From positions 62,001 to 126,000 of the forward strand of contig NZ_MDVC01000091.1 in NCBI RefSeq assembly GCF_002777425.1: a stretch of 64,000 nt of DNA. The letters run 5' to 3'. Source of the stretch: Snodgrassella alvi (GTDB taxonomy: Bacteria; Pseudomonadota; Gammaproteobacteria; Burkholderiales; Neisseriaceae). This document shows, in pieces, positions 1-64,000 of this stretch. Position 1 is the stretch's first letter. Each line of letters starts with the position of its first letter. The notes below the pieces were generated by a model. That model did not search any database. It saw only the letters and a program-made list of their open reading frames with translations, and had not been told where the DNA came from. The position numbers and the translations under genes were made by a program.

Positions 1-464
1 AGTGCATTCGGGCTGCGTAAGCGAACACAGCCATGGCTACGTACGCCGGGTACGCTGCTGGGTACGTTGGTGCCATGGATACCCAAACCCAGACGAGGAG
101 CGCCTAGGCGCACAAATACGGGGCCAAGCGGGTTATTGGGGCCGGGCGGTACCGATTTTTGTACGGTTTTACCACTTGCGGCCATTTCTTTCTGAATGCT
201 GAGTGGTACGCTCCAGGTAGGATTGGTGACTTTGGCGCCAATTTTGTATTCACCCAGCGGTGTTTGTGTACTCGCTTTGCCTACTGTTATCGGATAGGTT
301 TTGATTAATTTTCCGTCCTGAAACAAAAATAACCGTAGTTGAGGAATATTCAGGATGACCTGCTGCCCCTGACCGGGTACGGCATAGTCTGGCATTGGGA
401 TGGCAGCATATGCACTTGTTGATATGATGGTGGTAGTGAGTGCACAAAGTATTGGTTTCAACAT
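1..464 (-). CDS. L,D-transpeptidase (YkuD domain), partial at window edge
   Basis: This leftward reading frame starts at ATG 464 and runs off the left edge with no stop, so only about 154 N-terminal codons are visible. It opens with a signal peptide (residues 1 to about 20, ending A-Y-A-A). A YkuD catalytic domain follows, including the family signature H-G-T-N and then S-H-G-C-V-R-L near residues 136-150. The Cys of that signature is the nucleophile that forms 3-3 (meso-DAP to meso-DAP) or lipoprotein-to-peptidoglycan cross-links in the periplasm. It is divergently transcribed from rlmD across a spacer of about 120 bp. The missing C-terminus prevents assignment to a particular Ldt subtype. 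Confidence 0.88.
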   Translation of the reverse strand, partial: MLKPILCALTTTIISTSAYAAIPMPDYAVPGQGQQVILNIPQLRLFLFQDGKLIKTYPITVGKASTQTPLGEYKIGAKVTNPTWSVPLSIQKEMAASGKTVQKSVPPGPNNPLGPVFVRLGAPRLGLGIHGTNVPSSVPGVRSHGCVRLRSPNA

Positions 465-582
465 TATTCTGAAAATCCGGTATGGCAATATGAATATAAT
501 CATAACGTAATTTGTCTGCAATGTGAGAAAATAAACGTAGTTAAGTTTATTTACGGCCATTTCTCTGGCTTGAGGTTACGAT

Positions 583-1902
583 TTGGAACAACGGTTTATA
601 GCACAGGTTATTGACTGGAATCAGGAAGGGCGCGGTGTTGCCCGGGTAGACGGTAAAGCGGTTTTTATTGATGATGCTTTACCGGGTGAGGTGGTAGAGT
701 GGCAGCCAATGCGGGTGAAAAAATCCTATACTGAAGGCAGAATCAGCCGAGTGCTGATGCCTGGTAATGCGCGTGTACAACCGCCTTGTGAATATTATGA
801 GCGTTGTGGCGGCTGTAATAGTCAGCATATCGAATTTACCACGCAGGTGGCGCTGAAACAGCGTGCCTGGCTGAATCAGATGCGTCGTTTGGGCAAGGTA
901 CAGCCAGATGAGCTGATGCCACCAATTTATGGGTTGCCCTGGCGTTATCGTGAACGGGTGCGTTTGCGCGCTGTGTATGAATATGGCCAGTTAAAGCTGG
1001 GTTTTCAGGCCAGACAGACGCATGCGATTGTGGATATTGATGGCTGTCTGGTGTTGCCGGTGGTGCTGTCTGAGGCTTTGAAGCCGATTAAAGCTTTATT
1101 GCAAAGCTGGCCTGTAGGCAGTGTGGAAGGGATGATGCTGCATCAGGGTAATGCGGTTATTGCGCTTACTTTGCAGATTTGCGGCGGGATAAGTCAGAAA
1201 ATGCGGATGCAGGTGGATGGCTTACTGGCGCAGCTACAACAGCAAAGCGGTTGGCTATGGCAGTGGTGGTTACAGGCTGGCCGGAAAACTACTTTGCAGT
1301 CGGCATCGGCGACACCGGTACTGGCTTATGGTTTACCTGAATATCAGCTTGAGATTCCGTATCAGCCTGAAGATTTTACGCAGGTTAATCAGGCTACTAA
1401 TGAGCTGATGGTACGGCGTGCCATACAGTGGTTGCAGCCTCAGGCTGGCGAGCGGATTATCGACTGGTTTTGCGGACTGGGTAATTTTAGTTTGCCGGTT
1501 GCACGGATGCAGGCAGAAGTGGTTGGTGTGGAAGGTATGGCGGCTATGTGTCAGCGTGCCGGTAATAATGCGCAACGCAATGGGCTGGCGCAGTTGGCTC
1601 GTTTTCAGCAGGCTGATCTTTTTGCTATGAACGGGCAGCGTCTGCGACGGTTTGGTTATGCGCATAAATGGCTGCTCGACCCGCCAAGAGCTGGTGCTCA
1701 GGCTTTAATTCTGGCTTTAAATGAGCTGGAAGACCGGCAACTGCCGGGCAGGATTGTTTATGTTTCCTGTGATCCGGCAACACTGGCACGTGATGCTGGC
1801 TTGCTGGTTAAGCGTGGCTATCTGTATCGTGCCGGCGGTATTATGAATCTGTTTGCACAGACTGCGCATGTTGAATCTATGGCGGTATTTGACTGGCGAT
1901 AA
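583..1902 (+). CDS. rlmD: 23S rRNA (uracil-1939-C5)-methyltransferase RlmD
   Basis: RlmD is a cytoplasmic SAM-dependent enzyme that makes m5U1939 in 23S rRNA. The 439-residue length is normal. In order: an N-terminal TRAM-like domain (about 1-60), a 4Fe-4S cluster set C69, C75, C78 and C155, a SAM-binding loop around residues 294-303 (D-W-F-C-G-L-G-N-F), the D-P-P-R motif near 366, and the catalytic Cys396 in V-S-C-D-P followed by the H-V-E motif near 429. The start is a TTG preceded by a GAGG element 8 nt upstream; no better in-frame ATG precedes the conserved TRAM start. It appears to be monocistronic. Confidence 0.95.
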   Translation: MEQRFIAQVIDWNQEGRGVARVDGKAVFIDDALPGEVVEWQPMRVKKSYTEGRISRVLMPGNARVQPPCEYYERCGGCNSQHIEFTTQVALKQRAWLNQMRRLGKVQPDELMPPIYGLPWRYRERVRLRAVYEYGQLKLGFQARQTHAIVDIDGCLVLPVVLSEALKPIKALLQSWPVGSVEGMMLHQGNAVIALTLQICGGISQKMRMQVDGLLAQLQQQSGWLWQWWLQAGRKTTLQSASATPVLAYGLPEYQLEIPYQPEDFTQVNQATNELMVRRAIQWLQPQAGERIIDWFCGLGNFSLPVARMQAEVVGVEGMAAMCQRAGNNAQRNGLAQLARFQQADLFAMNGQRLRRFGYAHKWLLDPPRAGAQALILALNELEDRQLPGRIVYVSCDPATLARDAGLLVKRGYLYRAGGIMNLFAQTAHVESMAVFDWR

Positions 1903-2077
1903 AGGTTATTGGTTGTTTGCCAGTCAGACAGGCTGGATTATCTAGTTAAGAATATACATGAATATCTGAATATTGTTTCTTATGAGGAAATAATATTTTT
2001 ACTCTGCGGAATTTTGCTGCTTTGGTATTCACGTTAATATAGTTGCTATTAGATAAATGTTTTAGAGGAGTTTATTC

Positions 2078-2653
2078 ATGAACAGATTAGCCGGTATTTT
2101 GATGGCAACTTTGCTGGGCATCGCTGTGCCAGCTGTGGCTGCGAATTATAAGATTGACCCGTTGCATACCAATGCGCGCTTTACACTCGACCATTTTGCA
2201 ACCTCTAGTAATGTGGGTGGTTTTTATAATCTTAATGGTGAGCTGCAATATGATGCGGGTACGAAAACCGGTGCTGTGGATATTACCATTCCGCTCACTA
2301 CTCTGGATACTGGTCGCAGTGAGTTCACTAAGCATCTGCAAAGCAAGCTCTTTTTTAATGCTGCTCAGTATCCGGTTCTGCGTTTTGTGTCTCATAACTG
2401 GAATTTTGATAAAGAGGGTAAGGTTAGAGCCCTACGTGGCCAGTTAACTATGGTTGGCCAAACACATCCGGTTACTTTACGGGCAACCAAATTTAATTGT
2501 TATAAAAGCCCGATGAATCAGTCTCAGGTTTGTGGTGGTGATTTTGAGGCTGTGATTGATCGTTCACAGTGGGGAATTAATGAATATCTGACAGCTATGC
2601 CGGCCAGCCGATATGTTAAGCTGAATATCCAGATTGAGGCTGTCAGACAGTAA
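2078..2653 (+). CDS. YceI family periplasmic lipid-binding protein
   Basis: The 191-residue protein has a cleavable signal peptide (about 1-21, ending A-V-A-A) and then a single YceI lipocalin-like domain. It shows the family opening Y-K-I-D-P-L-H-T-N-A-R-F and the later R-S-E-F-T-K-H-L and A-Q-Y-P-V-L-R-F blocks. YceI proteins bind isoprenoid-type lipids in a beta-barrel in the periplasm; the physiological role is not settled. A GAGGAG Shine-Dalgarno lies 8 nt before the ATG. A strong terminator follows, so it is probably transcribed alone. Confidence 0.92.
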   Translation: MNRLAGILMATLLGIAVPAVAANYKIDPLHTNARFTLDHFATSSNVGGFYNLNGELQYDAGTKTGAVDITIPLTTLDTGRSEFTKHLQSKLFFNAAQYPVLRFVSHNWNFDKEGKVRALRGQLTMVGQTHPVTLRATKFNCYKSPMNQSQVCGGDFEAVIDRSQWGINEYLTAMPASRYVKLNIQIEAVRQ

Positions 2654-2672
2654 AATTAATTGTTTTTTTACA

Positions 2673-2707
2673 CGGATTATCTGCTTCGTTAGCAGATAAT
2701 CCGTTTT
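2673..2707 (+). terminator. Rho-independent terminator after yceI-type gene
   Basis: There is a perfect 13-bp stem (2673-2685 with 2691-2703) with a 5-nt loop, followed by TTTT. It lies 20 nt after the stop of the YceI gene. Confidence 0.85.
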
Positions 2708-2944
2708 GCTGTTCAGTATGATTATTTTTTGGCTGAAATTTCGGTATGATGCTGACAACAGACATAAAGATGATGAATAGTTTTGCTGGATATAATGTTC
2801 TCTATTTAGTTATTTTTGCAGATATTGTGATATTGTTAGGATACGAATCCGAATGTTTTTCATTAATTTATTTCGAATATTATGGTTAGGGCAGTGGCCA
2901 GAGTAATCAATTTTGTACCGTTAACAGGAATTGTGGAGGGGATG

Positions 2945-3379
2945 ATGTGGTGCATCAGAAAATTTAATGAACTTTCGTCACATGATTTTTATAGTATTGC
3001 GCGCTTGCGTATTGATACTTTTATGGTAGAGCAACAGCGGATTTACCATGAGCTGGATGATTGGGATTTACAGGCCAGGCATGTTTATTACCAGCGTGAT
3101 GAGCAGATATTGGCCTATGCGCGTATGTTTCTGGCCGGCACTTACTTTACTTTTAGCCGGTTTGTAACGCATCCGAGTGTTCGTGGTACTGGACTGGGGG
3201 ATCAGCTGATTAAGCTAATTGTGCATTATGCGCAGAAAAATTGTGCCGAATATCCAATCAAAATAGAGGCAAATCGTCAGGTACTTAAATTTTATCAGCG
3301 GCATGGTTTTCAAATACAGGGAGCGCCGTATATTTCTGATGGTATACCCTATGTGCATATGTTGTATCAGCCACAGTAA
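2945..3379 (+). CDS. GNAT N-acetyltransferase, ElaA-like
   Basis: This is a GNAT-fold acyltransferase of about 144 residues resembling the ElaA subfamily. The visible signature is R-L-R-I-D-T-F-M-V-E-Q near the N-terminus, then a motif-A acetyl-CoA loop (H-P-S-V-R-G-T-G-L-G) and a C-terminal F-Y-Q-R-H-G-F block typical of GNATs. The substrate is unknown. The frame is open back to 2882, but a GGAGG at 2934-2939 sits just before the tandem ATGs at 2942/2945, and homology starts at that Met (M-W-C-I-R-K-F). I therefore place the start at 2945. Confidence 0.82.
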   Translation: MWCIRKFNELSSHDFYSIARLRIDTFMVEQQRIYHELDDWDLQARHVYYQRDEQILAYARMFLAGTYFTFSRFVTHPSVRGTGLGDQLIKLIVHYAQKNCAEYPIKIEANRQVLKFYQRHGFQIQGAPYISDGIPYVHMLYQPQ

Positions 3380-3464
3380 TAGAACGATACAGAGTACATC
3401 GGGTTAATGCAGGCTAATGGTGGTATCAGTAGCTTGTTGACAGGGTGGTTTATGTATAGCGCAT

Positions 3465-3492
3465 AAATAAAAACCGGTACGTTTGTACCGGT
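3465..3492 (-). terminator. Rho-independent terminator of the PPIase operon
   Basis: On the minus strand an 8-bp stem ACCGGTAC (3473-3480 with 3485-3492) is followed by a T-rich tract (TTTTTATTTA). It lies 18 nt downstream of the leftward operon. Confidence 0.8.
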
Positions 3493-3510
3493 TGTGTTTG
3501 GCAGCAAATT

Positions 3511-4269
3511 CTAGTCGTTCAGATTAATGCCGTTTTTTTGCAATAACTGATTGATTTGCTCCTGTACTTTTTGCTGTTTGGCTTGTTCACGCAACTGGTC
3601 TTTAATCTGCTCAAAAGCGGGAGCATTCGGTGCCTGACGCATACCGGCCAGTTTCAGCAGAATGTGATGCCCGTTAATGGTGATGACATTAGGTGAAATC
3701 TGCCCGTTTTTTAATTGTGAAGCTAACTGGGCAAAATCGGGTGGCAGCTGTTGCGGGAGCATCCAGTTGCTGGCTGGTGCTTCAGGGTTAACCTGTTTGA
3801 GCAATGTTTCATAAGCCAAACCTTTTCTCAGCTTGGTTAAACCTTCTTCAGCGGCTTCTTTGCTTGGGAAAACGATAGGCAGTAAATTGATTTCCTGACT
3901 AACCTGCTCATATTGCCGGCGCAAATCACTGTCATTTACTTCAATGCTGGCAGCCAGATGCTCTACATATTGAGCCGCATAGAATTGTGCCTGTACATTT
4001 TGCCATGCAGCCTGAGTATCAGCTTGTTTATCCAGCCCAGCCTTAATGGCTTCGGCTTTTAATATTTCAGCCGTTTGCAGGCGAACGGTAATTTCTTTCT
4101 GAATCTCGGCTTTATTTGGCGCAGGAGCACCCGGCTGGGCTTGCATCTGACGCTCAAACTGCTTGAGCATGACGTTAATACGCTGATTGTCAATTTTAGG
4201 TGCATCGGCAAAAGCGAGCCCGGCGGACATGATACTTAAGCCAGCCAGCCAGGTAATGCTTTTTTTCAT
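3511..4269 (-). CDS. Periplasmic peptidyl-prolyl isomerase-like protein (SurA/PpiC-type), divergent
   Basis: The 252-residue protein has a signal peptide (about 1-21, ending A-F-A-D). A helical SurA_N-like region follows (R-L-Q-T-A-E-I-L-K-A-E-A, about 65-110), then a weak parvulin-like region (about 125-210) and a Gln/Lys-rich C-terminal helix. The parvulin domain is poorly conserved, so it may act as a chaperone without isomerase activity. It is the last gene of the leftward operon, 52 nt after the related PPIase at 4322, and looks like a diverged duplicate of it. Confidence 0.75.
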   Translation of the reverse strand: MKKSITWLAGLSIMSAGLAFADAPKIDNQRINVMLKQFERQMQAQPGAPAPNKAEIQKEITVRLQTAEILKAEAIKAGLDKQADTQAAWQNVQAQFYAAQYVEHLAASIEVNDSDLRRQYEQVSQEINLLPIVFPSKEAAEEGLTKLRKGLAYETLLKQVNPEAPASNWMLPQQLPPDFAQLASQLKNGQISPNVITINGHHILLKLAGMRQAPNAPAFEQIKDQLREQAKQQKVQEQINQLLQKNGINLND

Positions 4270-4321
4270 GTTAAGTATTCCTTATTTTCTGTCGTGATTA
4301 ATAATCGTCAGAATAAAGTTA

Positions 4322-5188
4322 TTATTTAATGCTGGCACTCTTGTAAAGTTGATCAATGGCACGAGCCATTGAGGCGCTTTGCATGCGGCGTGACAGGATA
4401 GGTTCCATTTCTTTTTGAGTTGGCAGTTTAACGTTGCGCTTGTCGTTTATGTAGAACACTGCGTAAATATTGCCGTTACCTTGCACTGGTGTTGTGGTGT
4501 ACTGGCCTTTTTTCAGGTCTTTAATAGCATTGAAAACCGGAGGAGCACTTTCCTGTAGGTCTTTGATGGCAACATAGCCTTTAGGGATACCGCCGTTTTC
4601 ACGACCAGCCGGGTCAATGGTGTACTCTTTGGCTACTGTAGCAAAGCTTTTTTTCGCCTTTAACTGAGCAATTGCTTTATTGGCTGTGTTTGCGTCGCGG
4701 GTGAGGATTTCTCCTAATTGTACTTCCTGGGTACCGCTGTAGTATTTCACCATGTCATTGTAGGCATTACGTACATCTTCAGGTTTGACCGGATTGTTTT
4801 TAACCACGTTGGCTAAATAGGCCTGTGTCAGTAAATTGTCTTTGAAGAAAGCCCATTCTTCCTTGAAACCGGGTTTTTTATCATCGCCCAGACGTTTGGC
4901 TTCTGCTTCAGCCTTACTCAAGGCATTCAAGTATTCAGAATCTTTGTCCAGATTCTGTTTTTTGGCAGCCTGAATCAGCAAAGTGCGGGTTATGAGACGG
5001 TTAGTGATGCTTTTACGCAACTCGGGCGAATCCTGAATCTGATTCTGGCTTTCCTGAACCAGTACAGCTACCTGATTATCAACTTCTTTACTGTCAATTT
5101 TGGTTCCATTAACAGTAACTACAGTCTGAGCGGCGGCAATGCCGGTTAATCCGAGCAAGATTGCGGTTGCAATTAATTGTTTTTTCAT
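4322..5188 (-). CDS. Periplasmic parvulin-type peptidyl-prolyl cis-trans isomerase
   Basis: The 288-residue protein has a signal peptide ending A-A-A-Q (about 1-21). A SurA-like helical N-domain (about 22-135) is followed by a recognisable PpiC parvulin domain (about 150-255, with G-E-I-L, F-A-T-V-A-K-E-Y-T-I-D-P and G-G-I-P-K-G-Y), then a C-terminal helix. Such proteins fold outer-membrane proteins in the periplasm. A GAGAGAT Shine-Dalgarno precedes the ATG. It is followed by a second, weaker PPIase-like gene, suggesting an envelope-folding module downstream of bolA. Confidence 0.88.
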   Translation of the reverse strand: MKKQLIATAILLGLTGIAAAQTVVTVNGTKIDSKEVDNQVAVLVQESQNQIQDSPELRKSITNRLITRTLLIQAAKKQNLDKDSEYLNALSKAEAEAKRLGDDKKPGFKEEWAFFKDNLLTQAYLANVVKNNPVKPEDVRNAYNDMVKYYSGTQEVQLGEILTRDANTANKAIAQLKAKKSFATVAKEYTIDPAGRENGGIPKGYVAIKDLQESAPPVFNAIKDLKKGQYTTTPVQGNGNIYAVFYINDKRNVKLPTQKEMEPILSRRMQSASMARAIDQLYKSASIK

Positions 5189-5219
5189 GGTTATCTCTCT
5201 TTGAGTGGATAGAAATGGA

Positions 5220-5495
5220 TTATTGCCTTAAATATTCGCTGTTGGTACATGCCTTGATACTTAAGGCATGAATGGTATTTGCCCTGAATAAATCTTCAAG
5301 TAGCTGATGAACTTTGCGCTGCCGCGCCAGGCGCGATAAACCGGTAAAGGCATCGCTGACAATCAGCAGGCGATAATGCCCGCCGCCACGATGGCCTTTA
5401 TGCCCTGCATGTAAATGGCTGTCGTCTATCAGTTCCAGTTGCAGTGGTGCCAGCGGTTGCAGGCGTGTGCGAATGGTAGTCTGAATATCAGTCAT
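5220..5495 (-). CDS. bolA: BolA family protein
   Basis: This 91-residue protein has the BolA fold signature: H-L-H-A-G-H, G-G-G-H-Y-R-L-L-I-V-S-D-A-F, then L-S-R-L-A-R-Q-R-K-V-H and a C-terminal H-A-L-S-I-K-A. The conserved histidines can coordinate a 2Fe-2S cluster with a monothiol glutaredoxin. BolA proteins act in iron-sulfur trafficking and envelope or stress control. It overlaps the upstream yciI-type gene by 8 nt and precedes the PPIase by 31 nt, consistent with translational coupling in one operon. Confidence 0.9.
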   Translation of the reverse strand: MTDIQTTIRTRLQPLAPLQLELIDDSHLHAGHKGHRGGGHYRLLIVSDAFTGLSRLARQRKVHQLLEDLFRANTIHALSIKACTNSEYLRQ

Positions 5496-5781
5496 TAGGT
5501 AAGACTTTTTTAAAGGGACGAATCAGAATTTCTTCATAAACACCGGCATCTACATAAGGGTCCTGTTCAGCCCATGCCTGTGCTTCATCCAGGGAATCGA
5601 AGTCTGCAATCACCAGACTGCCGGAAAATTGGCTGTCATCATCTGGCAGCGGATTCGGGCCGGCCAGAACCAAACGGTTTTGTGCCTGTAGTTCCTGTAA
5701 ACGTGCCAGATGTCTGGGCCGTGCCTCAATACGTGCTTCGTGACTGTTATCGGCATCAGTGGCCATTAACATAAACAGCAT
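5488..5781 (-). CDS. YciI family protein
   Basis: This 97-residue protein belongs to the YciI/YCII dimeric alpha-beta barrel family. It begins M-L-F-M-L-M-A-T-D and has the conserved H-L-A-R-L block near residues 24-28, L-A-G-P-N-P near 39-44 and the D-P-Y-V-D-A-G-V-Y motif near 75-83. The His-Asp pair is proposed to be catalytic in this family but the reaction is unknown. The start overlaps the stop of yciB by 1 nt and its end overlaps bolA by 8 nt, so it sits in a tightly coupled operon. Confidence 0.9.
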   Translation of the reverse strand: MLFMLMATDADNSHEARIEARPRHLARLQELQAQNRLVLAGPNPLPDDDSQFSGSLVIADFDSLDEAQAWAEQDPYVDAGVYEEILIRPFKKVLPND

Positions 5782-6317
5782 TACAACTCATCCTTTTTAA
5801 TGTATTGGCTAATATATACAGTTTGTCCGATTGTAAACAGAACTAATATTGTGGTACTGCCAAAAAGTTTGAAATTAACCCACTGCGCTTCGGTAAAATT
5901 GAAAGCTACCCACAGGTTGAGCGCACCTAGTGCAAGCAAAAATATAACCCACGCACAAGTGAGTTTGCGCCATGCTGGTTCGGGCAGGCTGATTTCTTTA
6001 CCAATCGTACTTTTCAGTACGTTTTTATCGCACAGATGTGAAATCATCAGGCCAATGGACATAATCCAGAACAGGGCTGTTGGTTTCCATTTAATAAAGC
6101 GTGGGTCTTTGAGATAGATAGTTGCACCACCCATTACCACAACCAGTAACAGGCTGACCCACTGCATGGTTTGCAGGCGACGATATTTAAACAGGCACCA
6201 TGCAGCCTGAATAATGCCGGCAACAATAGCCACTTCAGTGGCAAGAATAATATTTTTGGTTAAAACGTAGGTAGCAAAGAAAAGAATAACTACCAAGAAT
6301 TCAAATACTGCTTTCAT
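5781..6317 (-). CDS. yciB: Inner-membrane septation protein A (YciB/IspZ family)
   Basis: The 178-residue polytopic inner-membrane protein has about five hydrophobic segments. The YciB hallmarks are visible: K-A-V-F-E-F at the start, L-K-D-P-R-F-I-K-W-K-P-T near residues 69-80, and W-V-N-F-K-L-F-G near 145-152. The family affects cell division and envelope integrity, and mutants in other bacteria show septation or envelope defects. It is the first gene of the leftward yciB-yciI-bolA-PPIase operon. The divergent spacer to fimV (about 380 bp) must hold its promoter. Confidence 0.92.
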   Translation of the reverse strand: MKAVFEFLVVILFFATYVLTKNIILATEVAIVAGIIQAAWCLFKYRRLQTMQWVSLLLVVVMGGATIYLKDPRFIKWKPTALFWIMSIGLMISHLCDKNVLKSTIGKEISLPEPAWRKLTCAWVIFLLALGALNLWVAFNFTEAQWVNFKLFGSTTILVLFTIGQTVYISQYIKKDEL

Positions 6318-6533
6318 TATTAGGACTTGATATCTGTTTTTCTGGTTTGGGTTAATAAAGATGTGAGATAGTTGCCATGATACCCTGAGTTTTTACACTT
6401 GGCACCTGTTAAAGCAATGTGTTAAACAAAATTTAACTATTATTGTATATTGGTTTCCGGCTTTTCAGGTATTGATGCGTCTGAAAATATCCACAGTTAA
6501 GGGTAGTTTGAGAGCAAAACATGTAAAGGTAAC

Positions 6534-6563
6534 TTGGCATTAAAGTGTCGCAAAAGCTATTAT
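6534..6563 (+). promoter_or_regulatory. Candidate sigma70 promoter for fimV/tspA
   Basis: A -35 box TTGGCA (6534-6539) and a -10 box TATTAT (6558-6563) are separated by 18 bp, about 135 bp upstream of the fimV start. Both are within one mismatch or so of consensus. The prediction is by eye only. Confidence 0.5.
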
Positions 6564-6698
6564 AGCGTGAGATAATATAAAAACAGGTTTAGTAAACGTT
6601 AAACACCAGTTGATTTTAGAGCACTTGTAGAAATTATCATATTGAATTGGCACGCGCCTGATTGATGGCAAGGGTGCATTACCGGTGAGGGTACGGGA

Positions 6699-9071
6699 TT
6701 GAAGAACGCAAATAATTTAAAAATCATCGCACTGTCTTTATGTATGTTAGCCAGTGCACCTGCATGGGCAGGGCTGGGGAGCTTACAGGTTAATTCGGCC
6801 CTGGGCGAGCCGTTTTCAGGAAGTGTGGTTGTGACAGGTGATGAAGCCAGAGCTGCATTACACAGTCGGCCAGCAATTTCAGGAGCACCATTACAGGTAC
6901 GCGTAACGGCACAAGGAAAAAATGCTGTGATTCATTTGCGTTCCAGTAAGCCTGTTCGTGATCCAATGCTGTCTTTTAGCCTCACTGCCGGCAGCCAAGG
7001 GCGGCAATATACCGCATTACTTGACCCGCCAGAATATCGTCATGGTTCTGCAGGTACTGGCAAAGCCACCAGCAATCACCGCAAGCCGGTACGGCCTGCG
7101 AAAGAGAAGTCAGCTGCCCGCGCTACTGCTGCGCTGCAAAATGGGCTGGCTTCTGATAATGCGGTAGTGAAATATCATGTAGACAATAATGAAACACTGA
7201 TGGATGTGGCACGCAAGGTACGGCCGCAGGGATTGAGTATAGAGCAAACCATGCATGCTCTGATTGTTGCCAATCCGCGCGCTTTCCGCAATGGTAATCC
7301 GGATTTTATGTACCGTGATATCAGCCTGAATATTCCATCTACTTCACAGCTGCATAAATTATCCAAAATAAAAATTAAAGCAGCTCAAAAACCGGCAGAT
7401 GCGACACAGAATACTGCGTCGGTATCAGCAGCGCCATTGACACAGGCAGCAGCGGAAAATGCTGCGCCACAGAAATCGGTTAAGGCAGATGCAAGTGCGG
7501 GCAAGGCTGCTAATACGATAGTTTCTGAAATCAGTAACGCAGCCTCGGCTCTAACCAGGGATGGGAAAGCTAAAACCGAAACTGTACCTGCATCTGCACC
7601 AGCTCAGGCTTCAGCACCTGTTCAGGCATCCGCGCCAGTTCAGGCATCTGCACCTGCTGCAACAGCAGCATCTGTGGTAAAAGCCGCACCAGTACAACCT
7701 AAAGTTAATCAGGTAGCGCAGCCGGTACAACCTGTAGAAGAACCGGCAGAAGAATCCATGCTGCCTGCATGGTGGCCATATGCATTGGCAGGTGTGGCAG
7801 GGGTGTTGTTAATTGCTGCTTTACTCTGGCAAAGACGTAAAAAAAGCGATAACGCAGAAGATGATGAAGATTATGCATCTGATGAAGATGATGATGTGGT
7901 ATTTGATGCTGTACCACCTAAAGTTGAACAATCTGTATCTGTTCCGTCTGCATCAGCTAAAGCAGCAGCATCAACTGCGGCAGCTGCGGCTACAGCTGCT
8001 AGCAGTACAGCTGAAGACGATGGCGACTGGTCATGGTTAAATGACGCTGCAACAGACACGCCAGCTAAAGCTGATGCACCGGCTGGAAATGTGAATCAAG
8101 TGGCTGCAACACCACACCTTGCTGATACAGCACCAGCTGCGGACAAGCAGGAAGAAGATGATACTGACTGGCTGAATTTTAATTTCACGGATGATACTCC
8201 TGCTGCTACGGCGGCTTCGTCAACTACTAAGCTGGATAATGCTGACGATTTATCCTGGCTGGATCAGATTGATGAAACCGAACAGCCAGAAGTTTTGACT
8301 TCACACGAACCGGCTATTGCTGCACCTCATGAAGAGGTGGCAGACAATACAGGTTTTGAGTGGGTTGTGGCTGATGAATCGCAACTGGATGAGCCTAAAG
8401 CAGAAGCACATCAGGATGCTATTCAGGCTGCACAGCAGCCTGAACTAGCAACATCAGAAGATGAGACGTTAAATGCTCTGGATGATTTGCAGTGGGATGA
8501 AGACTTCAAGTTTGATGAAGAACACAAGCAGGATACTACACCTGTTGCTGAAGAAGTGCCTTCTACTAAAGAGCAGACTCTTGCTTCACATGAGCAGCAT
8601 GCGTTTGCGGCAGAAGACGATGCGATTTCAATGGATATTGACTGGGAAACATTGGGCGTAAGTGATGATAATTCACCAGCTCAACCAGCCAGCTCAACTC
8701 CTGCACCTGCTGCTGATTCTACCCTGGCAACAGAAGCTGATAGCCTGGATATTCCATCCATGGATTTTGTGCTGGATGATGATAAGTCTGAATATGCTGC
8801 TTCAGCTGCTACTACACCGGCTTCTTCATTTGCTACTGGAAGTGGAGCACAGGATTGGCTGGAACGATCAGCTGAATCTGAACCTGCTGATCAACCTCTG
8901 ACACCTGAGCAGCAGGCTGTTCCGCTACAGGCTAAACTGGAACTGGCAAAAATGTATCTGGAAATGGATGATGCAGTTACTGCGCGCCAGACTCTGCGTG
9001 AGCTGGTTGATGAGGCGAATGGTTCAATACTGGCTGAAGCTCAAAATCTGTTGCAGCAGTTGGGTGGTTAA
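6699..9071 (+). CDS. fimV: FimV/TspA-like inner-membrane LysM protein
   Basis: The 790-residue protein has FimV architecture. A signal peptide (1-24) is followed by the FimV N-terminal domain (G-L-G-S-L-Q-V-N-S-A-L-G-E-P-F, about 25-105), a LysM peptidoglycan-binding domain (about 157-207) and an Ala/Pro/Gln-rich linker with a short repeated A-P-V-Q-A-S unit. A single transmembrane helix (about 357-376) follows, then a long acidic cytoplasmic tail with recurring D-x-x-W-L elements and a C-terminal FimV helical domain (743-790). In Neisseria the homologue TspA contributes to adhesion; in Pseudomonas FimV organises type IV pili and polar signalling. The start is TTG with GAGG 8 nt upstream. A 14-bp terminator follows. 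Confidence 0.9.
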   Translation: MKNANNLKIIALSLCMLASAPAWAGLGSLQVNSALGEPFSGSVVVTGDEARAALHSRPAISGAPLQVRVTAQGKNAVIHLRSSKPVRDPMLSFSLTAGSQGRQYTALLDPPEYRHGSAGTGKATSNHRKPVRPAKEKSAARATAALQNGLASDNAVVKYHVDNNETLMDVARKVRPQGLSIEQTMHALIVANPRAFRNGNPDFMYRDISLNIPSTSQLHKLSKIKIKAAQKPADATQNTASVSAAPLTQAAAENAAPQKSVKADASAGKAANTIVSEISNAASALTRDGKAKTETVPASAPAQASAPVQASAPVQASAPAATAASVVKAAPVQPKVNQVAQPVQPVEEPAEESMLPAWWPYALAGVAGVLLIAALLWQRRKKSDNAEDDEDYASDEDDDVVFDAVPPKVEQSVSVPSASAKAAASTAAAAATAASSTAEDDGDWSWLNDAATDTPAKADAPAGNVNQVAATPHLADTAPAADKQEEDDTDWLNFNFTDDTPAATAASSTTKLDNADDLSWLDQIDETEQPEVLTSHEPAIAAPHEEVADNTGFEWVVADESQLDEPKAEAHQDAIQAAQQPELATSEDETLNALDDLQWDEDFKFDEEHKQDTTPVAEEVPSTKEQTLASHEQHAFAAEDDAISMDIDWETLGVSDDNSPAQPASSTPAPAADSTLATEADSLDIPSMDFVLDDDKSEYAASAATTPASSFATGSGAQDWLERSAESEPADQPLTPEQQAVPLQAKLELAKMYLEMDDAVTARQTLRELVDEANGSILAEAQNLLQQLGG
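8422..8444. repeat. Inverted pair of DUS-like decamers inside fimV
   Basis: TTCAGGCTGC (8422-8431) and GCAGCCTGAA (8435-8444) form a perfect 10-bp inverted repeat with a 3-nt loop. The decamer equals positions 3-12 of the AG-kingDUS dialect described for Neisseriaceae. It lies in coding sequence (I-Q-A-A-Q-Q-P-E), so chance cannot be excluded. Confidence 0.45.
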
Positions 9072-9124
9072 TTTTGCATTGATTGTGCTTTAGTTATCAG
9101 ACGTGAGATTTTTTGCTTCTGGTT

Positions 9125-9159
9125 AAGACTGAATCCTGTGTCAGGATTCAGTCTTTTTA
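9125..9159 (+). terminator. Rho-independent terminator after fimV
   Basis: A perfect 14-bp stem (9125-9138 with 9142-9155) with a 3-nt loop runs directly into a T-rich tract. Confidence 0.93.
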
Positions 9160-9794
9160 TTTGCCTTGAATCTGTATATCTTATTTAAATTTTATTATCT
9201 GGCAAAAATTGTTTTGTTTAATGTTTTCCTGAATGTGATTAAGTTTGGTTTTGTGAACTGCATCGACGTATGAATCAGTCTGACCAGATTTGCTAATATA
9301 TTTTAATAGCTGGGTACAACTGTAATAAGTATTATGAATTAAACTAAAGTCTTGATAAGAAAATAACTGGATTTTGTTTGCTGATATTTGGTGCAGGCAG
9401 ACAAAATATGTGGCAATTTTAGCTTGTGATGAGATTTTTTTATTATTGTAGAATGATATGTTGTATGTTTATTGAATAAATATAATCTTGGAGATTAATT
9501 AAATTTTGTATCAATTATTGATTAGTAATGAGATTTAAAAGATTTATTGTGCTGTTTTTACGCATTATTCAGTACGGTTGTGTGATGTAGTTAACTGCTT
9601 AATGGCTTTTTATCATTAATGTGACAGAATAAATATGAAATTTCAGTACGTTGATGCTGAAAATCAAAGCAGTATTTGTGACTGAATATTAGCTATAAAC
9701 AGCCCAGTTTTTGATTTTTCCTGTATTATAATTATTAATATAAGTTAATAGCGTCTGAAATATTTACATTTTGTATTGAATATGGGGATGGTAT
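9160..9794. other. AT-rich spacer without a recognisable gene
   Basis: About 635 bp of very AT-rich DNA separates the fimV terminator from the next lipoprotein gene. I see no ORF with recognisable codon structure. A TATAAT box with an upstream TG (near 9724-9729) and a CGTCTGAAA word (9752-9760) lie just before the lipoprotein and could belong to its promoter region. Confidence 0.5.
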
Positions 9795-11021
9795 ATGCGA
9801 ATAGTAACTGGTAAAAAAGTGCTGTGGCTGGGGATGGCACTGGTGTTGTCAGCATGTAGTACAGTGAGTAAAAAAACACCGGATGAACTGGTTCGGCAGG
9901 GGATACAGCGTAATTTGCTTCATGATAATCAGTTTAATTTTAATGGTCAGATTCGATTGTTGGCTGATCAGGATGAAGTGAAGAAATTTTCGGATAAGGT
10001 AGCTGATCAAGCTTTAGATCATAAGACAGAGGCAATGGATTCTGCATCTTCATCTGAATCTGTTAGAAAAAAACAGGCGGCAAAAATAAGTGCTGAGGCA
10101 AATAAAAAGTCATATTGTGCGCATGATAATTCGGCAGAGGATTGTGATAAAAAAAATGAGTCATTAAATGGGGCTTTAAGTTTTATTGCACAAAAAATAA
10201 CTATTCCATTTAGTGGGGCGATTGATATACCGCGTGGAAAATTTGAATTTGTTCCGGCGGTGCGTTATGAAGCATCAAATATATTATTTTCGATTAAAGT
10301 GCCGGTGCAGATAGATATTAAAGAGAAAATGCTGATAGCGGATGTAAGAGCGATTAAACCTTTTGCAAGTGTTATCAATGCTATCTTTCCTCGGATGGAT
10401 CAATCGCCCAAAATTCTAAATAAACCATATATTGCTAAAAAATTTCCTGAACGTGCAAATAATCTGCCATTGAAAGAATTAATACTTGCAGCGCCAAAGG
10501 CAATTGATGATGGTTATGCCAGTTATGATAAAAAGGCTTTTGCTCGTTTATCTATAGATGAAGCTGGAAAAAAAATAGGAGCTCGTTATCGAATTCGGCT
10601 GAATTCTACTGCTGAGCAAGATCGGGTAATGGCGGCGGCTGTTGTTGATAGCTTGAGTGAGCAATTAAAACAATCAGAAATACGGGAAACGAATTTAAAG
10701 GCTAAAGCTAATCAATTGCAGAAAAAGGACTATGCAGCAATACAAAAATTACTGGCTGAAAAACGTGAGCAGATACTGAGTGATAAGCAGGGTAAAATTA
10801 AATATGATTCGGTAATAACGGATTTTTATTTAGATGATCGGGGGCGTTTGCTTGCAATGCATGAAATGTATAGATTTATCTTTGATAATTCACGAATCAG
10901 TCGAGTTCACCGGAATAAAACAATCAATACTTCGTTGTGGATTCAATTTGATTATACATCGCATCCTAAATTTACGCTGAATCAAACACCAGAAAATACG
11001 GTTTATCGCAATAATAAATAA
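9795..11021 (+). CDS. Hypothetical lipoprotein, unrecognised family
   Basis: The 408-residue protein has a lipoprotein signal peptide with lipobox L-S-A-C (Cys21), so it is probably anchored in the outer or inner membrane facing the periplasm. After the Cys comes a region starting T-P-D-E-L-V-R-Q-G-I-Q. Next are a Lys/Ala/Glu-rich charged stretch (about 70-125) containing a C-x(6)-C pair, a beta-rich middle (about 135-230), a coiled-coil-like helix (about 285-325, Q-L-K-Q-S-E-I-R-E-T) and a C-terminal region ending in N-x-N-K. I do not recognise the family. Codon use is more AT-rich than in neighbouring housekeeping genes. It is monocistronic, with a terminator 60 nt downstream. Confidence 0.8.
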   Translation: MRIVTGKKVLWLGMALVLSACSTVSKKTPDELVRQGIQRNLLHDNQFNFNGQIRLLADQDEVKKFSDKVADQALDHKTEAMDSASSSESVRKKQAAKISAEANKKSYCAHDNSAEDCDKKNESLNGALSFIAQKITIPFSGAIDIPRGKFEFVPAVRYEASNILFSIKVPVQIDIKEKMLIADVRAIKPFASVINAIFPRMDQSPKILNKPYIAKKFPERANNLPLKELILAAPKAIDDGYASYDKKAFARLSIDEAGKKIGARYRIRLNSTAEQDRVMAAAVVDSLSEQLKQSEIRETNLKAKANQLQKKDYAAIQKLLAEKREQILSDKQGKIKYDSVITDFYLDDRGRLLAMHEMYRFIFDNSRISRVHRNKTINTSLWIQFDYTSHPKFTLNQTPENTVYRNNK

Positions 11022-11080
11022 TATCAATTTATTAATGTTTGGTTTTAGATACTTTTTAATTGATTAGATTTATGTTTTGA

Positions 11081-11113
11081 AAATGCCAGTGCTGTTATGC
11101 GCTGGCATTTTTT
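11081..11113 (+). terminator. Rho-independent terminator after lipoprotein gene
   Basis: The stem AAATGCCAG (11081-11089) pairs with CTGGCATTT (11102-11110), has a 12-nt loop and is followed by further Ts. Confidence 0.85.
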
Positions 11114-11347
11114 ATCGATATGACCTTGGTCATGTGAATGATTTTGTTGCTCGTTTGTTGGCAATATGGATATAAATTTGGATTATGCTGCTATCCGTTC
11201 AGCGCCGTGATATATCCAGATAAGTAGCAAATATGTGGTGCATTCCGTACAGGTTTAAAATGGTGAATACCTGCTTTTTTAATATATTTGCTTACAATCA
11301 CCCATTGCTAGCTGGTAAGTTATGGCATGTTTTGTGGGCTGACGAGT

Positions 11348-11808
11348 TTAGCACCGCAGGCGCAACCGGCGGTAGGATTGGGCTGCACTGGTTAAAGCAA
11401 TACTGTAACCAGTCTCTGGCTTTTTACCAAGAGGTACTATTTTTTGTTTGTTATCTTTAATGATGGTGCCTGATAAACCGTTTTATGGGTCAATTTTGTT
11501 TAAATGTACAGGTTTACGGCTGTGCTGATACGCAAGCCTGTTGTATACATGACTTCAAGTAATATATTGTTGCGCACGCCATAAGCAGTATCAGTATCTG
11601 GAATCGACAGTAAGCCATTTATTTGCGTTTCGGAGGTGATATCGGGTAAGCACAGGTCTTTTTTAGGTATTTGGCGTTGTTTGATAGACGCATCTGTGCT
11701 GCGAGTGTATTCCTGTAGCCAGCGGAATAGTTTTTTACAGGCCGAAAGTGCGCTGGCTTGTGAGGAGGGTTTTTCTTCTGTATTCAATATTGTGTAAGCC
11801 AGGAAAAT
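11348..11808 (-). pseudogene. Decayed XerD-like tyrosine recombinase remnant
   Basis: Reading leftward, residues resembling the middle of XerD are visible: a Q-A-S-A-L-S-A-C-K-K-L-F-R-W-L core-binding helix, then L-L-S-I-P-D-T-D-T and L-L-E-V-M-Y-T-T-G-L-R-I-S, the region containing the first catalytic Arg. That frame stops at 11500. In a different frame downstream, K-Q-K-I-V-P-L-G-K matches the XerD segment G-K-x-x-K-x-R-x-V-P-L-G. The N-terminal domain, the linking segment and the C-terminal H-x-x-R and catalytic Tyr are missing. This is a truncated, frameshifted remnant with no function expected; an intact xerD should exist elsewhere in the genome. Confidence 0.8.
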
Positions 11809-11941
11809 GAGTCGACATTAAGCCAGTAGTATAGCGTCAGTTTAAGCAATAGCCGGATTAGTTATAGGTGTGAAAGCAGTTAATGGCTATGCGATAATAA
11901 TGCATTCTGTTGGCGTAAATTAGTGTGAATTAGGAAGAGCA

Positions 11942-12793
11942 ATGGCTGCTAATGTAGTAGAACAACCGGCGATGATGGCTGATGACAATCAACCCATGCA
12001 GCGTTGGGCATTAACACTGGCTTATGATGGTGGTGCATTTCATGGCTGGCAAAAGCAGCCGGATGGTTTGTATACCATTCAGTCGGTACTGGAAGCAGCC
12101 TTAAGCGCTATTGCGGCAGAACCGATTAATGTTGTGGTGGCTGGCCGCACGGATGCCGGTGTTCATGCCACAGGACAGATTGTACATTTTGATACTCATG
12201 CACAGCGTAGTGCCGAAGCTTGGCTGCGCGGGACGAATACGGCAATGGATAAGAATATCCGTATTGTGAAAGCACAGCCGGTAGCTGCTGAATTTCATGC
12301 CCGCTTTGATGCGTATGGACGTCGCTACCGCTATATGCTGGAATCCAGTCGGGTACGTATGCCGCAATTACGTGGGCGGGTTGGCTGGACTCACTATCCG
12401 CTGAACATGGAATTGATGCGTGAAGCCGCGGCGATGCTGATTGGTGAACACGATTTTTCCAGTTTCCGCTCCAGTGACTGTCAGGCTAAGTCACCGGTAA
12501 AAACCTTATATGAGCTAAGCCTTGCTGGCAGCCCTGAGTTGATGGCGATTGATTTTCATGGCAGTGCCTTTGTGCACAATATGGTACGCAATATTGTGGG
12601 CGCACTGGTGTATGTAGGTGCCGGTAAGCTGAGTGTGGCCGGTTTTGCTCAATTGGTGGCCGCGAAAAGCCGCCGTCTGGCACCGCCAACGTTTATGCCT
12701 GATGGGCTGTATCTTACTGGTGTAGATTACCCGCAACAATGGGGGATAGCTACGGCAACTCTGCCGGTGTGGCTATGGCCGCATCTGAGTTAA
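11942..12793 (+). CDS. truA: tRNA pseudouridine(38-40) synthase TruA
   Basis: TruA converts uridines 38-40 of the tRNA anticodon arm to pseudouridine. The 283-residue protein shows [12 protein letters not shown] (about 26-37), the catalytic Asp71 in G-R-T-D-A-G-V-H-A, and the F-R-A-like block around D-F-S-S-F-R. There is an N-terminal extension of about 20 residues compared with E. coli TruA. The ATG has AGGAAG 5 nt upstream. It lies 37 nt before trpF, an arrangement seen in other betaproteobacteria. Confidence 0.95.
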
Positions 12794-12830
12794 TACGGCT
12801 TGTAGCCGGCTGATTTTAAAAGGGCTAGAT

Positions 12831-13463
12831 ATGAAAATTCGGAGCAAGATTTGCGGGATGACGCGGGTGGAAGATGCACTGCTGGCTGCACGGCTAGGCG
12901 TGGATGCCATCGGGTTGATTTTTTTTGCTGGCAGCAAACGGCATGTCACTCTGCAACAGGCACAGGCAATTGCGCGTGCTGTACCGCCGTTTGTCACGGT
13001 AGTCGGTTTGTTTGTTAATGCCAGTGCGGTCGAGGTACAGGAAGTATTGATGCATGTGCCATTGGATGTATTGCAATTTCATGGCGATGAGAGTTCTGAA
13101 TTCTGTCGCCAGTTTCAACGCCCGTATATTAAGGCAATAAGAGTGTGCAATACGGGTGATATTGAAGCTGCTATTGCCACGTATACGGATGCGCGCGCGT
13201 TATTGTTTGATGCTGCTGTCGCTGGCCAGTATGGTGGTACGGGGCAGACATTCGATTGGCAGATATTGCCGCGGCAGCTAAATCGGCCATGGATTCTTTC
13301 TGGCGGCCTGAAACCGGAAAATATTGCTTCTGCGATTAGGCAAAGTCATGCGCAGGCTGTGGATGTGTCCAGTGGTGTGGAAATCACAGCCGGAATTAAG
13401 GATGGGCAAAAGATGCAGGCATTAATGGCTGCAATTAATGGTTTTGGGCTGTCTGTGGACTAA
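12831..13463 (+). CDS. trpF: Phosphoribosylanthranilate isomerase TrpF
   Basis: This 210-residue TIM-barrel enzyme performs the Amadori isomerisation of phosphoribosylanthranilate in tryptophan synthesis. The general base Cys8 sits in K-I-C-G-M-T-R, and the general acid Asp lies in L-L-F-D-A-A near residue 126. Phosphate-binding loops G-G-L-K-P-E-N and D-V-S-S-G-V-E are present near the C-terminus. Other trp genes (trpB, trpA) lie 3 and 8 kb downstream, separated by unrelated genes, so the pathway is dispersed here and not a single operon. Confidence 0.95.
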   Translation: MKIRSKICGMTRVEDALLAARLGVDAIGLIFFAGSKRHVTLQQAQAIARAVPPFVTVVGLFVNASAVEVQEVLMHVPLDVLQFHGDESSEFCRQFQRPYIKAIRVCNTGDIEAAIATYTDARALLFDAAVAGQYGGTGQTFDWQILPRQLNRPWILSGGLKPENIASAIRQSHAQAVDVSSGVEITAGIKDGQKMQALMAAINGFGLSVD

Positions 13464-13769
13464 CATTTATACTGTAGCTCCAGAAAATATTTATTATCTT
13501 ATAAGAATATGCTTATGCTGCTTCTTAACGCTCTTGTTCAGAATAAATTTAATTAATCGATTTAAAATGCACACCGATTTTATATTTTCTTGTTGGTAAA
13601 TATTTTAATTATGCTGCTTGTTTTATCCTCTGCTCAGCTTGTTGCTGTACTGATATGATTGCTATGCTATAAGAGTTATGTATTAATAACAGTTGTGTAC
13701 ATTTTAATTGCTAGTTAGTTAAATTTCACGGTTTTGTTATGGGTAGAATGTCAAAAAATAAGGGGAAGA

Positions 13770-14378
13770 ATGAATCTTTCAGAGCATAAAGTTTTTTTAC
13801 AGATGAAAGCAGATGTGCAGTCAGAAAAGCCGATAATTGAGTGGCAATCTTGTCCGGTAAGATTTTCTAAATTATTTAAATGGACAGGCCAGTATTTTAG
13901 TATTTGGAATGTAATTATATTTAGTTTGTATTTTATCGCTGAGCTACTTTTTATTTATAGTCTTTCGATTGTAGTATTGTTTATTTCAATCATTATTTAT
14001 GCGATATGGATGCATAATAATAAGAAAACCTGTGCTATAAAGGAGTCTCATTTAGTCAGCCTAGATCGTAAAAATAGAACGATCACAGTAAGCAATGAGC
14101 AATATGCGATCAGGCAGCACCAGCTTACCGATAATTATTTTATCCGAGTTGAGTGTGCTTTACCTTATGGGCGTAAAGTTTCATCATATAAACCACCACT
14201 TTGGCGCAGAGGCAGGCTAGTAATCAAGGATGAAAATCTGAAAACTGCTGAGATCCTGTTTGAATATTTCTTCTGTGACGTTGACGCTTTGAAACAATTG
14301 ATTGAGGTGGCAGATATTCTTGCTAAAGAATTGAATATTATCCGTGCACGGGATTATGTTATCAATAAAATATATTGA
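13770..14378 (+). CDS. Membrane protein of the W-P-x-Y-P paralogue family, single-domain copy
   Basis: This protein of about 202 residues is of no family I recognise. It has a soluble N-terminus with P-I-I-E-W (21-25) in the position of the family motif [IL]-x-x-W-P-x-Y-P. Two adjacent hydrophobic helices follow (about 46-64 and 65-81), then a cytoplasmic-type domain with V-S-L-D-R-K-N-R-T-I-T-V (96-107), an I-L-F-E-Y block (162-166) and a C-terminal helix ending L-A-K-E-L-N-I-I-R (184-192). The same order recurs in 14447-14899 and twice in 15160-16386. I chose ATG 13770 because AGGGGAAG lies just upstream; the frame is open to 13734. It is AT-rich compared with trpF and trpB on either side. 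Confidence 0.75.
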   Translation: MNLSEHKVFLQMKADVQSEKPIIEWQSCPVRFSKLFKWTGQYFSIWNVIIFSLYFIAELLFIYSLSIVVLFISIIIYAIWMHNNKKTCAIKESHLVSLDRKNRTITVSNEQYAIRQHQLTDNYFIRVECALPYGRKVSSYKPPLWRRGRLVIKDENLKTAEILFEYFFCDVDALKQLIEVADILAKELNIIRARDYVINKIY

Positions 14379-14446
14379 GTATTAGTGGTATTTGGCTACG
14401 CAGGCTTCGGACAAGGGAGATGATAATAATACGCAGAGTATAACAA

Positions 14447-14899
14447 GTGCTCAGAACTATCAGGGAAGAGTCGGCGCATGAACAAATAATACTGCAATGG
14501 CAAGGATACGCTGATTTACAAGGAAAAGATAATCTGTTTGAGAGTGAATTAAGGTACGGCTGTTTGTTGGCTGCAATGCTTGTTATAAATTACTGTATTT
14601 GTGCCTGCTTTTTGTTTGATACCTATGTTGCAACAACTATGCTGAATGCGGTTTTTTGTATTGTTTACCATTGTATTGATAAATTTCAATGTTTATCTGG
14701 CTTATTCGGTGCGTAAAACGTAGCTGTTCAAAGTAATATTTGAATCTGAGAATCAGTTAATTTGCTGCTACCTGCAACTAGAATGCGAAAAAAGGTAGTG
14801 CTGTTGGTGTATTTGGGTATTTAGCGTTATGTTCCGGTAGCGCAAATGCAAGCTTTGGCTGGCGATTTGGGTATCAGGTGTGGCAAAATTATCAGCTAA
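14447..14899 (+). pseudogene. Degenerate copy of the W-P-x-Y-P paralogue family
   Basis: The first 89 codons (14447-14716, GTG start) carry I-I-L-Q-W-Q-G-Y and the hydrophobic region of the family, then the frame stops. About 60 bp later the family C-terminus resumes with stops: K-K-V-V-L-L-V-Y and Q-A-L-A-G-D-L-G-I-R-C-G-K, ending at 14899. This matches the D-D-L-A-K-K-L-A-R-D-L-G-I-R-Y-R-K end of the next gene. The middle domain is deleted, so the copy is inactivated. Confidence 0.75.
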
Positions 14900-15159
14900 G
14901 CTACTTGAGCAGTTGCAACAATAGTTTATATATATAGTATAAGTAATTTATGTCTTTATTTTATGGAAATATCCAAATTCTAGTGTTCTCTTGAATTGTG
15001 GTAAATGTTATTCCAGTTAAAATTAGAAGATTTCAATAATCTTAATAAGATATGCTATTGGGGTATTGATTAAAGAAAAATAATAGTTAGATTGCTTTGA
15101 TACAGAAATTCAATTGTTTAAATTAATTAGTTTTAATACCAGTTAAAGGGAGTTTATTG

Positions 15160-16386
15160 GTGAATTGGAATAATGTAAAGATAGGGCAGAAACGACAAAG
15201 GTTAAATTCGCGACAGATTCTTAAGCAGATTCGGGAGGAGCTGGAAAATAATAAATCAATTTTACAATGGCCAGTATATCCTAAACTGAAAGGAAAAAGG
15301 GATGATTGGCATCTCAGGGATCAGTCATATGCATTTTATTTGTTTATGATATTGTTTATTGGTTATGGGCTTTTTTTAAATATGTTTCTGAAAAAGATTT
15401 CAGAAAGTGGGTTGACTGCTACAGATTGGATTTCTTGTTGGCTTGTTATTATTAGCTCTGGGTTTCTTATATGTTTTGTATTGTTAAATATTAGAAGCAG
15501 GCCAATTGAGCTAGCACAATATGTTGTTCTGGATCGGTATCGGAAATTGCTGACGATAGTCACTGTCAATGGACATAAACAGCAATATCAGCTGCGAAGC
15601 AACTGGAATTTATATGCTTTATACAATAATATGGATTATAGACGCCCTCAGACAATCAATCTGTTTTTATCCATACCAGAACGAAATAAACATATTCTTT
15701 TATTGGAATACCACGGTGGTTACTATTCAAAAGACTTACAACAAAAGATGAATGCTGTAGCGGCGTTATTAGCAAAAGATTTAGGTATTCGATATTTTGA
15801 CTGTAATGCTAAAGAGGTTTTTAATACAATCGATAATAATTTGAAGCATAACAAGAATATTATTGAGTGGCCTGTCTATCCTTTTTTAAAATATAGAATT
15901 ACTGACAAAGTATTAAAAAGTGATAAAGAAAATTATATTTTTTGGGGATCAGGTTACGTAGCCCTTAGTGCAGGCTGTTATTTCAGTGACCATAATTCTA
16001 GTGGAGATTTGATTTTTTTTCTGATTATTCTAGTATTTTCGCTATTATTTCTTTTCCATTGGTATCAATGTAATCAAAGTCAAGGCAGAGTAGCAAAATA
16101 TATTATTCTTAACAGAGCAGAAAAAACCATAACTATCAGCGATGCTATCAAAGGTGAAACTCGCTATTGTTTATCATCTGATAGTATGCTGACGACAATT
16201 AAGAAAGGTAGTATTTTAACGGGCAGGTCGGTTAATCTGGTTTTAACTGCAACAAAAGAAAGACAAAAAATTTTGTTGTTTGAGTATTTTTCGATATATG
16301 GTAATACCAATGCTAAGAAGATGGATGATCTAGCCAAGAAGCTGGCCAGAGATTTGGGTATCAGATATCGCAAAACCAGTAACTAA
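15160..16386 (+). CDS. Two-domain membrane protein of the W-P-x-Y-P paralogue family (internal duplication)
   Basis: The protein is about 408 residues and consists of two tandem copies of the same unit. Unit 1 has S-I-L-Q-W-P-V-Y-P (34-42), two hydrophobic helices (57-78, 91-111), Y-V-V-L-D-R-Y-R-K-L-L-T-I (122-134), I-L-L-L-E-Y (180-185) and L-L-A-K-D-L-G-I-R-Y (204-213). Unit 2 repeats this with N-I-I-E-W-P-V-Y-P (234-242), helices (260-276, 284-301), Y-I-I-L-N-R-A-E-K-T-I-T-I (315-327), I-L-L-F-E-Y (372-377) and K-L-A-R-D-L-G-I-R-Y (395-404). I do not recognise the family. AGGGAG precedes GTG 15160 by 7 nt; TTG 15157 is the alternative start. There is no sign of co-transcription with trpB. 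Confidence 0.78.
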   Translation: MNWNNVKIGQKRQRLNSRQILKQIREELENNKSILQWPVYPKLKGKRDDWHLRDQSYAFYLFMILFIGYGLFLNMFLKKISESGLTATDWISCWLVIISSGFLICFVLLNIRSRPIELAQYVVLDRYRKLLTIVTVNGHKQQYQLRSNWNLYALYNNMDYRRPQTINLFLSIPERNKHILLLEYHGGYYSKDLQQKMNAVAALLAKDLGIRYFDCNAKEVFNTIDNNLKHNKNIIEWPVYPFLKYRITDKVLKSDKENYIFWGSGYVALSAGCYFSDHNSSGDLIFFLIILVFSLLFLFHWYQCNQSQGRVAKYIILNRAEKTITISDAIKGETRYCLSSDSMLTTIKKGSILTGRSVNLVLTATKERQKILLFEYFSIYGNTNAKKMDDLAKKLARDLGIRYRKTSN

Positions 16387-16677
16387 ATTTTTTTAATTAT
16401 GCATGTTTGCTATAGTGCGTGTATTCAGACTGAATAAATACTGTTTCGGCTGTTGCTAATCTGAATTATTCGTGCACTTGAAGCAGATATGGGTAAATCC
16501 CCGTTGTCAGTCAACTGTCAGGTTGGCGGTAACTGGGATTTTGTTGTTATTTGGCTGGGTGAAATGGTTTTATTTATTCTGGCTTGAGTATGGATAACAG
16601 GATAATGAATTTAAAAAATGTTAATATGGCTGAATAGTTTTACTTTGCGGGTAAATTGTTGCTCAATGGAATGAAAT

Positions 16678-17880
16678 ATGGAAAATTATCACTATCCAGA
16701 TGAACAGGGTTTTTTTGGTGAGCATGGTGGGCTGTTTGTGTCGGAAACGCTGATTACGGCTTTAACTGAATTAAAACAGGCTTATTATGCAGCGAAGGCT
16801 GATCCGGCGTTCTGGGCGCAGTACCATGAGGATTTAAAATATTATGTGGGTCGTCCCAGCCCGGTTTACCATGCCCGTCGCCTGTCTACCTATTTGGGTG
16901 GGGCACAGGTTTATCTGAAGCGGGAAGATTTGAATCATACTGGTGCACATAAGATTAATAATACGATTGGCCAGGCTTTGCTGGCGCAACGGATGGGTAA
17001 AAAGCGGGTGATTGCTGAAACCGGTGCTGGCCAGCATGGTGTGGCTTCGGCTACGGTAGCGGCACGCTTTGGTATGGAATGCACGGTGTTTATGGGCACG
17101 GAGGATATCCAGCGTCAGGCACCGAATGTATACCGGATGAAGCTGCTGGGTGCGCAAGTAGTAGGGGTGGATTCTGGTTCGTGTACTCTGAAAGACGCTA
17201 TGAATGAAGCTTTGCGTGAGTGGGTGGCGCGGGTAGATGATACTTATTATATTATTGGTACGTCAGCAGGTCCAATGCCTTATCCGGAAATGGTGCGCGA
17301 TTTTCAATGTGTTATTGGCAATGAAGCGAAAGCGCAGATGCAGGAAGCTATTGGCCGGCAGCCCGATGTGGCTGTGGCCTGTGTCGGTGGCGGTTCAAAT
17401 GCCATAGGTTTGTTTTATCCTTATATTAATGTGCCTGAAACTCGTTTGGTTGGGGTTGAGGCTGGTGGTTTGGGTTTATCCGGGCATCAGCATGCGGCGC
17501 CTATCAGTTCACGCAGCCCGATGGGTGTATTGCATGGTTTTCGCAGCTATCTGATGCAGGATGAATATGGGCAGGTGGTTTCTACTCATTCTGTGTCTGC
17601 CGGTCTGGATTATCCGGGCATTGGCCCGGAACACAGTCTGCTGCATGATATTGGCCGGGTGCAGTATGAAGCAATGGGTGATGAGGCAGCCATGGAAGCT
17701 TTTCATTTGCTGTGCCATCAGGAAGGTATTATTCCGGCACTGGAATCTAGCCATGCGCTGGCTTGGGCGGTGGCCAATGCGCCGAAGATGAGCAAGGATG
17801 AGGTAATTCTGGTGAATCTGTCTGGCCGCGGCGATAAGGATATCAATACGGTAGCCCGGCTGGATGGAATTAATCTGTGA
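16678..17880 (+). CDS. trpB: Tryptophan synthase beta chain
   Basis: TrpB is a PLP enzyme that condenses indole with serine, working as an alpha2-beta2 complex with TrpA. The 400-residue protein has the PLP Lys92 in H-T-G-A-H-K-I-N-N, the phosphate-binding G-G-G-S-N at 237-241, and the conserved opening G-F-F-G-E-H-G-G. Its partner trpA lies about 3.1 kb downstream with three genes between. The spacer upstream (16387-16677) shows no trp leader peptide or obvious attenuator. Confidence 0.97.
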
Positions 17881-17935
17881 TTATTCGGGTTACTGCGCTA
17901 TGCTGGAGGCCAGATAATAATTATTTGTTGTGTGT

Positions 17936-19114
17936 ATGAATAAGAGTATTAAGCTGTCTTCTGTGCAGATTTTTCTGATGGCTCTGGCCATCGGTCTGGC
18001 GGTGGCCAGTAATTATTATGTGTTTCCGCTGATTGAGGTAATGGCACGCTATTTTGGTCTTGATGTGGCCAGTAGCGGGATGCTGATTACGCTGACACAG
18101 CTGGCTTATGCGCTTGGACTGATTTTTCTGGTGCCGCTGGGTGATTTGCTGGATAACAAAAAGCTGATTGTGTCGTTGTATGCGGTGGTGAGTATTAGTG
18201 CACTGCTGATTGTGCTGGCACCAAGTTTATGGCTGTTTGTTGCTGGCTTGCTGCTGGTTGGGGCTTTTTGTACGGTGGCGCAGATACTGATGCCGCTGGC
18301 GGCCAGCCTGACGGCTCCGGAGCAGCGCGGACGGGTGATTGGTACGCTGATGAGTGGGCTATTGCTTGGCATTCTGCTGTCACGTACTTTTTCTGGTCTG
18401 GTTGCTCACTGGTGGGGCTGGCGCATGGTCTATGTGCTGGGTGCGGCTATGCTGTTGCTAATGACTTTGCTTTTGCAATGGAAGTTGCCTCATGTGCAGC
18501 GTGAGCGCAGTGCGCTAGGCTACTGGCAGACGCTGGTATCGGTATGGTCGTTGTTATGGCGTACGCCGTTATTGCGTCAGCGTGGTGTGTTGGGAGCGCT
18601 AGATTTCTGCCTGTTTTCGGTGTTGTGGACACCGCTGACGCTGTTGCTGAGTCATGCTCCTTATTATTTCAGTTTAAGTACGATTGGTCTGTTTGGTTTA
18701 TTTGGTGCACTGGGGATATTTGGTTCGAATGTGGGCGGCTGGGCGGCTGATAAAGGCCGCACTTATGCGATGACGGTGGTGTGTGCACTGTTGTTTCTGC
18801 TTAGCTGGGCGCTGTTATATGCTGGAGGAATACATTTGTGGGCGCTGATTGGTGGTGTGATACTGCTGGATTTTGCTATTCAGGCTTTGCATATCTGTAA
18901 TCAGTCGCTGATTTATCGTTCAGATCCAGCACTGAAAGGCCGGATTGCTTCTGGCTATATGAGCATGTATTTTATTGGCGGGGTACTCGGCTCGCTTGCT
19001 TCTGCTATGGCTTATGCACATTATGGCTGGAGTGGGGTGGCGCTGCTGGGTGGCGCGATTGCGCTGCTGATTTTGCTGTGTGCGCTGTTATTTAAATGTG
19101 AACGTATGTCTTAG
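17936..19114 (+). CDS. MFS transporter
   Basis: This is a major facilitator superfamily permease of about 392 residues with around 12 hydrophobic helices. The MFS motif-A-like loop L-G-D-L-L-D-N-K-K-L follows helix 2, and a corresponding A-D-K-G-R loop follows helix 8. It resembles the drug/sugar-efflux branch, but no substrate can be deduced. It begins 55 nt after trpB. The frame opens at GTG 17930, but ATG 17936 is the more natural start. Its placement between trpB and trpA could mean export of an aromatic compound, which is only a contextual guess. Confidence 0.88.
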   Translation: MNKSIKLSSVQIFLMALAIGLAVASNYYVFPLIEVMARYFGLDVASSGMLITLTQLAYALGLIFLVPLGDLLDNKKLIVSLYAVVSISALLIVLAPSLWLFVAGLLLVGAFCTVAQILMPLAASLTAPEQRGRVIGTLMSGLLLGILLSRTFSGLVAHWWGWRMVYVLGAAMLLLMTLLLQWKLPHVQRERSALGYWQTLVSVWSLLWRTPLLRQRGVLGALDFCLFSVLWTPLTLLLSHAPYYFSLSTIGLFGLFGALGIFGSNVGGWAADKGRTYAMTVVCALLFLLSWALLYAGGIHLWALIGGVILLDFAIQALHICNQSLIYRSDPALKGRIASGYMSMYFIGGVLGSLASAMAYAHYGWSGVALLGGAIALLILLCALLFKCERMS

Positions 19115-19201
19115 GTCTGTACGGCCGGTTTGGTGCTGGCCGGGCAAGTGGTTTGTATGGCTTGCTCTGGTTTGTAATTGTTATTGTGAATAGGATTGTG
19201 T

Positions 19202-19477
19202 ATGTCTAATCATGCTGTGATGACAGTGATTGGTAAAGATCGTATTGGTATTGTTGCTGAGGTGGCTACGCTGCTGGCAGAACATCAGGTTAGTATTATG
19301 AATATCAGCCAGCAGTTAATGGATGATTATTTCACTATGATTATTTTGCTGGACACGGAACGGTGTACTTTGCCGCGTTTGCAGTTCAGTGAATTTCTGG
19401 ATAGTGAGGGTGAAAAACGGGGTTTGCACATCCGTGTGCAGGATGAGGCTCTATTTAATGCCATGCACCGGATTTAG
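19202..19477 (+). CDS. ACT domain protein (UPF0237 type)
   Basis: This small protein of about 91 residues is a single ACT domain: N-H-A-V-M-T-V-I-G-K-D-R-I-G-I-V-A-E-V-A-T-L-L at the start and V-S-I-M-N-I-S-Q-Q in the middle. ACT domains bind small ligands, usually amino acids. AGGA lies 7 nt before ATG 19202, which favours it over GTG 19196. It is followed after 9 nt by the PFL/UPF0210 gene. The same pairing is common in other bacteria and suggests the two proteins act together. Confidence 0.9.
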   Translation: MSNHAVMTVIGKDRIGIVAEVATLLAEHQVSIMNISQQLMDDYFTMIILLDTERCTLPRLQFSEFLDSEGEKRGLHIRVQDEALFNAMHRI

Positions 19478-19486
19478 GAGTTGTTT

Positions 19487-20848
19487 ATGTCGTTTTCTAT
19501 TCAGAATAATGAAATTCTGGAGACTGTACGCATGGTCTCTGATCAGCATTTCGATGTCCGTACGATAACTATTGGCATTGATTTGCATGACTGTATTGAT
19601 ACGGATATTAATCGGCTGAATGAGAAGATTTTTGCCAAGATTACTCGGGTTGGTAAAAATCTGGTGCAGACGGCAACTGAGTTGTCTGCCAGATATGGTG
19701 TGCCGATTGTGAATCAGCGCATTGCGGTAACGCCGATTGCGCAGATTGGTGCGGCTACTGGTGCGGATTCTTATGTTTCGATTGCGCAGACGCTGGATAA
19801 GGCAGCAAAGGCTATTGGTATTTCGTTTATCGGTGGTTTTTCTGCATTGGTACATAAGGGTATGAGTGCTGCGGATGAGGTGCTGATTCGTTCCATTCCT
19901 GAGGCCATGGCCTGTACTGATGTGGTATGCAGTTCGGTAAATATCGGTTCTACCCGTGCCGGTATCAATATGGATGCAGTCCGGCTGATGGGTGAAACCA
20001 TCCGGCAGACGGCAGCAATAACGCCGGAAGGCTTTGGTTGTGCCAAGCTGGTGGTGTTTTGTAATGCTGTAGAAGATAATCCGTTTATGGCCGGTGCTTT
20101 TCATGGTGCAGGTGAGGCGGATTGTGTGATTAATGTTGGCGTATCTGGCCCGGGTGTGGTGTGCGCTGCGTTGCAGAATACGCAAGGCCTGTCTTTGACT
20201 GAAGTTGCCGAGCTGGTGAAGAAAACTGCTTTCAAGATTACCCGTGTGGGGGAACTGATTGGGCATGAAGCCAGTAAGATGCTGGGTATTCCGTTTGGTA
20301 TTCTGGATTTGTCACTGGCGCCAACGCCGGCTGTAGGTGACAGTGTCGCCCGGATTCTGGAGGCAATGGGGTTAAGTGTCTGCGGAACTCATGGAACAAC
20401 GGCGGCGCTGGCCTTGCTGAACGATGCGGTAAAAAAAGGCGGTATGATGGCTTCCAGTGCGGTCGGGGGGCTGAGTGGCGCGTTTATTCCGGTATCGGAA
20501 GATGAAGGCATGATAGCGGCAGTAGAAGCTGGTGTGTTGACGCTGGACAAGCTGGAAGCGATGACGGCGGTGTGTTCGGTAGGGCTGGATATGATTGCCG
20601 TGCCGGGGGATACACCGGCCAGTACGCTGGCAGGCATTATTGCTGATGAAGCAGCTATCGGCCTGATTAACAGCAAAACCACGGCAGTGCGGGTTATTCC
20701 GGTAACCGGTAAGGATGTAGGCGATTATGTTGAGTTTGGTGGTCTGCTTGGCCGGGCTCCGGTCATGCCTGTGAAATCCGGTTCCTGTGAGGTATTTATT
20801 AATCGTGGCGGGCGTGTGCCAGCGCCGGTGCAGGCAATGAAAAATTAA
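19487..20848 (+). CDS. PFL family protein (UPF0210/DUF711)
   Basis: The protein is about 453 residues and belongs to the UPF0210 family, structurally related to the glycyl-radical/PFL superfamily fold. Visible blocks include E-T-V-R-M-V, the D-x-R-T-I-T-I-G-I-D opening, the [14 protein letters not shown] segment and a Gly-rich G-T-H-G-T-T-A-A-L region. No glycyl-radical site is apparent and the function is unknown. The Shine-Dalgarno GGAG overlaps the stop of the ACT gene and points to ATG 19487, 6 nt on. It is translationally coupled to the ACT gene. Confidence 0.9.
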
Positions 20849-21002
20849 GGGTTGTGCCGCTACTGCATGTTATGATGCAGGCTATGACAATCAGCACTGG
20901 TGGTGTTGCAGGCAGTCAATATCCGGCTGCTTGCAAGGGGCGACAGCATGGTAGTTGTCTGGAAACACCACTGATGTGTTCGGGAATGAATAGAGAACGA
21001 AA

Positions 21003-21788
21003 ATGAGTAGAATTCAACAGACGTTTGAGCGGCTGCATGGTCGCACTGCTCTGGTGTCGTATATCACTTGTGGTGATCCGAACCTGGCCACAACACTACA
21101 ATTGATGCAGACGCTGGTTGCCAGTGGTACAGATATCATTGAGCTGGGCGTGCCCTTTTCTGACCCGATGGCGGATGGGCCGGTTATTCAGGCGGCAACT
21201 GAACGTGCTTTGCGCAATCATGTGTCTTTAGCAGATGTATTGCAGGTGGTAGCCCAGTTCAGGCAGGAAAATCAGACTACGCCGGTGGTTCTCATGGGCT
21301 ATCTGAATCCGGTTTATCATATGGGCTATGAGCGCTTTGCACAGGCTGCTGCACAGGCTGGTGTGGACGGGGTGCTGACAGTAGACTGCCCGGCAGAGGC
21401 GATTGATGATTTGTATGTACAGTTACAGAAAAATGGGCTGGACTGTATTTTTCTGATTGCACCAACCACAACAGATGAGCGGATTAAGCTGATTGGCAGC
21501 AGAGCCAGTGGTTTTGTTTATTATGTGTCTCTCAAGGGTGTGACTGGTTCATCACAGTTGGATACGGCTGAAGTTTCGCGTAAAATTGATCATTTACGCC
21601 AGTTTATTCAGGTGCCTGTTGGTGTGGGTTTTGGTATTCGTGATGCCGACAGTGCCCGTCGTATCGGGGCGATAGCAGATGCGGTAATCGTTGGCAGCCG
21701 CTTTGTGCAGACGATAGCCGAGCATGCTGGTCGTGAGGCTGAGGCTCTGGCACCTGTTGTTGCCGAGCTCAGGCAGGCGCTGGAATAA
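21003..21788 (+). CDS. trpA: Tryptophan synthase alpha chain
   Basis: TrpA cleaves indole-3-glycerol phosphate and channels indole to TrpB. The 261-residue TIM barrel has catalytic Glu47 (I-I-E-L-G-V-P-F-S-D-P) and Asp58 (M-A-D-G-P), plus the phosphate loop G-V-G-F-G-I. GAACGAAA precedes the ATG. It lies 69 nt upstream of accD, as in many betaproteobacteria, and is separated from trpB by the MFS, ACT and PFL genes. Confidence 0.96.
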   Translation: MSRIQQTFERLHGRTALVSYITCGDPNLATTLQLMQTLVASGTDIIELGVPFSDPMADGPVIQAATERALRNHVSLADVLQVVAQFRQENQTTPVVLMGYLNPVYHMGYERFAQAAAQAGVDGVLTVDCPAEAIDDLYVQLQKNGLDCIFLIAPTTTDERIKLIGSRASGFVYYVSLKGVTGSSQLDTAEVSRKIDHLRQFIQVPVGVGFGIRDADSARRIGAIADAVIVGSRFVQTIAEHAGREAEALAPVVAELRQALE

Positions 21789-21857
21789 TCTGCGCAGAGT
21801 CCTAATTCTGCATGGTAGCCTGTTACAGGCTGCCGGCAAATAACCGGGAATGAAAAA

Positions 21858-22730
21858 ATGAGTTGGTTAGATAAAATCCTGCCACCCAAGATTAAAAAAG
21901 ATCCTGTGGCCAAATCCGCAGGTATCCCTGAAGGATTATGGCAGAAGTGCCCGTCTTGTGCGGCAACTTTATATGCCACGGATTTAAAGAAAAACATGGA
22001 AGTGTGCCCGAAATGCGGACATCATAATCCAGTTTCGGCACGTGAACGTATCCAGATAATGCTGGATGAGACTAAACAGTATGAAATCGGTGCTGACATT
22101 AAGCCGATTGATATTCTGAAGTTCCGTGACAGTAAGAAATATACTGATCGCCTGAGTACAGCACGCAAGCTGACACAGGAAGATGATGCGCTGGTGGTGG
22201 TACGTGGCACCATGAATGGTGTACCGGTGGTTGTGGCTGCGTTTGAATTCAACTTTATCGGTGGTTCAATGGGTTCGGTTGTGGGTGAACGTTTTGTGCG
22301 CGGTGTGCGTGAGGCGGTGAAACATAACTGTACCTTTATCTGTGTGGCTGCTTCTGGTGGTGCACGGATGCAGGAGGGCTTGAATTCGTTGATGCAGATG
22401 GCCAAAACCTGTGCTGCATTACATCTGCTTACTGAAAAGTCACTACCGTTTATCTCTGTATTAACTAATCCGACTATGGGCGGGGTATCAGCCAGTTTTG
22501 CCTTTATTGGTGATGTAGTGCTGGCCGAACCGAATGCGCTGATTGGTTTTGCTGGTCCACGGGTGATTGAGCAGACGGTGCGCGAGACTTTGCCTGAAGG
22601 TTTCCAGCGTGCGGAATTTTTGCTGGATAAAGGGGCAGTCGATCAAATTGTTGACCGGCGTGAATTGAAAGAGCGCATTGTGCGCCTGATTGGTTTGCTA
22701 CGCTCCCAAGCTAGTGAAGATGCAGCTTGA
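21858..22730 (+). CDS. accD: Acetyl-CoA carboxylase carboxyltransferase subunit beta
   Basis: AccD pairs with AccA to transfer carboxyl from carboxybiotin to acetyl-CoA, the first committed step of fatty-acid synthesis. The 290-residue protein has an N-terminal zinc ribbon (Cys31, Cys34, Cys50, Cys53) and the crotonase-like carboxyltransferase domain with G-G-S-M-G-S-V-V-G and [10 protein letters not shown]. It is probably co-transcribed with trpA and ends at a strong terminator. Confidence 0.96.
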
Positions 22731-22768
22731 TCAGTATTCGTTTGTTGAACTGAATAATTAACTATAGC

Positions 22769-22799
22769 CGCCCTGAAATGTTGTTTCAGGGCGCTTTTA
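22769..22799 (+). terminator. Rho-independent terminator after accD
   Basis: A 10-bp perfect stem CGCCCTGAAA / TTTCAGGGCG (22769-22778 with 22784-22793) with a 5-nt loop is followed by CTTTTATTT. Confidence 0.92.
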
Positions 22800-22943
22800 T
22801 TTGTCTGGCAGGCTGAAACATATGTGAAGTTGGTAAAACTGTAAACTGAGATGTGTTCGTCCAGATTAATGTTGCCAGACATTATTTAGCAAACAGATAC
22901 AACCGTCTTTTGCGGATTGGGAAGAGTGGTGCAAACTTTCGCT

Positions 22944-23291
22944 TTATGCCTGTAATTGCGCCAGTAATACAGGTATATGGCTGTGGGCAATGTCTTTAGC
23001 TGCGGTTAGTAGCCATAATTGCTGGTGCTGCTGATGCAGTTGTTGCAGTGTTTGCAATGCCTGCTGCTGTTGTGGCTGACACAGTTCCTGCTGATAGAGA
23101 TGACAGAATTCGCTGTAGCGACTGGCCGGATTTTGATGCAGCCATTGTCGTAGCTGGCTGGAAGGTGCAATAGTCTTAATCCATTCCACTGTGCTTAGTT
23201 GGGCTTTACTGATACCACGTGGCCACAGGCGGTCAATTAATACGGCCGGTTGCTGGTGCTGGTAGAGGTAAACACGCTGAACGCTATACAT
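22944..23291 (-). CDS. DUF488 family protein
   Basis: The 115-residue protein has the DUF488 signature L-I-D-R-L-W-P-R-G-I-S-K near residues 18-29, then W-I-K-T-I-A-P-S-S-Q-L-R-x-W and a C-terminal L-L-T-A-A-K-D block. A Gln/His/Leu-rich stretch (about 72-92) sits before the last block. The biochemical function of the family is not established. It stands alone between the accD terminator and dsbC. Confidence 0.85.
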   Translation of the reverse strand: MYSVQRVYLYQHQQPAVLIDRLWPRGISKAQLSTVEWIKTIAPSSQLRQWLHQNPASRYSEFCHLYQQELCQPQQQQALQTLQQLHQQHQQLWLLTAAKDIAHSHIPVLLAQLQA

Positions 23292-23474
23292 GGCTATTGA
23301 GCTGAATTTTAGAAATAATTAATCATAATTTCTGAAATTTGTTGCGGCAACTGTTATGACGGCAATGACAGTTGAGAATATATTCAGATGCTGTGAATGG
23401 GTTGGTTAATGCTGATTTTGATAAATGCTATGGCTATGAGCAATATGCAGGCTGTACTGGATTATGGATAGAAT

Positions 23475-23504
23475 AAAAAAAGCAGCCATAACTGGCTGCT
23501 TTTT
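23475..23504 (-). terminator. Terminator of dsbC (possibly bidirectional)
   Basis: The stem AGCAGCCA (23481-23488) pairs with TGGCTGCT (23493-23500) around a 4-nt loop. A/T tracts flank both sides, so the minus-strand dsbC transcript gets a proper T-run. Confidence 0.87.
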
Positions 23505-23518
23505 GCTATAGATGTTGG

Positions 23519-24367
23519 TTATTTCTGGTTGTCGTTCAATTCCTGCTCTAAATCGTTTTTACGCATCAGGCCGGAAATAGTCTTACCATTCGGGAATATC
23601 ATGGTAGGGGTACCATTAAAGCCGAATTTGTCCCCCAGTTTCATGGTTTCAGCTACTGGATTGTTACAATTGGCTACGCTAGCTGGCTCTTTGCCATGAC
23701 GCATCCAGGCAGTCCAGGCTGTGGTGCGATCTTTCTGACACCATATCTGTACTGATTTGTTCTGTGCATTCGGGTGCAGTTCGGGTACGGGCATCAGGAA
23801 AGTATAGACAGTAACGTTATCAATCTGGGCGATTTCTTCTTCAAGCTTTTTACAGAACGGGCAATCAGGGTCAGAAAATACGGCCATTATACGTTGTCCA
23901 TTACCGCGAACTTCTTTGATGGCTTTATCCAGCGGCAGTTGGTCAAAGTCTACTTTGGACAATTCACTTAAACGCTGTTCAGTTAGATTTTTGTGGTGTT
24001 GTAGGTCAAGCAGGTTGCCCAGCATGATGTAATCGGCATTTTCGTCGGTGTAGATAATCTGATTACCGGTAATTACAACTTCATAAATACCTTTAAATGG
24101 GGTGGTATAGATATTCTGTATGTTTAATTCCTGACCTTTGAATGCTTTTTGCATTTTTTTTATCAGGTTGTCGCTAAGTTTTTTACTGGTATTGGCATCG
24201 ACAGTCTGGCTGGTTTCAGTTGTTGTGTTACTGGCAGCGGATGCACTGATGCCAGAAGCGGCACTGGCTGCTGAACCGGTATTGTGTACTGGTGTACCGT
24301 CGCAGGATGCGATTAAAGGTATGGTGAGCAGGGGGGTAAGCCAATGCCATAAGTAGGATTTTTTCAT
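23519..24367 (-). CDS. dsbC: Thiol:disulfide isomerase DsbC, lipoprotein form
   Basis: The 282-residue protein is a periplasmic disulfide isomerase. Residues 1-21 form a lipoprotein signal peptide with lipobox L-I-A-S before Cys22, followed by an Ala/Ser/Thr-rich linker (about 25-60). Next are the DsbC dimerisation domain (about 62-135) and a thioredoxin fold with active site C169-P-F-C172. The cis-Pro loop G-T-P-T-M-I-F is near residue 255. E. coli DsbC is soluble with a C-G-Y-C site; membrane anchoring and C-P-F-C are differences worth noting. It ends at a strong terminator. Confidence 0.9.
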   Translation of the reverse strand: MKKSYLWHWLTPLLTIPLIASCDGTPVHNTGSAASAASGISASAASNTTTETSQTVDANTSKKLSDNLIKKMQKAFKGQELNIQNIYTTPFKGIYEVVITGNQIIYTDENADYIMLGNLLDLQHHKNLTEQRLSELSKVDFDQLPLDKAIKEVRGNGQRIMAVFSDPDCPFCKKLEEEIAQIDNVTVYTFLMPVPELHPNAQNKSVQIWCQKDRTTAWTAWMRHGKEPASVANCNNPVAETMKLGDKFGFNGTPTMIFPNGKTISGLMRKNDLEQELNDNQK

Positions 24368-24692
24368 ATTGAAAGGCTTTTACTTTTTAGTTAATGGTTA
24401 ATGAATGATTTGAAATTATATGCTGCTATTATGCACAAGCGGTGGATTGCATAAAAGGATTTGTGTGAAAACTGTCGCTATTTTGCTGCTGTTCAGTTAC
24501 GAAACCAGACAGGCTGCAATCTGTTGTCGCGATAGCTGCACTGAGTGTCCATAGTTGTATAGTCTGCTTGTTAGTTGTTGAGTATAAGGCAATTGAGCCG
24601 GGTATGTAATGTTGTTTTGCTTGTGAAACGGTTGGCGTGGCTACTGGCTTCATGCCACAATACTTGTTTGTTAACTAATGTGAATACATGCC
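24368..24692. other. Spacer between dsbC and the exonuclease gene
   Basis: This 325-bp divergent spacer must carry promoters for dsbC (leftward) and the exonuclease gene (rightward). A 74-codon open frame inside it (24429-24653, minus) has no recognisable similarity or Shine-Dalgarno, and I do not call it a gene. Confidence 0.45.
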
Positions 24693-25493
24693 ATGACTCC
24701 GATTTTGGCTTTCGATATTGAAACCGTTCCAGACGTAGCCGGTATTCGTGTGCTGAATCATTTGCCGGCAGAAGTAAGTGATGCAGATGTGGTGGAATTT
24801 GCCTTGCAGCAGCGACGTGCTAAAACTGGTGGTAATGATTTTATGCAGCTGCATTTGCAGCAGGTGGTGGCCATATCATGCTGTATGCGCTGGGGTGCGG
24901 ATAAAATCCATATTGGTAGTATCGGCATACCTGAAGACAGTGAAGAAACACTGATTGCGCGTTTTTTTGAGTTGATAGAAACTCATACGCCACAGCTGGT
25001 AAGCTGGAATGGTGGTGGTTTTGATTTGCCGGTATTGCATTATCGTGCCCTGATTTATGGTATCAGTGCTGCGCGTTACTGGGATATGGGGGAGGGGGAT
25101 TTTGGCGACAGCCGCGATTTTAAATGGAATAATTATATCAGTCGCTATCATGCGCGCCATTGTGATTTGATGGATTTACTCTCCTTATATCAGGCACGTG
25201 CCTGTGTGCCACTGGATGACATGGCCAAGCTGTGTGGTTTCCCGGGTAAGCTAGGCATGGATGGCAGTAAGGTATGGGCGGCCTATCAGCAGGGTGAGCT
25301 GGCGCAGATTCGGCATTATTGTGAAACCGATGCGGCCAATACTTATTTAATGTATTTGCGCTTTAATCTGTTGCGTGGATTTCTGAATGCGGATGAGTAC
25401 GAGCAGGAAATCCGTTGTCTGAAAGCTTATCTGAACGGACAACAGGCACCACACTGGCAGGAATTTCTGGCCGCATGGGGCAGCTCAAGTTGA
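24693..25493 (+). CDS. Predicted 3'-5' exonuclease, PolB-like (DEDD fold)
   Basis: The 266-residue protein carries a DnaQ-like 3'-5' exonuclease core of the PolB-like type. ExoI is F-D-I-E-T-V-P-D (6-13), ExoII includes W-N-G-G-G-F-D-L-P near residues 105-113, and ExoIII is Y-C-E-T-D-A-A-N-T near 209-217. These acidic residues bind the two catalytic metals. The protein is a stand-alone exonuclease with no polymerase domain. The target (DNA repair or RNA) is unknown. It lies about 60 nt before tyrA and may share its transcript. Confidence 0.87.
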   Translation: MTPILAFDIETVPDVAGIRVLNHLPAEVSDADVVEFALQQRRAKTGGNDFMQLHLQQVVAISCCMRWGADKIHIGSIGIPEDSEETLIARFFELIETHTPQLVSWNGGGFDLPVLHYRALIYGISAARYWDMGEGDFGDSRDFKWNNYISRYHARHCDLMDLLSLYQARACVPLDDMAKLCGFPGKLGMDGSKVWAAYQQGELAQIRHYCETDAANTYLMYLRFNLLRGFLNADEYEQEIRCLKAYLNGQQAPHWQEFLAAWGSSS

Positions 25494-25551
25494 CTATCAA
25501 TGTAAATGAACCGGATGCTAGGATGATGGTTTGTGTGGGGTGTTTCCTAAT

Positions 25552-26439
25552 ATGAGTATGCACAGGCTGGTGCTAATTGGGGTAGGCCTGATTGGTGGTT
25601 CGCTGGCACTGGATTTAAAACGTGCCGGATTGGTAGACAAAGTAGTTGGTGTTGATATCGATACAGATAATCTGACTCGGGCGGTAGAGCGGCGTGTTAT
25701 TGATTGTGCTTATACTCGGATTAATGCAGAGAGTATGGCTGATGCTGATATGGTGCTGATTGCTACGCCGGTTAATACATTGCCCCTCATCTGTCGTGAG
25801 TTGGCGCCATATCTGCCTGAACAGTGTATTGTTACCGATGTGGGCAGTACGAAGCAGCTGGCATTACAGGCTTTTGCATCTGAGCTACCGCATCACTATC
25901 CGCGCTGTGTTGCAGCTCATCCGATTGCTGGTTCCGACCGGCATGGTGCACTGGCGGCACAATTTGGCCTGTTTGCCCAGAAAAAATGCATTATCTGTGC
26001 GCATGAACATCAGGATGAAACAGCATTGCAGGCAGTAATAGCGATGTGGCAGGCAGTACAGGCGCAGATTTATCATCTGGATGTAGCTAGACATGATGCG
26101 ATTTTTGCAGCGGTGAGTCATTTGCCACATATGCTGGCTTATGCGTATGTTCACCAGCTGGCTGAAGCAGCGAATGCAGATGAGTTGTTGCAGTTTGCCG
26201 GTAGTGGTTTCCGTGATTTTACGCGGATTGCGGCTAGTCATCCGCAGATATGGACAGACATCTGTCTGGCCAATCGTAAGGTGCTGGCTGATCTATTACA
26301 GCAGCAACAGCAAGAGCTGGTGTATTTGCAACAATGTTTGCAACAGGGTGATGCGCAGAAGTTGACTGCTTTTTTTGCCAAAGCACAGAAAATACGCGAA
26401 GACTGGCAGAATTGGAAAAAAAAGTACTGCAAGGGGTAA
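25552..26439 (+). CDS. tyrA: Prephenate dehydrogenase TyrA
   Basis: TyrA oxidatively decarboxylates prephenate to 4-hydroxyphenylpyruvate for tyrosine synthesis. The protein is about 295 residues with an N-terminal Rossmann fold (G-V-G-L-I-G-G-S, 10-17) and the P-V-N-T and A-H-P-I-A-G-S motifs of the catalytic domain. The frame extends to a GTG at 25531, but homology begins at M-H-R-L-V-L-I-G-V, so ATG 25552 (or 25558) is preferred. There is no fused chorismate mutase; that activity is on pheA at 35.6 kb. Confidence 0.92.
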   Translation: MSMHRLVLIGVGLIGGSLALDLKRAGLVDKVVGVDIDTDNLTRAVERRVIDCAYTRINAESMADADMVLIATPVNTLPLICRELAPYLPEQCIVTDVGSTKQLALQAFASELPHHYPRCVAAHPIAGSDRHGALAAQFGLFAQKKCIICAHEHQDETALQAVIAMWQAVQAQIYHLDVARHDAIFAAVSHLPHMLAYAYVHQLAEAANADELLQFAGSGFRDFTRIAASHPQIWTDICLANRKVLADLLQQQQQELVYLQQCLQQGDAQKLTAFFAKAQKIREDWQNWKKKYCKG

Positions 26440-26591
26440 TTCTGGCAGATAAAGACATTATTCTGGCTAAGTTGTGGTTGAATAAAGCATTTTTTGGTGT
26501 TTTTGACTGCGCCAGATAGGTGCAGTTAATCAATTTTGCGGCATTTTTAATTAAAATAACTCTATTTTGTCGAAATAATACAAAATATGAC

Positions 26592-26620
26592 TTGCCATGC
26601 ATGCGTATTTGATGCATAAT
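26592..26620 (+). promoter_or_regulatory. Sigma70 promoter for the candidate small RNA
   Basis: A -35 box TTGCCA (26592-26597), an exact 17-bp spacer and a -10 box CATAAT (26615-26620) predict a transcription start near 26627-26628, immediately before the first hairpin of the candidate sRNA. Confidence 0.72.
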
Positions 26621-26627
26621 TCGCTTC

Positions 26628-26716
26628 GTTAAATCAGCTCCTAGTTGGTTTAACAGTTTCTCCTCTATTTCTCCTTTGTAGACTTGGCGCACACTTAACC
26701 GTGTGCGCATTTTTTT
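26628..26716 (+). ncRNA. Candidate trans-acting small RNA with three anti-Shine-Dalgarno motifs
   Basis: The unit is about 89 nt. Stem-loop 1 is a 9-bp stem (26628-26636 with 26646-26654, one G-U) whose loop exposes CTCCT. A single-stranded pyrimidine-rich stretch (26655-26685) follows with two further TCTCCT words, then an 8-bp GC-rich hairpin (26687-26694 with 26701-26708) and a run of seven Ts as terminator and Hfq-tail. Repeated CU-rich segments complementary to Shine-Dalgarno sites resemble the Neisseria sibling sRNAs (NgncR_162/163, RcoF1/2) in logic. Direct homology is my inference and is unproven. No protein-coding frame explains this segment. Confidence 0.72.
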
Positions 26717-26934
26717 ATCTATTTTTCTTTATGCCTACGGTATATATGTCTGGTCATGCCGGAATGCTGCATGGCAACTTTATCTGGGTTATCTGAAAAC
26801 AAATTGCTTTAGCTGATTGTTGCTCATGCTTGTCTGCATATCTAGTGTCTTGTTGATTGGAAGGTTGGCGGTGCTATCGTCTGAAAATAAATATTGCTAG
26901 GATAAATGTTTTACATTTTTAGCAGGAAATGACG

Positions 26935-27325
26935 ATGTCTGGTGAACAGAATCTGCGAATTCTGCTGCAATCGGCTGCGCCGCAGCATAATCCGGGGAAA
27001 TATGTGTTCTGTACTGTGCAGCAACCAGCACCGGCATTGCTGGACGCTGCTGTGGCTACCATACAGGAAAGTGAGGGTGCTACTGATTCTGCCGCAGGCT
27101 GTGGCAGATGCACAGCAGTTCGGCTATGAATATGTTGCTGGCTGGATTACCTTAAAAGTGCATTCTTCTTTGGCGGCAGTAGGACTGACAGCAGCATTTT
27201 CGCATGCACTGGCGCAGCAGAATATCAGCTGTAATGTGGTAGCTGGCTATTATCATGACCATATTTTTGTGGCTGAAGATGGTGTGCAGCAGGCTTCGGT
27301 CATTCTGAACAGTTTAGGTGAATAA
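26935..27325 (+). pseudogene. ACT-domain protein (COG3602-like), frameshifted
   Basis: The first 46 codons (from ATG 26935, AGGA upstream) read L-N-P-G-K-Y-V-F-C-T-V style sequence (here H-N-P-G-K-Y-V-F-C). After 27073 that frame becomes nonsense, and the family sequence continues in the next frame: I-L-P-Q-A-V-A-D-A, G-W-I-T-L-K-V-H-S-S-L-A-A-V-G-L-T-A-A and N-I-S-C-N-V-V-A-G-Y-Y-H-D-H-I-F-V. Removing one G from the GGG at 27075-27077 restores one frame of about 130 codons. It is either a recent pseudogene or a homopolymer sequencing error. Confidence 0.8.
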
Positions 27326-27398
27326 TTGTAGTCGGATAATTGAAATTTGGCTGGCTGATGGTAAAACTGAATAATTGACGTAAATGATAAATGTACAG

Positions 27399-27500
27399 AT
27401 GATGCAATATCAAACACCCTATGCAAAAGATATTAGCGATTTATTTCGTGTTGCAATTCATGTCATTGATGCCGATATTTACACACAAGGCCAGTAGGAA
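27399..27500 (+). pseudogene. Remnant of a GNAT acetyltransferase N-terminus
   Basis: About 32 codons read Y-A-K-D-I-S-D-L-F-R-V-A-I-H-V-I-D-A-D-I-Y, which fits the start of a small GNAT acetyltransferase (D-x-x-x-L-F-R-x-A-V-H). A TAG follows at 27495 and no downstream GNAT motifs are recognisable. A truncated relic is the most likely explanation. Confidence 0.45.
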
Positions 27501-28117
27501 GCATCGTGCTCTACATTTTTTAATATCATATGCAGGCTGAATGATTACAATACATAAATCCATGGATGGCTCTGTTAAATGGTTGCTTAACAGGGTCTAT
27601 CAAGCTGATTTTAAAGTACTGAAAATTGTTTCTGTGCACTTATGTTTATTATTACGCCAGAGGTCGGGGCGATGCGGCAAGGCAAGTTATTGCCGGAAGT
27701 AAATTAGGTTGTTGCGCGACACTTGTATTTGTTGCTGGCATAACTAGCACTGCCTGGTTAGGATGTGCTTAGGCGTTATTCACTGATTGAAACTGTTAGC
27801 TATAAACAGCAGCAGTTGTCTTACCAATAGATTACTGTGGCCGAAAACTAGACATTCATCAGCATTGAAACAGTTATTAAGGCAATTAGGACGTAGACTA
27901 TAGCAAGTTGCCAGAAAAGTGGTTTTTTTCTGGCTAAGAGGAATTATAGTTATTGTTGTTACGGTAGAGTGTGCGCCCGAGCTATGTTTATTTAACTGTT
28001 TCTCAAGCAGGCTATGGCACAGCTAGATAATGAGACGGTGTTACTGGTGAATTTTATTTAGGCTAATAAATAATACAGACTGTGATTAATCTGGCCAGCA
28101 CTTAATACAGCCGGCAT
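27501..28117. other. Noncoding or decayed stretch
   Basis: About 620 bp without any convincing reading frame lies between convergent genes. Short open stretches are interrupted by frequent stops in all frames. Base composition is less AT-extreme than true spacers in this window, which hints at decayed coding sequence, but I recognise no family. Confidence 0.4.
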
Positions 28118-28582
28118 TTATTCCAGGTGTAACATCTGTTCTTCTTTTACTTCCTCCATAACAACATAACTGCGGCTTTCGGCTGCGGCCGGTAGTTGCA
28201 ACAGAATGTTGCCCAGCAGGTTGCGATATGCATGCATATTGGGCAGGCGTACTTTAATCAGGTAATCGTATTCGCCGGAAATCAGGTGACATTCCAGTAC
28301 TTGCGGAATGGTCAGTACTTCACGGCGGAAATCTTCAAAAATATTGCCGGATTTGGAACGCAGTTTGATTTCCACAAACACCAGCAGGCTCTGGTTTAAG
28401 GCGCGCGGATTCAGGCGTGCGTGATAGCCGGTAATGATGTTTTCTCGTTCCAGTCGCCGTACCCGTTCGGTGACGGGAGTAGTGGACAATCCTACCTTGT
28501 CGGCCAGTTCGGTCATGGTGGTACGAGCGTTTTTTTGTAGTAAGGACAGTATCTTCATGTCCACTTTGTCAATATGGTGCAT
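28118..28582 (-). CDS. Lrp/AsnC family transcriptional regulator
   Basis: The 154-residue regulator has an N-terminal winged HTH (about 5-60, I-D-K-V-D-M-K-I-L-S-L-L-Q-K-N-A-R and L-S-T-T-P-V-T-E-R-V-R-R-L) and a C-terminal RAM/ACT-like ligand domain (about 66-145). It is divergent from dadA across a 178-bp spacer. By analogy with Lrp/DadR control of dadAX in other proteobacteria, it probably responds to alanine or another amino acid and regulates dadA. That role is inferred from position only. Confidence 0.92.
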   Translation of the reverse strand: MHHIDKVDMKILSLLQKNARTTMTELADKVGLSTTPVTERVRRLERENIITGYHARLNPRALNQSLLVFVEIKLRSKSGNIFEDFRREVLTIPQVLECHLISGEYDYLIKVRLPNMHAYRNLLGNILLQLPAAAESRSYVVMEEVKEEQMLHLE

Positions 28583-28760
28583 GGTTTATCTATGATATAA
28601 ATGTGATAATTTATAAAAATACTCCTTTTTTTTGTTTAAATAAAGTGAAATTCACTACCATTCTTTGTTTACACTATGAAAAGTAACTAAATGGGCTGTT
28701 TGAGGATTAGGCAATTGAACGGCTGAGATTATTCCGTTTGATTACTAGGGAGACGAGGGA

Positions 28761-30017
28761 ATGAAAGTATTGATTATGGGGGCAGGTATTATTGGTGTAA
28801 GTACTGCCTGGTATCTGGCTAAAGCCGGACACGAAGTTACTGTACTGGAGCGCGCTGATCAGGCCGCGATGGAAACCAGTTTTGCCAATGCCGGCCAGTT
28901 ATCCTATGGCTATACCACACCGTGGGCAGCACCGAATATACCGGCTAAAGTATGGAAATGGCTGTTCAGGGAGCATTCTCCTTTGCTGATTCGCCCTGAT
29001 GGCAGCCTCGCACAATTGCAATGGCTGTGGCAGATGTATCGCAATTGCAATGCACAGAGCTATGCAACTAATAAAGAACGCATGGTACGTATTTCTGAGT
29101 ATAGCCGCGAGATGTTGCAGCAGCTGGAGGCAGAAGAAAATATTCAGTATGAAGGGCGCAAGCAGGGTACTTTGCAAATTTTCCGCACGGAAAAAGAGGT
29201 GATCGATTCCCGTTCTGACATAGCTGTTTTGCAGGAATTCGGTGTGCCGTTGCAGGTACTCAATAGTGTTGCTGAATGTACGCAGTATGAACCAGCACTG
29301 GCACATATGGCCGGAAAGCTGGCCGGTGCATTGTATTTGCCTCAGGATGGTACGGGTGACTGTCATTTATTTACTACTCAGCTGGCCGAAAAGTGTGCGG
29401 CTTTAGGTGTGAAGTTTTTATACCGGCATGCTATTTCGGAAATTCAGCAGGATAAATGCTCGATTAAAGGCGTGCAGGCTAATGGCCAGTGGTTTACTGC
29501 CGACCATTATGTCTGTGCGCTAGGTAGTTTCAGCCGCAATATGCTGAGCAAGCTGGGGATTAATCTGCCAGTTTATCCGGTGAAGGGATATTCACTGACT
29601 ATCCCGATAATTGATCAGGATAAAGCACCGGTTTCTACGATTATTGATGAAACTTATAAGGTGGCGATAACGCGTTTTGATGAACGCATCCGAGCTGGTG
29701 GTATGGCTGAGTTGTCTGGTTATCGTATTGAACTGAACCCAAAACGTAAGGCTACGCTGGACTTGGTAGTTAATGATCTGTTTCCGGGCAGTTGCCATAC
29801 TTCTGAGGCTTTTTTCTGGAGTGGTCTGCGCCCGATGACACCGGACAGTACGCCGATTATTGGTGCCAGCCGTTTTGTGAATCTGTCGTTGAATACTGGC
29901 CACGGTACGCTGGGCTGGACGATGGGGCTGGGTTCGGGAAAAATTCTGGCAGATTTGATTAGTGGGGTTAAGCCAGAAATTGAAACCAGTGATTTATCGC
30001 TGGCACGTTATGTTTAA
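28761..30017 (+). CDS. dadA: D-amino acid dehydrogenase small subunit
   Basis: DadA is a membrane-associated FAD enzyme that oxidatively deaminates D-alanine and other D-amino acids, passing electrons to the respiratory chain. The 418-residue protein has the dinucleotide fold G-A-G-I-I-G-V-S (7-14), the early block [13 protein letters not shown], and the C-terminal [11 protein letters not shown] and T-G-H-G-T-L-G-W motifs. The divergent Lrp-type gene and downstream alanine racemase form a dad-type locus for L-alanine catabolism via D-alanine. Confidence 0.95.
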
Positions 30018-30160
30018 GCGAATAATATCGTTTGATGAAATGTATTTGCCTGTGTGATGCGGTACCAGAATATGCAGTTTTTAAGGACATACAGGAGTGG
30101 TAAAAGGTTTTATTATAGTTAATATATTATTAATTTATCCTGTTTAGGGATAAGGTGTAT

Positions 30161-30902
30161 ATGGCTAATGATAAAATTCTATTACTGGATGTTGCTCCTG
30201 TTGGCCGGATTATAGAATTTGATACGCTAACGGCTACGCACCGGATACTGGTGGATGAGTTGCATGATTTTCCTGATGGTATTGCTGTTGACCGGCAACA
30301 CAGCGGCTATTTTATTCAAGCATGGAGCGGATAAAGGAACCGGAGTCACTTGAATTTTTTCAGGCTGATGGCATGATTGCAGAAATTCCGCTGGATGGGC
30401 ATCATCGGTATGAGCTGGTGGGCAATGGTTTGTTTGTCCCCGGTAAACAGGTGGTGTTTGATGAACAGGAACAGCAGATTTACTGGTGTGACTGTGAGAA
30501 AGTGCGTGTCTGCCGTTATGATGTGGTAAACGGTAGAATAGAGGTACTGGTACAGACTGGTTTGTATCTGCGTAATGCACATGACTATTCACGTCACTGT
30601 GTCGGCATTGCGCTGGATAAGTCGCATAATTATTTTTTACTGGACTCAGAAAAGGCACCTGATGAAAGGTGGTGAAAGCCGGACTCTGCGTGCCCGTTTG
30701 CAGCCAGGAAGCATATGATGCATGAAGTGCTGGCAACCGGTTTACAGGACGAGATGGTTTAGCTGCGGATTTTGCCAGTTCTGTGATCTATATTACAGAT
30801 CTGGGCGGTAATCTGTGGCGGTATGATATACAGCAGCGCAGATCATTGCGTAAATTGGCTCAGTTTGGTTCGCTTACAGGGATTGCTTTGCTTAAACAAT
30901 AA
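30161..30902 (+). pseudogene. Broken SMP-30/gluconolactonase-like beta-propeller gene
   Basis: Three frames in succession carry one protein. 30161-30331 reads G-R-I-I-E-F-D-T-L and L-H-D-F-P-D-G-I-A-V-D. 30322-30675 continues with G-K-Q-V-V-F-D-E-Q-E-Q-Q-I-Y-W-C-D and Y-S-R-H-C-V-G-I-A-L-D. About 30750-30902 ends with S-V-I-Y-I-T-D-L-G-G-N-L-W-R-Y-D-I. The D-G-I-A-V-D and I-Y-x-x-D blade motifs indicate an SMP-30/NHL-type propeller. At least two frameshifts break it. It sits between dadA and alr. Confidence 0.75.
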
Positions 30903-30934
30903 AATTTGGTAACCACGATAACAGGGGAGTCATT

Positions 30935-31993
30935 ATGCGTCCGTTAGTTGCGCATATACGTTTAAATCACTTACGTGATAATTTTCTGGCTTTAAAACAG
31001 ATGCATGGCGGTGGCAAAATGCTGGCCGTGGTGAAAGCTAATGCCTACGGACATGGTGCAGTGCGTTGTGCTCAAGCGCTGGCTGATATGGCTGATGGTT
31101 TTGCGGTGGCGTGTATCAATGAAGCGGTGCAGCTGCGGGAAGCGGGCATACGATTGCCGATTGTGATGCTGGAAGGTGTTTTTGCCGCTGAAGAATATGC
31201 GCTGGTAGACCGTTACCAGTTATGGCCAGTAGTGGGTAATTTGTGGCAGCTGGAAACCCTGCTTGCTCATGACTGGCAAAAACCGGTGACGGTATGGCTG
31301 AAAATGGACTCGGGCATGCACCGTACCGGCTTTTTTCCGCATGATTATGCTCCGGCCTATCAGGCGCTGGCACAAAGTGACAAGGTAGCCGATGTGGTGA
31401 AAATAACCCATTTTGCCTGTGCTGATGAACCCATGAAAACGATGACTGCTGAACAGATTCACACATTTGAGATGGTGTGTGCCAATTTGCCCGGAGAAGT
31501 GAGTCTGGCCAATTCAGCAGCAATAATGGCCTATCCGCAAACCCAGTGTGGCTGGGGACGAACCGGACTGGCGCTGTATGGAATTTCACCCATGGGTGGT
31601 GTGGATAGCCGCTTTAAGCCAGTGATGCGGCTGGTAAGCAAGGTGTTTGGTGAGCGGGTGTTGCAGATGGGCGAACCGATTGGCTATGGTGCCAGTTTTG
31701 TTACCAATCGTTCAACCCGGGTAGGGCTGGTGGCCTGTGGTTATGCTGATGGTTATCCGCGTCGTGCTGCGACAGGCACTCCGGTGGCCATTGATGGCGT
31801 ACGCAGTAGAGTTCTGGGGCGGGTTTCTATGGATATGATGACGGTACAGCTGGATGACCACCGGCAGTCACTGGGCAGTGAGGTGGAATTATGGGGCGAT
31901 ACTGTCAATGTGAATGAGGTGGCCGCTGCTGCCGGAACCATTGCCTATGAATTACTGTGTAATGTCAAGCGGGCAGAAATGGTATATGAATAA
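30935..31993 (+). CDS. alr: Alanine racemase
   Basis: This PLP enzyme interconverts L- and D-alanine for peptidoglycan synthesis and, next to dadA, for alanine catabolism (a dadX role). The 352-residue protein has the PLP Lys34 in V-V-K-A-N-A-Y-G-H-G, and the second catalytic base Tyr251 in G-Y-G-A-S-F. The C-terminal R-V-S-M-D-M-M motif is present. GGGGAG lies 7 nt before the ATG. Whether it is the only racemase gene cannot be told from this window. Confidence 0.95.
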   Translation: MRPLVAHIRLNHLRDNFLALKQMHGGGKMLAVVKANAYGHGAVRCAQALADMADGFAVACINEAVQLREAGIRLPIVMLEGVFAAEEYALVDRYQLWPVVGNLWQLETLLAHDWQKPVTVWLKMDSGMHRTGFFPHDYAPAYQALAQSDKVADVVKITHFACADEPMKTMTAEQIHTFEMVCANLPGEVSLANSAAIMAYPQTQCGWGRTGLALYGISPMGGVDSRFKPVMRLVSKVFGERVLQMGEPIGYGASFVTNRSTRVGLVACGYADGYPRRAATGTPVAIDGVRSRVLGRVSMDMMTVQLDDHRQSLGSEVELWGDTVNVNEVAAAAGTIAYELLCNVKRAEMVYE

Positions 31994-32062
31994 ATTGCCA
32001 TGGATTGTCAATTATTGGGTAAATGTTTGGCAAGACAGAAAAATTGGTTTATAAAGATGTAA

Positions 32063-33271
<1,209 letters not shown>

Positions 33272-33281
33272 GGAGAAAATA

Positions 33282-34280
33282 ATGAGTCTTGTTAGCCAGA
33301 AACATTTTTTAAAGCTGCTGGACTATACACCAACAGAAATCCAGACGTTGCTGGATTTAGCCGCCAGACTGAAAACTGAGAAGAAAACCGGCGCAGAGCA
33401 GCCACGTCTGACGGGTAAAAATATTGCGCTTATTTTTGAAAAAACTTCTACCCGTACGCGTTGTGCCTTTGAAGTGGCTGCACATGATCAGGGGGCGCAT
33501 GTAACCTATCTGGATAGCAGTGGCAGCCAGATTGGCCATAAGGAAAGTATCCGCGATACCGCAAGGGTTCTCGGACGCATGTATGACGCCATTGAGTATC
33601 GTGGTTTTGGTCAGGAGATTGTTGAGCAACTGGCTGAATATGCGGGGGTTCCGGTAATTAATGGATTAACCAATGAATACCATCCTACGCAAATGCTGGC
33701 TGATTTGCTTACCATGAAGGAAAACAGCAGGAAACCTTTAAGCCGGATTACCTATGCTTATGTAGGCGATGCCCGCTACAACATGGGTAATTCTCTGCTG
33801 GTAGTCGGTGCCAAAATGGGCATGGATGTGCGTATCGGTGCCCCACGCATCTTCTGGCCGGATGATAGTCTGGTGGCACAGTGTCGTGAGATTGCGGCGC
33901 AGACAGGTGCGCGGATTACCTTAACAGAAGATGCAGCCGCCGCAGTTAATGAAGCTGATTTTATCCATACCGATGTCTGGGTATCGATGGGAGAGGCGAA
34001 AGAAATCTGGAAAGAACGTATTGAGCAGCTCAGGCCGTATCGGGTCGATGCCCGGCTGCTTGCAGCCAGTCACAATCCTGATGTTAAATTCATGCACTGC
34101 CTGCCGGCGATTCATAATCGTGATACCCAGCTAGGGCAATGGCTTTTCGATGAGTTTGCTCTGGATGGTGCTGAAGTGAGCGAAGATGTATTTGAAAGTG
34201 CTGCTTCTATCGTATTTGAGCAGGCGGAAAACCGGATGCATACCATTAAAGCCGTACTGGTAGCATTACTGGGCACCTGA
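33282..34280 (+). CDS. argF: Ornithine carbamoyltransferase
   Basis: ArgF converts ornithine and carbamoyl phosphate to citrulline in arginine synthesis. The 332-residue protein has the carbamoyl-phosphate loop S-T-R-T-R (56-60), the H-P-T-Q block, the ornithine-side D-V-W-V-S-M-G block, and H-C-L-P-A near the C-terminus. The frame opens at 33219 inside dapE, but AGGAG at the dapE stop points to ATG 33282, 6 nt downstream. dapE and argF are therefore translationally adjacent. argG is 22 kb away. Confidence 0.96.
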
Positions 34281-34315
34281 ACGGATTTAGCCTGTTGTTA
34301 ATGGAGAGAATGGTT

Positions 34316-35539
34316 ATGAAAGCTTCCCCCAATCAGTTGCTGATTAATCCGCACTATCTGGCATTGCTGTTAGCGGTGATGGTGGCGATTATGCCATTTT
34401 CCACGGATATCTATCTGTCTTCTGTGCCAGAAATGGCTACTTCCTTACATGCACCGATTTATCAGGTTGAGCGCAGTTTATCCAGTTTTATGTTTGGTGT
34501 GGCACTTGGACAATTGCTTGGGGGAGCATTATCCGATATTAAAGGGCGCAAAGTTATTGCCATGATTGGCCTGAGTATCTATCTGCTCTCAGCCATTGCC
34601 ATTATCTTCATTGATTCAGCCGGCGAACTGCTGTTCTGGCGGTGGATTCAGGCTCTGGGTGGCGGCATGGCAACTGTCACTGTAGGTGCTACGGTACGTG
34701 ATTTTTTTCAAGGCAATGAAGCGGCCAGAATGTTTGCTACCATAGGCATTATCACGCTGGCTGCACCGCTGGCTGCTCCGATGCTGGGTACAGCACTGGC
34801 CGCGCTGGATGGCTGGCGTATTATCTTTATTTTTCTGCTCGTATATGCTCTGGTCGTGCTGATGTGTGTGTGGCGGTTTATGCCGCAGGCTAAAATGGAC
34901 TTTCAGCCACTGGACAGTCAAATTTTCCATAAGATAAAACAGAATTTTTCTGTGGTTTTTCATGAGCGTGAAGCACTTGGATTCATGTTTTTGCAGACTG
35001 CTGCTTTTGCGGCCATGTTTGTCTTTCTGACTGAATCTTCATTTGTTTATATGAATATCTATGGCTTGAGCGCACATCAGTATTCTTGGGCTTTTGCCGC
35101 CAATATAATTACCATGATGCTGTTTAACCGGATAACAGCCTATCGTCTGCGTACCACGCCGGCGCGAAATATTTTACTCAGTGGTGTGTTCCTGCAACTG
35201 GGCTGTAATTTATTATTAACCATGGTGGTGTGGAGTATGGATCGGCCACCGTTTTTCCTGCTACTGGCGCTAATCATGTTTTCCATTGGTTCACAGGGGC
35301 TGATTGGCTCCAATACGCAGGCATGTTTCATGAGCTATTTTCGTAAAATAGGCGGCAGCGCCAATGCCGTGCTGGGTACCATGCAATTTCTGATTGCCGC
35401 CATAGTGGGCTGGCTGACTACATTGGTGCATAATGGTTCGACACATGTGATGCCGACGATGATGCTGATTTCCTCCAGCTGTGGCGCCATTTTGCTATGG
35501 GTTTTGTCACGTAGTGCATGGCAGAAAAAACTTAAATAA
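34316..35539 (+). CDS. Bcr/CflA family multidrug MFS transporter
   Basis: This 12-helix MFS efflux protein of about 407 residues is of the Bcr/CflA type. The family signature M-P-F-S-T-D-I-Y-L-S-S-V-P is present in helix 1, with the motif-A-like L-S-D-I-K-G-R-K and R-W-I-Q-A-L-G-G-G blocks. Substrates in relatives include bicyclomycin, chloramphenicol and others. GGAGAG at 34303-34308 selects ATG 34316 over upstream in-frame codons at 34295, 34301 and 34310. It lies close behind argF and ends at a strong hairpin. Confidence 0.9.
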   Translation: MKASPNQLLINPHYLALLLAVMVAIMPFSTDIYLSSVPEMATSLHAPIYQVERSLSSFMFGVALGQLLGGALSDIKGRKVIAMIGLSIYLLSAIAIIFIDSAGELLFWRWIQALGGGMATVTVGATVRDFFQGNEAARMFATIGIITLAAPLAAPMLGTALAALDGWRIIFIFLLVYALVVLMCVWRFMPQAKMDFQPLDSQIFHKIKQNFSVVFHEREALGFMFLQTAAFAAMFVFLTESSFVYMNIYGLSAHQYSWAFAANIITMMLFNRITAYRLRTTPARNILLSGVFLQLGCNLLLTMVVWSMDRPPFFLLLALIMFSIGSQGLIGSNTQACFMSYFRKIGGSANAVLGTMQFLIAAIVGWLTTLVHNGSTHVMPTMMLISSSCGAILLWVLSRSAWQKKLK

Positions 35540-35544
35540 TTCCG

Positions 35545-35569
35545 GGCAGCCGTAGCAGGCTGCCTTTTT
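35545..35569 (+). terminator. Terminator with DUS-like arms after the Bcr-type gene
   Basis: GGCAGCC (35545-35551) pairs with GGCTGCC (35558-35564) and is followed by TTTTT. The right arm, AGGCTGCCT, equals the first nine bases of the AG-simDUS dialect. Confidence 0.82.
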
Positions 35570-35609
35570 CATGTCTTTCTTGAACAAACTACTAATAACA
35601 TTACTAATT

Positions 35610-36686
35610 ATGTATGATAATGATAAACTCAAACCACATCGCGATGCTATAGACCAGATTGACAGCGAAATTTTGCGGTTATTAAACCAGCGTGCCGGCC
35701 ATGCTCAGGCCATTGGTACGTTAAAAGGAGAAGGCATAGTATACCGTCCTGAGCGTGAAGCAGCCGTTTTACGCCGGATACAGGAGCAGAATCCGGGACC
35801 ATTATCTGATCAGGCGGTTGCCCGTTTACAGCGGGCGATTATGAGTGAATGTCTGGCATTGGAACGGCCGTTAACCGTGGCTTATCTTGGCCCGCAGGGC
35901 ACGTTTACCGAACAGGCTGCCATCAAACATTTTGGTCAGGCAGCACAGACACATCCATGTGCTTCAATAGATGAAGGTTTTCGTCTGGTAGAAGCGCAGC
36001 AGGCAGATTACGTGGTAGCACCCATCGAAAACTCTACTGAAGGTTCAGTGGGGCGCACGCTTGATTTGCTGGTAACCACGCCATTAAAAGCCTGTGGTGA
36101 AGTTAATTTGCGCATTCATCATCAATTGCTGCGTGCTGTTGCTTCTGAACAGGGCATCAATAAAGTTTACGCGCATGCACAGGCATTGGCACAGTGCCGT
36201 AACTGGCTGGATAAAAATCTGTCTGAGCAGGTGGCACGGATTGCCGTGGCCAGCAATGCCGAAGCAGCACGGCTGGCTGCTGCTGACAGTGGTGCTGCGG
36301 CCATTGCCTCACTGATGGCTGCCGACCATTACCAGCTCCAGACACTGGCACAGAATATCGAAGATGAACCCAACAATACTACCCGTTTTCTGGTGCTGGG
36401 GCGCAATATCACCACCAGCAGCGGCCGGGATAAAACTACGCTGATTGTGGCTGCACCCAATAAGGCTGGCGCTGTACATGATTTACTCCAGCCTTTTGCA
36501 GACCATCATGTTTCCATGACCAAGCTCGAAAGTCGCCCTAGTCATGGTGGTTTATGGGAATATGTATTCTTTATCGATATTGAAGGCCATCAACAGGATG
36601 CAGCAGTAGCGGCAGCACTGGCTGCCTTGCAGCAGCGTTCGGCATTCCTGAAACTGATTGGTTCTTATCCGCAAGCTGTGATTTAA
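35610..36686 (+). CDS. pheA: Bifunctional chorismate mutase / prephenate dehydratase (P-protein)
   Basis: PheA makes prephenate from chorismate and then phenylpyruvate for phenylalanine. The protein is about 358 residues. An AroQ-type chorismate mutase domain (about 1-88) is followed by the prephenate dehydratase domain (about 92-270, with Y-L-G-P-Q-G-T-F and N-S-T-E-G-S-V and the T-R-F catalytic motif). A C-terminal ACT regulatory domain (about 280-358) includes E-S-R-P. The frame is open to ATG 35571, but that codon touches the upstream terminator's T-run. M-Y-D-N-D at 35610 fits family length better. Confidence 0.93.
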   Translation: MYDNDKLKPHRDAIDQIDSEILRLLNQRAGHAQAIGTLKGEGIVYRPEREAAVLRRIQEQNPGPLSDQAVARLQRAIMSECLALERPLTVAYLGPQGTFTEQAAIKHFGQAAQTHPCASIDEGFRLVEAQQADYVVAPIENSTEGSVGRTLDLLVTTPLKACGEVNLRIHHQLLRAVASEQGINKVYAHAQALAQCRNWLDKNLSEQVARIAVASNAEAARLAAADSGAAAIASLMAADHYQLQTLAQNIEDEPNNTTRFLVLGRNITTSSGRDKTTLIVAAPNKAGAVHDLLQPFADHHVSMTKLESRPSHGGLWEYVFFIDIEGHQQDAAVAAALAALQQRSAFLKLIGSYPQAVI

Positions 36687-36748
36687 ACGTAAAACAAATA
36701 TTGGCCTGAAACAGGCGCAAATCACCTCTGGCATGGAGAAAAACAAGT

Positions 36749-37354
36749 ATGAAAAATATTGTTGTATATTGTGGTTCCAATTTGGGACAGAATAAAGCTT
36801 ATTTCGATGCTGCGCAGCAGCTCGGACAGGAAATGGCACAACAGGGATACCGTCTGGTTTATGGTGGTGGCAATATCGGTCTGATGGGTACAATTGCTTC
36901 GGCCGTGCTGCAACATGGCGGTGAAGCCATTGGTGTGATTCCGAGCTTTCTGAAAAATATGGAAGGTGCACATCCGGGGCTGACTGAACTGTATGAAACA
37001 GCCAATATGACCGAGCGCAAAAACAAAATGATTGAACTGGCTGATGGTTTTATTGCCATGCCCGGTGGTCTGGGCACTTATGAAGAGTTGTTTGAAGTGT
37101 TATCACAGGCACAGCTAAAGCTGCATCCTCATCCGGTAGGGATTCTGAATGTAGCCGGCTTTTTTGATCCGTTAATCCAGATGCTGCAAAATACTGTGAC
37201 AGCCGGTTTCATGCCACCAGAAAACATGGATTTACTTTGCTGTGCCACCATACCGGCAGAACTACTGGAGCAGATGCGTCACTGGCAGCCGCGGGATGCG
37301 GTGAAATGGGTTACACCGCAATGGGCGCAGCAGAGCAGAGAAACGCTATGTTAA
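36749..37354 (+). CDS. LOG family protein (cytokinin riboside monophosphate phosphoribohydrolase type)
   Basis: The 201-residue Rossmann-fold protein has the LOG catalytic signature P-G-G-L-G-T-Y-E-E (105-113) and the upstream G-G-G-N-I-G-L-M-G nucleotide loop (39-47). LOG enzymes hydrolyse nucleoside 5'-monophosphates at the N-glycosidic bond; in bacteria the physiological role is often unclear. Such proteins are frequently misannotated as lysine decarboxylases. Its stop overlaps the start of ubiJ by 7 nt. Confidence 0.9.
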   Translation: MKNIVVYCGSNLGQNKAYFDAAQQLGQEMAQQGYRLVYGGGNIGLMGTIASAVLQHGGEAIGVIPSFLKNMEGAHPGLTELYETANMTERKNKMIELADGFIAMPGGLGTYEELFEVLSQAQLKLHPHPVGILNVAGFFDPLIQMLQNTVTAGFMPPENMDLLCCATIPAELLEQMRHWQPRDAVKWVTPQWAQQSRETLC

Positions 37355-37911
37355 CTCTGGCGCTGCTTAATCACCTTATTCAGCAGAATGTAGAGCTCAA
37401 AACGCGCTGGCAGCAGCACCAGCAGCGGGTTATTGCACTGGTGTTACCTATGCTCACACTTAAGGGACGGATTGATGCACAGGGTTTCTGGCAGGAGGAT
37501 TGTGCCGAAGCTGACACCACAATTACGATTGCGTCAAGCGCACTGAGTAAAATGCTCAGTGGCATACAGCCGGGTGTGGGCGATGTGCAGATTAGCGGTG
37601 ACCGCGCACTGGGTATGGCCATTCTGCCGCTTATACAGGCATTACAATATGACTGGCGTGATGATATTGCTCGGCTGCTTGGTGATGCTGTGGGCGGAAA
37701 AGTGGCACTGGAACTGGAAAATCTCTATCAGCATGGCCGTGCAATCAGCCACAGTATTGCAGCACAGGTGGCTGATTATGCACGTGAGAGCGATGCCGCT
37801 GTAGTGGGGCAGATGCAATTACAGCAGTTTGCTGCTCAGGTGGCAACATTACGCGATGACAGCGCACGTCTGGCCGCTCGCATTGCTCGCTTGCACCAGA
37901 AACTTAACTAA
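37348..37911 (+). CDS. ubiJ: Ubiquinone biosynthesis accessory factor UbiJ (SCP2 domain)
   Basis: The protein is about 187 residues, with an N-terminal SCP2 sterol-carrier-like lipid-binding domain (about 15-110; the I-S-G-D-R-A-L-G-M block is recognisable) and a C-terminal helical tail (about 150-185). UbiJ binds ubiquinone precursors for the soluble Ubi complex. It starts at ATG 37348 inside the last codons of the LOG gene, so translation is probably coupled. ubiE and ubiB, its usual neighbours, are not in the window. Confidence 0.82.
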   Translation: MLTLALLNHLIQQNVELKTRWQQHQQRVIALVLPMLTLKGRIDAQGFWQEDCAEADTTITIASSALSKMLSGIQPGVGDVQISGDRALGMAILPLIQALQYDWRDDIARLLGDAVGGKVALELENLYQHGRAISHSIAAQVADYARESDAAVVGQMQLQQFAAQVATLRDDSARLAARIARLHQKLN

Positions 37912-38012
37912 ATTCCACTTTGCTCGAACAGCATATAAGCCGTTACTGTAGCAAAGAAACGGCTCTGGTATAATTTCAAGAATTTTTACTGGATTTCAAC
38001 GATACATCAATC

Positions 38013-40070
38013 ATGACACAACAACGCAAAATACTGGTTACCTCTGCCTTGCCCTATGCAAACGGGAACATTCATCTGGGGCATATGGTTGAACATATTC
38101 AGACAGATATCTGGGTGCGTTTTCAGAAAGCCCGCGGACATGAGTGCTACTACGTCTGCGCTGATGACACGCATGGTACGCCGGTGATGCTGGCAGCACA
38201 AAAACAGGGTGTAACGCCAGAAGAAATGATTACCAGAGTACGTCAGGACCATCTGGCCGATTTTACTGGTTTTGGTATTGGCTATGATAACTATTACAGT
38301 ACCCATTCTCCTGAGAATGAAGCATTATCCCGCAGTATCTATCTGGCTTTGAAAGCCAATGGCAAAATTGAAAGCCGTACCATCGAGCAGTTGTTTGACC
38401 CGGAAAAAAATCTGTTTCTGCCAGACCGCTTTGTTAAAGGTGAATGCCCGAAATGTCATGCGCAGGACCAGTATGGCGACAATTGTGAAGCATGTGGTAC
38501 TACCTATAGCCCAACCGAGCTGATTAATCCGTATTCTGCCATTTCTGGCGCTACTCCAGTACTGAAAGAATCAGAACATTTCTTCTTTAAGCTAGGAGAG
38601 TGCGCTGATTATCTGAAACAATGGACTGCCGGCAATACCCAACTGGCTGATGGCCGCCGGCAGCCGCATTTGCAGGCAGAAGCCCTGAATAAAATGAATG
38701 AGTGGCTTCAGGATGATAACCTGAGTGACTGGGACATCAGCCGTGATGCGCCTTATTTCGGCTTTGAAATTCCGGATGCACCCGGTAAATATTTTTATGT
38801 CTGGCTGGATGCGCCTATTGGCTACATGGCTTCGTTTAAAAACCTGTGTGAGCGCATCGGCGTGGATTTTGACCACTGGTTCCGTGCAGACACCGATACC
38901 GAAATGTATCATTTTATTGGCAAGGATATTCTGTATTTTCATGCACTGTTCTGGCCGGCAACCCTGCAATATGCAAACCTGCGTGCACCGACAGGCGTAT
39001 TTGCTCATGGTTTTCTCACCGTAGATGGGCAAAAAATGTCTAAATCGCGCGGTACTTTCATTACAGCACGCTCCTATCTGGAACAGCGTCTGAATCCGGA
39101 ATGGCTGCGGTATTATTTTGCGGCCAAGCTCAATAGCAAAATTGAAGACCTGGATTTAAATCTGAACGATTTTATCGCCCGTGTTAATAGCGATTTAGTT
39201 GGTAAATACGTGAATATTGCTGCCCGTGCTGCCGGGTTTATCAGCAAGCGTTTTCAGGGTAAATTAACCGATGTCAGTAACAGTGAGCTGTTGCCACAGT
39301 TACAGGCACAAACTGAAGCCATTGCAGCCTGCTTTGAAGCACGGGAATATGCGCGTGCCTTGCGCGAAATCATGGCACTGGCCGATGTGGTGAATGAATA
39401 TGTAGATGCCAACAAACCGTGGGAGCTGGCACGGCAGGAAGGTCAGGAAGTACGTTTGCAACAGGTATGCAGTGAGCTGATAAATGCTTTCCGTATCCTT
39501 ACTGTCTATCTGTCGCCAGTATTACCGCAGTTGGCTACTGAAGCGGCAGCTTTTCTGAATGTGGCGCCACTGAGCTGGGCAGACAGCACGACTTTACTGC
39601 CAGCAGGTCACAGCATTAATGCCTATCAACACTTGATGCAGCGGGTGGAACAAAAGCAGATTGATGATTTGGTGGCGGCCAATCGCCAGAATATTCAGCC
39701 AGCGCCAACAGCTGCTACTGCCGCATATGAAGCTGTGGCTGCCACAGCCTCATTTGATGATTTCATGAAAATCGATATGCGTGTGGCCAGAGTGCTGACA
39801 TGTGAAAAAGTTGAAGGTAGCAGCAAATTGCTCAAATTTCAGGTTGATCTTGGCTTTGAACAGCGCACGATATTCTCAGGTATTGCAGCCAGCTATCCTG
39901 AGCCCGAAAAACTGGTTGGACGCATGGTAATCGTGGTGGCCAATTTTGCGCCGCGTAAAATGGCCAAATTTGGTATGTCTGAGGGCATGATTACTTCGGC
40001 TGCCGGTAATGGCAAACTATTCTTATTGGATGTAGATAGTGGTGCTGAGCCGGGTATGAAAGTCGGCTGA
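38013..40070 (+). CDS. metG: Methionyl-tRNA synthetase
   Basis: MetG charges tRNA-Met and initiator tRNA with methionine. The 685-residue class I enzyme has the H-L-G-H signature (21-24), a zinc knuckle with Cys145, Cys148, Cys158 and Cys161, the K-M-S-K-S loop (341-345), an anticodon-binding helical domain and a C-terminal tRNA-binding (Trbp111-like) domain (about 580-685) that mediates dimerisation. It is followed by a long palindromic terminator. Confidence 0.98.
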
Positions 40071-40081
40071 TTATTCATTCT

Positions 40082-40121
40082 AAAAAAACAGACCAGTTAA
40101 TATTAACTGGTCTGTTTTTTT
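40082..40121. terminator. Bidirectional terminator between metG and dctA
   Basis: A perfect 20-bp palindrome centred between 40101 and 40102 has A7 on one end and T7 on the other, so it can terminate metG (plus) and dctA (minus). Confidence 0.93.
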
Positions 40122-40210
40122 ATCTAAAAAGTGATGAGATTGTTAATCTCATCACCTGTGATATGGCCGCTAAATTTCTGTAAGCAGAATCTTACACCTA
40201 AATGAAATGA

Positions 40211-41497
40211 TTATTTCAACACTTCATGCAAGCGCTCTGAATCCAGACCTTTTTCCCAGCGTGCAACAACAATAGTAGCACAGGCATTGCCAACCAGATT
40301 GGTCAGGGCGCGGCATTCAGACATAAAGCGGTCAATACCCAGAATCAGCGCCATTCCTTCTACCGGTACAGACGGTACAACGGATAATGTGGCAGCCAGT
40401 GTGATAAAGCCGGCGCCGGTTACCCCTGCTGCACCTTTGGAGCTGAGCATGGCCACCAGCAGCAACAATACCTGCTGTTGCAGTGTCAGATCAATGTTAC
40501 AAGCCTGCGCAATAAACAGTGCGGCCAGGGTCATGTAAATATTCGTACCATCCAGATTGAAGGAATAACCAGTAGGTACAACCAACCCAACAATTGATTT
40601 TTTGCAACCGGCATTTTCCATTTTCTGCATCAGCGTAGGCAGGGCGGCTTCAGATGAGCTTGTGCCCAGTACCAGTAACAGTTCTTCCTTAATGTACTTC
40701 ACCAGCTTGATAATAGAAAAGCCGTTATAACGGGCTACCGCACCCAGCACAATCAGAATAAACAGCACTGAAGAAATATAGAAAGTCAGAATCAGGTAGA
40801 GCAGATTACCAATAGAGTCAATACCGTATTTACCAATGGTAAAGGCCATGGCACCAAATGCGCCTACTGGTGCCGCGCGCATCAGAATGGATACCATTTT
40901 GAAAACCGGTGCAGACAAATCATGAAAGATATTGATCAGCGGACGGGCTTTTTCACCAATCATGGCCAGAGAAACACCAAACAGAATAGCAATAAACAGG
41001 GTTTGCAGGATATTGCCATTGGTAAGCGGACTCATTGCAGTAGTCGGAATGATGTCCATCAGAAAACCGGTCAGACTGGATTCATGTGATTTCTGCACAT
41101 ATTCATGAACCTTGGCACTTTGCAGGGTAGTCGGGTCAATATTCAGACCGTGTCCCGGCTGGGCAATATTGGCCACAAGCAAGCCAATAACCAGTGCCAG
41201 AGTAGAGAAGGTGAGAAAATAAACCATAGCCTTGCCGGCTACACGTCCCATGGTTTTCATATTGGTCATCTCGGCGATACCGGTTACCACGGTGAGGAAA
41301 ATAACCGGGGAGATGATCATTTTAACTAATTTGATGAAAGCATCGCCCAAAGGCTTCATGCTTTCGCCAACACTGGGGAAAAAGTTACCAAGTAAAATAC
41401 CAATAATAATGGCGATAATTACCTGTACATATAGAATCTGATACCACCGCTGTTTCTTTTGTGGTGGATTCATTTCCTCAATTTCGAGTGGTAACAT
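40211..41497 (-). CDS. dctA: C4-dicarboxylate/H+ symporter DctA
   Basis: This 428-residue inner-membrane transporter of the DAACS family imports succinate, fumarate and malate. It has about eight helices plus re-entrant loops. The family motifs [23 protein letters not shown] and the final [13 protein letters not shown] are all visible. The N-terminus [12 protein letters not shown] has a second possible Met at residue 9. It is separated from tRNA-Pro by about 340 bp of AT-rich spacer. Confidence 0.95.
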
Positions 41498-41795
41498 GTT
41501 AATCTCTCAAGGATTTGTGTTTAAAAACTACTGGGTTTTAAAGTTATTATGAGCATTATGAGGCATAATCCGCTGATTATAAAGCCTACATAACTTAACG
41601 GAAAAGCTTTATTAATTACTAAATGATAAACATACAGTCAAGAGACGCATACTATAAAGGATTTTTTTGTAAAAACATTAGCTTGGCAAAAATTTAATTC
41701 TATTTACGATGGCTTGTTTTATTTCTGGAAAGTATAAATATTATTCTTTATATTGTAATAGTAGAGTCATTTGACATAAATTACTCGGTTGTAAA

Positions 41796-41828
41796 AAAAC
41801 CGTCTGCTCATATTGAACAGACGGTTTT
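41796..41828 (-). terminator. Terminator downstream of tRNA-Pro
   Basis: An 11-bp stem AAAACCGTCTG / CAGACGGTTTT (41796-41806 with 41818-41828) with T-tracts on the minus strand follows the tRNA by 8 nt. The arm contains CCGTCTG, the core of the classical Neisseria uptake sequence. Confidence 0.85.
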
Positions 41829-41835
41829 AAATATA

Positions 41836-41912
41836 TGGTCGGAGTGAAAGGATTCGAACCTTCGACCCCCTCGTCCCGAACGAGGTGCGCTACCGGGCTG
41901 CGCTACACTCCG
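41836..41912 (-). tRNA. tRNA-Pro (anticodon CGG)
   Basis: The 77-nt minus-strand cloverleaf has a 7-bp acceptor CGGAGTG/CACTCCG, an anticodon stem CCTCG/CGAGG with loop TTCGGGA giving anticodon CGG, a T-arm with GGTTCGAATCC, discriminator A and an encoded CCA end. It reads CCG codons. A terminator follows directly. Confidence 0.95.
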
Positions 41913-41995
41913 AAAGAAGTTGTGCATTATAGGCAGCGCTGTGCACCTTGACAAGAGCAGGGCGCAAATTATTCCCAAAAAATGTCAGGAAGGTA

Positions 41996-42709
41996 TCAGC
42001 CAGCATACAGCACAAACAGGCATGGCCTTTTTTTCAGTTGCGGCAGTAATTTCATGCTTCTCCATGCTGCAATACTCTGACTGATAATGGTTTGAGTGGG
42101 CATGGTTAGATCAGCTGCAATACACAGGCGGGTTTGCGGATGCAGACTGGCAATCGCATCTGCCAGTAAAGCATCATTGCGGTAAGGCGTTTCAATGAAA
42201 AGCTGGGTTTCATTTTCCTGCCGTGAACGGTTTTCCAGTGCACGCAGACGTTCTGTACGTGCGGTTTTCTCTGCAGGCAGGTAGCCTTTAAAGGCAAAAC
42301 ACTGTCCATTGGCGCCAGAGGCCATCAGCGCCAGCATGATACTGGAAGGGCCAACCAGTGGCATAACGGTAAAACCAGCCTGATGTGCCAGTGCCACTAG
42401 CTGTGCTCCCGGGTCAGCTACTGCCGGACAGCCAGCTTCACTAAGTAGGCCCATACTGCGGCCTGCCTGTAACGGTTGCAATAATGCAGCAATATCGCGC
42501 TCTGCTGTATGTTCATTCAGCGTACGCAGATTCAGTTCACGAATCGGCGTGTGTACGCCAAATGCCTTTAAATGAGCACGCGCCGTTTTTTCGGCTTCAA
42601 CAACAAAATCGGTCAGATTAACAATATATTCCCGTTCATATGCAAGCAGACAGGGCGTGTCTGCCGTTCCTAATGGTGTAGGAATCAGATAGAGTACAGG
42701 GCTGCTCAT
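41996..42709 (-). CDS. SAM-dependent methyltransferase, RsmI-like (tetrapyrrole methylase fold)
   Basis: The 237-residue protein has the tetrapyrrole-methylase/RsmI fold: an opening L-Y-L-I-P-T-P-L-G, the block L-L-S-E-A-G-C-P-A-V-A-D-P-G-A near residues 88-102, and L-V-G-P-S-S-I near 118-124. Canonical RsmI (2'-O-C1402 of 16S rRNA) is longer and starts G-T-L-Y-V-V-x-T-P-I-G. This is the shorter paralogue common in betaproteobacteria, so the rRNA target is unproven. Its start overlaps the stop of the maf gene by 4 nt. Confidence 0.85.
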   Translation of the reverse strand: MSSPVLYLIPTPLGTADTPCLLAYEREYIVNLTDFVVEAEKTARAHLKAFGVHTPIRELNLRTLNEHTAERDIAALLQPLQAGRSMGLLSEAGCPAVADPGAQLVALAHQAGFTVMPLVGPSSIMLALMASGANGQCFAFKGYLPAEKTARTERLRALENRSRQENETQLFIETPYRNDALLADAIASLHPQTRLCIAADLTMPTQTIISQSIAAWRSMKLLPQLKKRPCLFVLYAG

Positions 42710-43296
42710 AAAATATTTATTCCTTCAGCCAGTAGAAAGTCCACCAGCCGAAAAACCGGCAAACCAATTAGCGCATGTGGGTCTGTGCTTTCAATACGTT
42801 TAATCAACAGTGCGCCCAGTCCTTCACTTTTGGCCGCACCAGCACAATGTATTGCATCAGGTTCCAGCGTCAGATAATAACTAATTTGGGCATCTGTTAA
42901 AGTACGCATCATAACGCGTGTTTCATCAATATGCTGATGCAGGCGGTTTTCAACAACATTAAGTACCGTCAGGGCACTGTAAAACACCACCTCTTGACCA
43001 CTTAAATAGTGTAACATCTGTTGTGCTTTTGCCACGGTTAGCGGTTTACCCAGTTGCTGTTCGCGACACCATGCTACCTGATCGCAGCCGATAATCAATG
43101 CATCTGGATAAAGACTGGTTAGCGAATGGGCTTTACCACTGGCCAGACGTAAGGCAGTCTGTGGCGCAGCTTCGCCAGGTAGTGGTGTTTCCTCAAAATC
43201 AGGGTTGACTGCCTCAAAAGGAATGTTCAATTGCTGAAGCTGCTGCTGGCGAAAACATGAACTGGAGGCCAGAATCAGCTTTTTCTCAATTGGCAT
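42706..43296 (-). CDS. Maf family nucleoside triphosphate pyrophosphatase, YceF type
   Basis: The 196-residue protein has the Maf signature L-I-L-A-S-S-S-x-x-R (7-16), then F-E-E-T-P near 35-39 and the catalytic region I-I-G-C-D-Q-V-A near 68-75. The D-Q-V-A variant fits the YceF subgroup, which hydrolyses m7GTP rather than dTTP/UTP. It removes modified nucleotides from the pool. It is divergent from yceD by only 51 bp, so the two promoters must overlap or be compact. Confidence 0.9.
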   Translation of the reverse strand: MPIEKKLILASSSCFRQQQLQQLNIPFEAVNPDFEETPLPGEAAPQTALRLASGKAHSLTSLYPDALIIGCDQVAWCREQQLGKPLTVAKAQQMLHYLSGQEVVFYSALTVLNVVENRLHQHIDETRVMMRTLTDAQISYYLTLEPDAIHCAGAAKSEGLGALLIKRIESTDPHALIGLPVFRLVDFLLAEGINIL

Positions 43297-43347
43297 AATT
43301 GCGAACTCATTGACATTAGAAGACTTAAATTATATCATCCGCCGTTT

Positions 43348-43851
43348 ATGTTAGACCCTATTTTGATTGATACAGCCACGTTCACACGTGAACAGCAGCA
43401 ACGCGGCGGTCAATTGCAGCTTCAGGCGCTTGACCGGCGGGTTTGGTCACATGAACTTTTGGCGCAACGCGATGGCATTATCCAGTATAAAGTCAGCGGT
43501 GGTATTGACCGCTGGCAGCGTTCTTTTATCGATATCAGCATAGAAGGTGAATTGCAGCTGGTGTGTCAGCGCTGTTTACAGGCAGTTTCCTGGGCGCTGA
43601 ATGACCAGTCGCATATAGTGCTGTTTGCCAGCGAACAGTTGCTGGACGAGGCCATGGCCGCTGATGAATCACTTGAAGGCGCAGTATGGAGTGCAGAATA
43701 TAATCTTACTGCACTGCTGGAAGACCAGATTTTAATGGCGATTCCGTTTGCTCCGCGACATGAAGACTGTGATCACACTCTGGCACCCCAAACCAATCAA
43801 GACTCTGGCAATCCTTTTGCCAGACTGGCAGGACTGAAAAGCGGCCACTAA
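43348..43851 (+). CDS. yceD: YceD family protein (DUF177)
   Basis: The 167-residue protein has the YceD/DUF177 metal-binding-like C-x-x-C pair in L-V-C-Q-R-C-L (about 74-80) and the late E-D-Q-I-L-M-A-I-P-F-A-P-R-H block. In E. coli and plants this family is needed for normal 23S rRNA accumulation. It sits 32 nt upstream of rpmF (L32), the conserved arrangement yceD-rpmF-plsX-fab. Confidence 0.92.
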   Translation: MLDPILIDTATFTREQQQRGGQLQLQALDRRVWSHELLAQRDGIIQYKVSGGIDRWQRSFIDISIEGELQLVCQRCLQAVSWALNDQSHIVLFASEQLLDEAMAADESLEGAVWSAEYNLTALLEDQILMAIPFAPRHEDCDHTLAPQTNQDSGNPFARLAGLKSGH

Positions 43852-43883
43852 CGAATTAACTTAAATTACCCAGGAGCTTTAAC

Positions 43884-44063
43884 ATGGCAGTACAACAAAA
43901 CAAAAAATCACCTTCAAAACGTGGTATGCACCGTTCACACGATGGTCTGACCGCTGTACAGGTTTCTACTGACACCACTACTGGTGAAGTACATCTGCGT
44001 CATCACATTTCTCCAAATGGTATGTACCGCGGACGCAAGGTAATCAAAGCCAAAGGTGAATAA
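43884..44063 (+). CDS. rpmF: 50S ribosomal protein L32
   Basis: The 59-residue protein [19 protein letters not shown] (after the Met) is the unmistakable N-terminus of bacterial L32. The C-terminus is basic. AGGAG lies 8 nt before the ATG. It lacks the zinc-binding cysteines found in some L32 proteins. A terminator-like hairpin follows, so plsX may need its own promoter or read-through. Confidence 0.97.
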
Positions 44064-44092
44064 TTCACATCTGTGATTATTAAATGCGTATG

Positions 44093-44129
44093 AAAGCCAG
44101 ACATTGCATTAGCAATCACTGGCTTTTTT
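44093..44129 (+). terminator. Terminator after rpmF
   Basis: AAAGCCAG (44093-44100) pairs with CTGGCTTT (44119-44126), with an inner ATTGC/GCAAT stem, followed by TTT. Confidence 0.85.
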
Positions 44130-44230
44130 GTATCCATTGTTAGCAGGATAATTCATCCTGTTAAAATAAAATACTTCTACTTTTCCAGCAGCCATCAGTG
44201 GCTTGCTCTTTATATTGACCCGGGTTTCCC

Positions 44231-44758
44231 ATGAAAAAAATCTGGTATAACTACGAAGACATACATCGTGCCATCAAACAGCTGGCAGAAAAAATCCAGA
44301 AATCAGGACATTCATTTGATGCAATGATTGCTATCGGTGGTGGTGGATTTATTCCGGCTCGTATATTGCGAAGTTTTCTGAATATTCCTGTATATACTGT
44401 TACTTTGTCTTATTATGACATCAACGACTGTCCGACCGACTGCCCACAGAAAATCCAGTGGACTAATGGTTTTGATGAAAAAATGAAAGACAAAAAACTG
44501 CTGATTGTTGACGAAGTGGATGACAGTCGGGCTACACTAGAATACTGTATTCGTGAATTACAGCATGAAGGTTTCCAGCAGCTGGGCGTTGCTGTATTGC
44601 ACGAGAAACGCAAACCCAAAAAAGGGGTATTGCCAGCTGATTTACCTTTCTATAGCGCAATACAGGTTGATGACTGGTGGATTAATTATCCTTGGGATGC
44701 ACTTGATATTGATGAGCACTATGAAAACGTTGCAGCCCAAACGACACCTGAGGCATAA
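44231..44758 (+). CDS. Phosphoribosyltransferase (purine PRTase type)
   Basis: The 175-residue type I PRTase has the PRPP-binding loop L-I-V-D-E-V-D-D-S-R-A-T-L-E (91-104), the first-loop G-G-G-G-F-I-P-A-R (36-44) and a W-W-I-N-Y-P-W hood region near 152-158. This resembles hypoxanthine/xanthine PRTases such as Gpt-like or archaeal-type enzymes. The base used is uncertain. It ends 3 nt before plsX, so it is probably the first gene of the plsX-fab operon. Confidence 0.87.
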   Translation: MKKIWYNYEDIHRAIKQLAEKIQKSGHSFDAMIAIGGGGFIPARILRSFLNIPVYTVTLSYYDINDCPTDCPQKIQWTNGFDEKMKDKKLLIVDEVDDSRATLEYCIRELQHEGFQQLGVAVLHEKRKPKKGVLPADLPFYSAIQVDDWWINYPWDALDIDEHYENVAAQTTPEA

Positions 44759-44761
44759 CAT

Positions 44762-45787
44762 ATGACCTTGAAAACCATCGCAGTTGATGCAATGGGCGGC
44801 GATTTCGGACTGGATGTAACCATTCCGGGTGCGCTGACATTTTTACAGCAGCAAACAGATGCGGCACTGATTCTCGTTGGTGACGAGACTAAAATCAGAA
44901 ATGCATTAACTGAAGCTAATGCTTCCATGGAGCGGATTACTATCTGTTCTGCCAGTGAAGTGGTAGGCATGGATGAAGAACCAACGTCAGCGCTTAAGAA
45001 TAAAAAAGATTCTTCCATGCGTGTGGCCATTAACCAGATTAAAGAAGGTCAGGCGCAGGCTGCCGTATCGGCTGGTAATACTGGTGCCCTGATGGCAACC
45101 GCACGCTTTGTATTAAAAACCATTGCCGGTATTGATCGTCCGGCTATTGCCAAGTTTTTACCCGGCCGCAATAATCATGTCACACTGGTACTTGATCTTG
45201 GTGCCAATGTTGATTGCAGTAGTACTCAGCTTTTGCAGTTTGCCATCGTTGGCAGCCAGCAGGTGGCAGCACTGTCGCCTGAAAATATCCGCCCGCGGGT
45301 GGGTTTGCTTAATGTTGGTACTGAAGATATCAAGGGTAATGCCGCCGTCAAGGAAACCTATCAGCTTCTACGGCGCAGCAATCTGAATTTTGTCGGCAAT
45401 GTTGAAGGTAATGCCATTTTTACGGCCGAAGTCGATGTACTCGTAGTTGATGGCTTTACCGGCAATGCCATGCTGAAAAGTATTGAAGGTGCTGTTAAAT
45501 TCGTTGGTACAGTTGTTAAAGAGGAGTTTACCCGCAGCTGGTTTAATAAACTGGCCGCTTTAATTGCATTACCAACATTAAAAGGCTTTAAACAACGTTT
45601 GGACCCACGACGCTTCAATGGTGCTATTTTTCTTGGTTTGCGTGGTGTGGTAGTCAAAAGCCATGGTGGCACCGATGCTACGGGTTTCTGTTTTGCACTG
45701 CAGGAGGCTTACAAGGCCATCAAAGCAGATTCAATCAAGAAAATTCAGGCCGGTGTAGCCCAGCAATTGGCTGCACTGGAAGAATAA
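44762..45787 (+). CDS. plsX: Phosphate acyltransferase PlsX
   Basis: PlsX makes acyl-phosphate from acyl-ACP for phospholipid synthesis, acting peripherally at the membrane. The 341-residue protein shows A-V-D-A-M-G-G-D-F-G at the start, S-A-G-N-T-G-A-L near residue 99, D-L-G-A-N-V-D-C near 142 and H-G-G-T-D-A near 303. It is followed by fabH, a conserved linkage that couples phospholipid and fatty-acid initiation. Confidence 0.97.
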   Translation: MTLKTIAVDAMGGDFGLDVTIPGALTFLQQQTDAALILVGDETKIRNALTEANASMERITICSASEVVGMDEEPTSALKNKKDSSMRVAINQIKEGQAQAAVSAGNTGALMATARFVLKTIAGIDRPAIAKFLPGRNNHVTLVLDLGANVDCSSTQLLQFAIVGSQQVAALSPENIRPRVGLLNVGTEDIKGNAAVKETYQLLRRSNLNFVGNVEGNAIFTAEVDVLVVDGFTGNAMLKSIEGAVKFVGTVVKEEFTRSWFNKLAALIALPTLKGFKQRLDPRRFNGAIFLGLRGVVVKSHGGTDATGFCFALQEAYKAIKADSIKKIQAGVAQQLAALEE

Positions 45788-45864
45788 ATCATCCTGTTAC
45801 AAAGGCAGACAAGTTAAATAACTTTGTTTAAAATGTGGCCTTTGTCGTAAATAAAGACTATGCC

Positions 45865-46827
45865 ATGCTAAATGCTCATATTCTAGGCACAGGCAGTTAT
45901 CTGCCTGCACGCCGTCTGTCCAATGATGACCTGAGCAAAATTGTTGATACCTCCGATGAGTGGATTGCCACACGTACCGGTATCAAAGCGCGCCATATTG
46001 CTGCGGAAAATGAACAGACCAGTGATTTGGCTGTTGCTGCAGCACAGGCCGCACTCGCCGATGCTGCTATAGCTGCAGATGACATCGATCTGATTATTGT
46101 TGCTACATCAACGCCAGACATGACCTTTCCGGCTACTGCCTGCATCGTACAGAACAAACTTGGTATTTCTGGTTGCCCGGCATTTGATGTTCAGGCAGTG
46201 TGCGCCGGATTTATGTATGCAATGGCTACGGCCAATGCCTATATCAAAAGCGGTATGGCGAGCAAAGCACTGGTTATTGGCGCTGAAACTTTCAGCCGCC
46301 TGCTAGACTGGAATGACCGGCGTACATGCGTACTGTTTGGTGATGGTGCCGGAGCTGTAATTCTGGGTGCCTCCGAACAGGAGGGCGGTATCATCAAGAC
46401 CAGATTACAGGCAGATGGCGGCTATAGCCATATCCTGCAAACGCCGGGAAAAATCGCTGCCGGTGCCATTGAAGGGTCACCCTATCTTTATATGGATGGT
46501 CAGGCAGTGTATAAATTTGCTGTCAAGGCACTGGCCAATATTGCCAAAGAAGTTATTGAAGAATCTGATTTACAGCCGGCTGATATAGACTGGATTATTC
46601 CGCATCAGGCCAATCTGCGTATCATCGAATCCACTGCCCGTCATCTGGGCGTACCGATGGACAAAGTCATTGTTACGCTGGCAGAGCAGGGTAACACCTC
46701 CGCAGCCTCTATTCCGCTTGCTCTGGATGAAGGGATTAAAAGCGGTCGCATCCAGCATGGCCAGACTTTATTACTCGAAGGTATTGGTGGTGGTTTTGCC
46801 TGGGGTGCGATTACCCTGAAATACTAA
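45865..46827 (+). CDS. fabH: Beta-ketoacyl-ACP synthase III
   Basis: FabH condenses acetyl-CoA with malonyl-ACP to start fatty-acid synthesis. Counting from ATG 45865 the protein has 320 residues, and the catalytic triad is visible: Cys113 (V-C-A-G-F), His247 (I-P-H-Q-A-N) and Asn277 (Q-G-N-T-S-A-A-S). The frame extends to GTG 45835, but the extra ten residues are not part of the family. It lies between plsX and the glycosyltransferase-like gene. Confidence 0.96.
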
Positions 46828-46851
46828 TATCGTTCTTATCAGGGTCGGATT

Positions 46852-47715
46852 ATGCTACCTCAATCTGCGTTAGCCAGTATGTATCCGGTCATTATGTCAC
46901 CCAGCCATGATGGCCGTTACTTTGGTAATTATGTACAGTCGTTGCTGGCTTTGGTGGCGGCGCATACCAGTGCCGGTTTTCCGATACAGGTATTCATGCA
47001 TCAGGGCGAAAGCCTGATTACCCGGGCGCGCAATAATTGCGTAGCCGAGTTTCTGGCGCATCCTGAATGGACACACTTGTGCTGGATTGATACCGATATT
47101 GGTTTTTCACCGGAAGCATTTCAGCGCCTGCTGCTGGCAGATCGCGATATTGTTGCTGGCGTGTATCCGCTCAAGTATGAATCATGGCCAGCAGAAGGTA
47201 TTGACGCGCATATGACCCAGCAGCAGTTCAATGCTACCTATACCCGCTATACCATCAATATCAGTCAGGCAGATGCCAATAATGAAGTGCATGTACAGGT
47301 TGATGACGAAGGCTTTATTGAGCTTCCGGAAGCGCCAACCGGATTCATGGTTATTAAGCGTCAGGTCTTTACCCGTCTGATACAAGCTTATCCTGAACTG
47401 CAATATCAGCCTGATTCTCTTGGTGTTGCCGATCAGGGCTATCATTACCGTTTTTATGACTGTCTGGTTGATCCGGTAACCAAACGCTATTTGTCTGAGG
47501 ATTTTAGTTTTTGCCGTTTATGGAATCTACTGGGCGGTAAAGTTTATGTTGATGCACGCTCCAATCTGACCCATATGGGTAATAAAATCTATCAGGGGCC
47601 ATTTGCCCAGTCACTAGAAGCTAATCTGGCTTATGCAATAGGCGCTCCAGCTGGTGCCAGAATGTTTCTGCATCACAGTCAGCCTTTACAGGCTAACCAG
47701 CCTCCATCAAAATAA
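46852..47715 (+). CDS. Glycosyltransferase-like GT-A protein inside the fab cluster
   Basis: The 287-residue protein shows a GT-A style core. L-I-T-R-A-R-N-N-C-V-A-E-F-L (55-68) is followed by W-I-D-T-D-I-G-F (78-85), where D80-T-D82 matches a metal-binding DxD motif. A later Y-L-S-E-D-F-S-F-C block (about 213-222) resembles the acidic catalytic site. The same arrangement is known in phage and giant-virus glycosyltransferase-like proteins. No signal peptide or TM helix is apparent, so it should be cytoplasmic. Donor and acceptor are unknown. It is 24 nt after fabH and 38 nt before fabD, so it is probably co-transcribed. Confidence 0.75.
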   Translation: MLPQSALASMYPVIMSPSHDGRYFGNYVQSLLALVAAHTSAGFPIQVFMHQGESLITRARNNCVAEFLAHPEWTHLCWIDTDIGFSPEAFQRLLLADRDIVAGVYPLKYESWPAEGIDAHMTQQQFNATYTRYTINISQADANNEVHVQVDDEGFIELPEAPTGFMVIKRQVFTRLIQAYPELQYQPDSLGVADQGYHYRFYDCLVDPVTKRYLSEDFSFCRLWNLLGGKVYVDARSNLTHMGNKIYQGPFAQSLEANLAYAIGAPAGARMFLHHSQPLQANQPPSK

Positions 47716-47753
47716 TTATTTGGACATTAGTTCCATTCAAATCAAGGAAGACC

Positions 47754-48698
47754 ATGAGTATTGCTTTTTTCTTTCCCGGTCAGGGGTCACAAAGTCTCAA
47801 TATGATGGCCGGTTTCAACGACATGGCCGTTGTTAAAGAAACATTTGAACAGGCCTCGGCAGTGCTTGATCAGGATTTGTGGGCTCTTATGAATGGTGAG
47901 GACAACACCGCCCTGAATGAAACCGTTAACACCCAGCCACTGATGCTGACTGCCGGTATTGCTAGCTGGCGTGTCTATCAGCAACTGCACGGACAGATGC
48001 CGGTGATGCTGGCGGGTCATAGTCTGGGCGAATACTCCGCTCTGGTAGCAGCCGGCAGTCTGGCCTTTAATGATGCCGTTAAACTAGTTCGCCTGCGTGC
48101 TCAGTTGATGCAGGAAGCTGTACCGGCTGGTGAAGGCGCAATGGCAGCAATACTGGGACTGGATGATGATATCGTGCGTCAGGTTTGCTTACAGGCGCAA
48201 AATGAATTGTCTGGTACCGTTGCCGAAGCAGTAAACTATAATTCGCCCGGTCAGGTAGTGATAGCCGGAAGTACTGCGGCCATCTCCCGCGCCTGTGAAC
48301 TGGCTAAAGCGGCTGGTGCCAAACGTGCACTGCCTTTACCTGTATCTGTACCTTCTCACTGTTGCCTGATGAAACCGGCTGCCGCCAAACTGGCTACGGC
48401 TTTGGCACAGGTTAAAGTTGAAACGCCGCAGATTCCGGTATTACATAATGTAGATGTTGCCGTGCATTCAGAGCCGGAAGCGATTAAACAGGCGCTGGTG
48501 CAGCAGTTGTATTCACCGGTACGCTGGACCGAAACAGTGAGCAAGCTGGTGGCAGAAGGTATTACTGAATTTGCAGAGTGTGGTCCGGGTAAAGTGCTGG
48601 CTGGTCTGGCTAAACGAATTGATAAAAGTGCCAGCTGTGCCGCATTAACCAGTGTGGAAACCATGGAAAGTTTTATTGCTGCGCATTCTGCCAGCTAA
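47754..48698 (+). CDS. fabD: Malonyl-CoA:ACP transacylase
   Basis: FabD loads malonyl groups onto acyl carrier protein. The 314-residue protein begins F-F-F-P-G-Q-G-S-Q, carries the nucleophile Ser90 in A-G-H-S-L-G-E-Y, and His202 in V-P-S-H as its partner. AAGGAAG precedes the ATG. It is 11 nt upstream of fabG. Confidence 0.97.
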   Translation: MSIAFFFPGQGSQSLNMMAGFNDMAVVKETFEQASAVLDQDLWALMNGEDNTALNETVNTQPLMLTAGIASWRVYQQLHGQMPVMLAGHSLGEYSALVAAGSLAFNDAVKLVRLRAQLMQEAVPAGEGAMAAILGLDDDIVRQVCLQAQNELSGTVAEAVNYNSPGQVVIAGSTAAISRACELAKAAGAKRALPLPVSVPSHCCLMKPAAAKLATALAQVKVETPQIPVLHNVDVAVHSEPEAIKQALVQQLYSPVRWTETVSKLVAEGITEFAECGPGKVLAGLAKRIDKSASCAALTSVETMESFIAAHSAS

Positions 48699-48709
48699 AG
48701 GAAAGAATT

Positions 48710-49453
48710 ATGAATCAGGATTTAACAGGTAAAATCGCTCTGGTAACTGGTGCTACCCGTGGAATTGGCGCGGCTATTGCCCGGCTTCTGGCTGAAAAAG
48801 GAGCTAAGGTAATCGGTACGGCAACTTCTGCTACTGGTGTGGCCAGTATTAATCAGGTACTGGCTGATGTTGGCGGTGAAGGACGGGAATTACGTATTGC
48901 TGAGGAAAACAGTATTGAAAATCTGATTGCGGATATCGAAAGTAATATCGGCAATATTGCAATACTGGTGAACAATGCTGGTATTACCCGCGATAACCTC
49001 CTGATGCGCATGAAAGAAGCAGAATGGGATGAAATCATGCAAATCAACCTGAAATCAGCCTTTCGTGCCAGTAAAGCGGTAACGCGCAGCATGATGAAAG
49101 CACGCTGGGGTCGAATTATCAATGTGACTTCCGTGATTGGCTTTACCGGTAATGCCGGCCAGACAAACTATGCTGCTGCCAAGGCCGGACTGGTTGGATT
49201 TAGTAAATCCATGGCACGCGAAGTAGGCTCACGTGGTATTACCGTGAACTGTGTTGCACCCGGATTTATTGAAACCGATATGACACAAGCTTTACCACAG
49301 GAGCAGCGTGATTTCTTCGCAGCACAAACTGCATTGCATCATTTTGGTACTGTGGAAGATGTGGCCGCAGCTGTATTGTTTCTGGCCAGTGAAGAAGCAC
49401 GTTATATCACAGGGCAAACACTGCACGTTAACGGCGGAATGCTAATGCCTTGA
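48710..49453 (+). CDS. fabG: 3-oxoacyl-ACP reductase
   Basis: FabG is the NADPH-dependent short-chain dehydrogenase that reduces 3-oxoacyl-ACP. The 247-residue protein has the cofactor motif T-G-A-T-R-G-I-G (13-20), N-N-A-G (88-91) and the catalytic Ser141, Tyr154 and Lys158 (Y-A-A-A-K). acpP and fabF, often next, are not present; the cluster ends here against the convergent cysB. Confidence 0.96.
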   Translation: MNQDLTGKIALVTGATRGIGAAIARLLAEKGAKVIGTATSATGVASINQVLADVGGEGRELRIAEENSIENLIADIESNIGNIAILVNNAGITRDNLLMRMKEAEWDEIMQINLKSAFRASKAVTRSMMKARWGRIINVTSVIGFTGNAGQTNYAAAKAGLVGFSKSMAREVGSRGITVNCVAPGFIETDMTQALPQEQRDFFAAQTALHHFGTVEDVAAAVLFLASEEARYITGQTLHVNGGMLMP

Positions 49454-49479
49454 TACTTGATATCAGTTAAAAATATTTG

Positions 49480-49516
49480 CATAGCCATTTTGTATAATGC
49501 GTACAAAATGGCTATG
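49480..49516. terminator. Long hairpin between convergent fabG and cysB
   Basis: A perfect 15-bp inverted repeat (49480-49494 with 49502-49516) has a 7-nt loop. It lacks an immediate T-run on the plus strand. On the minus strand TTTTT occurs a few bases beyond the stem, so it may serve cysB best. Confidence 0.6.
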
Positions 49517-49530
49517 GTATAAGTAGATTC

Positions 49531-50481
49531 TTAAATTGAAAAATCTTCTTCGAAAGAAGAATACAGGGCAGACTCAATTCGAGCACGGGTTAGCCTTGGA
49601 GCGAATAAAGCCAGAAATTCATAGCCAAAGCCGCGCAGATAAACATCCTGCCTGAGTATAACCTGTGAAAACGAAGGTTCAAATAAATGTTCAGCACTAA
49701 TTAACTGCAAACCCTGATCCTGTCTGCTATCAAAAGCCATACTGGCCAGTAGCCCAATACCCAACCCTTGTTTTACATAAGTTTTTATTACATCTGTATC
49801 AGTTGAAGCCAGTACCACTCTGGGTAAACTGCAACCCTCCTGAGTAAATGCACGGGCGATTTTGGATTGTTCACTGAAAGCAATATCATAGGTAATGAGC
49901 GGGTAGGCAGCAATGTCCTCCAGTCGTAACGGACGTTTCAGATTCAACAGGGGATGATTGTCGGGAACAATGACACTGCGATTCCATGCCTCACAGCTCA
50001 GTTTACGCAACTCGGGGTGCTCAATTCCCATTCCCATGCCAATGGCAAAATCTACCTCTCCATCCAGTACCATATAGCTGATGGTTTTCGGACTGGCAGT
50101 ATGAATACTTAATTGAACCTGAGGATAGCGCTCAACAAAAGCAGATACAACTTCGGGCAAATCATAGCGCGCCAGTGTATGGGTAGTGGCAATAGTCAGA
50201 GAACCAATATTCTGATCCGCAAATTCTGTGCCGATGCGCTTGATATTCTGTACTTCACGCAAAACCCGTTCGGCAGTTTCCAGTACAATTTTTCCCGGTG
50301 CCGTAACTGCAACCATACGTTTGCCATGGCGGATAAACAGCGGTACGCCCAGCTCCTCTTCCAGCATGCGAATCTGCTTGGAAATACCTGGCTGAGAAGT
50401 AAACAGTACCTCTGCTGCCTCTGAGACATTCAGATTCTGACGATAAACCTCAACTGCATAGCGTAACTGTTGCAGCTTCAT
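49531..50481 (-). CDS. cysB: CysB-type LysR family transcriptional regulator
   Basis: The 316-residue LysR protein has an N-terminal winged HTH (M-K-L-Q-Q-L-R-Y and S-Q-P-G-I-S-K-Q-I-R, 1-60) and a C-terminal periplasmic-binding-like ligand domain (about 93-300). Residues T-T-H-T-L-A-R-Y near 98-106 match the CysB ligand region that senses N-acetylserine or thiosulfate. It probably activates sulfate assimilation and cysteine genes. cysE, which makes the inducer precursor, lies at 61.3 kb in this window. Confidence 0.92.
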   Translation of the reverse strand: MKLQQLRYAVEVYRQNLNVSEAAEVLFTSQPGISKQIRMLEEELGVPLFIRHGKRMVAVTAPGKIVLETAERVLREVQNIKRIGTEFADQNIGSLTIATTHTLARYDLPEVVSAFVERYPQVQLSIHTASPKTISYMVLDGEVDFAIGMGMGIEHPELRKLSCEAWNRSVIVPDNHPLLNLKRPLRLEDIAAYPLITYDIAFSEQSKIARAFTQEGCSLPRVVLASTDTDVIKTYVKQGLGIGLLASMAFDSRQDQGLQLISAEHLFEPSFSQVILRQDVYLRGFGYEFLALFAPRLTRARIESALYSSFEEDFSI

Positions 50482-50797
50482 ATGGCTTCAGCCCCTTTAA
50501 GTTTGGCATTATTTTAATTGTCGCTCAAATACAACAAAAAAGCTTCTTTATCTGTATCATAACGCAATTTACCCATTCTGACATGGGACACTTTCACTTA
50601 AGGCTAAACAAATTTACAAGCTAATCAGCCTACTGAGGAGGATCAGGCCAATAGAAGCTTGCATGTTGTTTTAAAGCAACTTAATTGAGGTGACGGCGCG
50701 AATTTAGTTGTAAATAAGTGACACAAAGCTATTTTTTAGGCATGATGCACAGTTAGGAAGCGGGTCGTCTAGCAGCTTCGCCTTGGTGGTTTGTGTA

Positions 50798-50827
50798 TTG
50801 ACAGTTTATGCTGCGGTTTTTTATAGT
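50798..50827 (+). promoter_or_regulatory. Sigma70 promoter of the RmpM/OmpA-like gene
   Basis: A consensus -35 box TTGACA (50798-50803) and a -10 box TATAGT (50822-50827) are spaced 18 bp apart, giving a 5' leader of about 115 nt before ATG 50949. High expression is expected for an abundant outer-membrane protein. Confidence 0.8.
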
Positions 50828-50948
50828 ATAGGCCTGATTTACCAAGCTACCCGCCCGGTTTGAGCGGCCTGTAAATGGTATTTGTGTTTTGATCAGGCGA
50901 ATTTCAGGCTGAATCAACACATAACAAATTTTTTGATGAGGGAATAAC

Positions 50949-51680
50949 ATGACCAAACAGCTAAAATTGAGCGCATTGATCGTTGCTATGGCTGCTTCAA
51001 CTGCCGCTTTTGCCAATGGTGTTGTACCGGGTGCCGACTGGACCGGTGAACCTGCTGGTGCTTACAATGGCTATACTACTAGCTCTGCTCCTGAAAAAGG
51101 AACTGGCGAAATTCTTGTCACCCGTGAAAACGGTGCTGATGGTACACCTGAATGTGTGAAAAACCGTTTCAACAACGATAACGAGCCTACTCTGGGTAAC
51201 AACTGTGGTCACCCAATCGTTGCTCAGGCTGCTCCCCAAGCACCTAAATTTGTTGATGAAACTGTATCTTTGTCTGCTAACTTCCTGTTTGGCTTTGATA
51301 AATACAACTTGCGTCCGGAAGCAATTGATACTCTGAATCAATTAGCTACTCGTCTGGCTGACAGCAGCGTACAAACTGTACGTGTTGAAGGCCACACCGA
51401 CTTTAAAGGCTCTGAAGCATATAACCAGACTCTGTCTGATCATCGTGCTCATGCTGTTGCTGAATATCTGGTTTCCAAAGGTGTTCCTGCTGAGAAAATC
51501 TCTGCAGTTGGCTTGGGTAAATCTGAAGCACGCATGACCGAATCCTGTCAGGCTGAAGTTGCCAAACTGGGCAAAAAAGTTTCAGCTGCCAAGAAACGTG
51601 CTGCTTTGATCGAATGTATCGCACCTGATCGCCGTGTAGACGTTAAAATCCGTACTATGGTAGCTAAAAAAGTTAGATAA
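50949..51680 (+). CDS. OmpA-family outer membrane protein, RmpM (class 4) type
   Basis: The 243-residue protein has a signal peptide (1-22, ending A-F-A-N), a Gly/Asn-rich N-terminal segment with two Cys (C59, C76), and a C-terminal OmpA peptidoglycan-binding domain (about 100-240). That domain includes [14 protein letters not shown] and N-Q-T-L-S-D-H-R-A, whose Asp and Arg bind meso-DAP. It resembles neisserial RmpM, which ties porins to the cell wall, and lacks a transmembrane beta-barrel. GAGGG lies upstream of the ATG, and a strong promoter and terminator flank it. Confidence 0.92.
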
Positions 51681-51701
51681 TTTTCTACCTTAGTGATAAA
51701 A

Positions 51702-51728
51702 AAACCCTGCTCTAAGCAGGGTTTTTTT
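51702..51728 (+). terminator. Terminator after the RmpM-like gene
   Basis: AAACCCTGC (51702-51710) pairs with GCAGGGTTT (51716-51724) around a 5-nt loop and continues into a T-run. Confidence 0.94.
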
Positions 51729-52098
51729 ATATCATTGATAAGTCGGCTAGTTTAAAAAATATTTTTTTGTTATTGCTAATACAATTTTGAAAATAGTAAC
51801 TCGTTTCAGTCACTAATTACGATAAATATTCTATTTATTACAGCTGCTTTTTGATTATTTACTTAATTATGAATGTTAATATATGTTATTATGTGGGGAG
51901 AAAGTATATTAATGTAAAAAATATCAGACAGTTTTAATTATATTCTTAATATTATTAAAAACTGTTTTCATATATAGAATTATTGCTCAAGTAAAACGGG
52001 AAAGTGTTGATTAAATTCTTATCTATTAGGTTCAAACAGAAACCAAGCTCTGAATAATGATAAATATTTATAAAACTCAATTTAATATCGTTTCAGTT
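51729..52098. other. AT-rich spacer before the papain-fold lipoprotein
   Basis: About 370 bp of strongly AT-rich sequence holds no reading frame of note. It presumably carries the promoter of the downstream gene; several TATTAT-like boxes exist but none stands out. Confidence 0.4.
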
Positions 52099-52896
52099 AT
52101 GAAACATTTAAAATTTCTGTTTTTAATTTTATGTTGTTATCTGTGTGTTGCCTGTACTGCACAGTTTCATCGAGTTCCAGATGCGTCGGGAGAGAAAAAA
52201 CATGTTGTCGTAAAATTTCAACGGCAAAATACAGCTCCGCAAACTGGCGTAGTATTAGTTGAACCAATGGATTTACAAAGTGGTGATATTTTATTTTCTG
52301 CTGATTCTAGTCTGAATTCACGCGTTTTGCGTCTGTTTGGTAATACATCGGTTAGCCATGCATTTCTGTATCTGGGCGATGGCGAAATTGCAGAGGCTGT
52401 TGGTGGCGGTGTGCATATTATGTCACTGGCTGAAAGTGTTGATGAAAGTCCGTTACTGGTGGTTTATCGCCATCCACATTTGAATAATTTGCAGGCTGAA
52501 AAAATTCGTCAATTTGCCAAGGCTGAAGCTGGGGGGAAATACAATTATCTAGGTATTATCAAGCAAACTCCTTATACTTTCACGCGTAAAGTATGCGAAT
52601 TACCAGTAATTCCCCGTGCCTTTCGCCATCTGTGTCTGAATACCATGGCATTGGTGCAGGTGACACCTTTCTCTTCTGATCGCTATTTTTGTTCGCAGCT
52701 AGTAGTAGCCGCCTATGATTATGCTGGGTTACCTTTAACCAAAACGCCGGCTGAGTGGGTTGCACCCGGTGATTTGCTGCATATGCGCGCTGGCGATATC
52801 CCATCTGTGGTGCCGGTTTATCCGTTGCAATATGTTGGCCATTTGCGTTGTAAAACATCTTTATGGCAACGCAGTTGCACTCTGGCAGATATCTGA
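52099..52896 (+). CDS. YiiX/YaeF-like papain-fold (NlpC/P60-type) lipoprotein
   Basis: The protein is about 265 residues. A lipoprotein signal peptide with lipobox L-C-V-A before Cys19 is followed by a permuted papain-fold hydrolase domain of the YiiX/YaeF group. S-G-D-I-L-F (61-66) leads to catalytic His87 (V-S-H-A-F-L-Y-L-G), and the nucleophile Cys198 lies in Y-F-C-S-Q-L-V. In this permuted group the His precedes the Cys. Substrates are thought to be peptide, amide or lipid linkages in the envelope. The frame opens at 52057, but the signal peptide begins at M-K-H-L-K, so ATG 52099 is the likely start. Confidence 0.85.
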   Translation: MKHLKFLFLILCCYLCVACTAQFHRVPDASGEKKHVVVKFQRQNTAPQTGVVLVEPMDLQSGDILFSADSSLNSRVLRLFGNTSVSHAFLYLGDGEIAEAVGGGVHIMSLAESVDESPLLVVYRHPHLNNLQAEKIRQFAKAEAGGKYNYLGIIKQTPYTFTRKVCELPVIPRAFRHLCLNTMALVQVTPFSSDRYFCSQLVVAAYDYAGLPLTKTPAEWVAPGDLLHMRAGDIPSVVPVYPLQYVGHLRCKTSLWQRSCTLADI

Positions 52897-52962
52897 ATAT
52901 TTAATATTATTGTGTAAATTTACTGTAAGACAATGGTTACTATTCTGGCTAAATAAAATCAT

Positions 52963-53043
52963 CAGTTTGATGTCGATGAATTAGATACCGGAGAACCATT
53001 ATTTGAGCTGATTGATTGTGATAAAACTATGTTGTTCCATTAA
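52963..53043 (+). pseudogene. Short coding relic (membrane-fusion-protein-like)
   Basis: Twenty-six codons read F-D-V-D-E-L-D-T-G-E-P-L-F-E-L-I-D-C-D-K, then stop. The string resembles the G-x-P-L-F-x-L-I-D-C segment of HlyD-type membrane fusion proteins, but there is no start codon context and nothing recognisable on either side. It could be chance. Confidence 0.25.
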
Positions 53044-53210
53044 TTAGCCTCACTATCGTGTTGGCTAGCTAATGAAATATTTGTGGCTAATATAAGCGAT
53101 TAACCGGATTATTTATTTAGTCTGAAAAATACATTAATTCACAGTATAAATAATTAATCGTATCCAGTTCATGGATATGGTCAGTTCCCGTCTGATGAAT
53201 ACTGGGACAT

Positions 53211-53888
53211 TCAAATGCAGAATTGAAAGGGAATGGTTTCAGCCAGAGTCGCAGGCGCATACAGGAAGTGTAATACACGTCTGCCATTTGTCTGGATGGC
53301 TTTAGAAGATGAGTGCACAATAAGCGGTCGCATAATAACCGCGCCACCTTTGGATAAAATACATTCTTGCTCTCCTTGTTGATCACGGAGTTGCCGCAGT
53401 TCTGATTCAGCAATTCTGCCGTGCTGATGTGTACCCGCAACCACTTTGAGCGGACCATGCTCATGCAAGCAGTCGTCTATGTGCAATCTAACTGCAACAA
53501 GTTGCTGCGTATATTGCACGGGTGGTTGTACAAATAATATATTCTGTTTGTGAGACCAGCCTGTGAAGCGGCTGTCAGAGAACCGGTGTCTGACAGCTAT
53601 ACTTAAGTCCTGATGTAGCGGTACCAGCCAGTTTTTGTCTGCTGATTTTTTGAATAAGGTGCATTGAATCGCAATCGGTTTTTCTGGAAGCAGGGCAGAT
53701 AGCAGGGTGTTGTTTTTTAAATTGTTGGCAAGTAGCTGACACCATGGCTGTGTAAGTAATTCACGGCTGCCAGCAGTGGTTAAATTAACCTGTTCTAGCT
53801 GTTGTTCTATTTCTGTTAGTTGTTGCGGCGTAATTAATGCATTAATAACAGCATAGCCATTTTGTTCGAAATAATCTTTTGTGTACAT
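53211..53888 (-). CDS. Phytanoyl-CoA dioxygenase (PhyH) family protein
   Basis: The 225-residue Fe(II)/2-oxoglutarate oxygenase has the double-stranded beta-helix motif H92-x-D94 (L-H-Q-D) and distal His192 (I-V-H-S-S-S), with the 2-oxoglutarate-binding Arg near 203-204 (G-R-R-V-L-H). The N-terminal F-E-Q-N-G-Y-A-V-I block is typical of PhyH proteins. The substrate is unknown; relatives hydroxylate lipids, ectoine or small metabolites. It stands alone, with AT-rich flanks on both sides. Confidence 0.87.
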   Translation of the reverse strand: MYTKDYFEQNGYAVINALITPQQLTEIEQQLEQVNLTTAGSRELLTQPWCQLLANNLKNNTLLSALLPEKPIAIQCTLFKKSADKNWLVPLHQDLSIAVRHRFSDSRFTGWSHKQNILFVQPPVQYTQQLVAVRLHIDDCLHEHGPLKVVAGTHQHGRIAESELRQLRDQQGEQECILSKGGAVIMRPLIVHSSSKAIQTNGRRVLHFLYAPATLAETIPFQFCI

Positions 53889-54115
53889 ATTTATTTCATA
53901 AGAGTTTATTCAGTTCAATGGTAGAATAATTTACTCTGGAAATATATATATTATTGAGTAATTACATTTTAGCTTTAATATTAGTTTTTTGTGAATATTT
54001 TTCTGAATGCCGCATAAAATTGCGTATAACAGTCAATTTGCAGTATAAAGAATGAAAGTTAAGTGCTTGCTGGATAGTAATTAACACATTTAATCTGAAT
54101 AATAGGGTGAGAAAT

Positions 54116-54967
54116 ATGGCGATGATTAACTTATATTCTCTGCTAAAGGTTAGTTTATCTGCTAGCGATGATGAAATCCGTTGTGCATTGAAAAGGGCAG
54201 CAGATGAGCAGATTTTAGATTGGGAAAGATGGCAAACCTGTCGCAAAGTATTGCTTAACCCTGATTTGCGGGCAAAATATAATGCTAAATTGCTTACAGA
54301 AAATCCACAGTTAAGGCAGGAGATAATTCCTGGACTATTAGAACCTGTTGAAACTAAAGTAGGGAAGTCTGAGGAGTATAGACTGTTTAACGAAAATGAG
54401 TATCGGCCAAAGTATTCATTTACTATTAAAATTCCTTTTTTGGCTTTAAAACGTAAGCTAACGCCTATGTTTAATCCAGATACAGGTGAATTTAAAATAG
54501 CATATACGGGATTATCTATAACGCCTTTTTTTATGGGTTTCCTTACTCCATTATTAGTTAAAGATGTGCGAGGTTCATTGTACTGGTTTATCTGGTGCGT
54601 AATCATTTCCTTTCTTGGTGTTCAGCTTAATTTTCCCAGATTGGGGACACTGCTATTTATTGCACTCATGTGCTTTTGTTACTGTAATCAGTATACAAAG
54701 CATTTGCTTAAACAAGGATTTAAATTTTGTGGTACTTCAGAACAAAATTATCGCGCGGCCAGAATTTTAAAAATGGAATTAAATTCAGCCAATACAGTAT
54801 CTGATGTTAAAGTAACTCAGATTAAGAATGGCATACTTGATAACCTTGTCAGGTTATTTATTTTCTTTCCAATAGCAATAGTTTGTTTATATCTAATACG
54901 AATAGTTTATTCAGTGCTGACTGTAGTATTTATAAATTTATCTCTTATATTTATTTCTGCAAAATAA
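54116..54967 (+). CDS. Membrane protein with a degenerate J-like N-terminal domain
   Basis: The protein is about 283 residues. Residues 5-60 resemble a DnaJ J-domain: N-L-Y-S-L-L-K-V-S-L-S-A-S-D-D-E-I-R-C-A-L-K opens like helices I and II, and V-L-L-N-P-D-L-R-A-K-Y-N (45-56) resembles the end of helix III and helix IV. The H-P-D tripeptide needed to stimulate DnaK is absent. A charged linker follows, then two hydrophobic hairpins (about 134-188) and a C-terminal pair of helices (about 245-281). Function is unknown. The start is set by AGGG before ATG 54116; the frame is open to GTG 54107. It is AT-rich, like the 13.8-16.4 kb family. Confidence 0.7.
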   Translation: MAMINLYSLLKVSLSASDDEIRCALKRAADEQILDWERWQTCRKVLLNPDLRAKYNAKLLTENPQLRQEIIPGLLEPVETKVGKSEEYRLFNENEYRPKYSFTIKIPFLALKRKLTPMFNPDTGEFKIAYTGLSITPFFMGFLTPLLVKDVRGSLYWFIWCVIISFLGVQLNFPRLGTLLFIALMCFCYCNQYTKHLLKQGFKFCGTSEQNYRAARILKMELNSANTVSDVKVTQIKNGILDNLVRLFIFFPIAIVCLYLIRIVYSVLTVVFINLSLIFISAK

Positions 54968-55376
54968 ATATCTATCCCAGTAAGAAATATATTACAAGAT
55001 AATGCTGTTACCGTAGTAGATAATCTGAATGATTAAGATTCTGGGATATTGTGAAGATATAAATATGCCTTTAATGAACCTAATACAGCTTATACTTTAA
55101 TATGGCACTATAAAAAGCTTGATGGTTTAGTTGAAGTCATATTACGGCATGTGGCTAGTAGTACAAGCTATAATAGTAAAAGAAGTTGATTGTGAAAGGC
55201 ACAGTTCGCGTTCTGTCGAAGAGGAAGATGGTATTGTCGAGGCATTTCCGGTAATTTGCTGATCATTTAACGTATGAAGATTATGGCACAGCTGGTGCAA
55301 TAATCGACACGGTAAACGCATTGGTCAAATGATTGAACCTAATATTTATAGATGCCAATTAGATTATATTTGCAAT
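54968..55376. other. Spacer with possible coding debris
   Basis: About 410 bp lack an intact gene. One open stretch near 55255-55331 reads F-A-D-H-L-T-Y-E-D-Y-G-T-A-G-A-I-I-D-T before stopping, with no start nearby. This may be a relic of a lost gene, but I cannot name it. Confidence 0.35.
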
Positions 55377-55413
55377 AAAAAACCGGGTGGTGCATAAATG
55401 CCATCCGGTTTTT
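55377..55413 (-). terminator. Terminator of argG
   Basis: AAAAACCGG pairs with CCGGTTTTT across an imperfect inner stem (TGG/CCA and GCAT/ATGC), with the T-run on the minus strand, 22 nt after the argG stop. Confidence 0.85.
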
Positions 55414-55434
55414 GAATTTTTTAAATTATGAATC

Positions 55435-56811
<1,377 letters not shown>

Positions 56812-56829
56812 TTATAGAATCTGAAAAGA

Positions 56830-58095
56830 TTATTGCCATACCAGTAAGGCATGATTACGTTTACCGCGACGCACGATGGTATATCGGCCGAAACGTTTGT
56901 CATGGTCGCTGAATATGTAGTCAGCACTGTCAATTTTCTGTCCGTTAACCATGACTGCACCCTGGCTGATAAAGCCGCGTGCTTCATTGTTGGATTTGGC
57001 CAGTGCCGCTGTAGTTAATGCCTGTACGATGTTAGTGGATTCGGTTATGGGAAAAGCGGGTAGTCCGTCCAGAGATAATTGCTGGAAATCGCTTTCAGTA
57101 AGGGCACTCTGATCTTCAGCAAACAGGCTGGCAGAAATGCGCTGTGCAGCCGCCAGTGCTTCTTCACCATGAATCAGCTTAGTCATTTCTTCAGCCAGAA
57201 TACGCTGTGCTTGCGGCTTGGTACCACTGGCCTGATCATGTGCTTCGATAGCATCTATATCGGTAACGCTGAGGAAGGTAAAGTATTTGAGGAATTTGTA
57301 TACATCGGCATCAGCAACTTTTAACCAGAACTGATAGAACTGATAGGGGGAGGTTTTCTCTGCACTTAGCCACACTGCGCCGCCTTCGGTTTTACCAAAT
57401 TTGGTGCCATCGGCTTTGGTTACCAATGGCAAGGTTAAGCCATATACGGTAGCCTGATGCAGGCGGCGGGATAGGTCAATGCCACCGGTGATATTGCCCC
57501 ATTGGTCTGAACCTCCGATTTGCAATACGGCACCGTGACGGCGATACAGTTCGGCAAAATCATAACCTTGAAGCAGAGCATAAGCGAATTCAGTAAAGGA
57601 AATACCCACATCATCACGGCTTAAACGCTGTTTTACAGATTCTTTATTCAGCATGGCGTTCACTGAGAAGTGCTTGCCGATGTCGCGCAGAAAATCAAGA
57701 CAGTTCATGTTGCCGAACCAGTCGTAGTTATTAGCCATAATGGCAGCGTTTTCACCACTAAAGCTAAGAAATGGCTGTAATTGGGCACGTATTTTGGCTA
57801 CCCATTGCTGTACTGTTTCCAGTGTATTGAGTGAGCGTTCCTGTGCCTTGAAACTGGGGTCACCAATCATGCCGGTGGCACCACCTACGAGGGCAATTGG
57901 AGTATGTCCGGCCAGCTGAAAACGACGCAATACCAGAATAGGTAATAAATGTCCGATATGTAGGCTGTCAGCAGTGGGATCAAAACCGCAATAAAGGGTG
58001 ATTTTCTGTTCGTTTAATAAGGTATCAAGAGCCTGAGCATCGGTGGTTTGGGCAATCAGGCCACGTTGCTGTAAATCGTGAACAACACTGGTCAT
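56830..58095 (-). CDS. tyrS: Tyrosyl-tRNA synthetase
   Basis: TyrS charges tRNA-Tyr. The 421-residue class I enzyme has H-I-G-H (46-49), the K-F-G-K-T loop (232-236, the TyrRS form of KMSKS), D-Q-W-G-N near 197, and a C-terminal S4 RNA-binding domain (about 350-415, with G-A-V-M-V-N-G-Q-K). No T-box is expected or seen in this lineage. Confidence 0.97.
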
Positions 58096-58561
58096 AGTAA
58101 GATTTTATACTTTCAAATTAAATTAAAATGGCGTGAAACTGGATTACGCTGGTTTCTGGCTGCATAAAAAACACAATAGCCAATATCATAATGTGTTTTG
58201 GCTGATTCTGGCCAGTTAGCCTGTTTCCAGTTAGGTAATTAATAATGATGCATTATTTTACACGATTTGTTTGTTACTGCATTTTTGGTTGCAAAAAACT
58301 GATACATCATGAGTTTGGCTGTAACAAGAAAAGGTTTGTCTGCTTTTGCCAGTATTCAGGCTGTTCATATGTGTATTTTTATTTTTAATGCATTATTTTT
58401 TAAAATCAATAATTAAGCTAATCATGTATGGTGTGTGCGCTGCTGTTCTGTCATGCAGAAACAGGATAATCTGTGTCTGACTGAAATCAGGGCAGTTTAA
58501 TTTTTGCTATCTGATGTGTAGGTTTTCAGCTTATGCAACTAAATGATGTGAGCTGAAACGC
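58096..58561. other. Spacer between ychF and tyrS
   Basis: About 465 bp lie between the two leftward genes ychF and tyrS. The segment is AT-rich with no convincing ORF. It presumably holds the tyrS promoter; no strongly matched -35/-10 pair stood out. Confidence 0.45.
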
Positions 58562-58595
58562 ATAAAAAAGCAACAGCCTTAGCCCGGCTGTTGCT
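58562..58595 (-). terminator. Terminator of ychF
   Basis: AGCAACAGCC (58569-58578) pairs with GGCTGTTGCT (58586-58595), with TTTTTTATG following on the minus strand, 20 nt after the ychF stop. Confidence 0.92.
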
Positions 58596-58614
58596 GGCTA
58601 ATTATTGCTATCGG

Positions 58615-59706
58615 TTAAACGTTAAACAAGAAGTGGATAACATCGCCGTCGTTAACCACATATTCTTTGCCTTCGGCTCGCATTTTACCGGCTTCTTTGG
58701 CTTTGGTTTCGCCGCCACAGGCAATGAAATCGGCGTAGGCAATTACCTGTGCGCGGATAAAGCCACGTTCAAAATCGGTATGTATTACTCCCGCAGCCTG
58801 CGGTGCGGTATCGCCTTTATGGATGGTCCATGCTCTGACTTCCTGTACACCGGCAGTGAAATAGGTTTGCAAGCCAAGTAGATCGTAACCGGCACGAATC
58901 AGGCGATTTAATCCCGGCTCTTTTAAACCCATTTCTGCTAAAAATTCTGCTTTATCGGCTTCATCCAGATCCGCAATCTCACTTTCCATCGCAGCGCACA
59001 GGGCAACAACAGGCGCATTTTCCTGTGCAGCCAGTTGTTGCAGGCGTTGCAGATGAGGGTTGTTATCGAAGCCATTTTCAGCAACGTTGGCAACATACAT
59101 AGCAGGTTTAACAGTCAGCAGGCATAAGGGTTTAATCAGTGCCAGTTCGTCCTGATCCAGACCTGCTGCGCGAATTGGTTTGCCCTCCAGCAGATGTTGC
59201 TGTAAACGTTCCAAAATAGCCACCAGTTTTTGTGCTTCCTTATCACCGGATTTGGCTCGTTTACTTTCACGTACAATGGTTTTTTCCACACTGGCTAAAT
59301 CTGCCAGAGCCAGCTCGGTGCCAATCACTTCAATATCGGAAATCGGATCTACTTTGCCGGCAACATGGACGATATTGTCGTCATCAAAGCAGCGTACTAC
59401 ATTAACGATGGCATCTGTTTCTCGGATATTAGCGAGAAACTGGTTACCTAGACCTTCACCTTTGCTGGCACCTGCTACCAAGCCAGCGATATCGACAAAT
59501 TCAACTATGGCTGGCTGAGTTCGTTTTGGGTTAACAATTTTGGCTAGTTCAGCCATGCGTTCATCTGGCACTTCGACAATGCCGACATTCGGCTCGATAG
59601 TACAGAAAGGATAATTGGCAGCTTCAATGCCTGACTGGGTTAGGGCGTTAAACAGGGTAGATTTGCCCACATTGGGTAAACCCACAATGCCACATTTCAA
59701 ACTCAT
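58615..59706 (-). CDS. ychF: Redox-regulated ribosome-binding ATPase YchF (Obg/OLA1 family)
   Basis: The 363-residue P-loop protein has G-L-P-N-V-G-K-S (9-16) and the G-x-x-x-G switch D-I-A-G-L-V-A-G-A near residues 72-80. The N-x-x-E specificity region is not a strict N-K-x-D, consistent with ATP preference in this family. A C-terminal TGS domain (about 280-362) is present. YchF binds ribosomes and modulates stress responses. It is transcribed alone. Confidence 0.95.
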
Positions 59707-59913
59707 GATATTCCTTGGAAATAGGCGATATATAAAAATGGCTGAATTGTATCATAAAGCATAGTGATACCTGTGCTGAACCAGCGAAGTATTGTGTAGT
59801 TTGCCGAAAATGTGAATTTATACAGTTTACTTCATCGATAAAATTAAATTAGGGTTGGTGAAATTAAATTATTTTTTAAAACAATAATATGATTATTTTT
59901 TGCTTAATTGGTG

Positions 59914-59942
59914 CTTGCATATGCGAAAAAATATCGTATAAT
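59914..59942 (+). promoter_or_regulatory. Promoter of the tRNA-Met gene
   Basis: A perfect -10 box TATAAT (59937-59942) is preceded 16-17 bp upstream by CTTGCAT (59914-59920) as the -35 element. The tRNA begins 26 bp after the -10 box. Confidence 0.8.
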
Positions 59943-59967
59943 TGCGTCTCTCTTGAAAACGAGATAC

Positions 59968-60044
59968 GGCGAATTAGCTCAGTCGGTTAGAGCAGAGGAA
60001 TCATAATCCTTGTGTCCGGGGTTCGAATCCCTGATTCGCCACCA
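59968..60044 (+). tRNA. tRNA-Met (anticodon CAT)
   Basis: The 77-nt cloverleaf has acceptor GGCGAAT/ATTCGCC, D-arm GCTC/GAGC, anticodon loop ATCATAA giving CAT, T-arm with GGTTCGAATCC, discriminator A and encoded CCA. The paired first base pair (G-C) excludes initiator tRNA. An elongator Met tRNA is most likely; a lysidine-modified tRNA-Ile2, which also has CAT, cannot be fully excluded by eye. Confidence 0.88.
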
Positions 60045-60051
60045 CATAAAT

Positions 60052-60082
60052 CGCAAATTCTGATTAGAATTTGCGTTTTTTT
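60052..60082 (+). terminator. Terminator after tRNA-Met
   Basis: A perfect 10-bp stem CGCAAATTCT / AGAATTTGCG (60052-60061 with 60066-60075) is followed by seven Ts. Confidence 0.93.
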
Positions 60083-60693
60083 ATTGTCTTCCTATTTTGT
60101 ATTCTTTAAGTATTAACATCGTTTATCTGGTTTATTTATTAGGCATGATTGACTACATTTGAGCTATTTTGAATGGATTAATTGCATTAATCTGTAGGCA
60201 ATTTTTTGTGTAATTTATAAGATGTGTGCTACGCAGAAGACAGGTTTATACTGGAATTATCTAGTAAATATTTAACGGTAGTTGTATTCTTAATGCATGC
60301 AGTGTTGAAAAATGCCGAAATATTTCCACCTCATGATTAAGGTAATTTTTTAAAATTCATAAGGTATTGTCTCAAGCCGTTTAGCCTTACGCCCGAAGCC
60401 CTATTTTATTGTTCAATATTGCTCATTTTAACTGGTTGAAGCAACAAATATTTGTAATTTGGCTTTTTAACACGGTATAAATGATCGGACAGCCAACTAT
60501 AAAACATTATGCAAAACCAGTGATGGGTTATTCTTAAAGTGTAGTCGTCCTATTTCTTACCGATGAATAGGCATTAGTTTTGACTCTGGTGCATATTGAA
60601 TACCGTCGTTATCAGCTTGCCGAAAATACACAAGTCATACCATACAATATATGAAATAAGTTGTAGTATAGTTCTTTGCATTAGAATCAAAAG
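60083..60693. other. Spacer without a recognisable gene
   Basis: This stretch is about 610 bp. Stops are frequent in all frames and no family resemblance could be seen. The segment near 60360-60480 is less AT-rich and may be decayed sequence. Confidence 0.4.
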
Positions 60694-61014
60694 ATGGGTT
60701 TGGTAGATAATATTTTAATGTTACGAAAGCAATGGATGAAAAATTTTAGAACAATTGTAAACCAATTCAAAGCCAGCGATTTTTTAAATTTACGTGAACA
60801 TGATATAAACCAAAAATTAGGCGTAGATTATCCAGATGAGTTCTGTAGTTTTGATTTTGGATATCAGATAATTACATGGGTTGATAATAACAGCAAATTA
60901 GAATGCAGTTTTCGTGATTGTGTTTGCACGGATGTCGTAATCTGGTTAAAACAAGCAGATCAACTTACTAAGATTGATAGTGCAACAGTAGAAAAGGAAA
61001 AGAACAACTATTAA
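60694..61014 (+). CDS. Hypothetical small protein, orphan
   Basis: The 106-residue soluble protein is rich in Asp, Asn and Lys, with three Cys (C67 region, F-C-S-F-D-F and C-S-F-R-D-C-V-C). It has no signal peptide or TM helix. I do not recognise it. Its size, acidic/AT-rich character and isolation resemble orphan immunity proteins of contact-dependent or polymorphic toxin systems, but no toxin is adjacent, so this is only a suggestion. There is no clear Shine-Dalgarno before ATG 60694. Confidence 0.5.
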   Translation: MGLVDNILMLRKQWMKNFRTIVNQFKASDFLNLREHDINQKLGVDYPDEFCSFDFGYQIITWVDNNSKLECSFRDCVCTDVVIWLKQADQLTKIDSATVEKEKNNY

Positions 61015-61327
61015 AAAACAAAATAATATTATTTAAATATATAGCAGGTTTAATTCAATAAAATTAAGATTTAAAGGATTACAATTTAACCTGACACGCT
61101 CGTGCAACCGAATATTCTTTTTCCAGAACAATAGAAACAAGCTTTTATTAAAATTCTGCTGTGTAGATTTTTTGGAAATGTATATTCTGGGTTGTTTAAA
61201 ATACCCTTTCTCATCCTCTTTTTGTTTGCTCAGTTTATCATTATTACTATCCTGTTCAATTCGACTGCAACAGATAAAACATAGCTGCGTTAAACATTCC
61301 TGTAATGTATCTGAGCAAACTATACTT
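61015..61327. other. Spacer between orphan ORF and cysE
   Basis: This 313-bp stretch lies between convergent genes. Overlapping open frames in it have no recognisable content or ribosome-binding site. No strong terminator for cysE is visible. Confidence 0.4.
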
Positions 61328-62122
61328 TTAAATACGCTGATCCATTTCCTGTGCCGGACTTTCATGTTTATTGGTTTTGCTAATAACCCGAGCTGGTACA
61401 CCCACTACCGTAGAATATTCTGGAACATCACTAACCACTACGCTACCGGCTCCCACTTTGGCACAGGTATGTACCCGAATGTTACCTAATACGGAAGCAT
61501 TAGCACCAATCATAACCCCGTCACTGATTTTCGGGTGTCGGTCTCCACTCTGTTTGCCGGAACCTCCCAGAGTGACTCCGTGCAGCAGAGAAATATTGTT
61601 GCCCAGTACTGCCGTTTCGCCAATGACTACTCCGGTACCATGATCAATCATGATGCCATATCCCATTGAGGCAGCAGGGTGAATATCAACCCCTAATACT
61701 TCTGAAGCACGGTTTTGCAGGAAATAGGCCAGAGTAGGACGATTCTGCTGCCACAGCCAATGATTAATCCGATGAGTCTGTATAGCATGGAACCCTTTGT
61801 AATACAGTAATGGTAGGCAGTAAGTATCACACGCCGGATCACGTTCATAGTAGGCAACTATATCTGCTAGCGCAGCGTGAATAATTGCCGGATCTTGATG
61901 TAGTGCCTCCAGATAAATCTCAAATAATGCCCGCGCATCCATTACTGCACTGGACATTTTGGTAGACAGGTGAAAGGCAAGCATGCGGGCAAAGTTTTTA
62001 TGGCGTAATACGCTCAGATGCAGAAAGCTGGCCAGTATCGGCTCGTTACACACCGCATTTTCAGTTTCATGGCGAATGGTTTGCCACAGGCTTTCTGCCT
62101 GAGCAGCATCAGGTAAGTTCAT
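61328..62122 (-). CDS. cysE: Serine O-acetyltransferase
   Basis: CysE makes O-acetylserine from serine and acetyl-CoA, the first step of cysteine synthesis and the source of the CysB inducer. The 264-residue protein has an N-terminal helical domain (about 1-140) and a left-handed beta-helix of hexapeptide repeats (about 143-235), including the catalytic H-G-T-G-V-V-I-G-E-T-A-V near 156-167 and G-V-T-L-G-G-S-G-K. It starts 29 nt after rng, so the two may share a leftward transcript. Confidence 0.96.
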   Translation of the reverse strand: MNLPDAAQAESLWQTIRHETENAVCNEPILASFLHLSVLRHKNFARMLAFHLSTKMSSAVMDARALFEIYLEALHQDPAIIHAALADIVAYYERDPACDTYCLPLLYYKGFHAIQTHRINHWLWQQNRPTLAYFLQNRASEVLGVDIHPAASMGYGIMIDHGTGVVIGETAVLGNNISLLHGVTLGGSGKQSGDRHPKISDGVMIGANASVLGNIRVHTCAKVGAGSVVVSDVPEYSTVVGVPARVISKTNKHESPAQEMDQRI

Positions 62123-62151
62123 ACGTCTGGTTTCTCTTTTACAGAATAAAA

Positions 62152-63648
62152 CTATTGCAGCACAATATCATATTGTTCCTGATTGTAGGTGGCTTCTACT
62201 GCCAGCGCAATCGGTTTACCGATAAATTGACTTAACATGTGTAGAGAGTTGGCTTCTTCATCCAGAAATAAATCAATGACACTTGGTGAAGCAAGTATGC
62301 GAAATTCTTGTACATTTATACGGCGTGATTCACGCATGATTTCGCGCTGAATCTCATAGCATATGGTTTGTGCGGTTTTTAGTCGGCCGCGCCCTTGGCA
62401 GGCTGGGCAGGGCTCGCACAGTATCTGGGACAGGTTTTCGCGTGTGCGTTTGCGTGTCAGCTCGACTAGTCCGAGACTGGTGAAGCCGTTAAGGGTAACT
62501 CGAGTGCGGTCATAAGCCAGTGCCCGTGCCAGCTCAGTCAGAATTTCCTCTTGATGTGCTTCGTTGGTCATGTCAATAAAATCAATAATAATAATGCCAC
62601 CCAAATTACGTAAGCGCAGCTCGCGTGCAATCACATGACATGCTTCCAGATTGGTTTTAAAGATGGTTTCTTCGAAGTTGCGCGCACCTACGAATCCTCC
62701 AGTATTGACATCAATGGTGGTCATGGCTTCAGTTGGTTCTATAATAATATAACCGCCGAAGTCCAGATTTACTCGTGGCTGTAGGGATTGGGTAATTCTG
62801 GTTTCGATATTGTGCGCTTCAAATAGTGGGCTGTCATTCTGGAATAATTTCAGTTTATCCAGTGCGCCTTGAGAGTAGTTCATGGCAAATTCACGCATGC
62901 TTTCATAATTGGCTGTTGAATCTACGATGATGTGGTCAATATTGTCGCTGTACATGTCGCGCAATACGCGCAGGCTTAAAGGTAAATCCTGATACAGCAA
63001 TGTTTCCGGCGGGCTGATTTTGGATAACTGTTGAATATGCTGCCATCGTTTGGTTAAATAGTTGATATCAGCCTGTAATTCTGTGTCCGTGGCATTCTCT
63101 GCACTGGTGCGGATAATATAGCCATGGCCTGCATCGGCTGGTAACAGCTTTTGCAGACGTTCACGTAAATGATTGCGTTCTTCTTCGTCTTCAATACGTT
63201 GTGAAATACCGATATGCTGATCCTGTGGCAGGTGTACCAGAAAGCGTCCTGCCAGTGATATCTGCGTAGACAGGCGCGCTCCCTTGGTGTTGATCGGGTC
63301 TTTGATTACCTGTACAACAATTGCCTGACCCTCATGCAGCATGTGTTCAATACGCAGGGGTTGCTCGGGTTTCTGACGCTGCTCCAGAATATCAACAATG
63401 TGCAGAAAAGCAGCACGTTCCAGGCCGATGTCAATAAAGGCGCTTTGCATGCCGGGCAGTACGCGCCGGACAACACCCAGATAAATATTACCTACCAGAC
63501 CATAACCGCTGTTACGTTCTATGTGAATTTCACACAGCCTGTTTTCTTCCATAACAGCTACTCTGGTTTCTTGCGGGGTAATATTCACCAATACGGTTTC
63601 TGCTGGCCGCTGGATATCCTTTGGCAGCGGTATGTCGCTGTTATGCAT
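62152..63648 (-). CDS. rng: Ribonuclease G
   Basis: RNase G is an RNase E-family endonuclease that processes the 16S rRNA 5' end and degrades some mRNAs. The 498-residue protein has an N-terminal S1 domain (about 40-125), the catalytic DNase I-like subdomain with D-V-N-T-G-G-F-V-G near 314-322 and D-F-I-D-M near 354-358, and the zinc-link C-x-x-C (C-E-P-C-P-A-C) near 413. It lacks the C-terminal degradosome scaffold, so it is Rng rather than Rne. A perfect 19-bp inverted repeat lies upstream. Confidence 0.95.
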   Translation of the reverse strand: MHNSDIPLPKDIQRPAETVLVNITPQETRVAVMEENRLCEIHIERNSGYGLVGNIYLGVVRRVLPGMQSAFIDIGLERAAFLHIVDILEQRQKPEQPLRIEHMLHEGQAIVVQVIKDPINTKGARLSTQISLAGRFLVHLPQDQHIGISQRIEDEEERNHLRERLQKLLPADAGHGYIIRTSAENATDTELQADINYLTKRWQHIQQLSKISPPETLLYQDLPLSLRVLRDMYSDNIDHIIVDSTANYESMREFAMNYSQGALDKLKLFQNDSPLFEAHNIETRITQSLQPRVNLDFGGYIIIEPTEAMTTIDVNTGGFVGARNFEETIFKTNLEACHVIARELRLRNLGGIIIIDFIDMTNEAHQEEILTELARALAYDRTRVTLNGFTSLGLVELTRKRTRENLSQILCEPCPACQGRGRLKTAQTICYEIQREIMRESRRINVQEFRILASPSVIDLFLDEEANSLHMLSQFIGKPIALAVEATYNQEQYDIVLQ

Positions 63649-63671
63649 GATGTGGCTTTCAATTTAATCAA

Positions 63672-63721
63672 ATTACTTTGTGCAGTTTTTGCCTGTACAG
63701 ATAAAAACTGCACAAAGTAAT
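63672..63721. repeat. Perfect 19-bp inverted repeat upstream of rng
   Basis: ATTACTTTGTGCAGTTTTT (63672-63690) and its exact complement (63703-63721) flank a 12-nt loop. The end nearest rng is 24 nt from its ATG. It could be a terminator of the upstream gene, an operator, or a leader hairpin in rng mRNA. Confidence 0.8.
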
Positions 63722-63954
63722 CTGGGCAAATATTTGCATGAAAGCTGATATCATAGCGCAGGCGTGAGCTTACTGCCAAACGCAGCTGCATAAAGTTGTA
63801 TGCTAGAAAATGCAAAGAGGAAAGAAGATAAAATCAAATAATAGGTACAGAGAGGACTGTTAATATTTGCAGTGAGTCCAGATGAGGTGTGATTGGTGAA
63901 AATATAATGATAATACAATAAATTATTGTAAATTTTAATTACCTGGACGGGATA

Positions 63955-64000
63955 TTATTTTAGCTGGCAGCAGGCATTGACGCATTCTTTAATTAGCTGG
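63955..64000 (-). CDS. Possible C-terminus of a further leftward gene, partial
   Basis: At the right edge a minus-strand frame enters the window and reads Q-L-I-K-E-C-V-N-A-C-C-Q-L-K before TAA at 63955-63957. It is too short to identify and is called only because the frame is open to the edge. Confidence 0.3.
   Translation of the reverse strand, partial: QLIKECVNACCQLK

Follow-up and report, generated by a model that had tools for sequence, protein, structure and literature searches.

The window, i.e. the whole stretch of 64,000 nucleotides of Snodgrassella alvi DNA that was analysed, carries on its forward strand an sRNA gene (26626–26716, predicted start at about 26626–26628, predicted length about 89–91 nt) that is almost certainly homologous to the sibling sRNAs known in Neisseria as NmsR, NgncR_162/163 or RcoF, and that by orthology would act as an Hfq-assisted blocker of the ribosome-binding sites of catabolic mRNAs. 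Indeed, the Rfam family RF02877, NmsRb (NmsRB/RcoF1/NgncR_163), matches positions 26626–26714 (+) over the full length of its model (1–91 of 91) with 87.6 bits, the gathering score being 52 (cmscan of the 64 kb against 4227 Rfam families, E 1.7e-12). With such an E-value, the feature as a whole lies, as a sequence, far beyond chance. The RNA 26626–26716 is predicted to fold at −29.1 kcal/mol (z −6.8), a value equalled by none of 200 shuffles. Family membership is supported by the Rfam score, the structure, the covariation and the neighbouring lrp gene.

An earlier reading of the letters alone (the sequence-only reading) had proposed an unannotated sRNA gene of about 89 nt, with promoter, stems, anti-Shine-Dalgarno (anti-SD) words and terminator, that would block ribosome-binding sites in a manner akin to NgncR_162/163. 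The anatomy is confirmed at the sequence level, and the kinship proves to have been understated, as the locus is an actual member of that family. The word "unannotated" was justified insofar as this reading had no annotation at its disposal, but the family itself exists in Rfam. Globally, the gene appears real and well conserved, with a predicted transcript, and is an ordinary addition to a known, catalogued family, which in Neisseria dampens central metabolism by masking the ribosome-binding sites of numerous mRNAs; here, it is found as a single copy in a bee-gut relative. If regarded as a newly discovered RNA, this locus adds little. Its interest is that a metabolic regulator studied in Neisseria has a well-supported homologue in a symbiont of the bee gut reported to have a non-canonical TCA cycle (PMC11343714), and that both the role of the second sibling copy and the behaviour of an anti-SD sRNA whose sequence is maintained despite a change of targets can be tested in this system.

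Anatomy of the gene and its anti-SD words

The sigma-70-type promoter (26592–26620, +) includes a −35 box TTGCCA (26592–26597) and a −10 box CATAAT (26615–26620), i.e. 10 matches out of 12 to the consensus, with the 17-bp spacer noted by the sequence-only reading. Taken alone, it does no better than chance, since the surrounding 601-bp region harbours 2 promoter-like sites versus 1.7 ± 1.2 in shuffles. The stretch that follows the −10 box, TCGCTTC (4/7 GC), is only a moderately GC-rich discriminator, to be set against a putative control by (p)ppGpp. Among the homologues, a promoter-like pair with at least 9/12 matches is found 30–50 nt before the first CTCCT in 80 of the 93 copies, a count made without a shuffled control, and the spacer is 17 bp long in 18 of the 19 copies printed. 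The intrinsic terminator (26687–26716, +), found by site search, reads GCGCACAC-TTAACC-GTGTGCGC, A and seven Ts; its stem spans 26687–26708 and the Ts 26710–26716. The same 601-bp region displays 4 terminator-like sites versus 0.4 ± 0.6 in shuffles, a number above chance.

Between promoter and terminator, the predicted fold displays stem-loop 1 (SL1, 26628–26654, +), a link of sequence TTTCTCCTCT (anti-SD 1 region, 26657–26666, +) whose last bases are shared with the arm of the next hairpin, and stem-loop 2 (SL2, 26664–26682, +). The fold agrees with the published description of RF02877 in its number of stem-loops (three) and in the placement of aSD1 in the SL1–SL2 link and of aSD2 within the loop of SL2, and the predicted own promoter and intrinsic terminator of the family are found in the sequence.

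Two TCTCCT words, at 26659–26664 and 26670–26675, correspond to aSD1 (as named in NmsRA) and aSD2 of the NmsR RNAs. These segments were defined experimentally in N. meningitidis, where mutation of either was reported to abolish the repression of the targets tested by NmsRA, except for GltA, which needs aSD2 only (PMC5362039). Both words had been assigned to one single-stranded tract; the first indeed lies in the link, but the second occupies the 9-nt loop of the 5-bp hairpin SL2. In the same way, SL1 had been described as presenting a CTCCT word (26638–26642). In the window fold, its CCT (26640–26642) does form the 3-nt loop, but its CT is paired, so that exposure is partial. Of 151 copies, only 6 have this word at the same position, and they all come from Snodgrassella (window, L020, L024, L025, L026 and L078); it is missing from the Snodgrassella record L009, and L007, L058 and L064, which are among the closest other copies, read CTACA there. 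The SL1 word is a feature of the lineage, and only a putative seed. The proposal of three equivalent seeds is therefore not supported, two words being family-wide and the third half-paired and rarely found at its place. A CTCCT is carried by the opposite arm of SL1 in 5 of the 151 copies (L019, L079, L099, L101 and L109), and the match in L060 and L107 corresponds to an additional anti-SD repeat. Indeed, the upstream copy of Neisseria wadsworthii (L060, 6492–6584) includes an additional CTCCTCTATTT unit that leads to three consecutive anti-SD words, and the same is found in L107.

Distribution, copy number and covariation

The covariance search across the family that the sequence-only reading had suggested reveals RF02877 over the cut-off in 71 of 83 family genomes (74 at E ≤ 0.001), whereas none of 14 control genomes matches at E ≤ 0.001; the filters of this survey were stricter, so that weak matches may be lost. 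The genus of the window comprises 14 genomes, of which 11 display one match, two display two, and one, only 60% complete, displays none. In genus g5, presumably Neisseria (n = 46), 35 genomes have two matches, eight one, one three and two none. The copies of the two-copy members of the window's genus are separated by 305 and 283–284 bases, in agreement with L009 (Snodgrassella sp. CFCC 13594) and L035 (Neisseriaceae bacterium ESL0693), which are presumably the same genomes. Chromobacterium, Aquitalea and Vogesella display one copy per locus, in loci of at most 8 kb. Three tandem NmsR copies (4998, 5452 and 5890) are found in a Neisseriaceae MAG (L019), and three genomes of genus g4 have three RF02877 matches each.

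The genome of the window has a single RF02877 copy over the cut-off and lacks the tandem sibling copies of the family. A tandem pair is not needed for membership, because other family genomes also have one copy. Two further matches at E 4–5 were rejected as additional copies, since 7 of the 14 control genomes also match at this loose threshold, none over the cut-off. The presence of a decayed sibling in the interval leading to lrp was rejected too, as the search of 26700–28800 gave, up to E 10, no more than two implausible eukaryotic matches.

The single copy, together with the failure to find sucC and prpB in this genome, could speak for the locus being an unexpressed relic of the RF02877 family. 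Such a relic is extremely improbable, since both anti-SD segments, SL1, the terminator and the promoter spacing are intact. Furthermore, the window shares an identical stretch of 93 bases with L025, L026 and L078, although over most of their aligned length these loci diverge from the window by 4–11%. Over aligned stretches of 1.2–6.7 kb, the identity of the window is 93.6% and 96.1% to S. gandavensis LMG 30236 (L025) and 92.3–96.3% to S. alvi Nev4-2 (L026), so that the window belongs to a Snodgrassella chromosome.

The structure was also examined in the window and 75 named loci, i.e. 93 copies and 69 distinct sequences. As the pattern used to collect these loci fixed the anti-SD and SL2 stretch, the conservation of this stretch is by construction. 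The upstream copy of L060, an odd row, was excluded from both the alignment, which thus includes 68 sequences, and the tree. Over the 68 distinct homologues, 94.9% of the cells are paired, versus 81.0% in shuffles and 27–49% when the partners are slid. Two-sided changes affect 15 of 25 pairs versus 12.6 in shuffles that keep the relatedness of the sequences in place, and 15 was reached by 1 shuffle out of 500. These changes are found in 9 of the 11 pairs of the SL1 outer helix and in 5 of the 8 pairs of the terminator helix. SL1 and the terminator thus covary; SL2, almost invariant, is uninformative.

In a FastTree phylogeny of the RNAs, the window copy groups with the tyrA-side copies of the two-copy loci L009 and L035 (support 0.979). 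The lrp-side copies of these loci belong to the same larger clade (0.991), with an intervening node of support 0.0. Judged by eye, the promoter looks closer to that of the gonococcal lrp-proximal copy, so that the single copy may correspond to either sibling A or sibling B.

Gene neighbourhood

The gene order in the window is tyrA, the sRNA, an ACT-domain gene lying in two frames, an interval devoid of convincing genes, lrp on the minus strand and a dadA-like gene. The lrp gene (28118–28582, −, Lrp/AsnC domains) lies 1.4 kb downstream of the sRNA and converges with it. The sRNA locus is also next to lrp in N. meningitidis, where NmsRA/B are reported to be located between dsbB and lrp (PMC5362039). 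A convergent downstream lrp was found in 19 of the 75 named loci; among the 56 others, in which it was not found, some end early and others include several kb downstream. In the ACT-domain gene (26929–27325), the N-terminal PF10000 and the C-terminal PF13840 lie in different forward frames, so this is a broken gene or an assembly error. From there to lrp (27326–28117), no ORF of at least 60 aa and only two implausible RNA-family matches were found, and this stretch possibly corresponds to gene remnants.

As tyrA lies upstream on the same strand, the element could be imagined as a terminator or cis element of this gene, devoid of any role in trans. This explanation retains hardly any credit, because the element has its own promoter-like sequence and its own SL1. 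Moreover, no TyrA match was found upstream of the homologues L015, L040 and L021 despite 3.8 to 5.8 kb of upstream DNA; among the 75 loci, tyrA was found in 10 (L007, L009, L020, L024, L025, L026, L035, L058, L064 and L078). In N. meningitidis, the neighbour is dsbB, and the homologue is reported to act in trans on reporters (PMC5362039).

As a homologue of the Neisseria siblings, the window RNA shares with NmsRA/NmsRB (N. meningitidis), NgncR_162/163 (N. gonorrhoeae), RcoF and RF02877 the SL1, the aSD1 link, SL2 with aSD2 in its loop, the terminator, the own promoter (predicted here) and the downstream lrp. It differs from the Neisseria siblings by one copy instead of a tandem pair, by tyrA instead of dsbB upstream, by the two-frame ACT-domain gene between the sRNA and lrp, by the additional CUCCU in SL1 and by a genome without sucC and without prpB over the cut-off.

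Proposed action and relationships with other anti-SD sRNAs

By orthology, the following scheme may be proposed. Transcription of an RNA of about 90 nt would start at a dedicated promoter and stop at a dedicated terminator, both of which are visible in the sequence. It would be bound by Hfq, the gene of which is present in this genome; Hfq dependence, suggested by the sequence-only reading, would fit by analogy with the siblings of Neisseria, for which Hfq binding is reported (PMC9973317). Its two UCUCCU segments, in the SL1–SL2 link and in the SL2 loop, would pair with the Shine-Dalgarno regions of mRNAs encoding catabolic and amino-acid enzymes, and would thus keep ribosomes off these mRNAs when nutrients are plentiful, as reported for Neisseria. 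Deletion of relA is reported to increase NmsR levels in N. meningitidis (PMC5362039), and two RelA/SpoT homologues are encoded by the genome of the window. The same paper reports that E. coli could not be transformed with plasmids carrying nmsRB, even when the vector was of low copy number.

Candidate local targets are dadA, sdhC and gltA, the latter two also being present in this genome. The dadA-like gene (28761–30017, +, DAO domain) would encode a D-amino acid dehydrogenase. In N. gonorrhoeae, dadA is reported as a repressed target whose pairing is predicted to involve the SSR1/aSD1 link segment, mutation of SL2 being without effect (PMC9973317). In the window, the dadA leader gives with the anti-SD region a duplex of −18.0 kcal/mol, the second strongest of 45 window ORFs, the strongest (−19.3) belonging to an ORF with a doubtful start. 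The sdhC and gltA leaders reach −13.7 and −13.5 kcal/mol, and for each of them 6 of the 45 window ORFs are at least as strong. In other Snodgrassella, the dadA leader gives −18.0 (L026), −18.3 (L025), −19.2 (L020) and −17.2 (L078); pairing is moderate in L009 (−13.2) and poor in L024 (−9.2), and the other 9 of the 15 loci range from −11.8 to −19.2. The predicted pairings are suggestive only and the target list is weak, because these plain duplexes ignore accessibility and the ORF with a doubtful start ranks best.

A genome-wide search for AAAGGAGAA-N(2-9)-ATG found 8 places versus 0 for the reversed pattern, a control that is not SD-like. As read, four of these places (L117, L118, L119 and L122) open frames of at most 36 codons. 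Duplexes computed for two of the eight give −19.0, in front of what we take to be a D-lactate-dehydrogenase-like gene, and −13.4, in front of a gene that is presumably alcohol-dehydrogenase-like. Given this control and the short frames of half of the places, targets found in this way were not used as proof.

Searches of this genome for gltA, sdhC, sucC and prpB failed for two of the six direct meningococcal targets: sucC gave no match, and prpB none over the cut-off, with one partial match of 80.3 versus 354.4 bits. The Snodgrassella regulon is therefore probably partly rewired. The failure to find sucC is consistent with a report that, in S. alvi, an acetate:succinate CoA-transferase takes the place of succinyl-CoA synthetase (PMC11343714).

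Another Rfam family, Betaproteobacteria_toxic_sRNA (RF02278), which includes ncS03, ncS05, ncS27 and ncS62 from Burkholderia, also displays UCUCCU repeats around a small hairpin followed by a terminator. Its copies are described as scattered rather than tandem, and their likeness to NmsRs has already been noted (PMC5688073). Assignment of the window RNA to RF02278 instead of NmsRb would rest on these shared repeats and terminator and on a match over 26657–26716 (39.7 bits; E 2.9e-6, 1 kb being searched). It is highly improbable, since this score does not reach the 50 bits required by RF02278 (gathering score) and falls far short of the 87.6 bits of NmsRb, and since the shorter, 64-position model is devoid of SL1, which it leaves uncovered. 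The eight loci from Chromobacterium and its kin all match RF02278 below threshold with E < 0.01. Conversely, among 20 RF02278 loci taken from 120 genomes, eight display an overlapping NmsRb match at E ≤ 1 (best, 0.0005 in L144), none over the cut-off.

The NmsR family thus being retained for the window RNA, the likeness may extend to alphaR8/mmgR/SisA-D (RF00519) from alphaproteobacteria, which share an unpaired pyrimidine word UUUCCUCCCU, a terminator and a reported link to carbon feast and famine (PMC12559287). Matches to RF00519 are weak: E 0.0065 in one of the eight Chromobacterium-kin loci (L075) and E 0.027 in the window, i.e. weaker than an implausible antisense ylbH match (E 0.014). 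Furthermore, 11 of the 20 RF02278 loci match RF02837 anti-hemB at E ≤ 1 (best, 0.00085). The RF02837 and ylbH matches indicate that weak cross-matches are common among terminator-bearing, pyrimidine-rich RNAs, so that the likeness could result from convergence. Among the literature matches listed, no paper treats both NmsR and mmgR. It is conceivable, but rather unlikely, that RF02877, RF02278 and perhaps RF00519 are separately filed branches of an ancient superfamily of anti-SD sRNAs that act as brakes on carbon metabolism in proteobacteria, and that in bee Snodgrassella this brake, surviving mostly as one copy after the loss of part of the Neisseria target set (sucC, prpB), has been re-aimed at amino-acid use and at a modified TCA cycle. 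The genomes G089 and G137, which belong to one family, harbour 9 and 8 RF02278 matches, respectively, at E ≤ 0.001, some of them below the cut-off.
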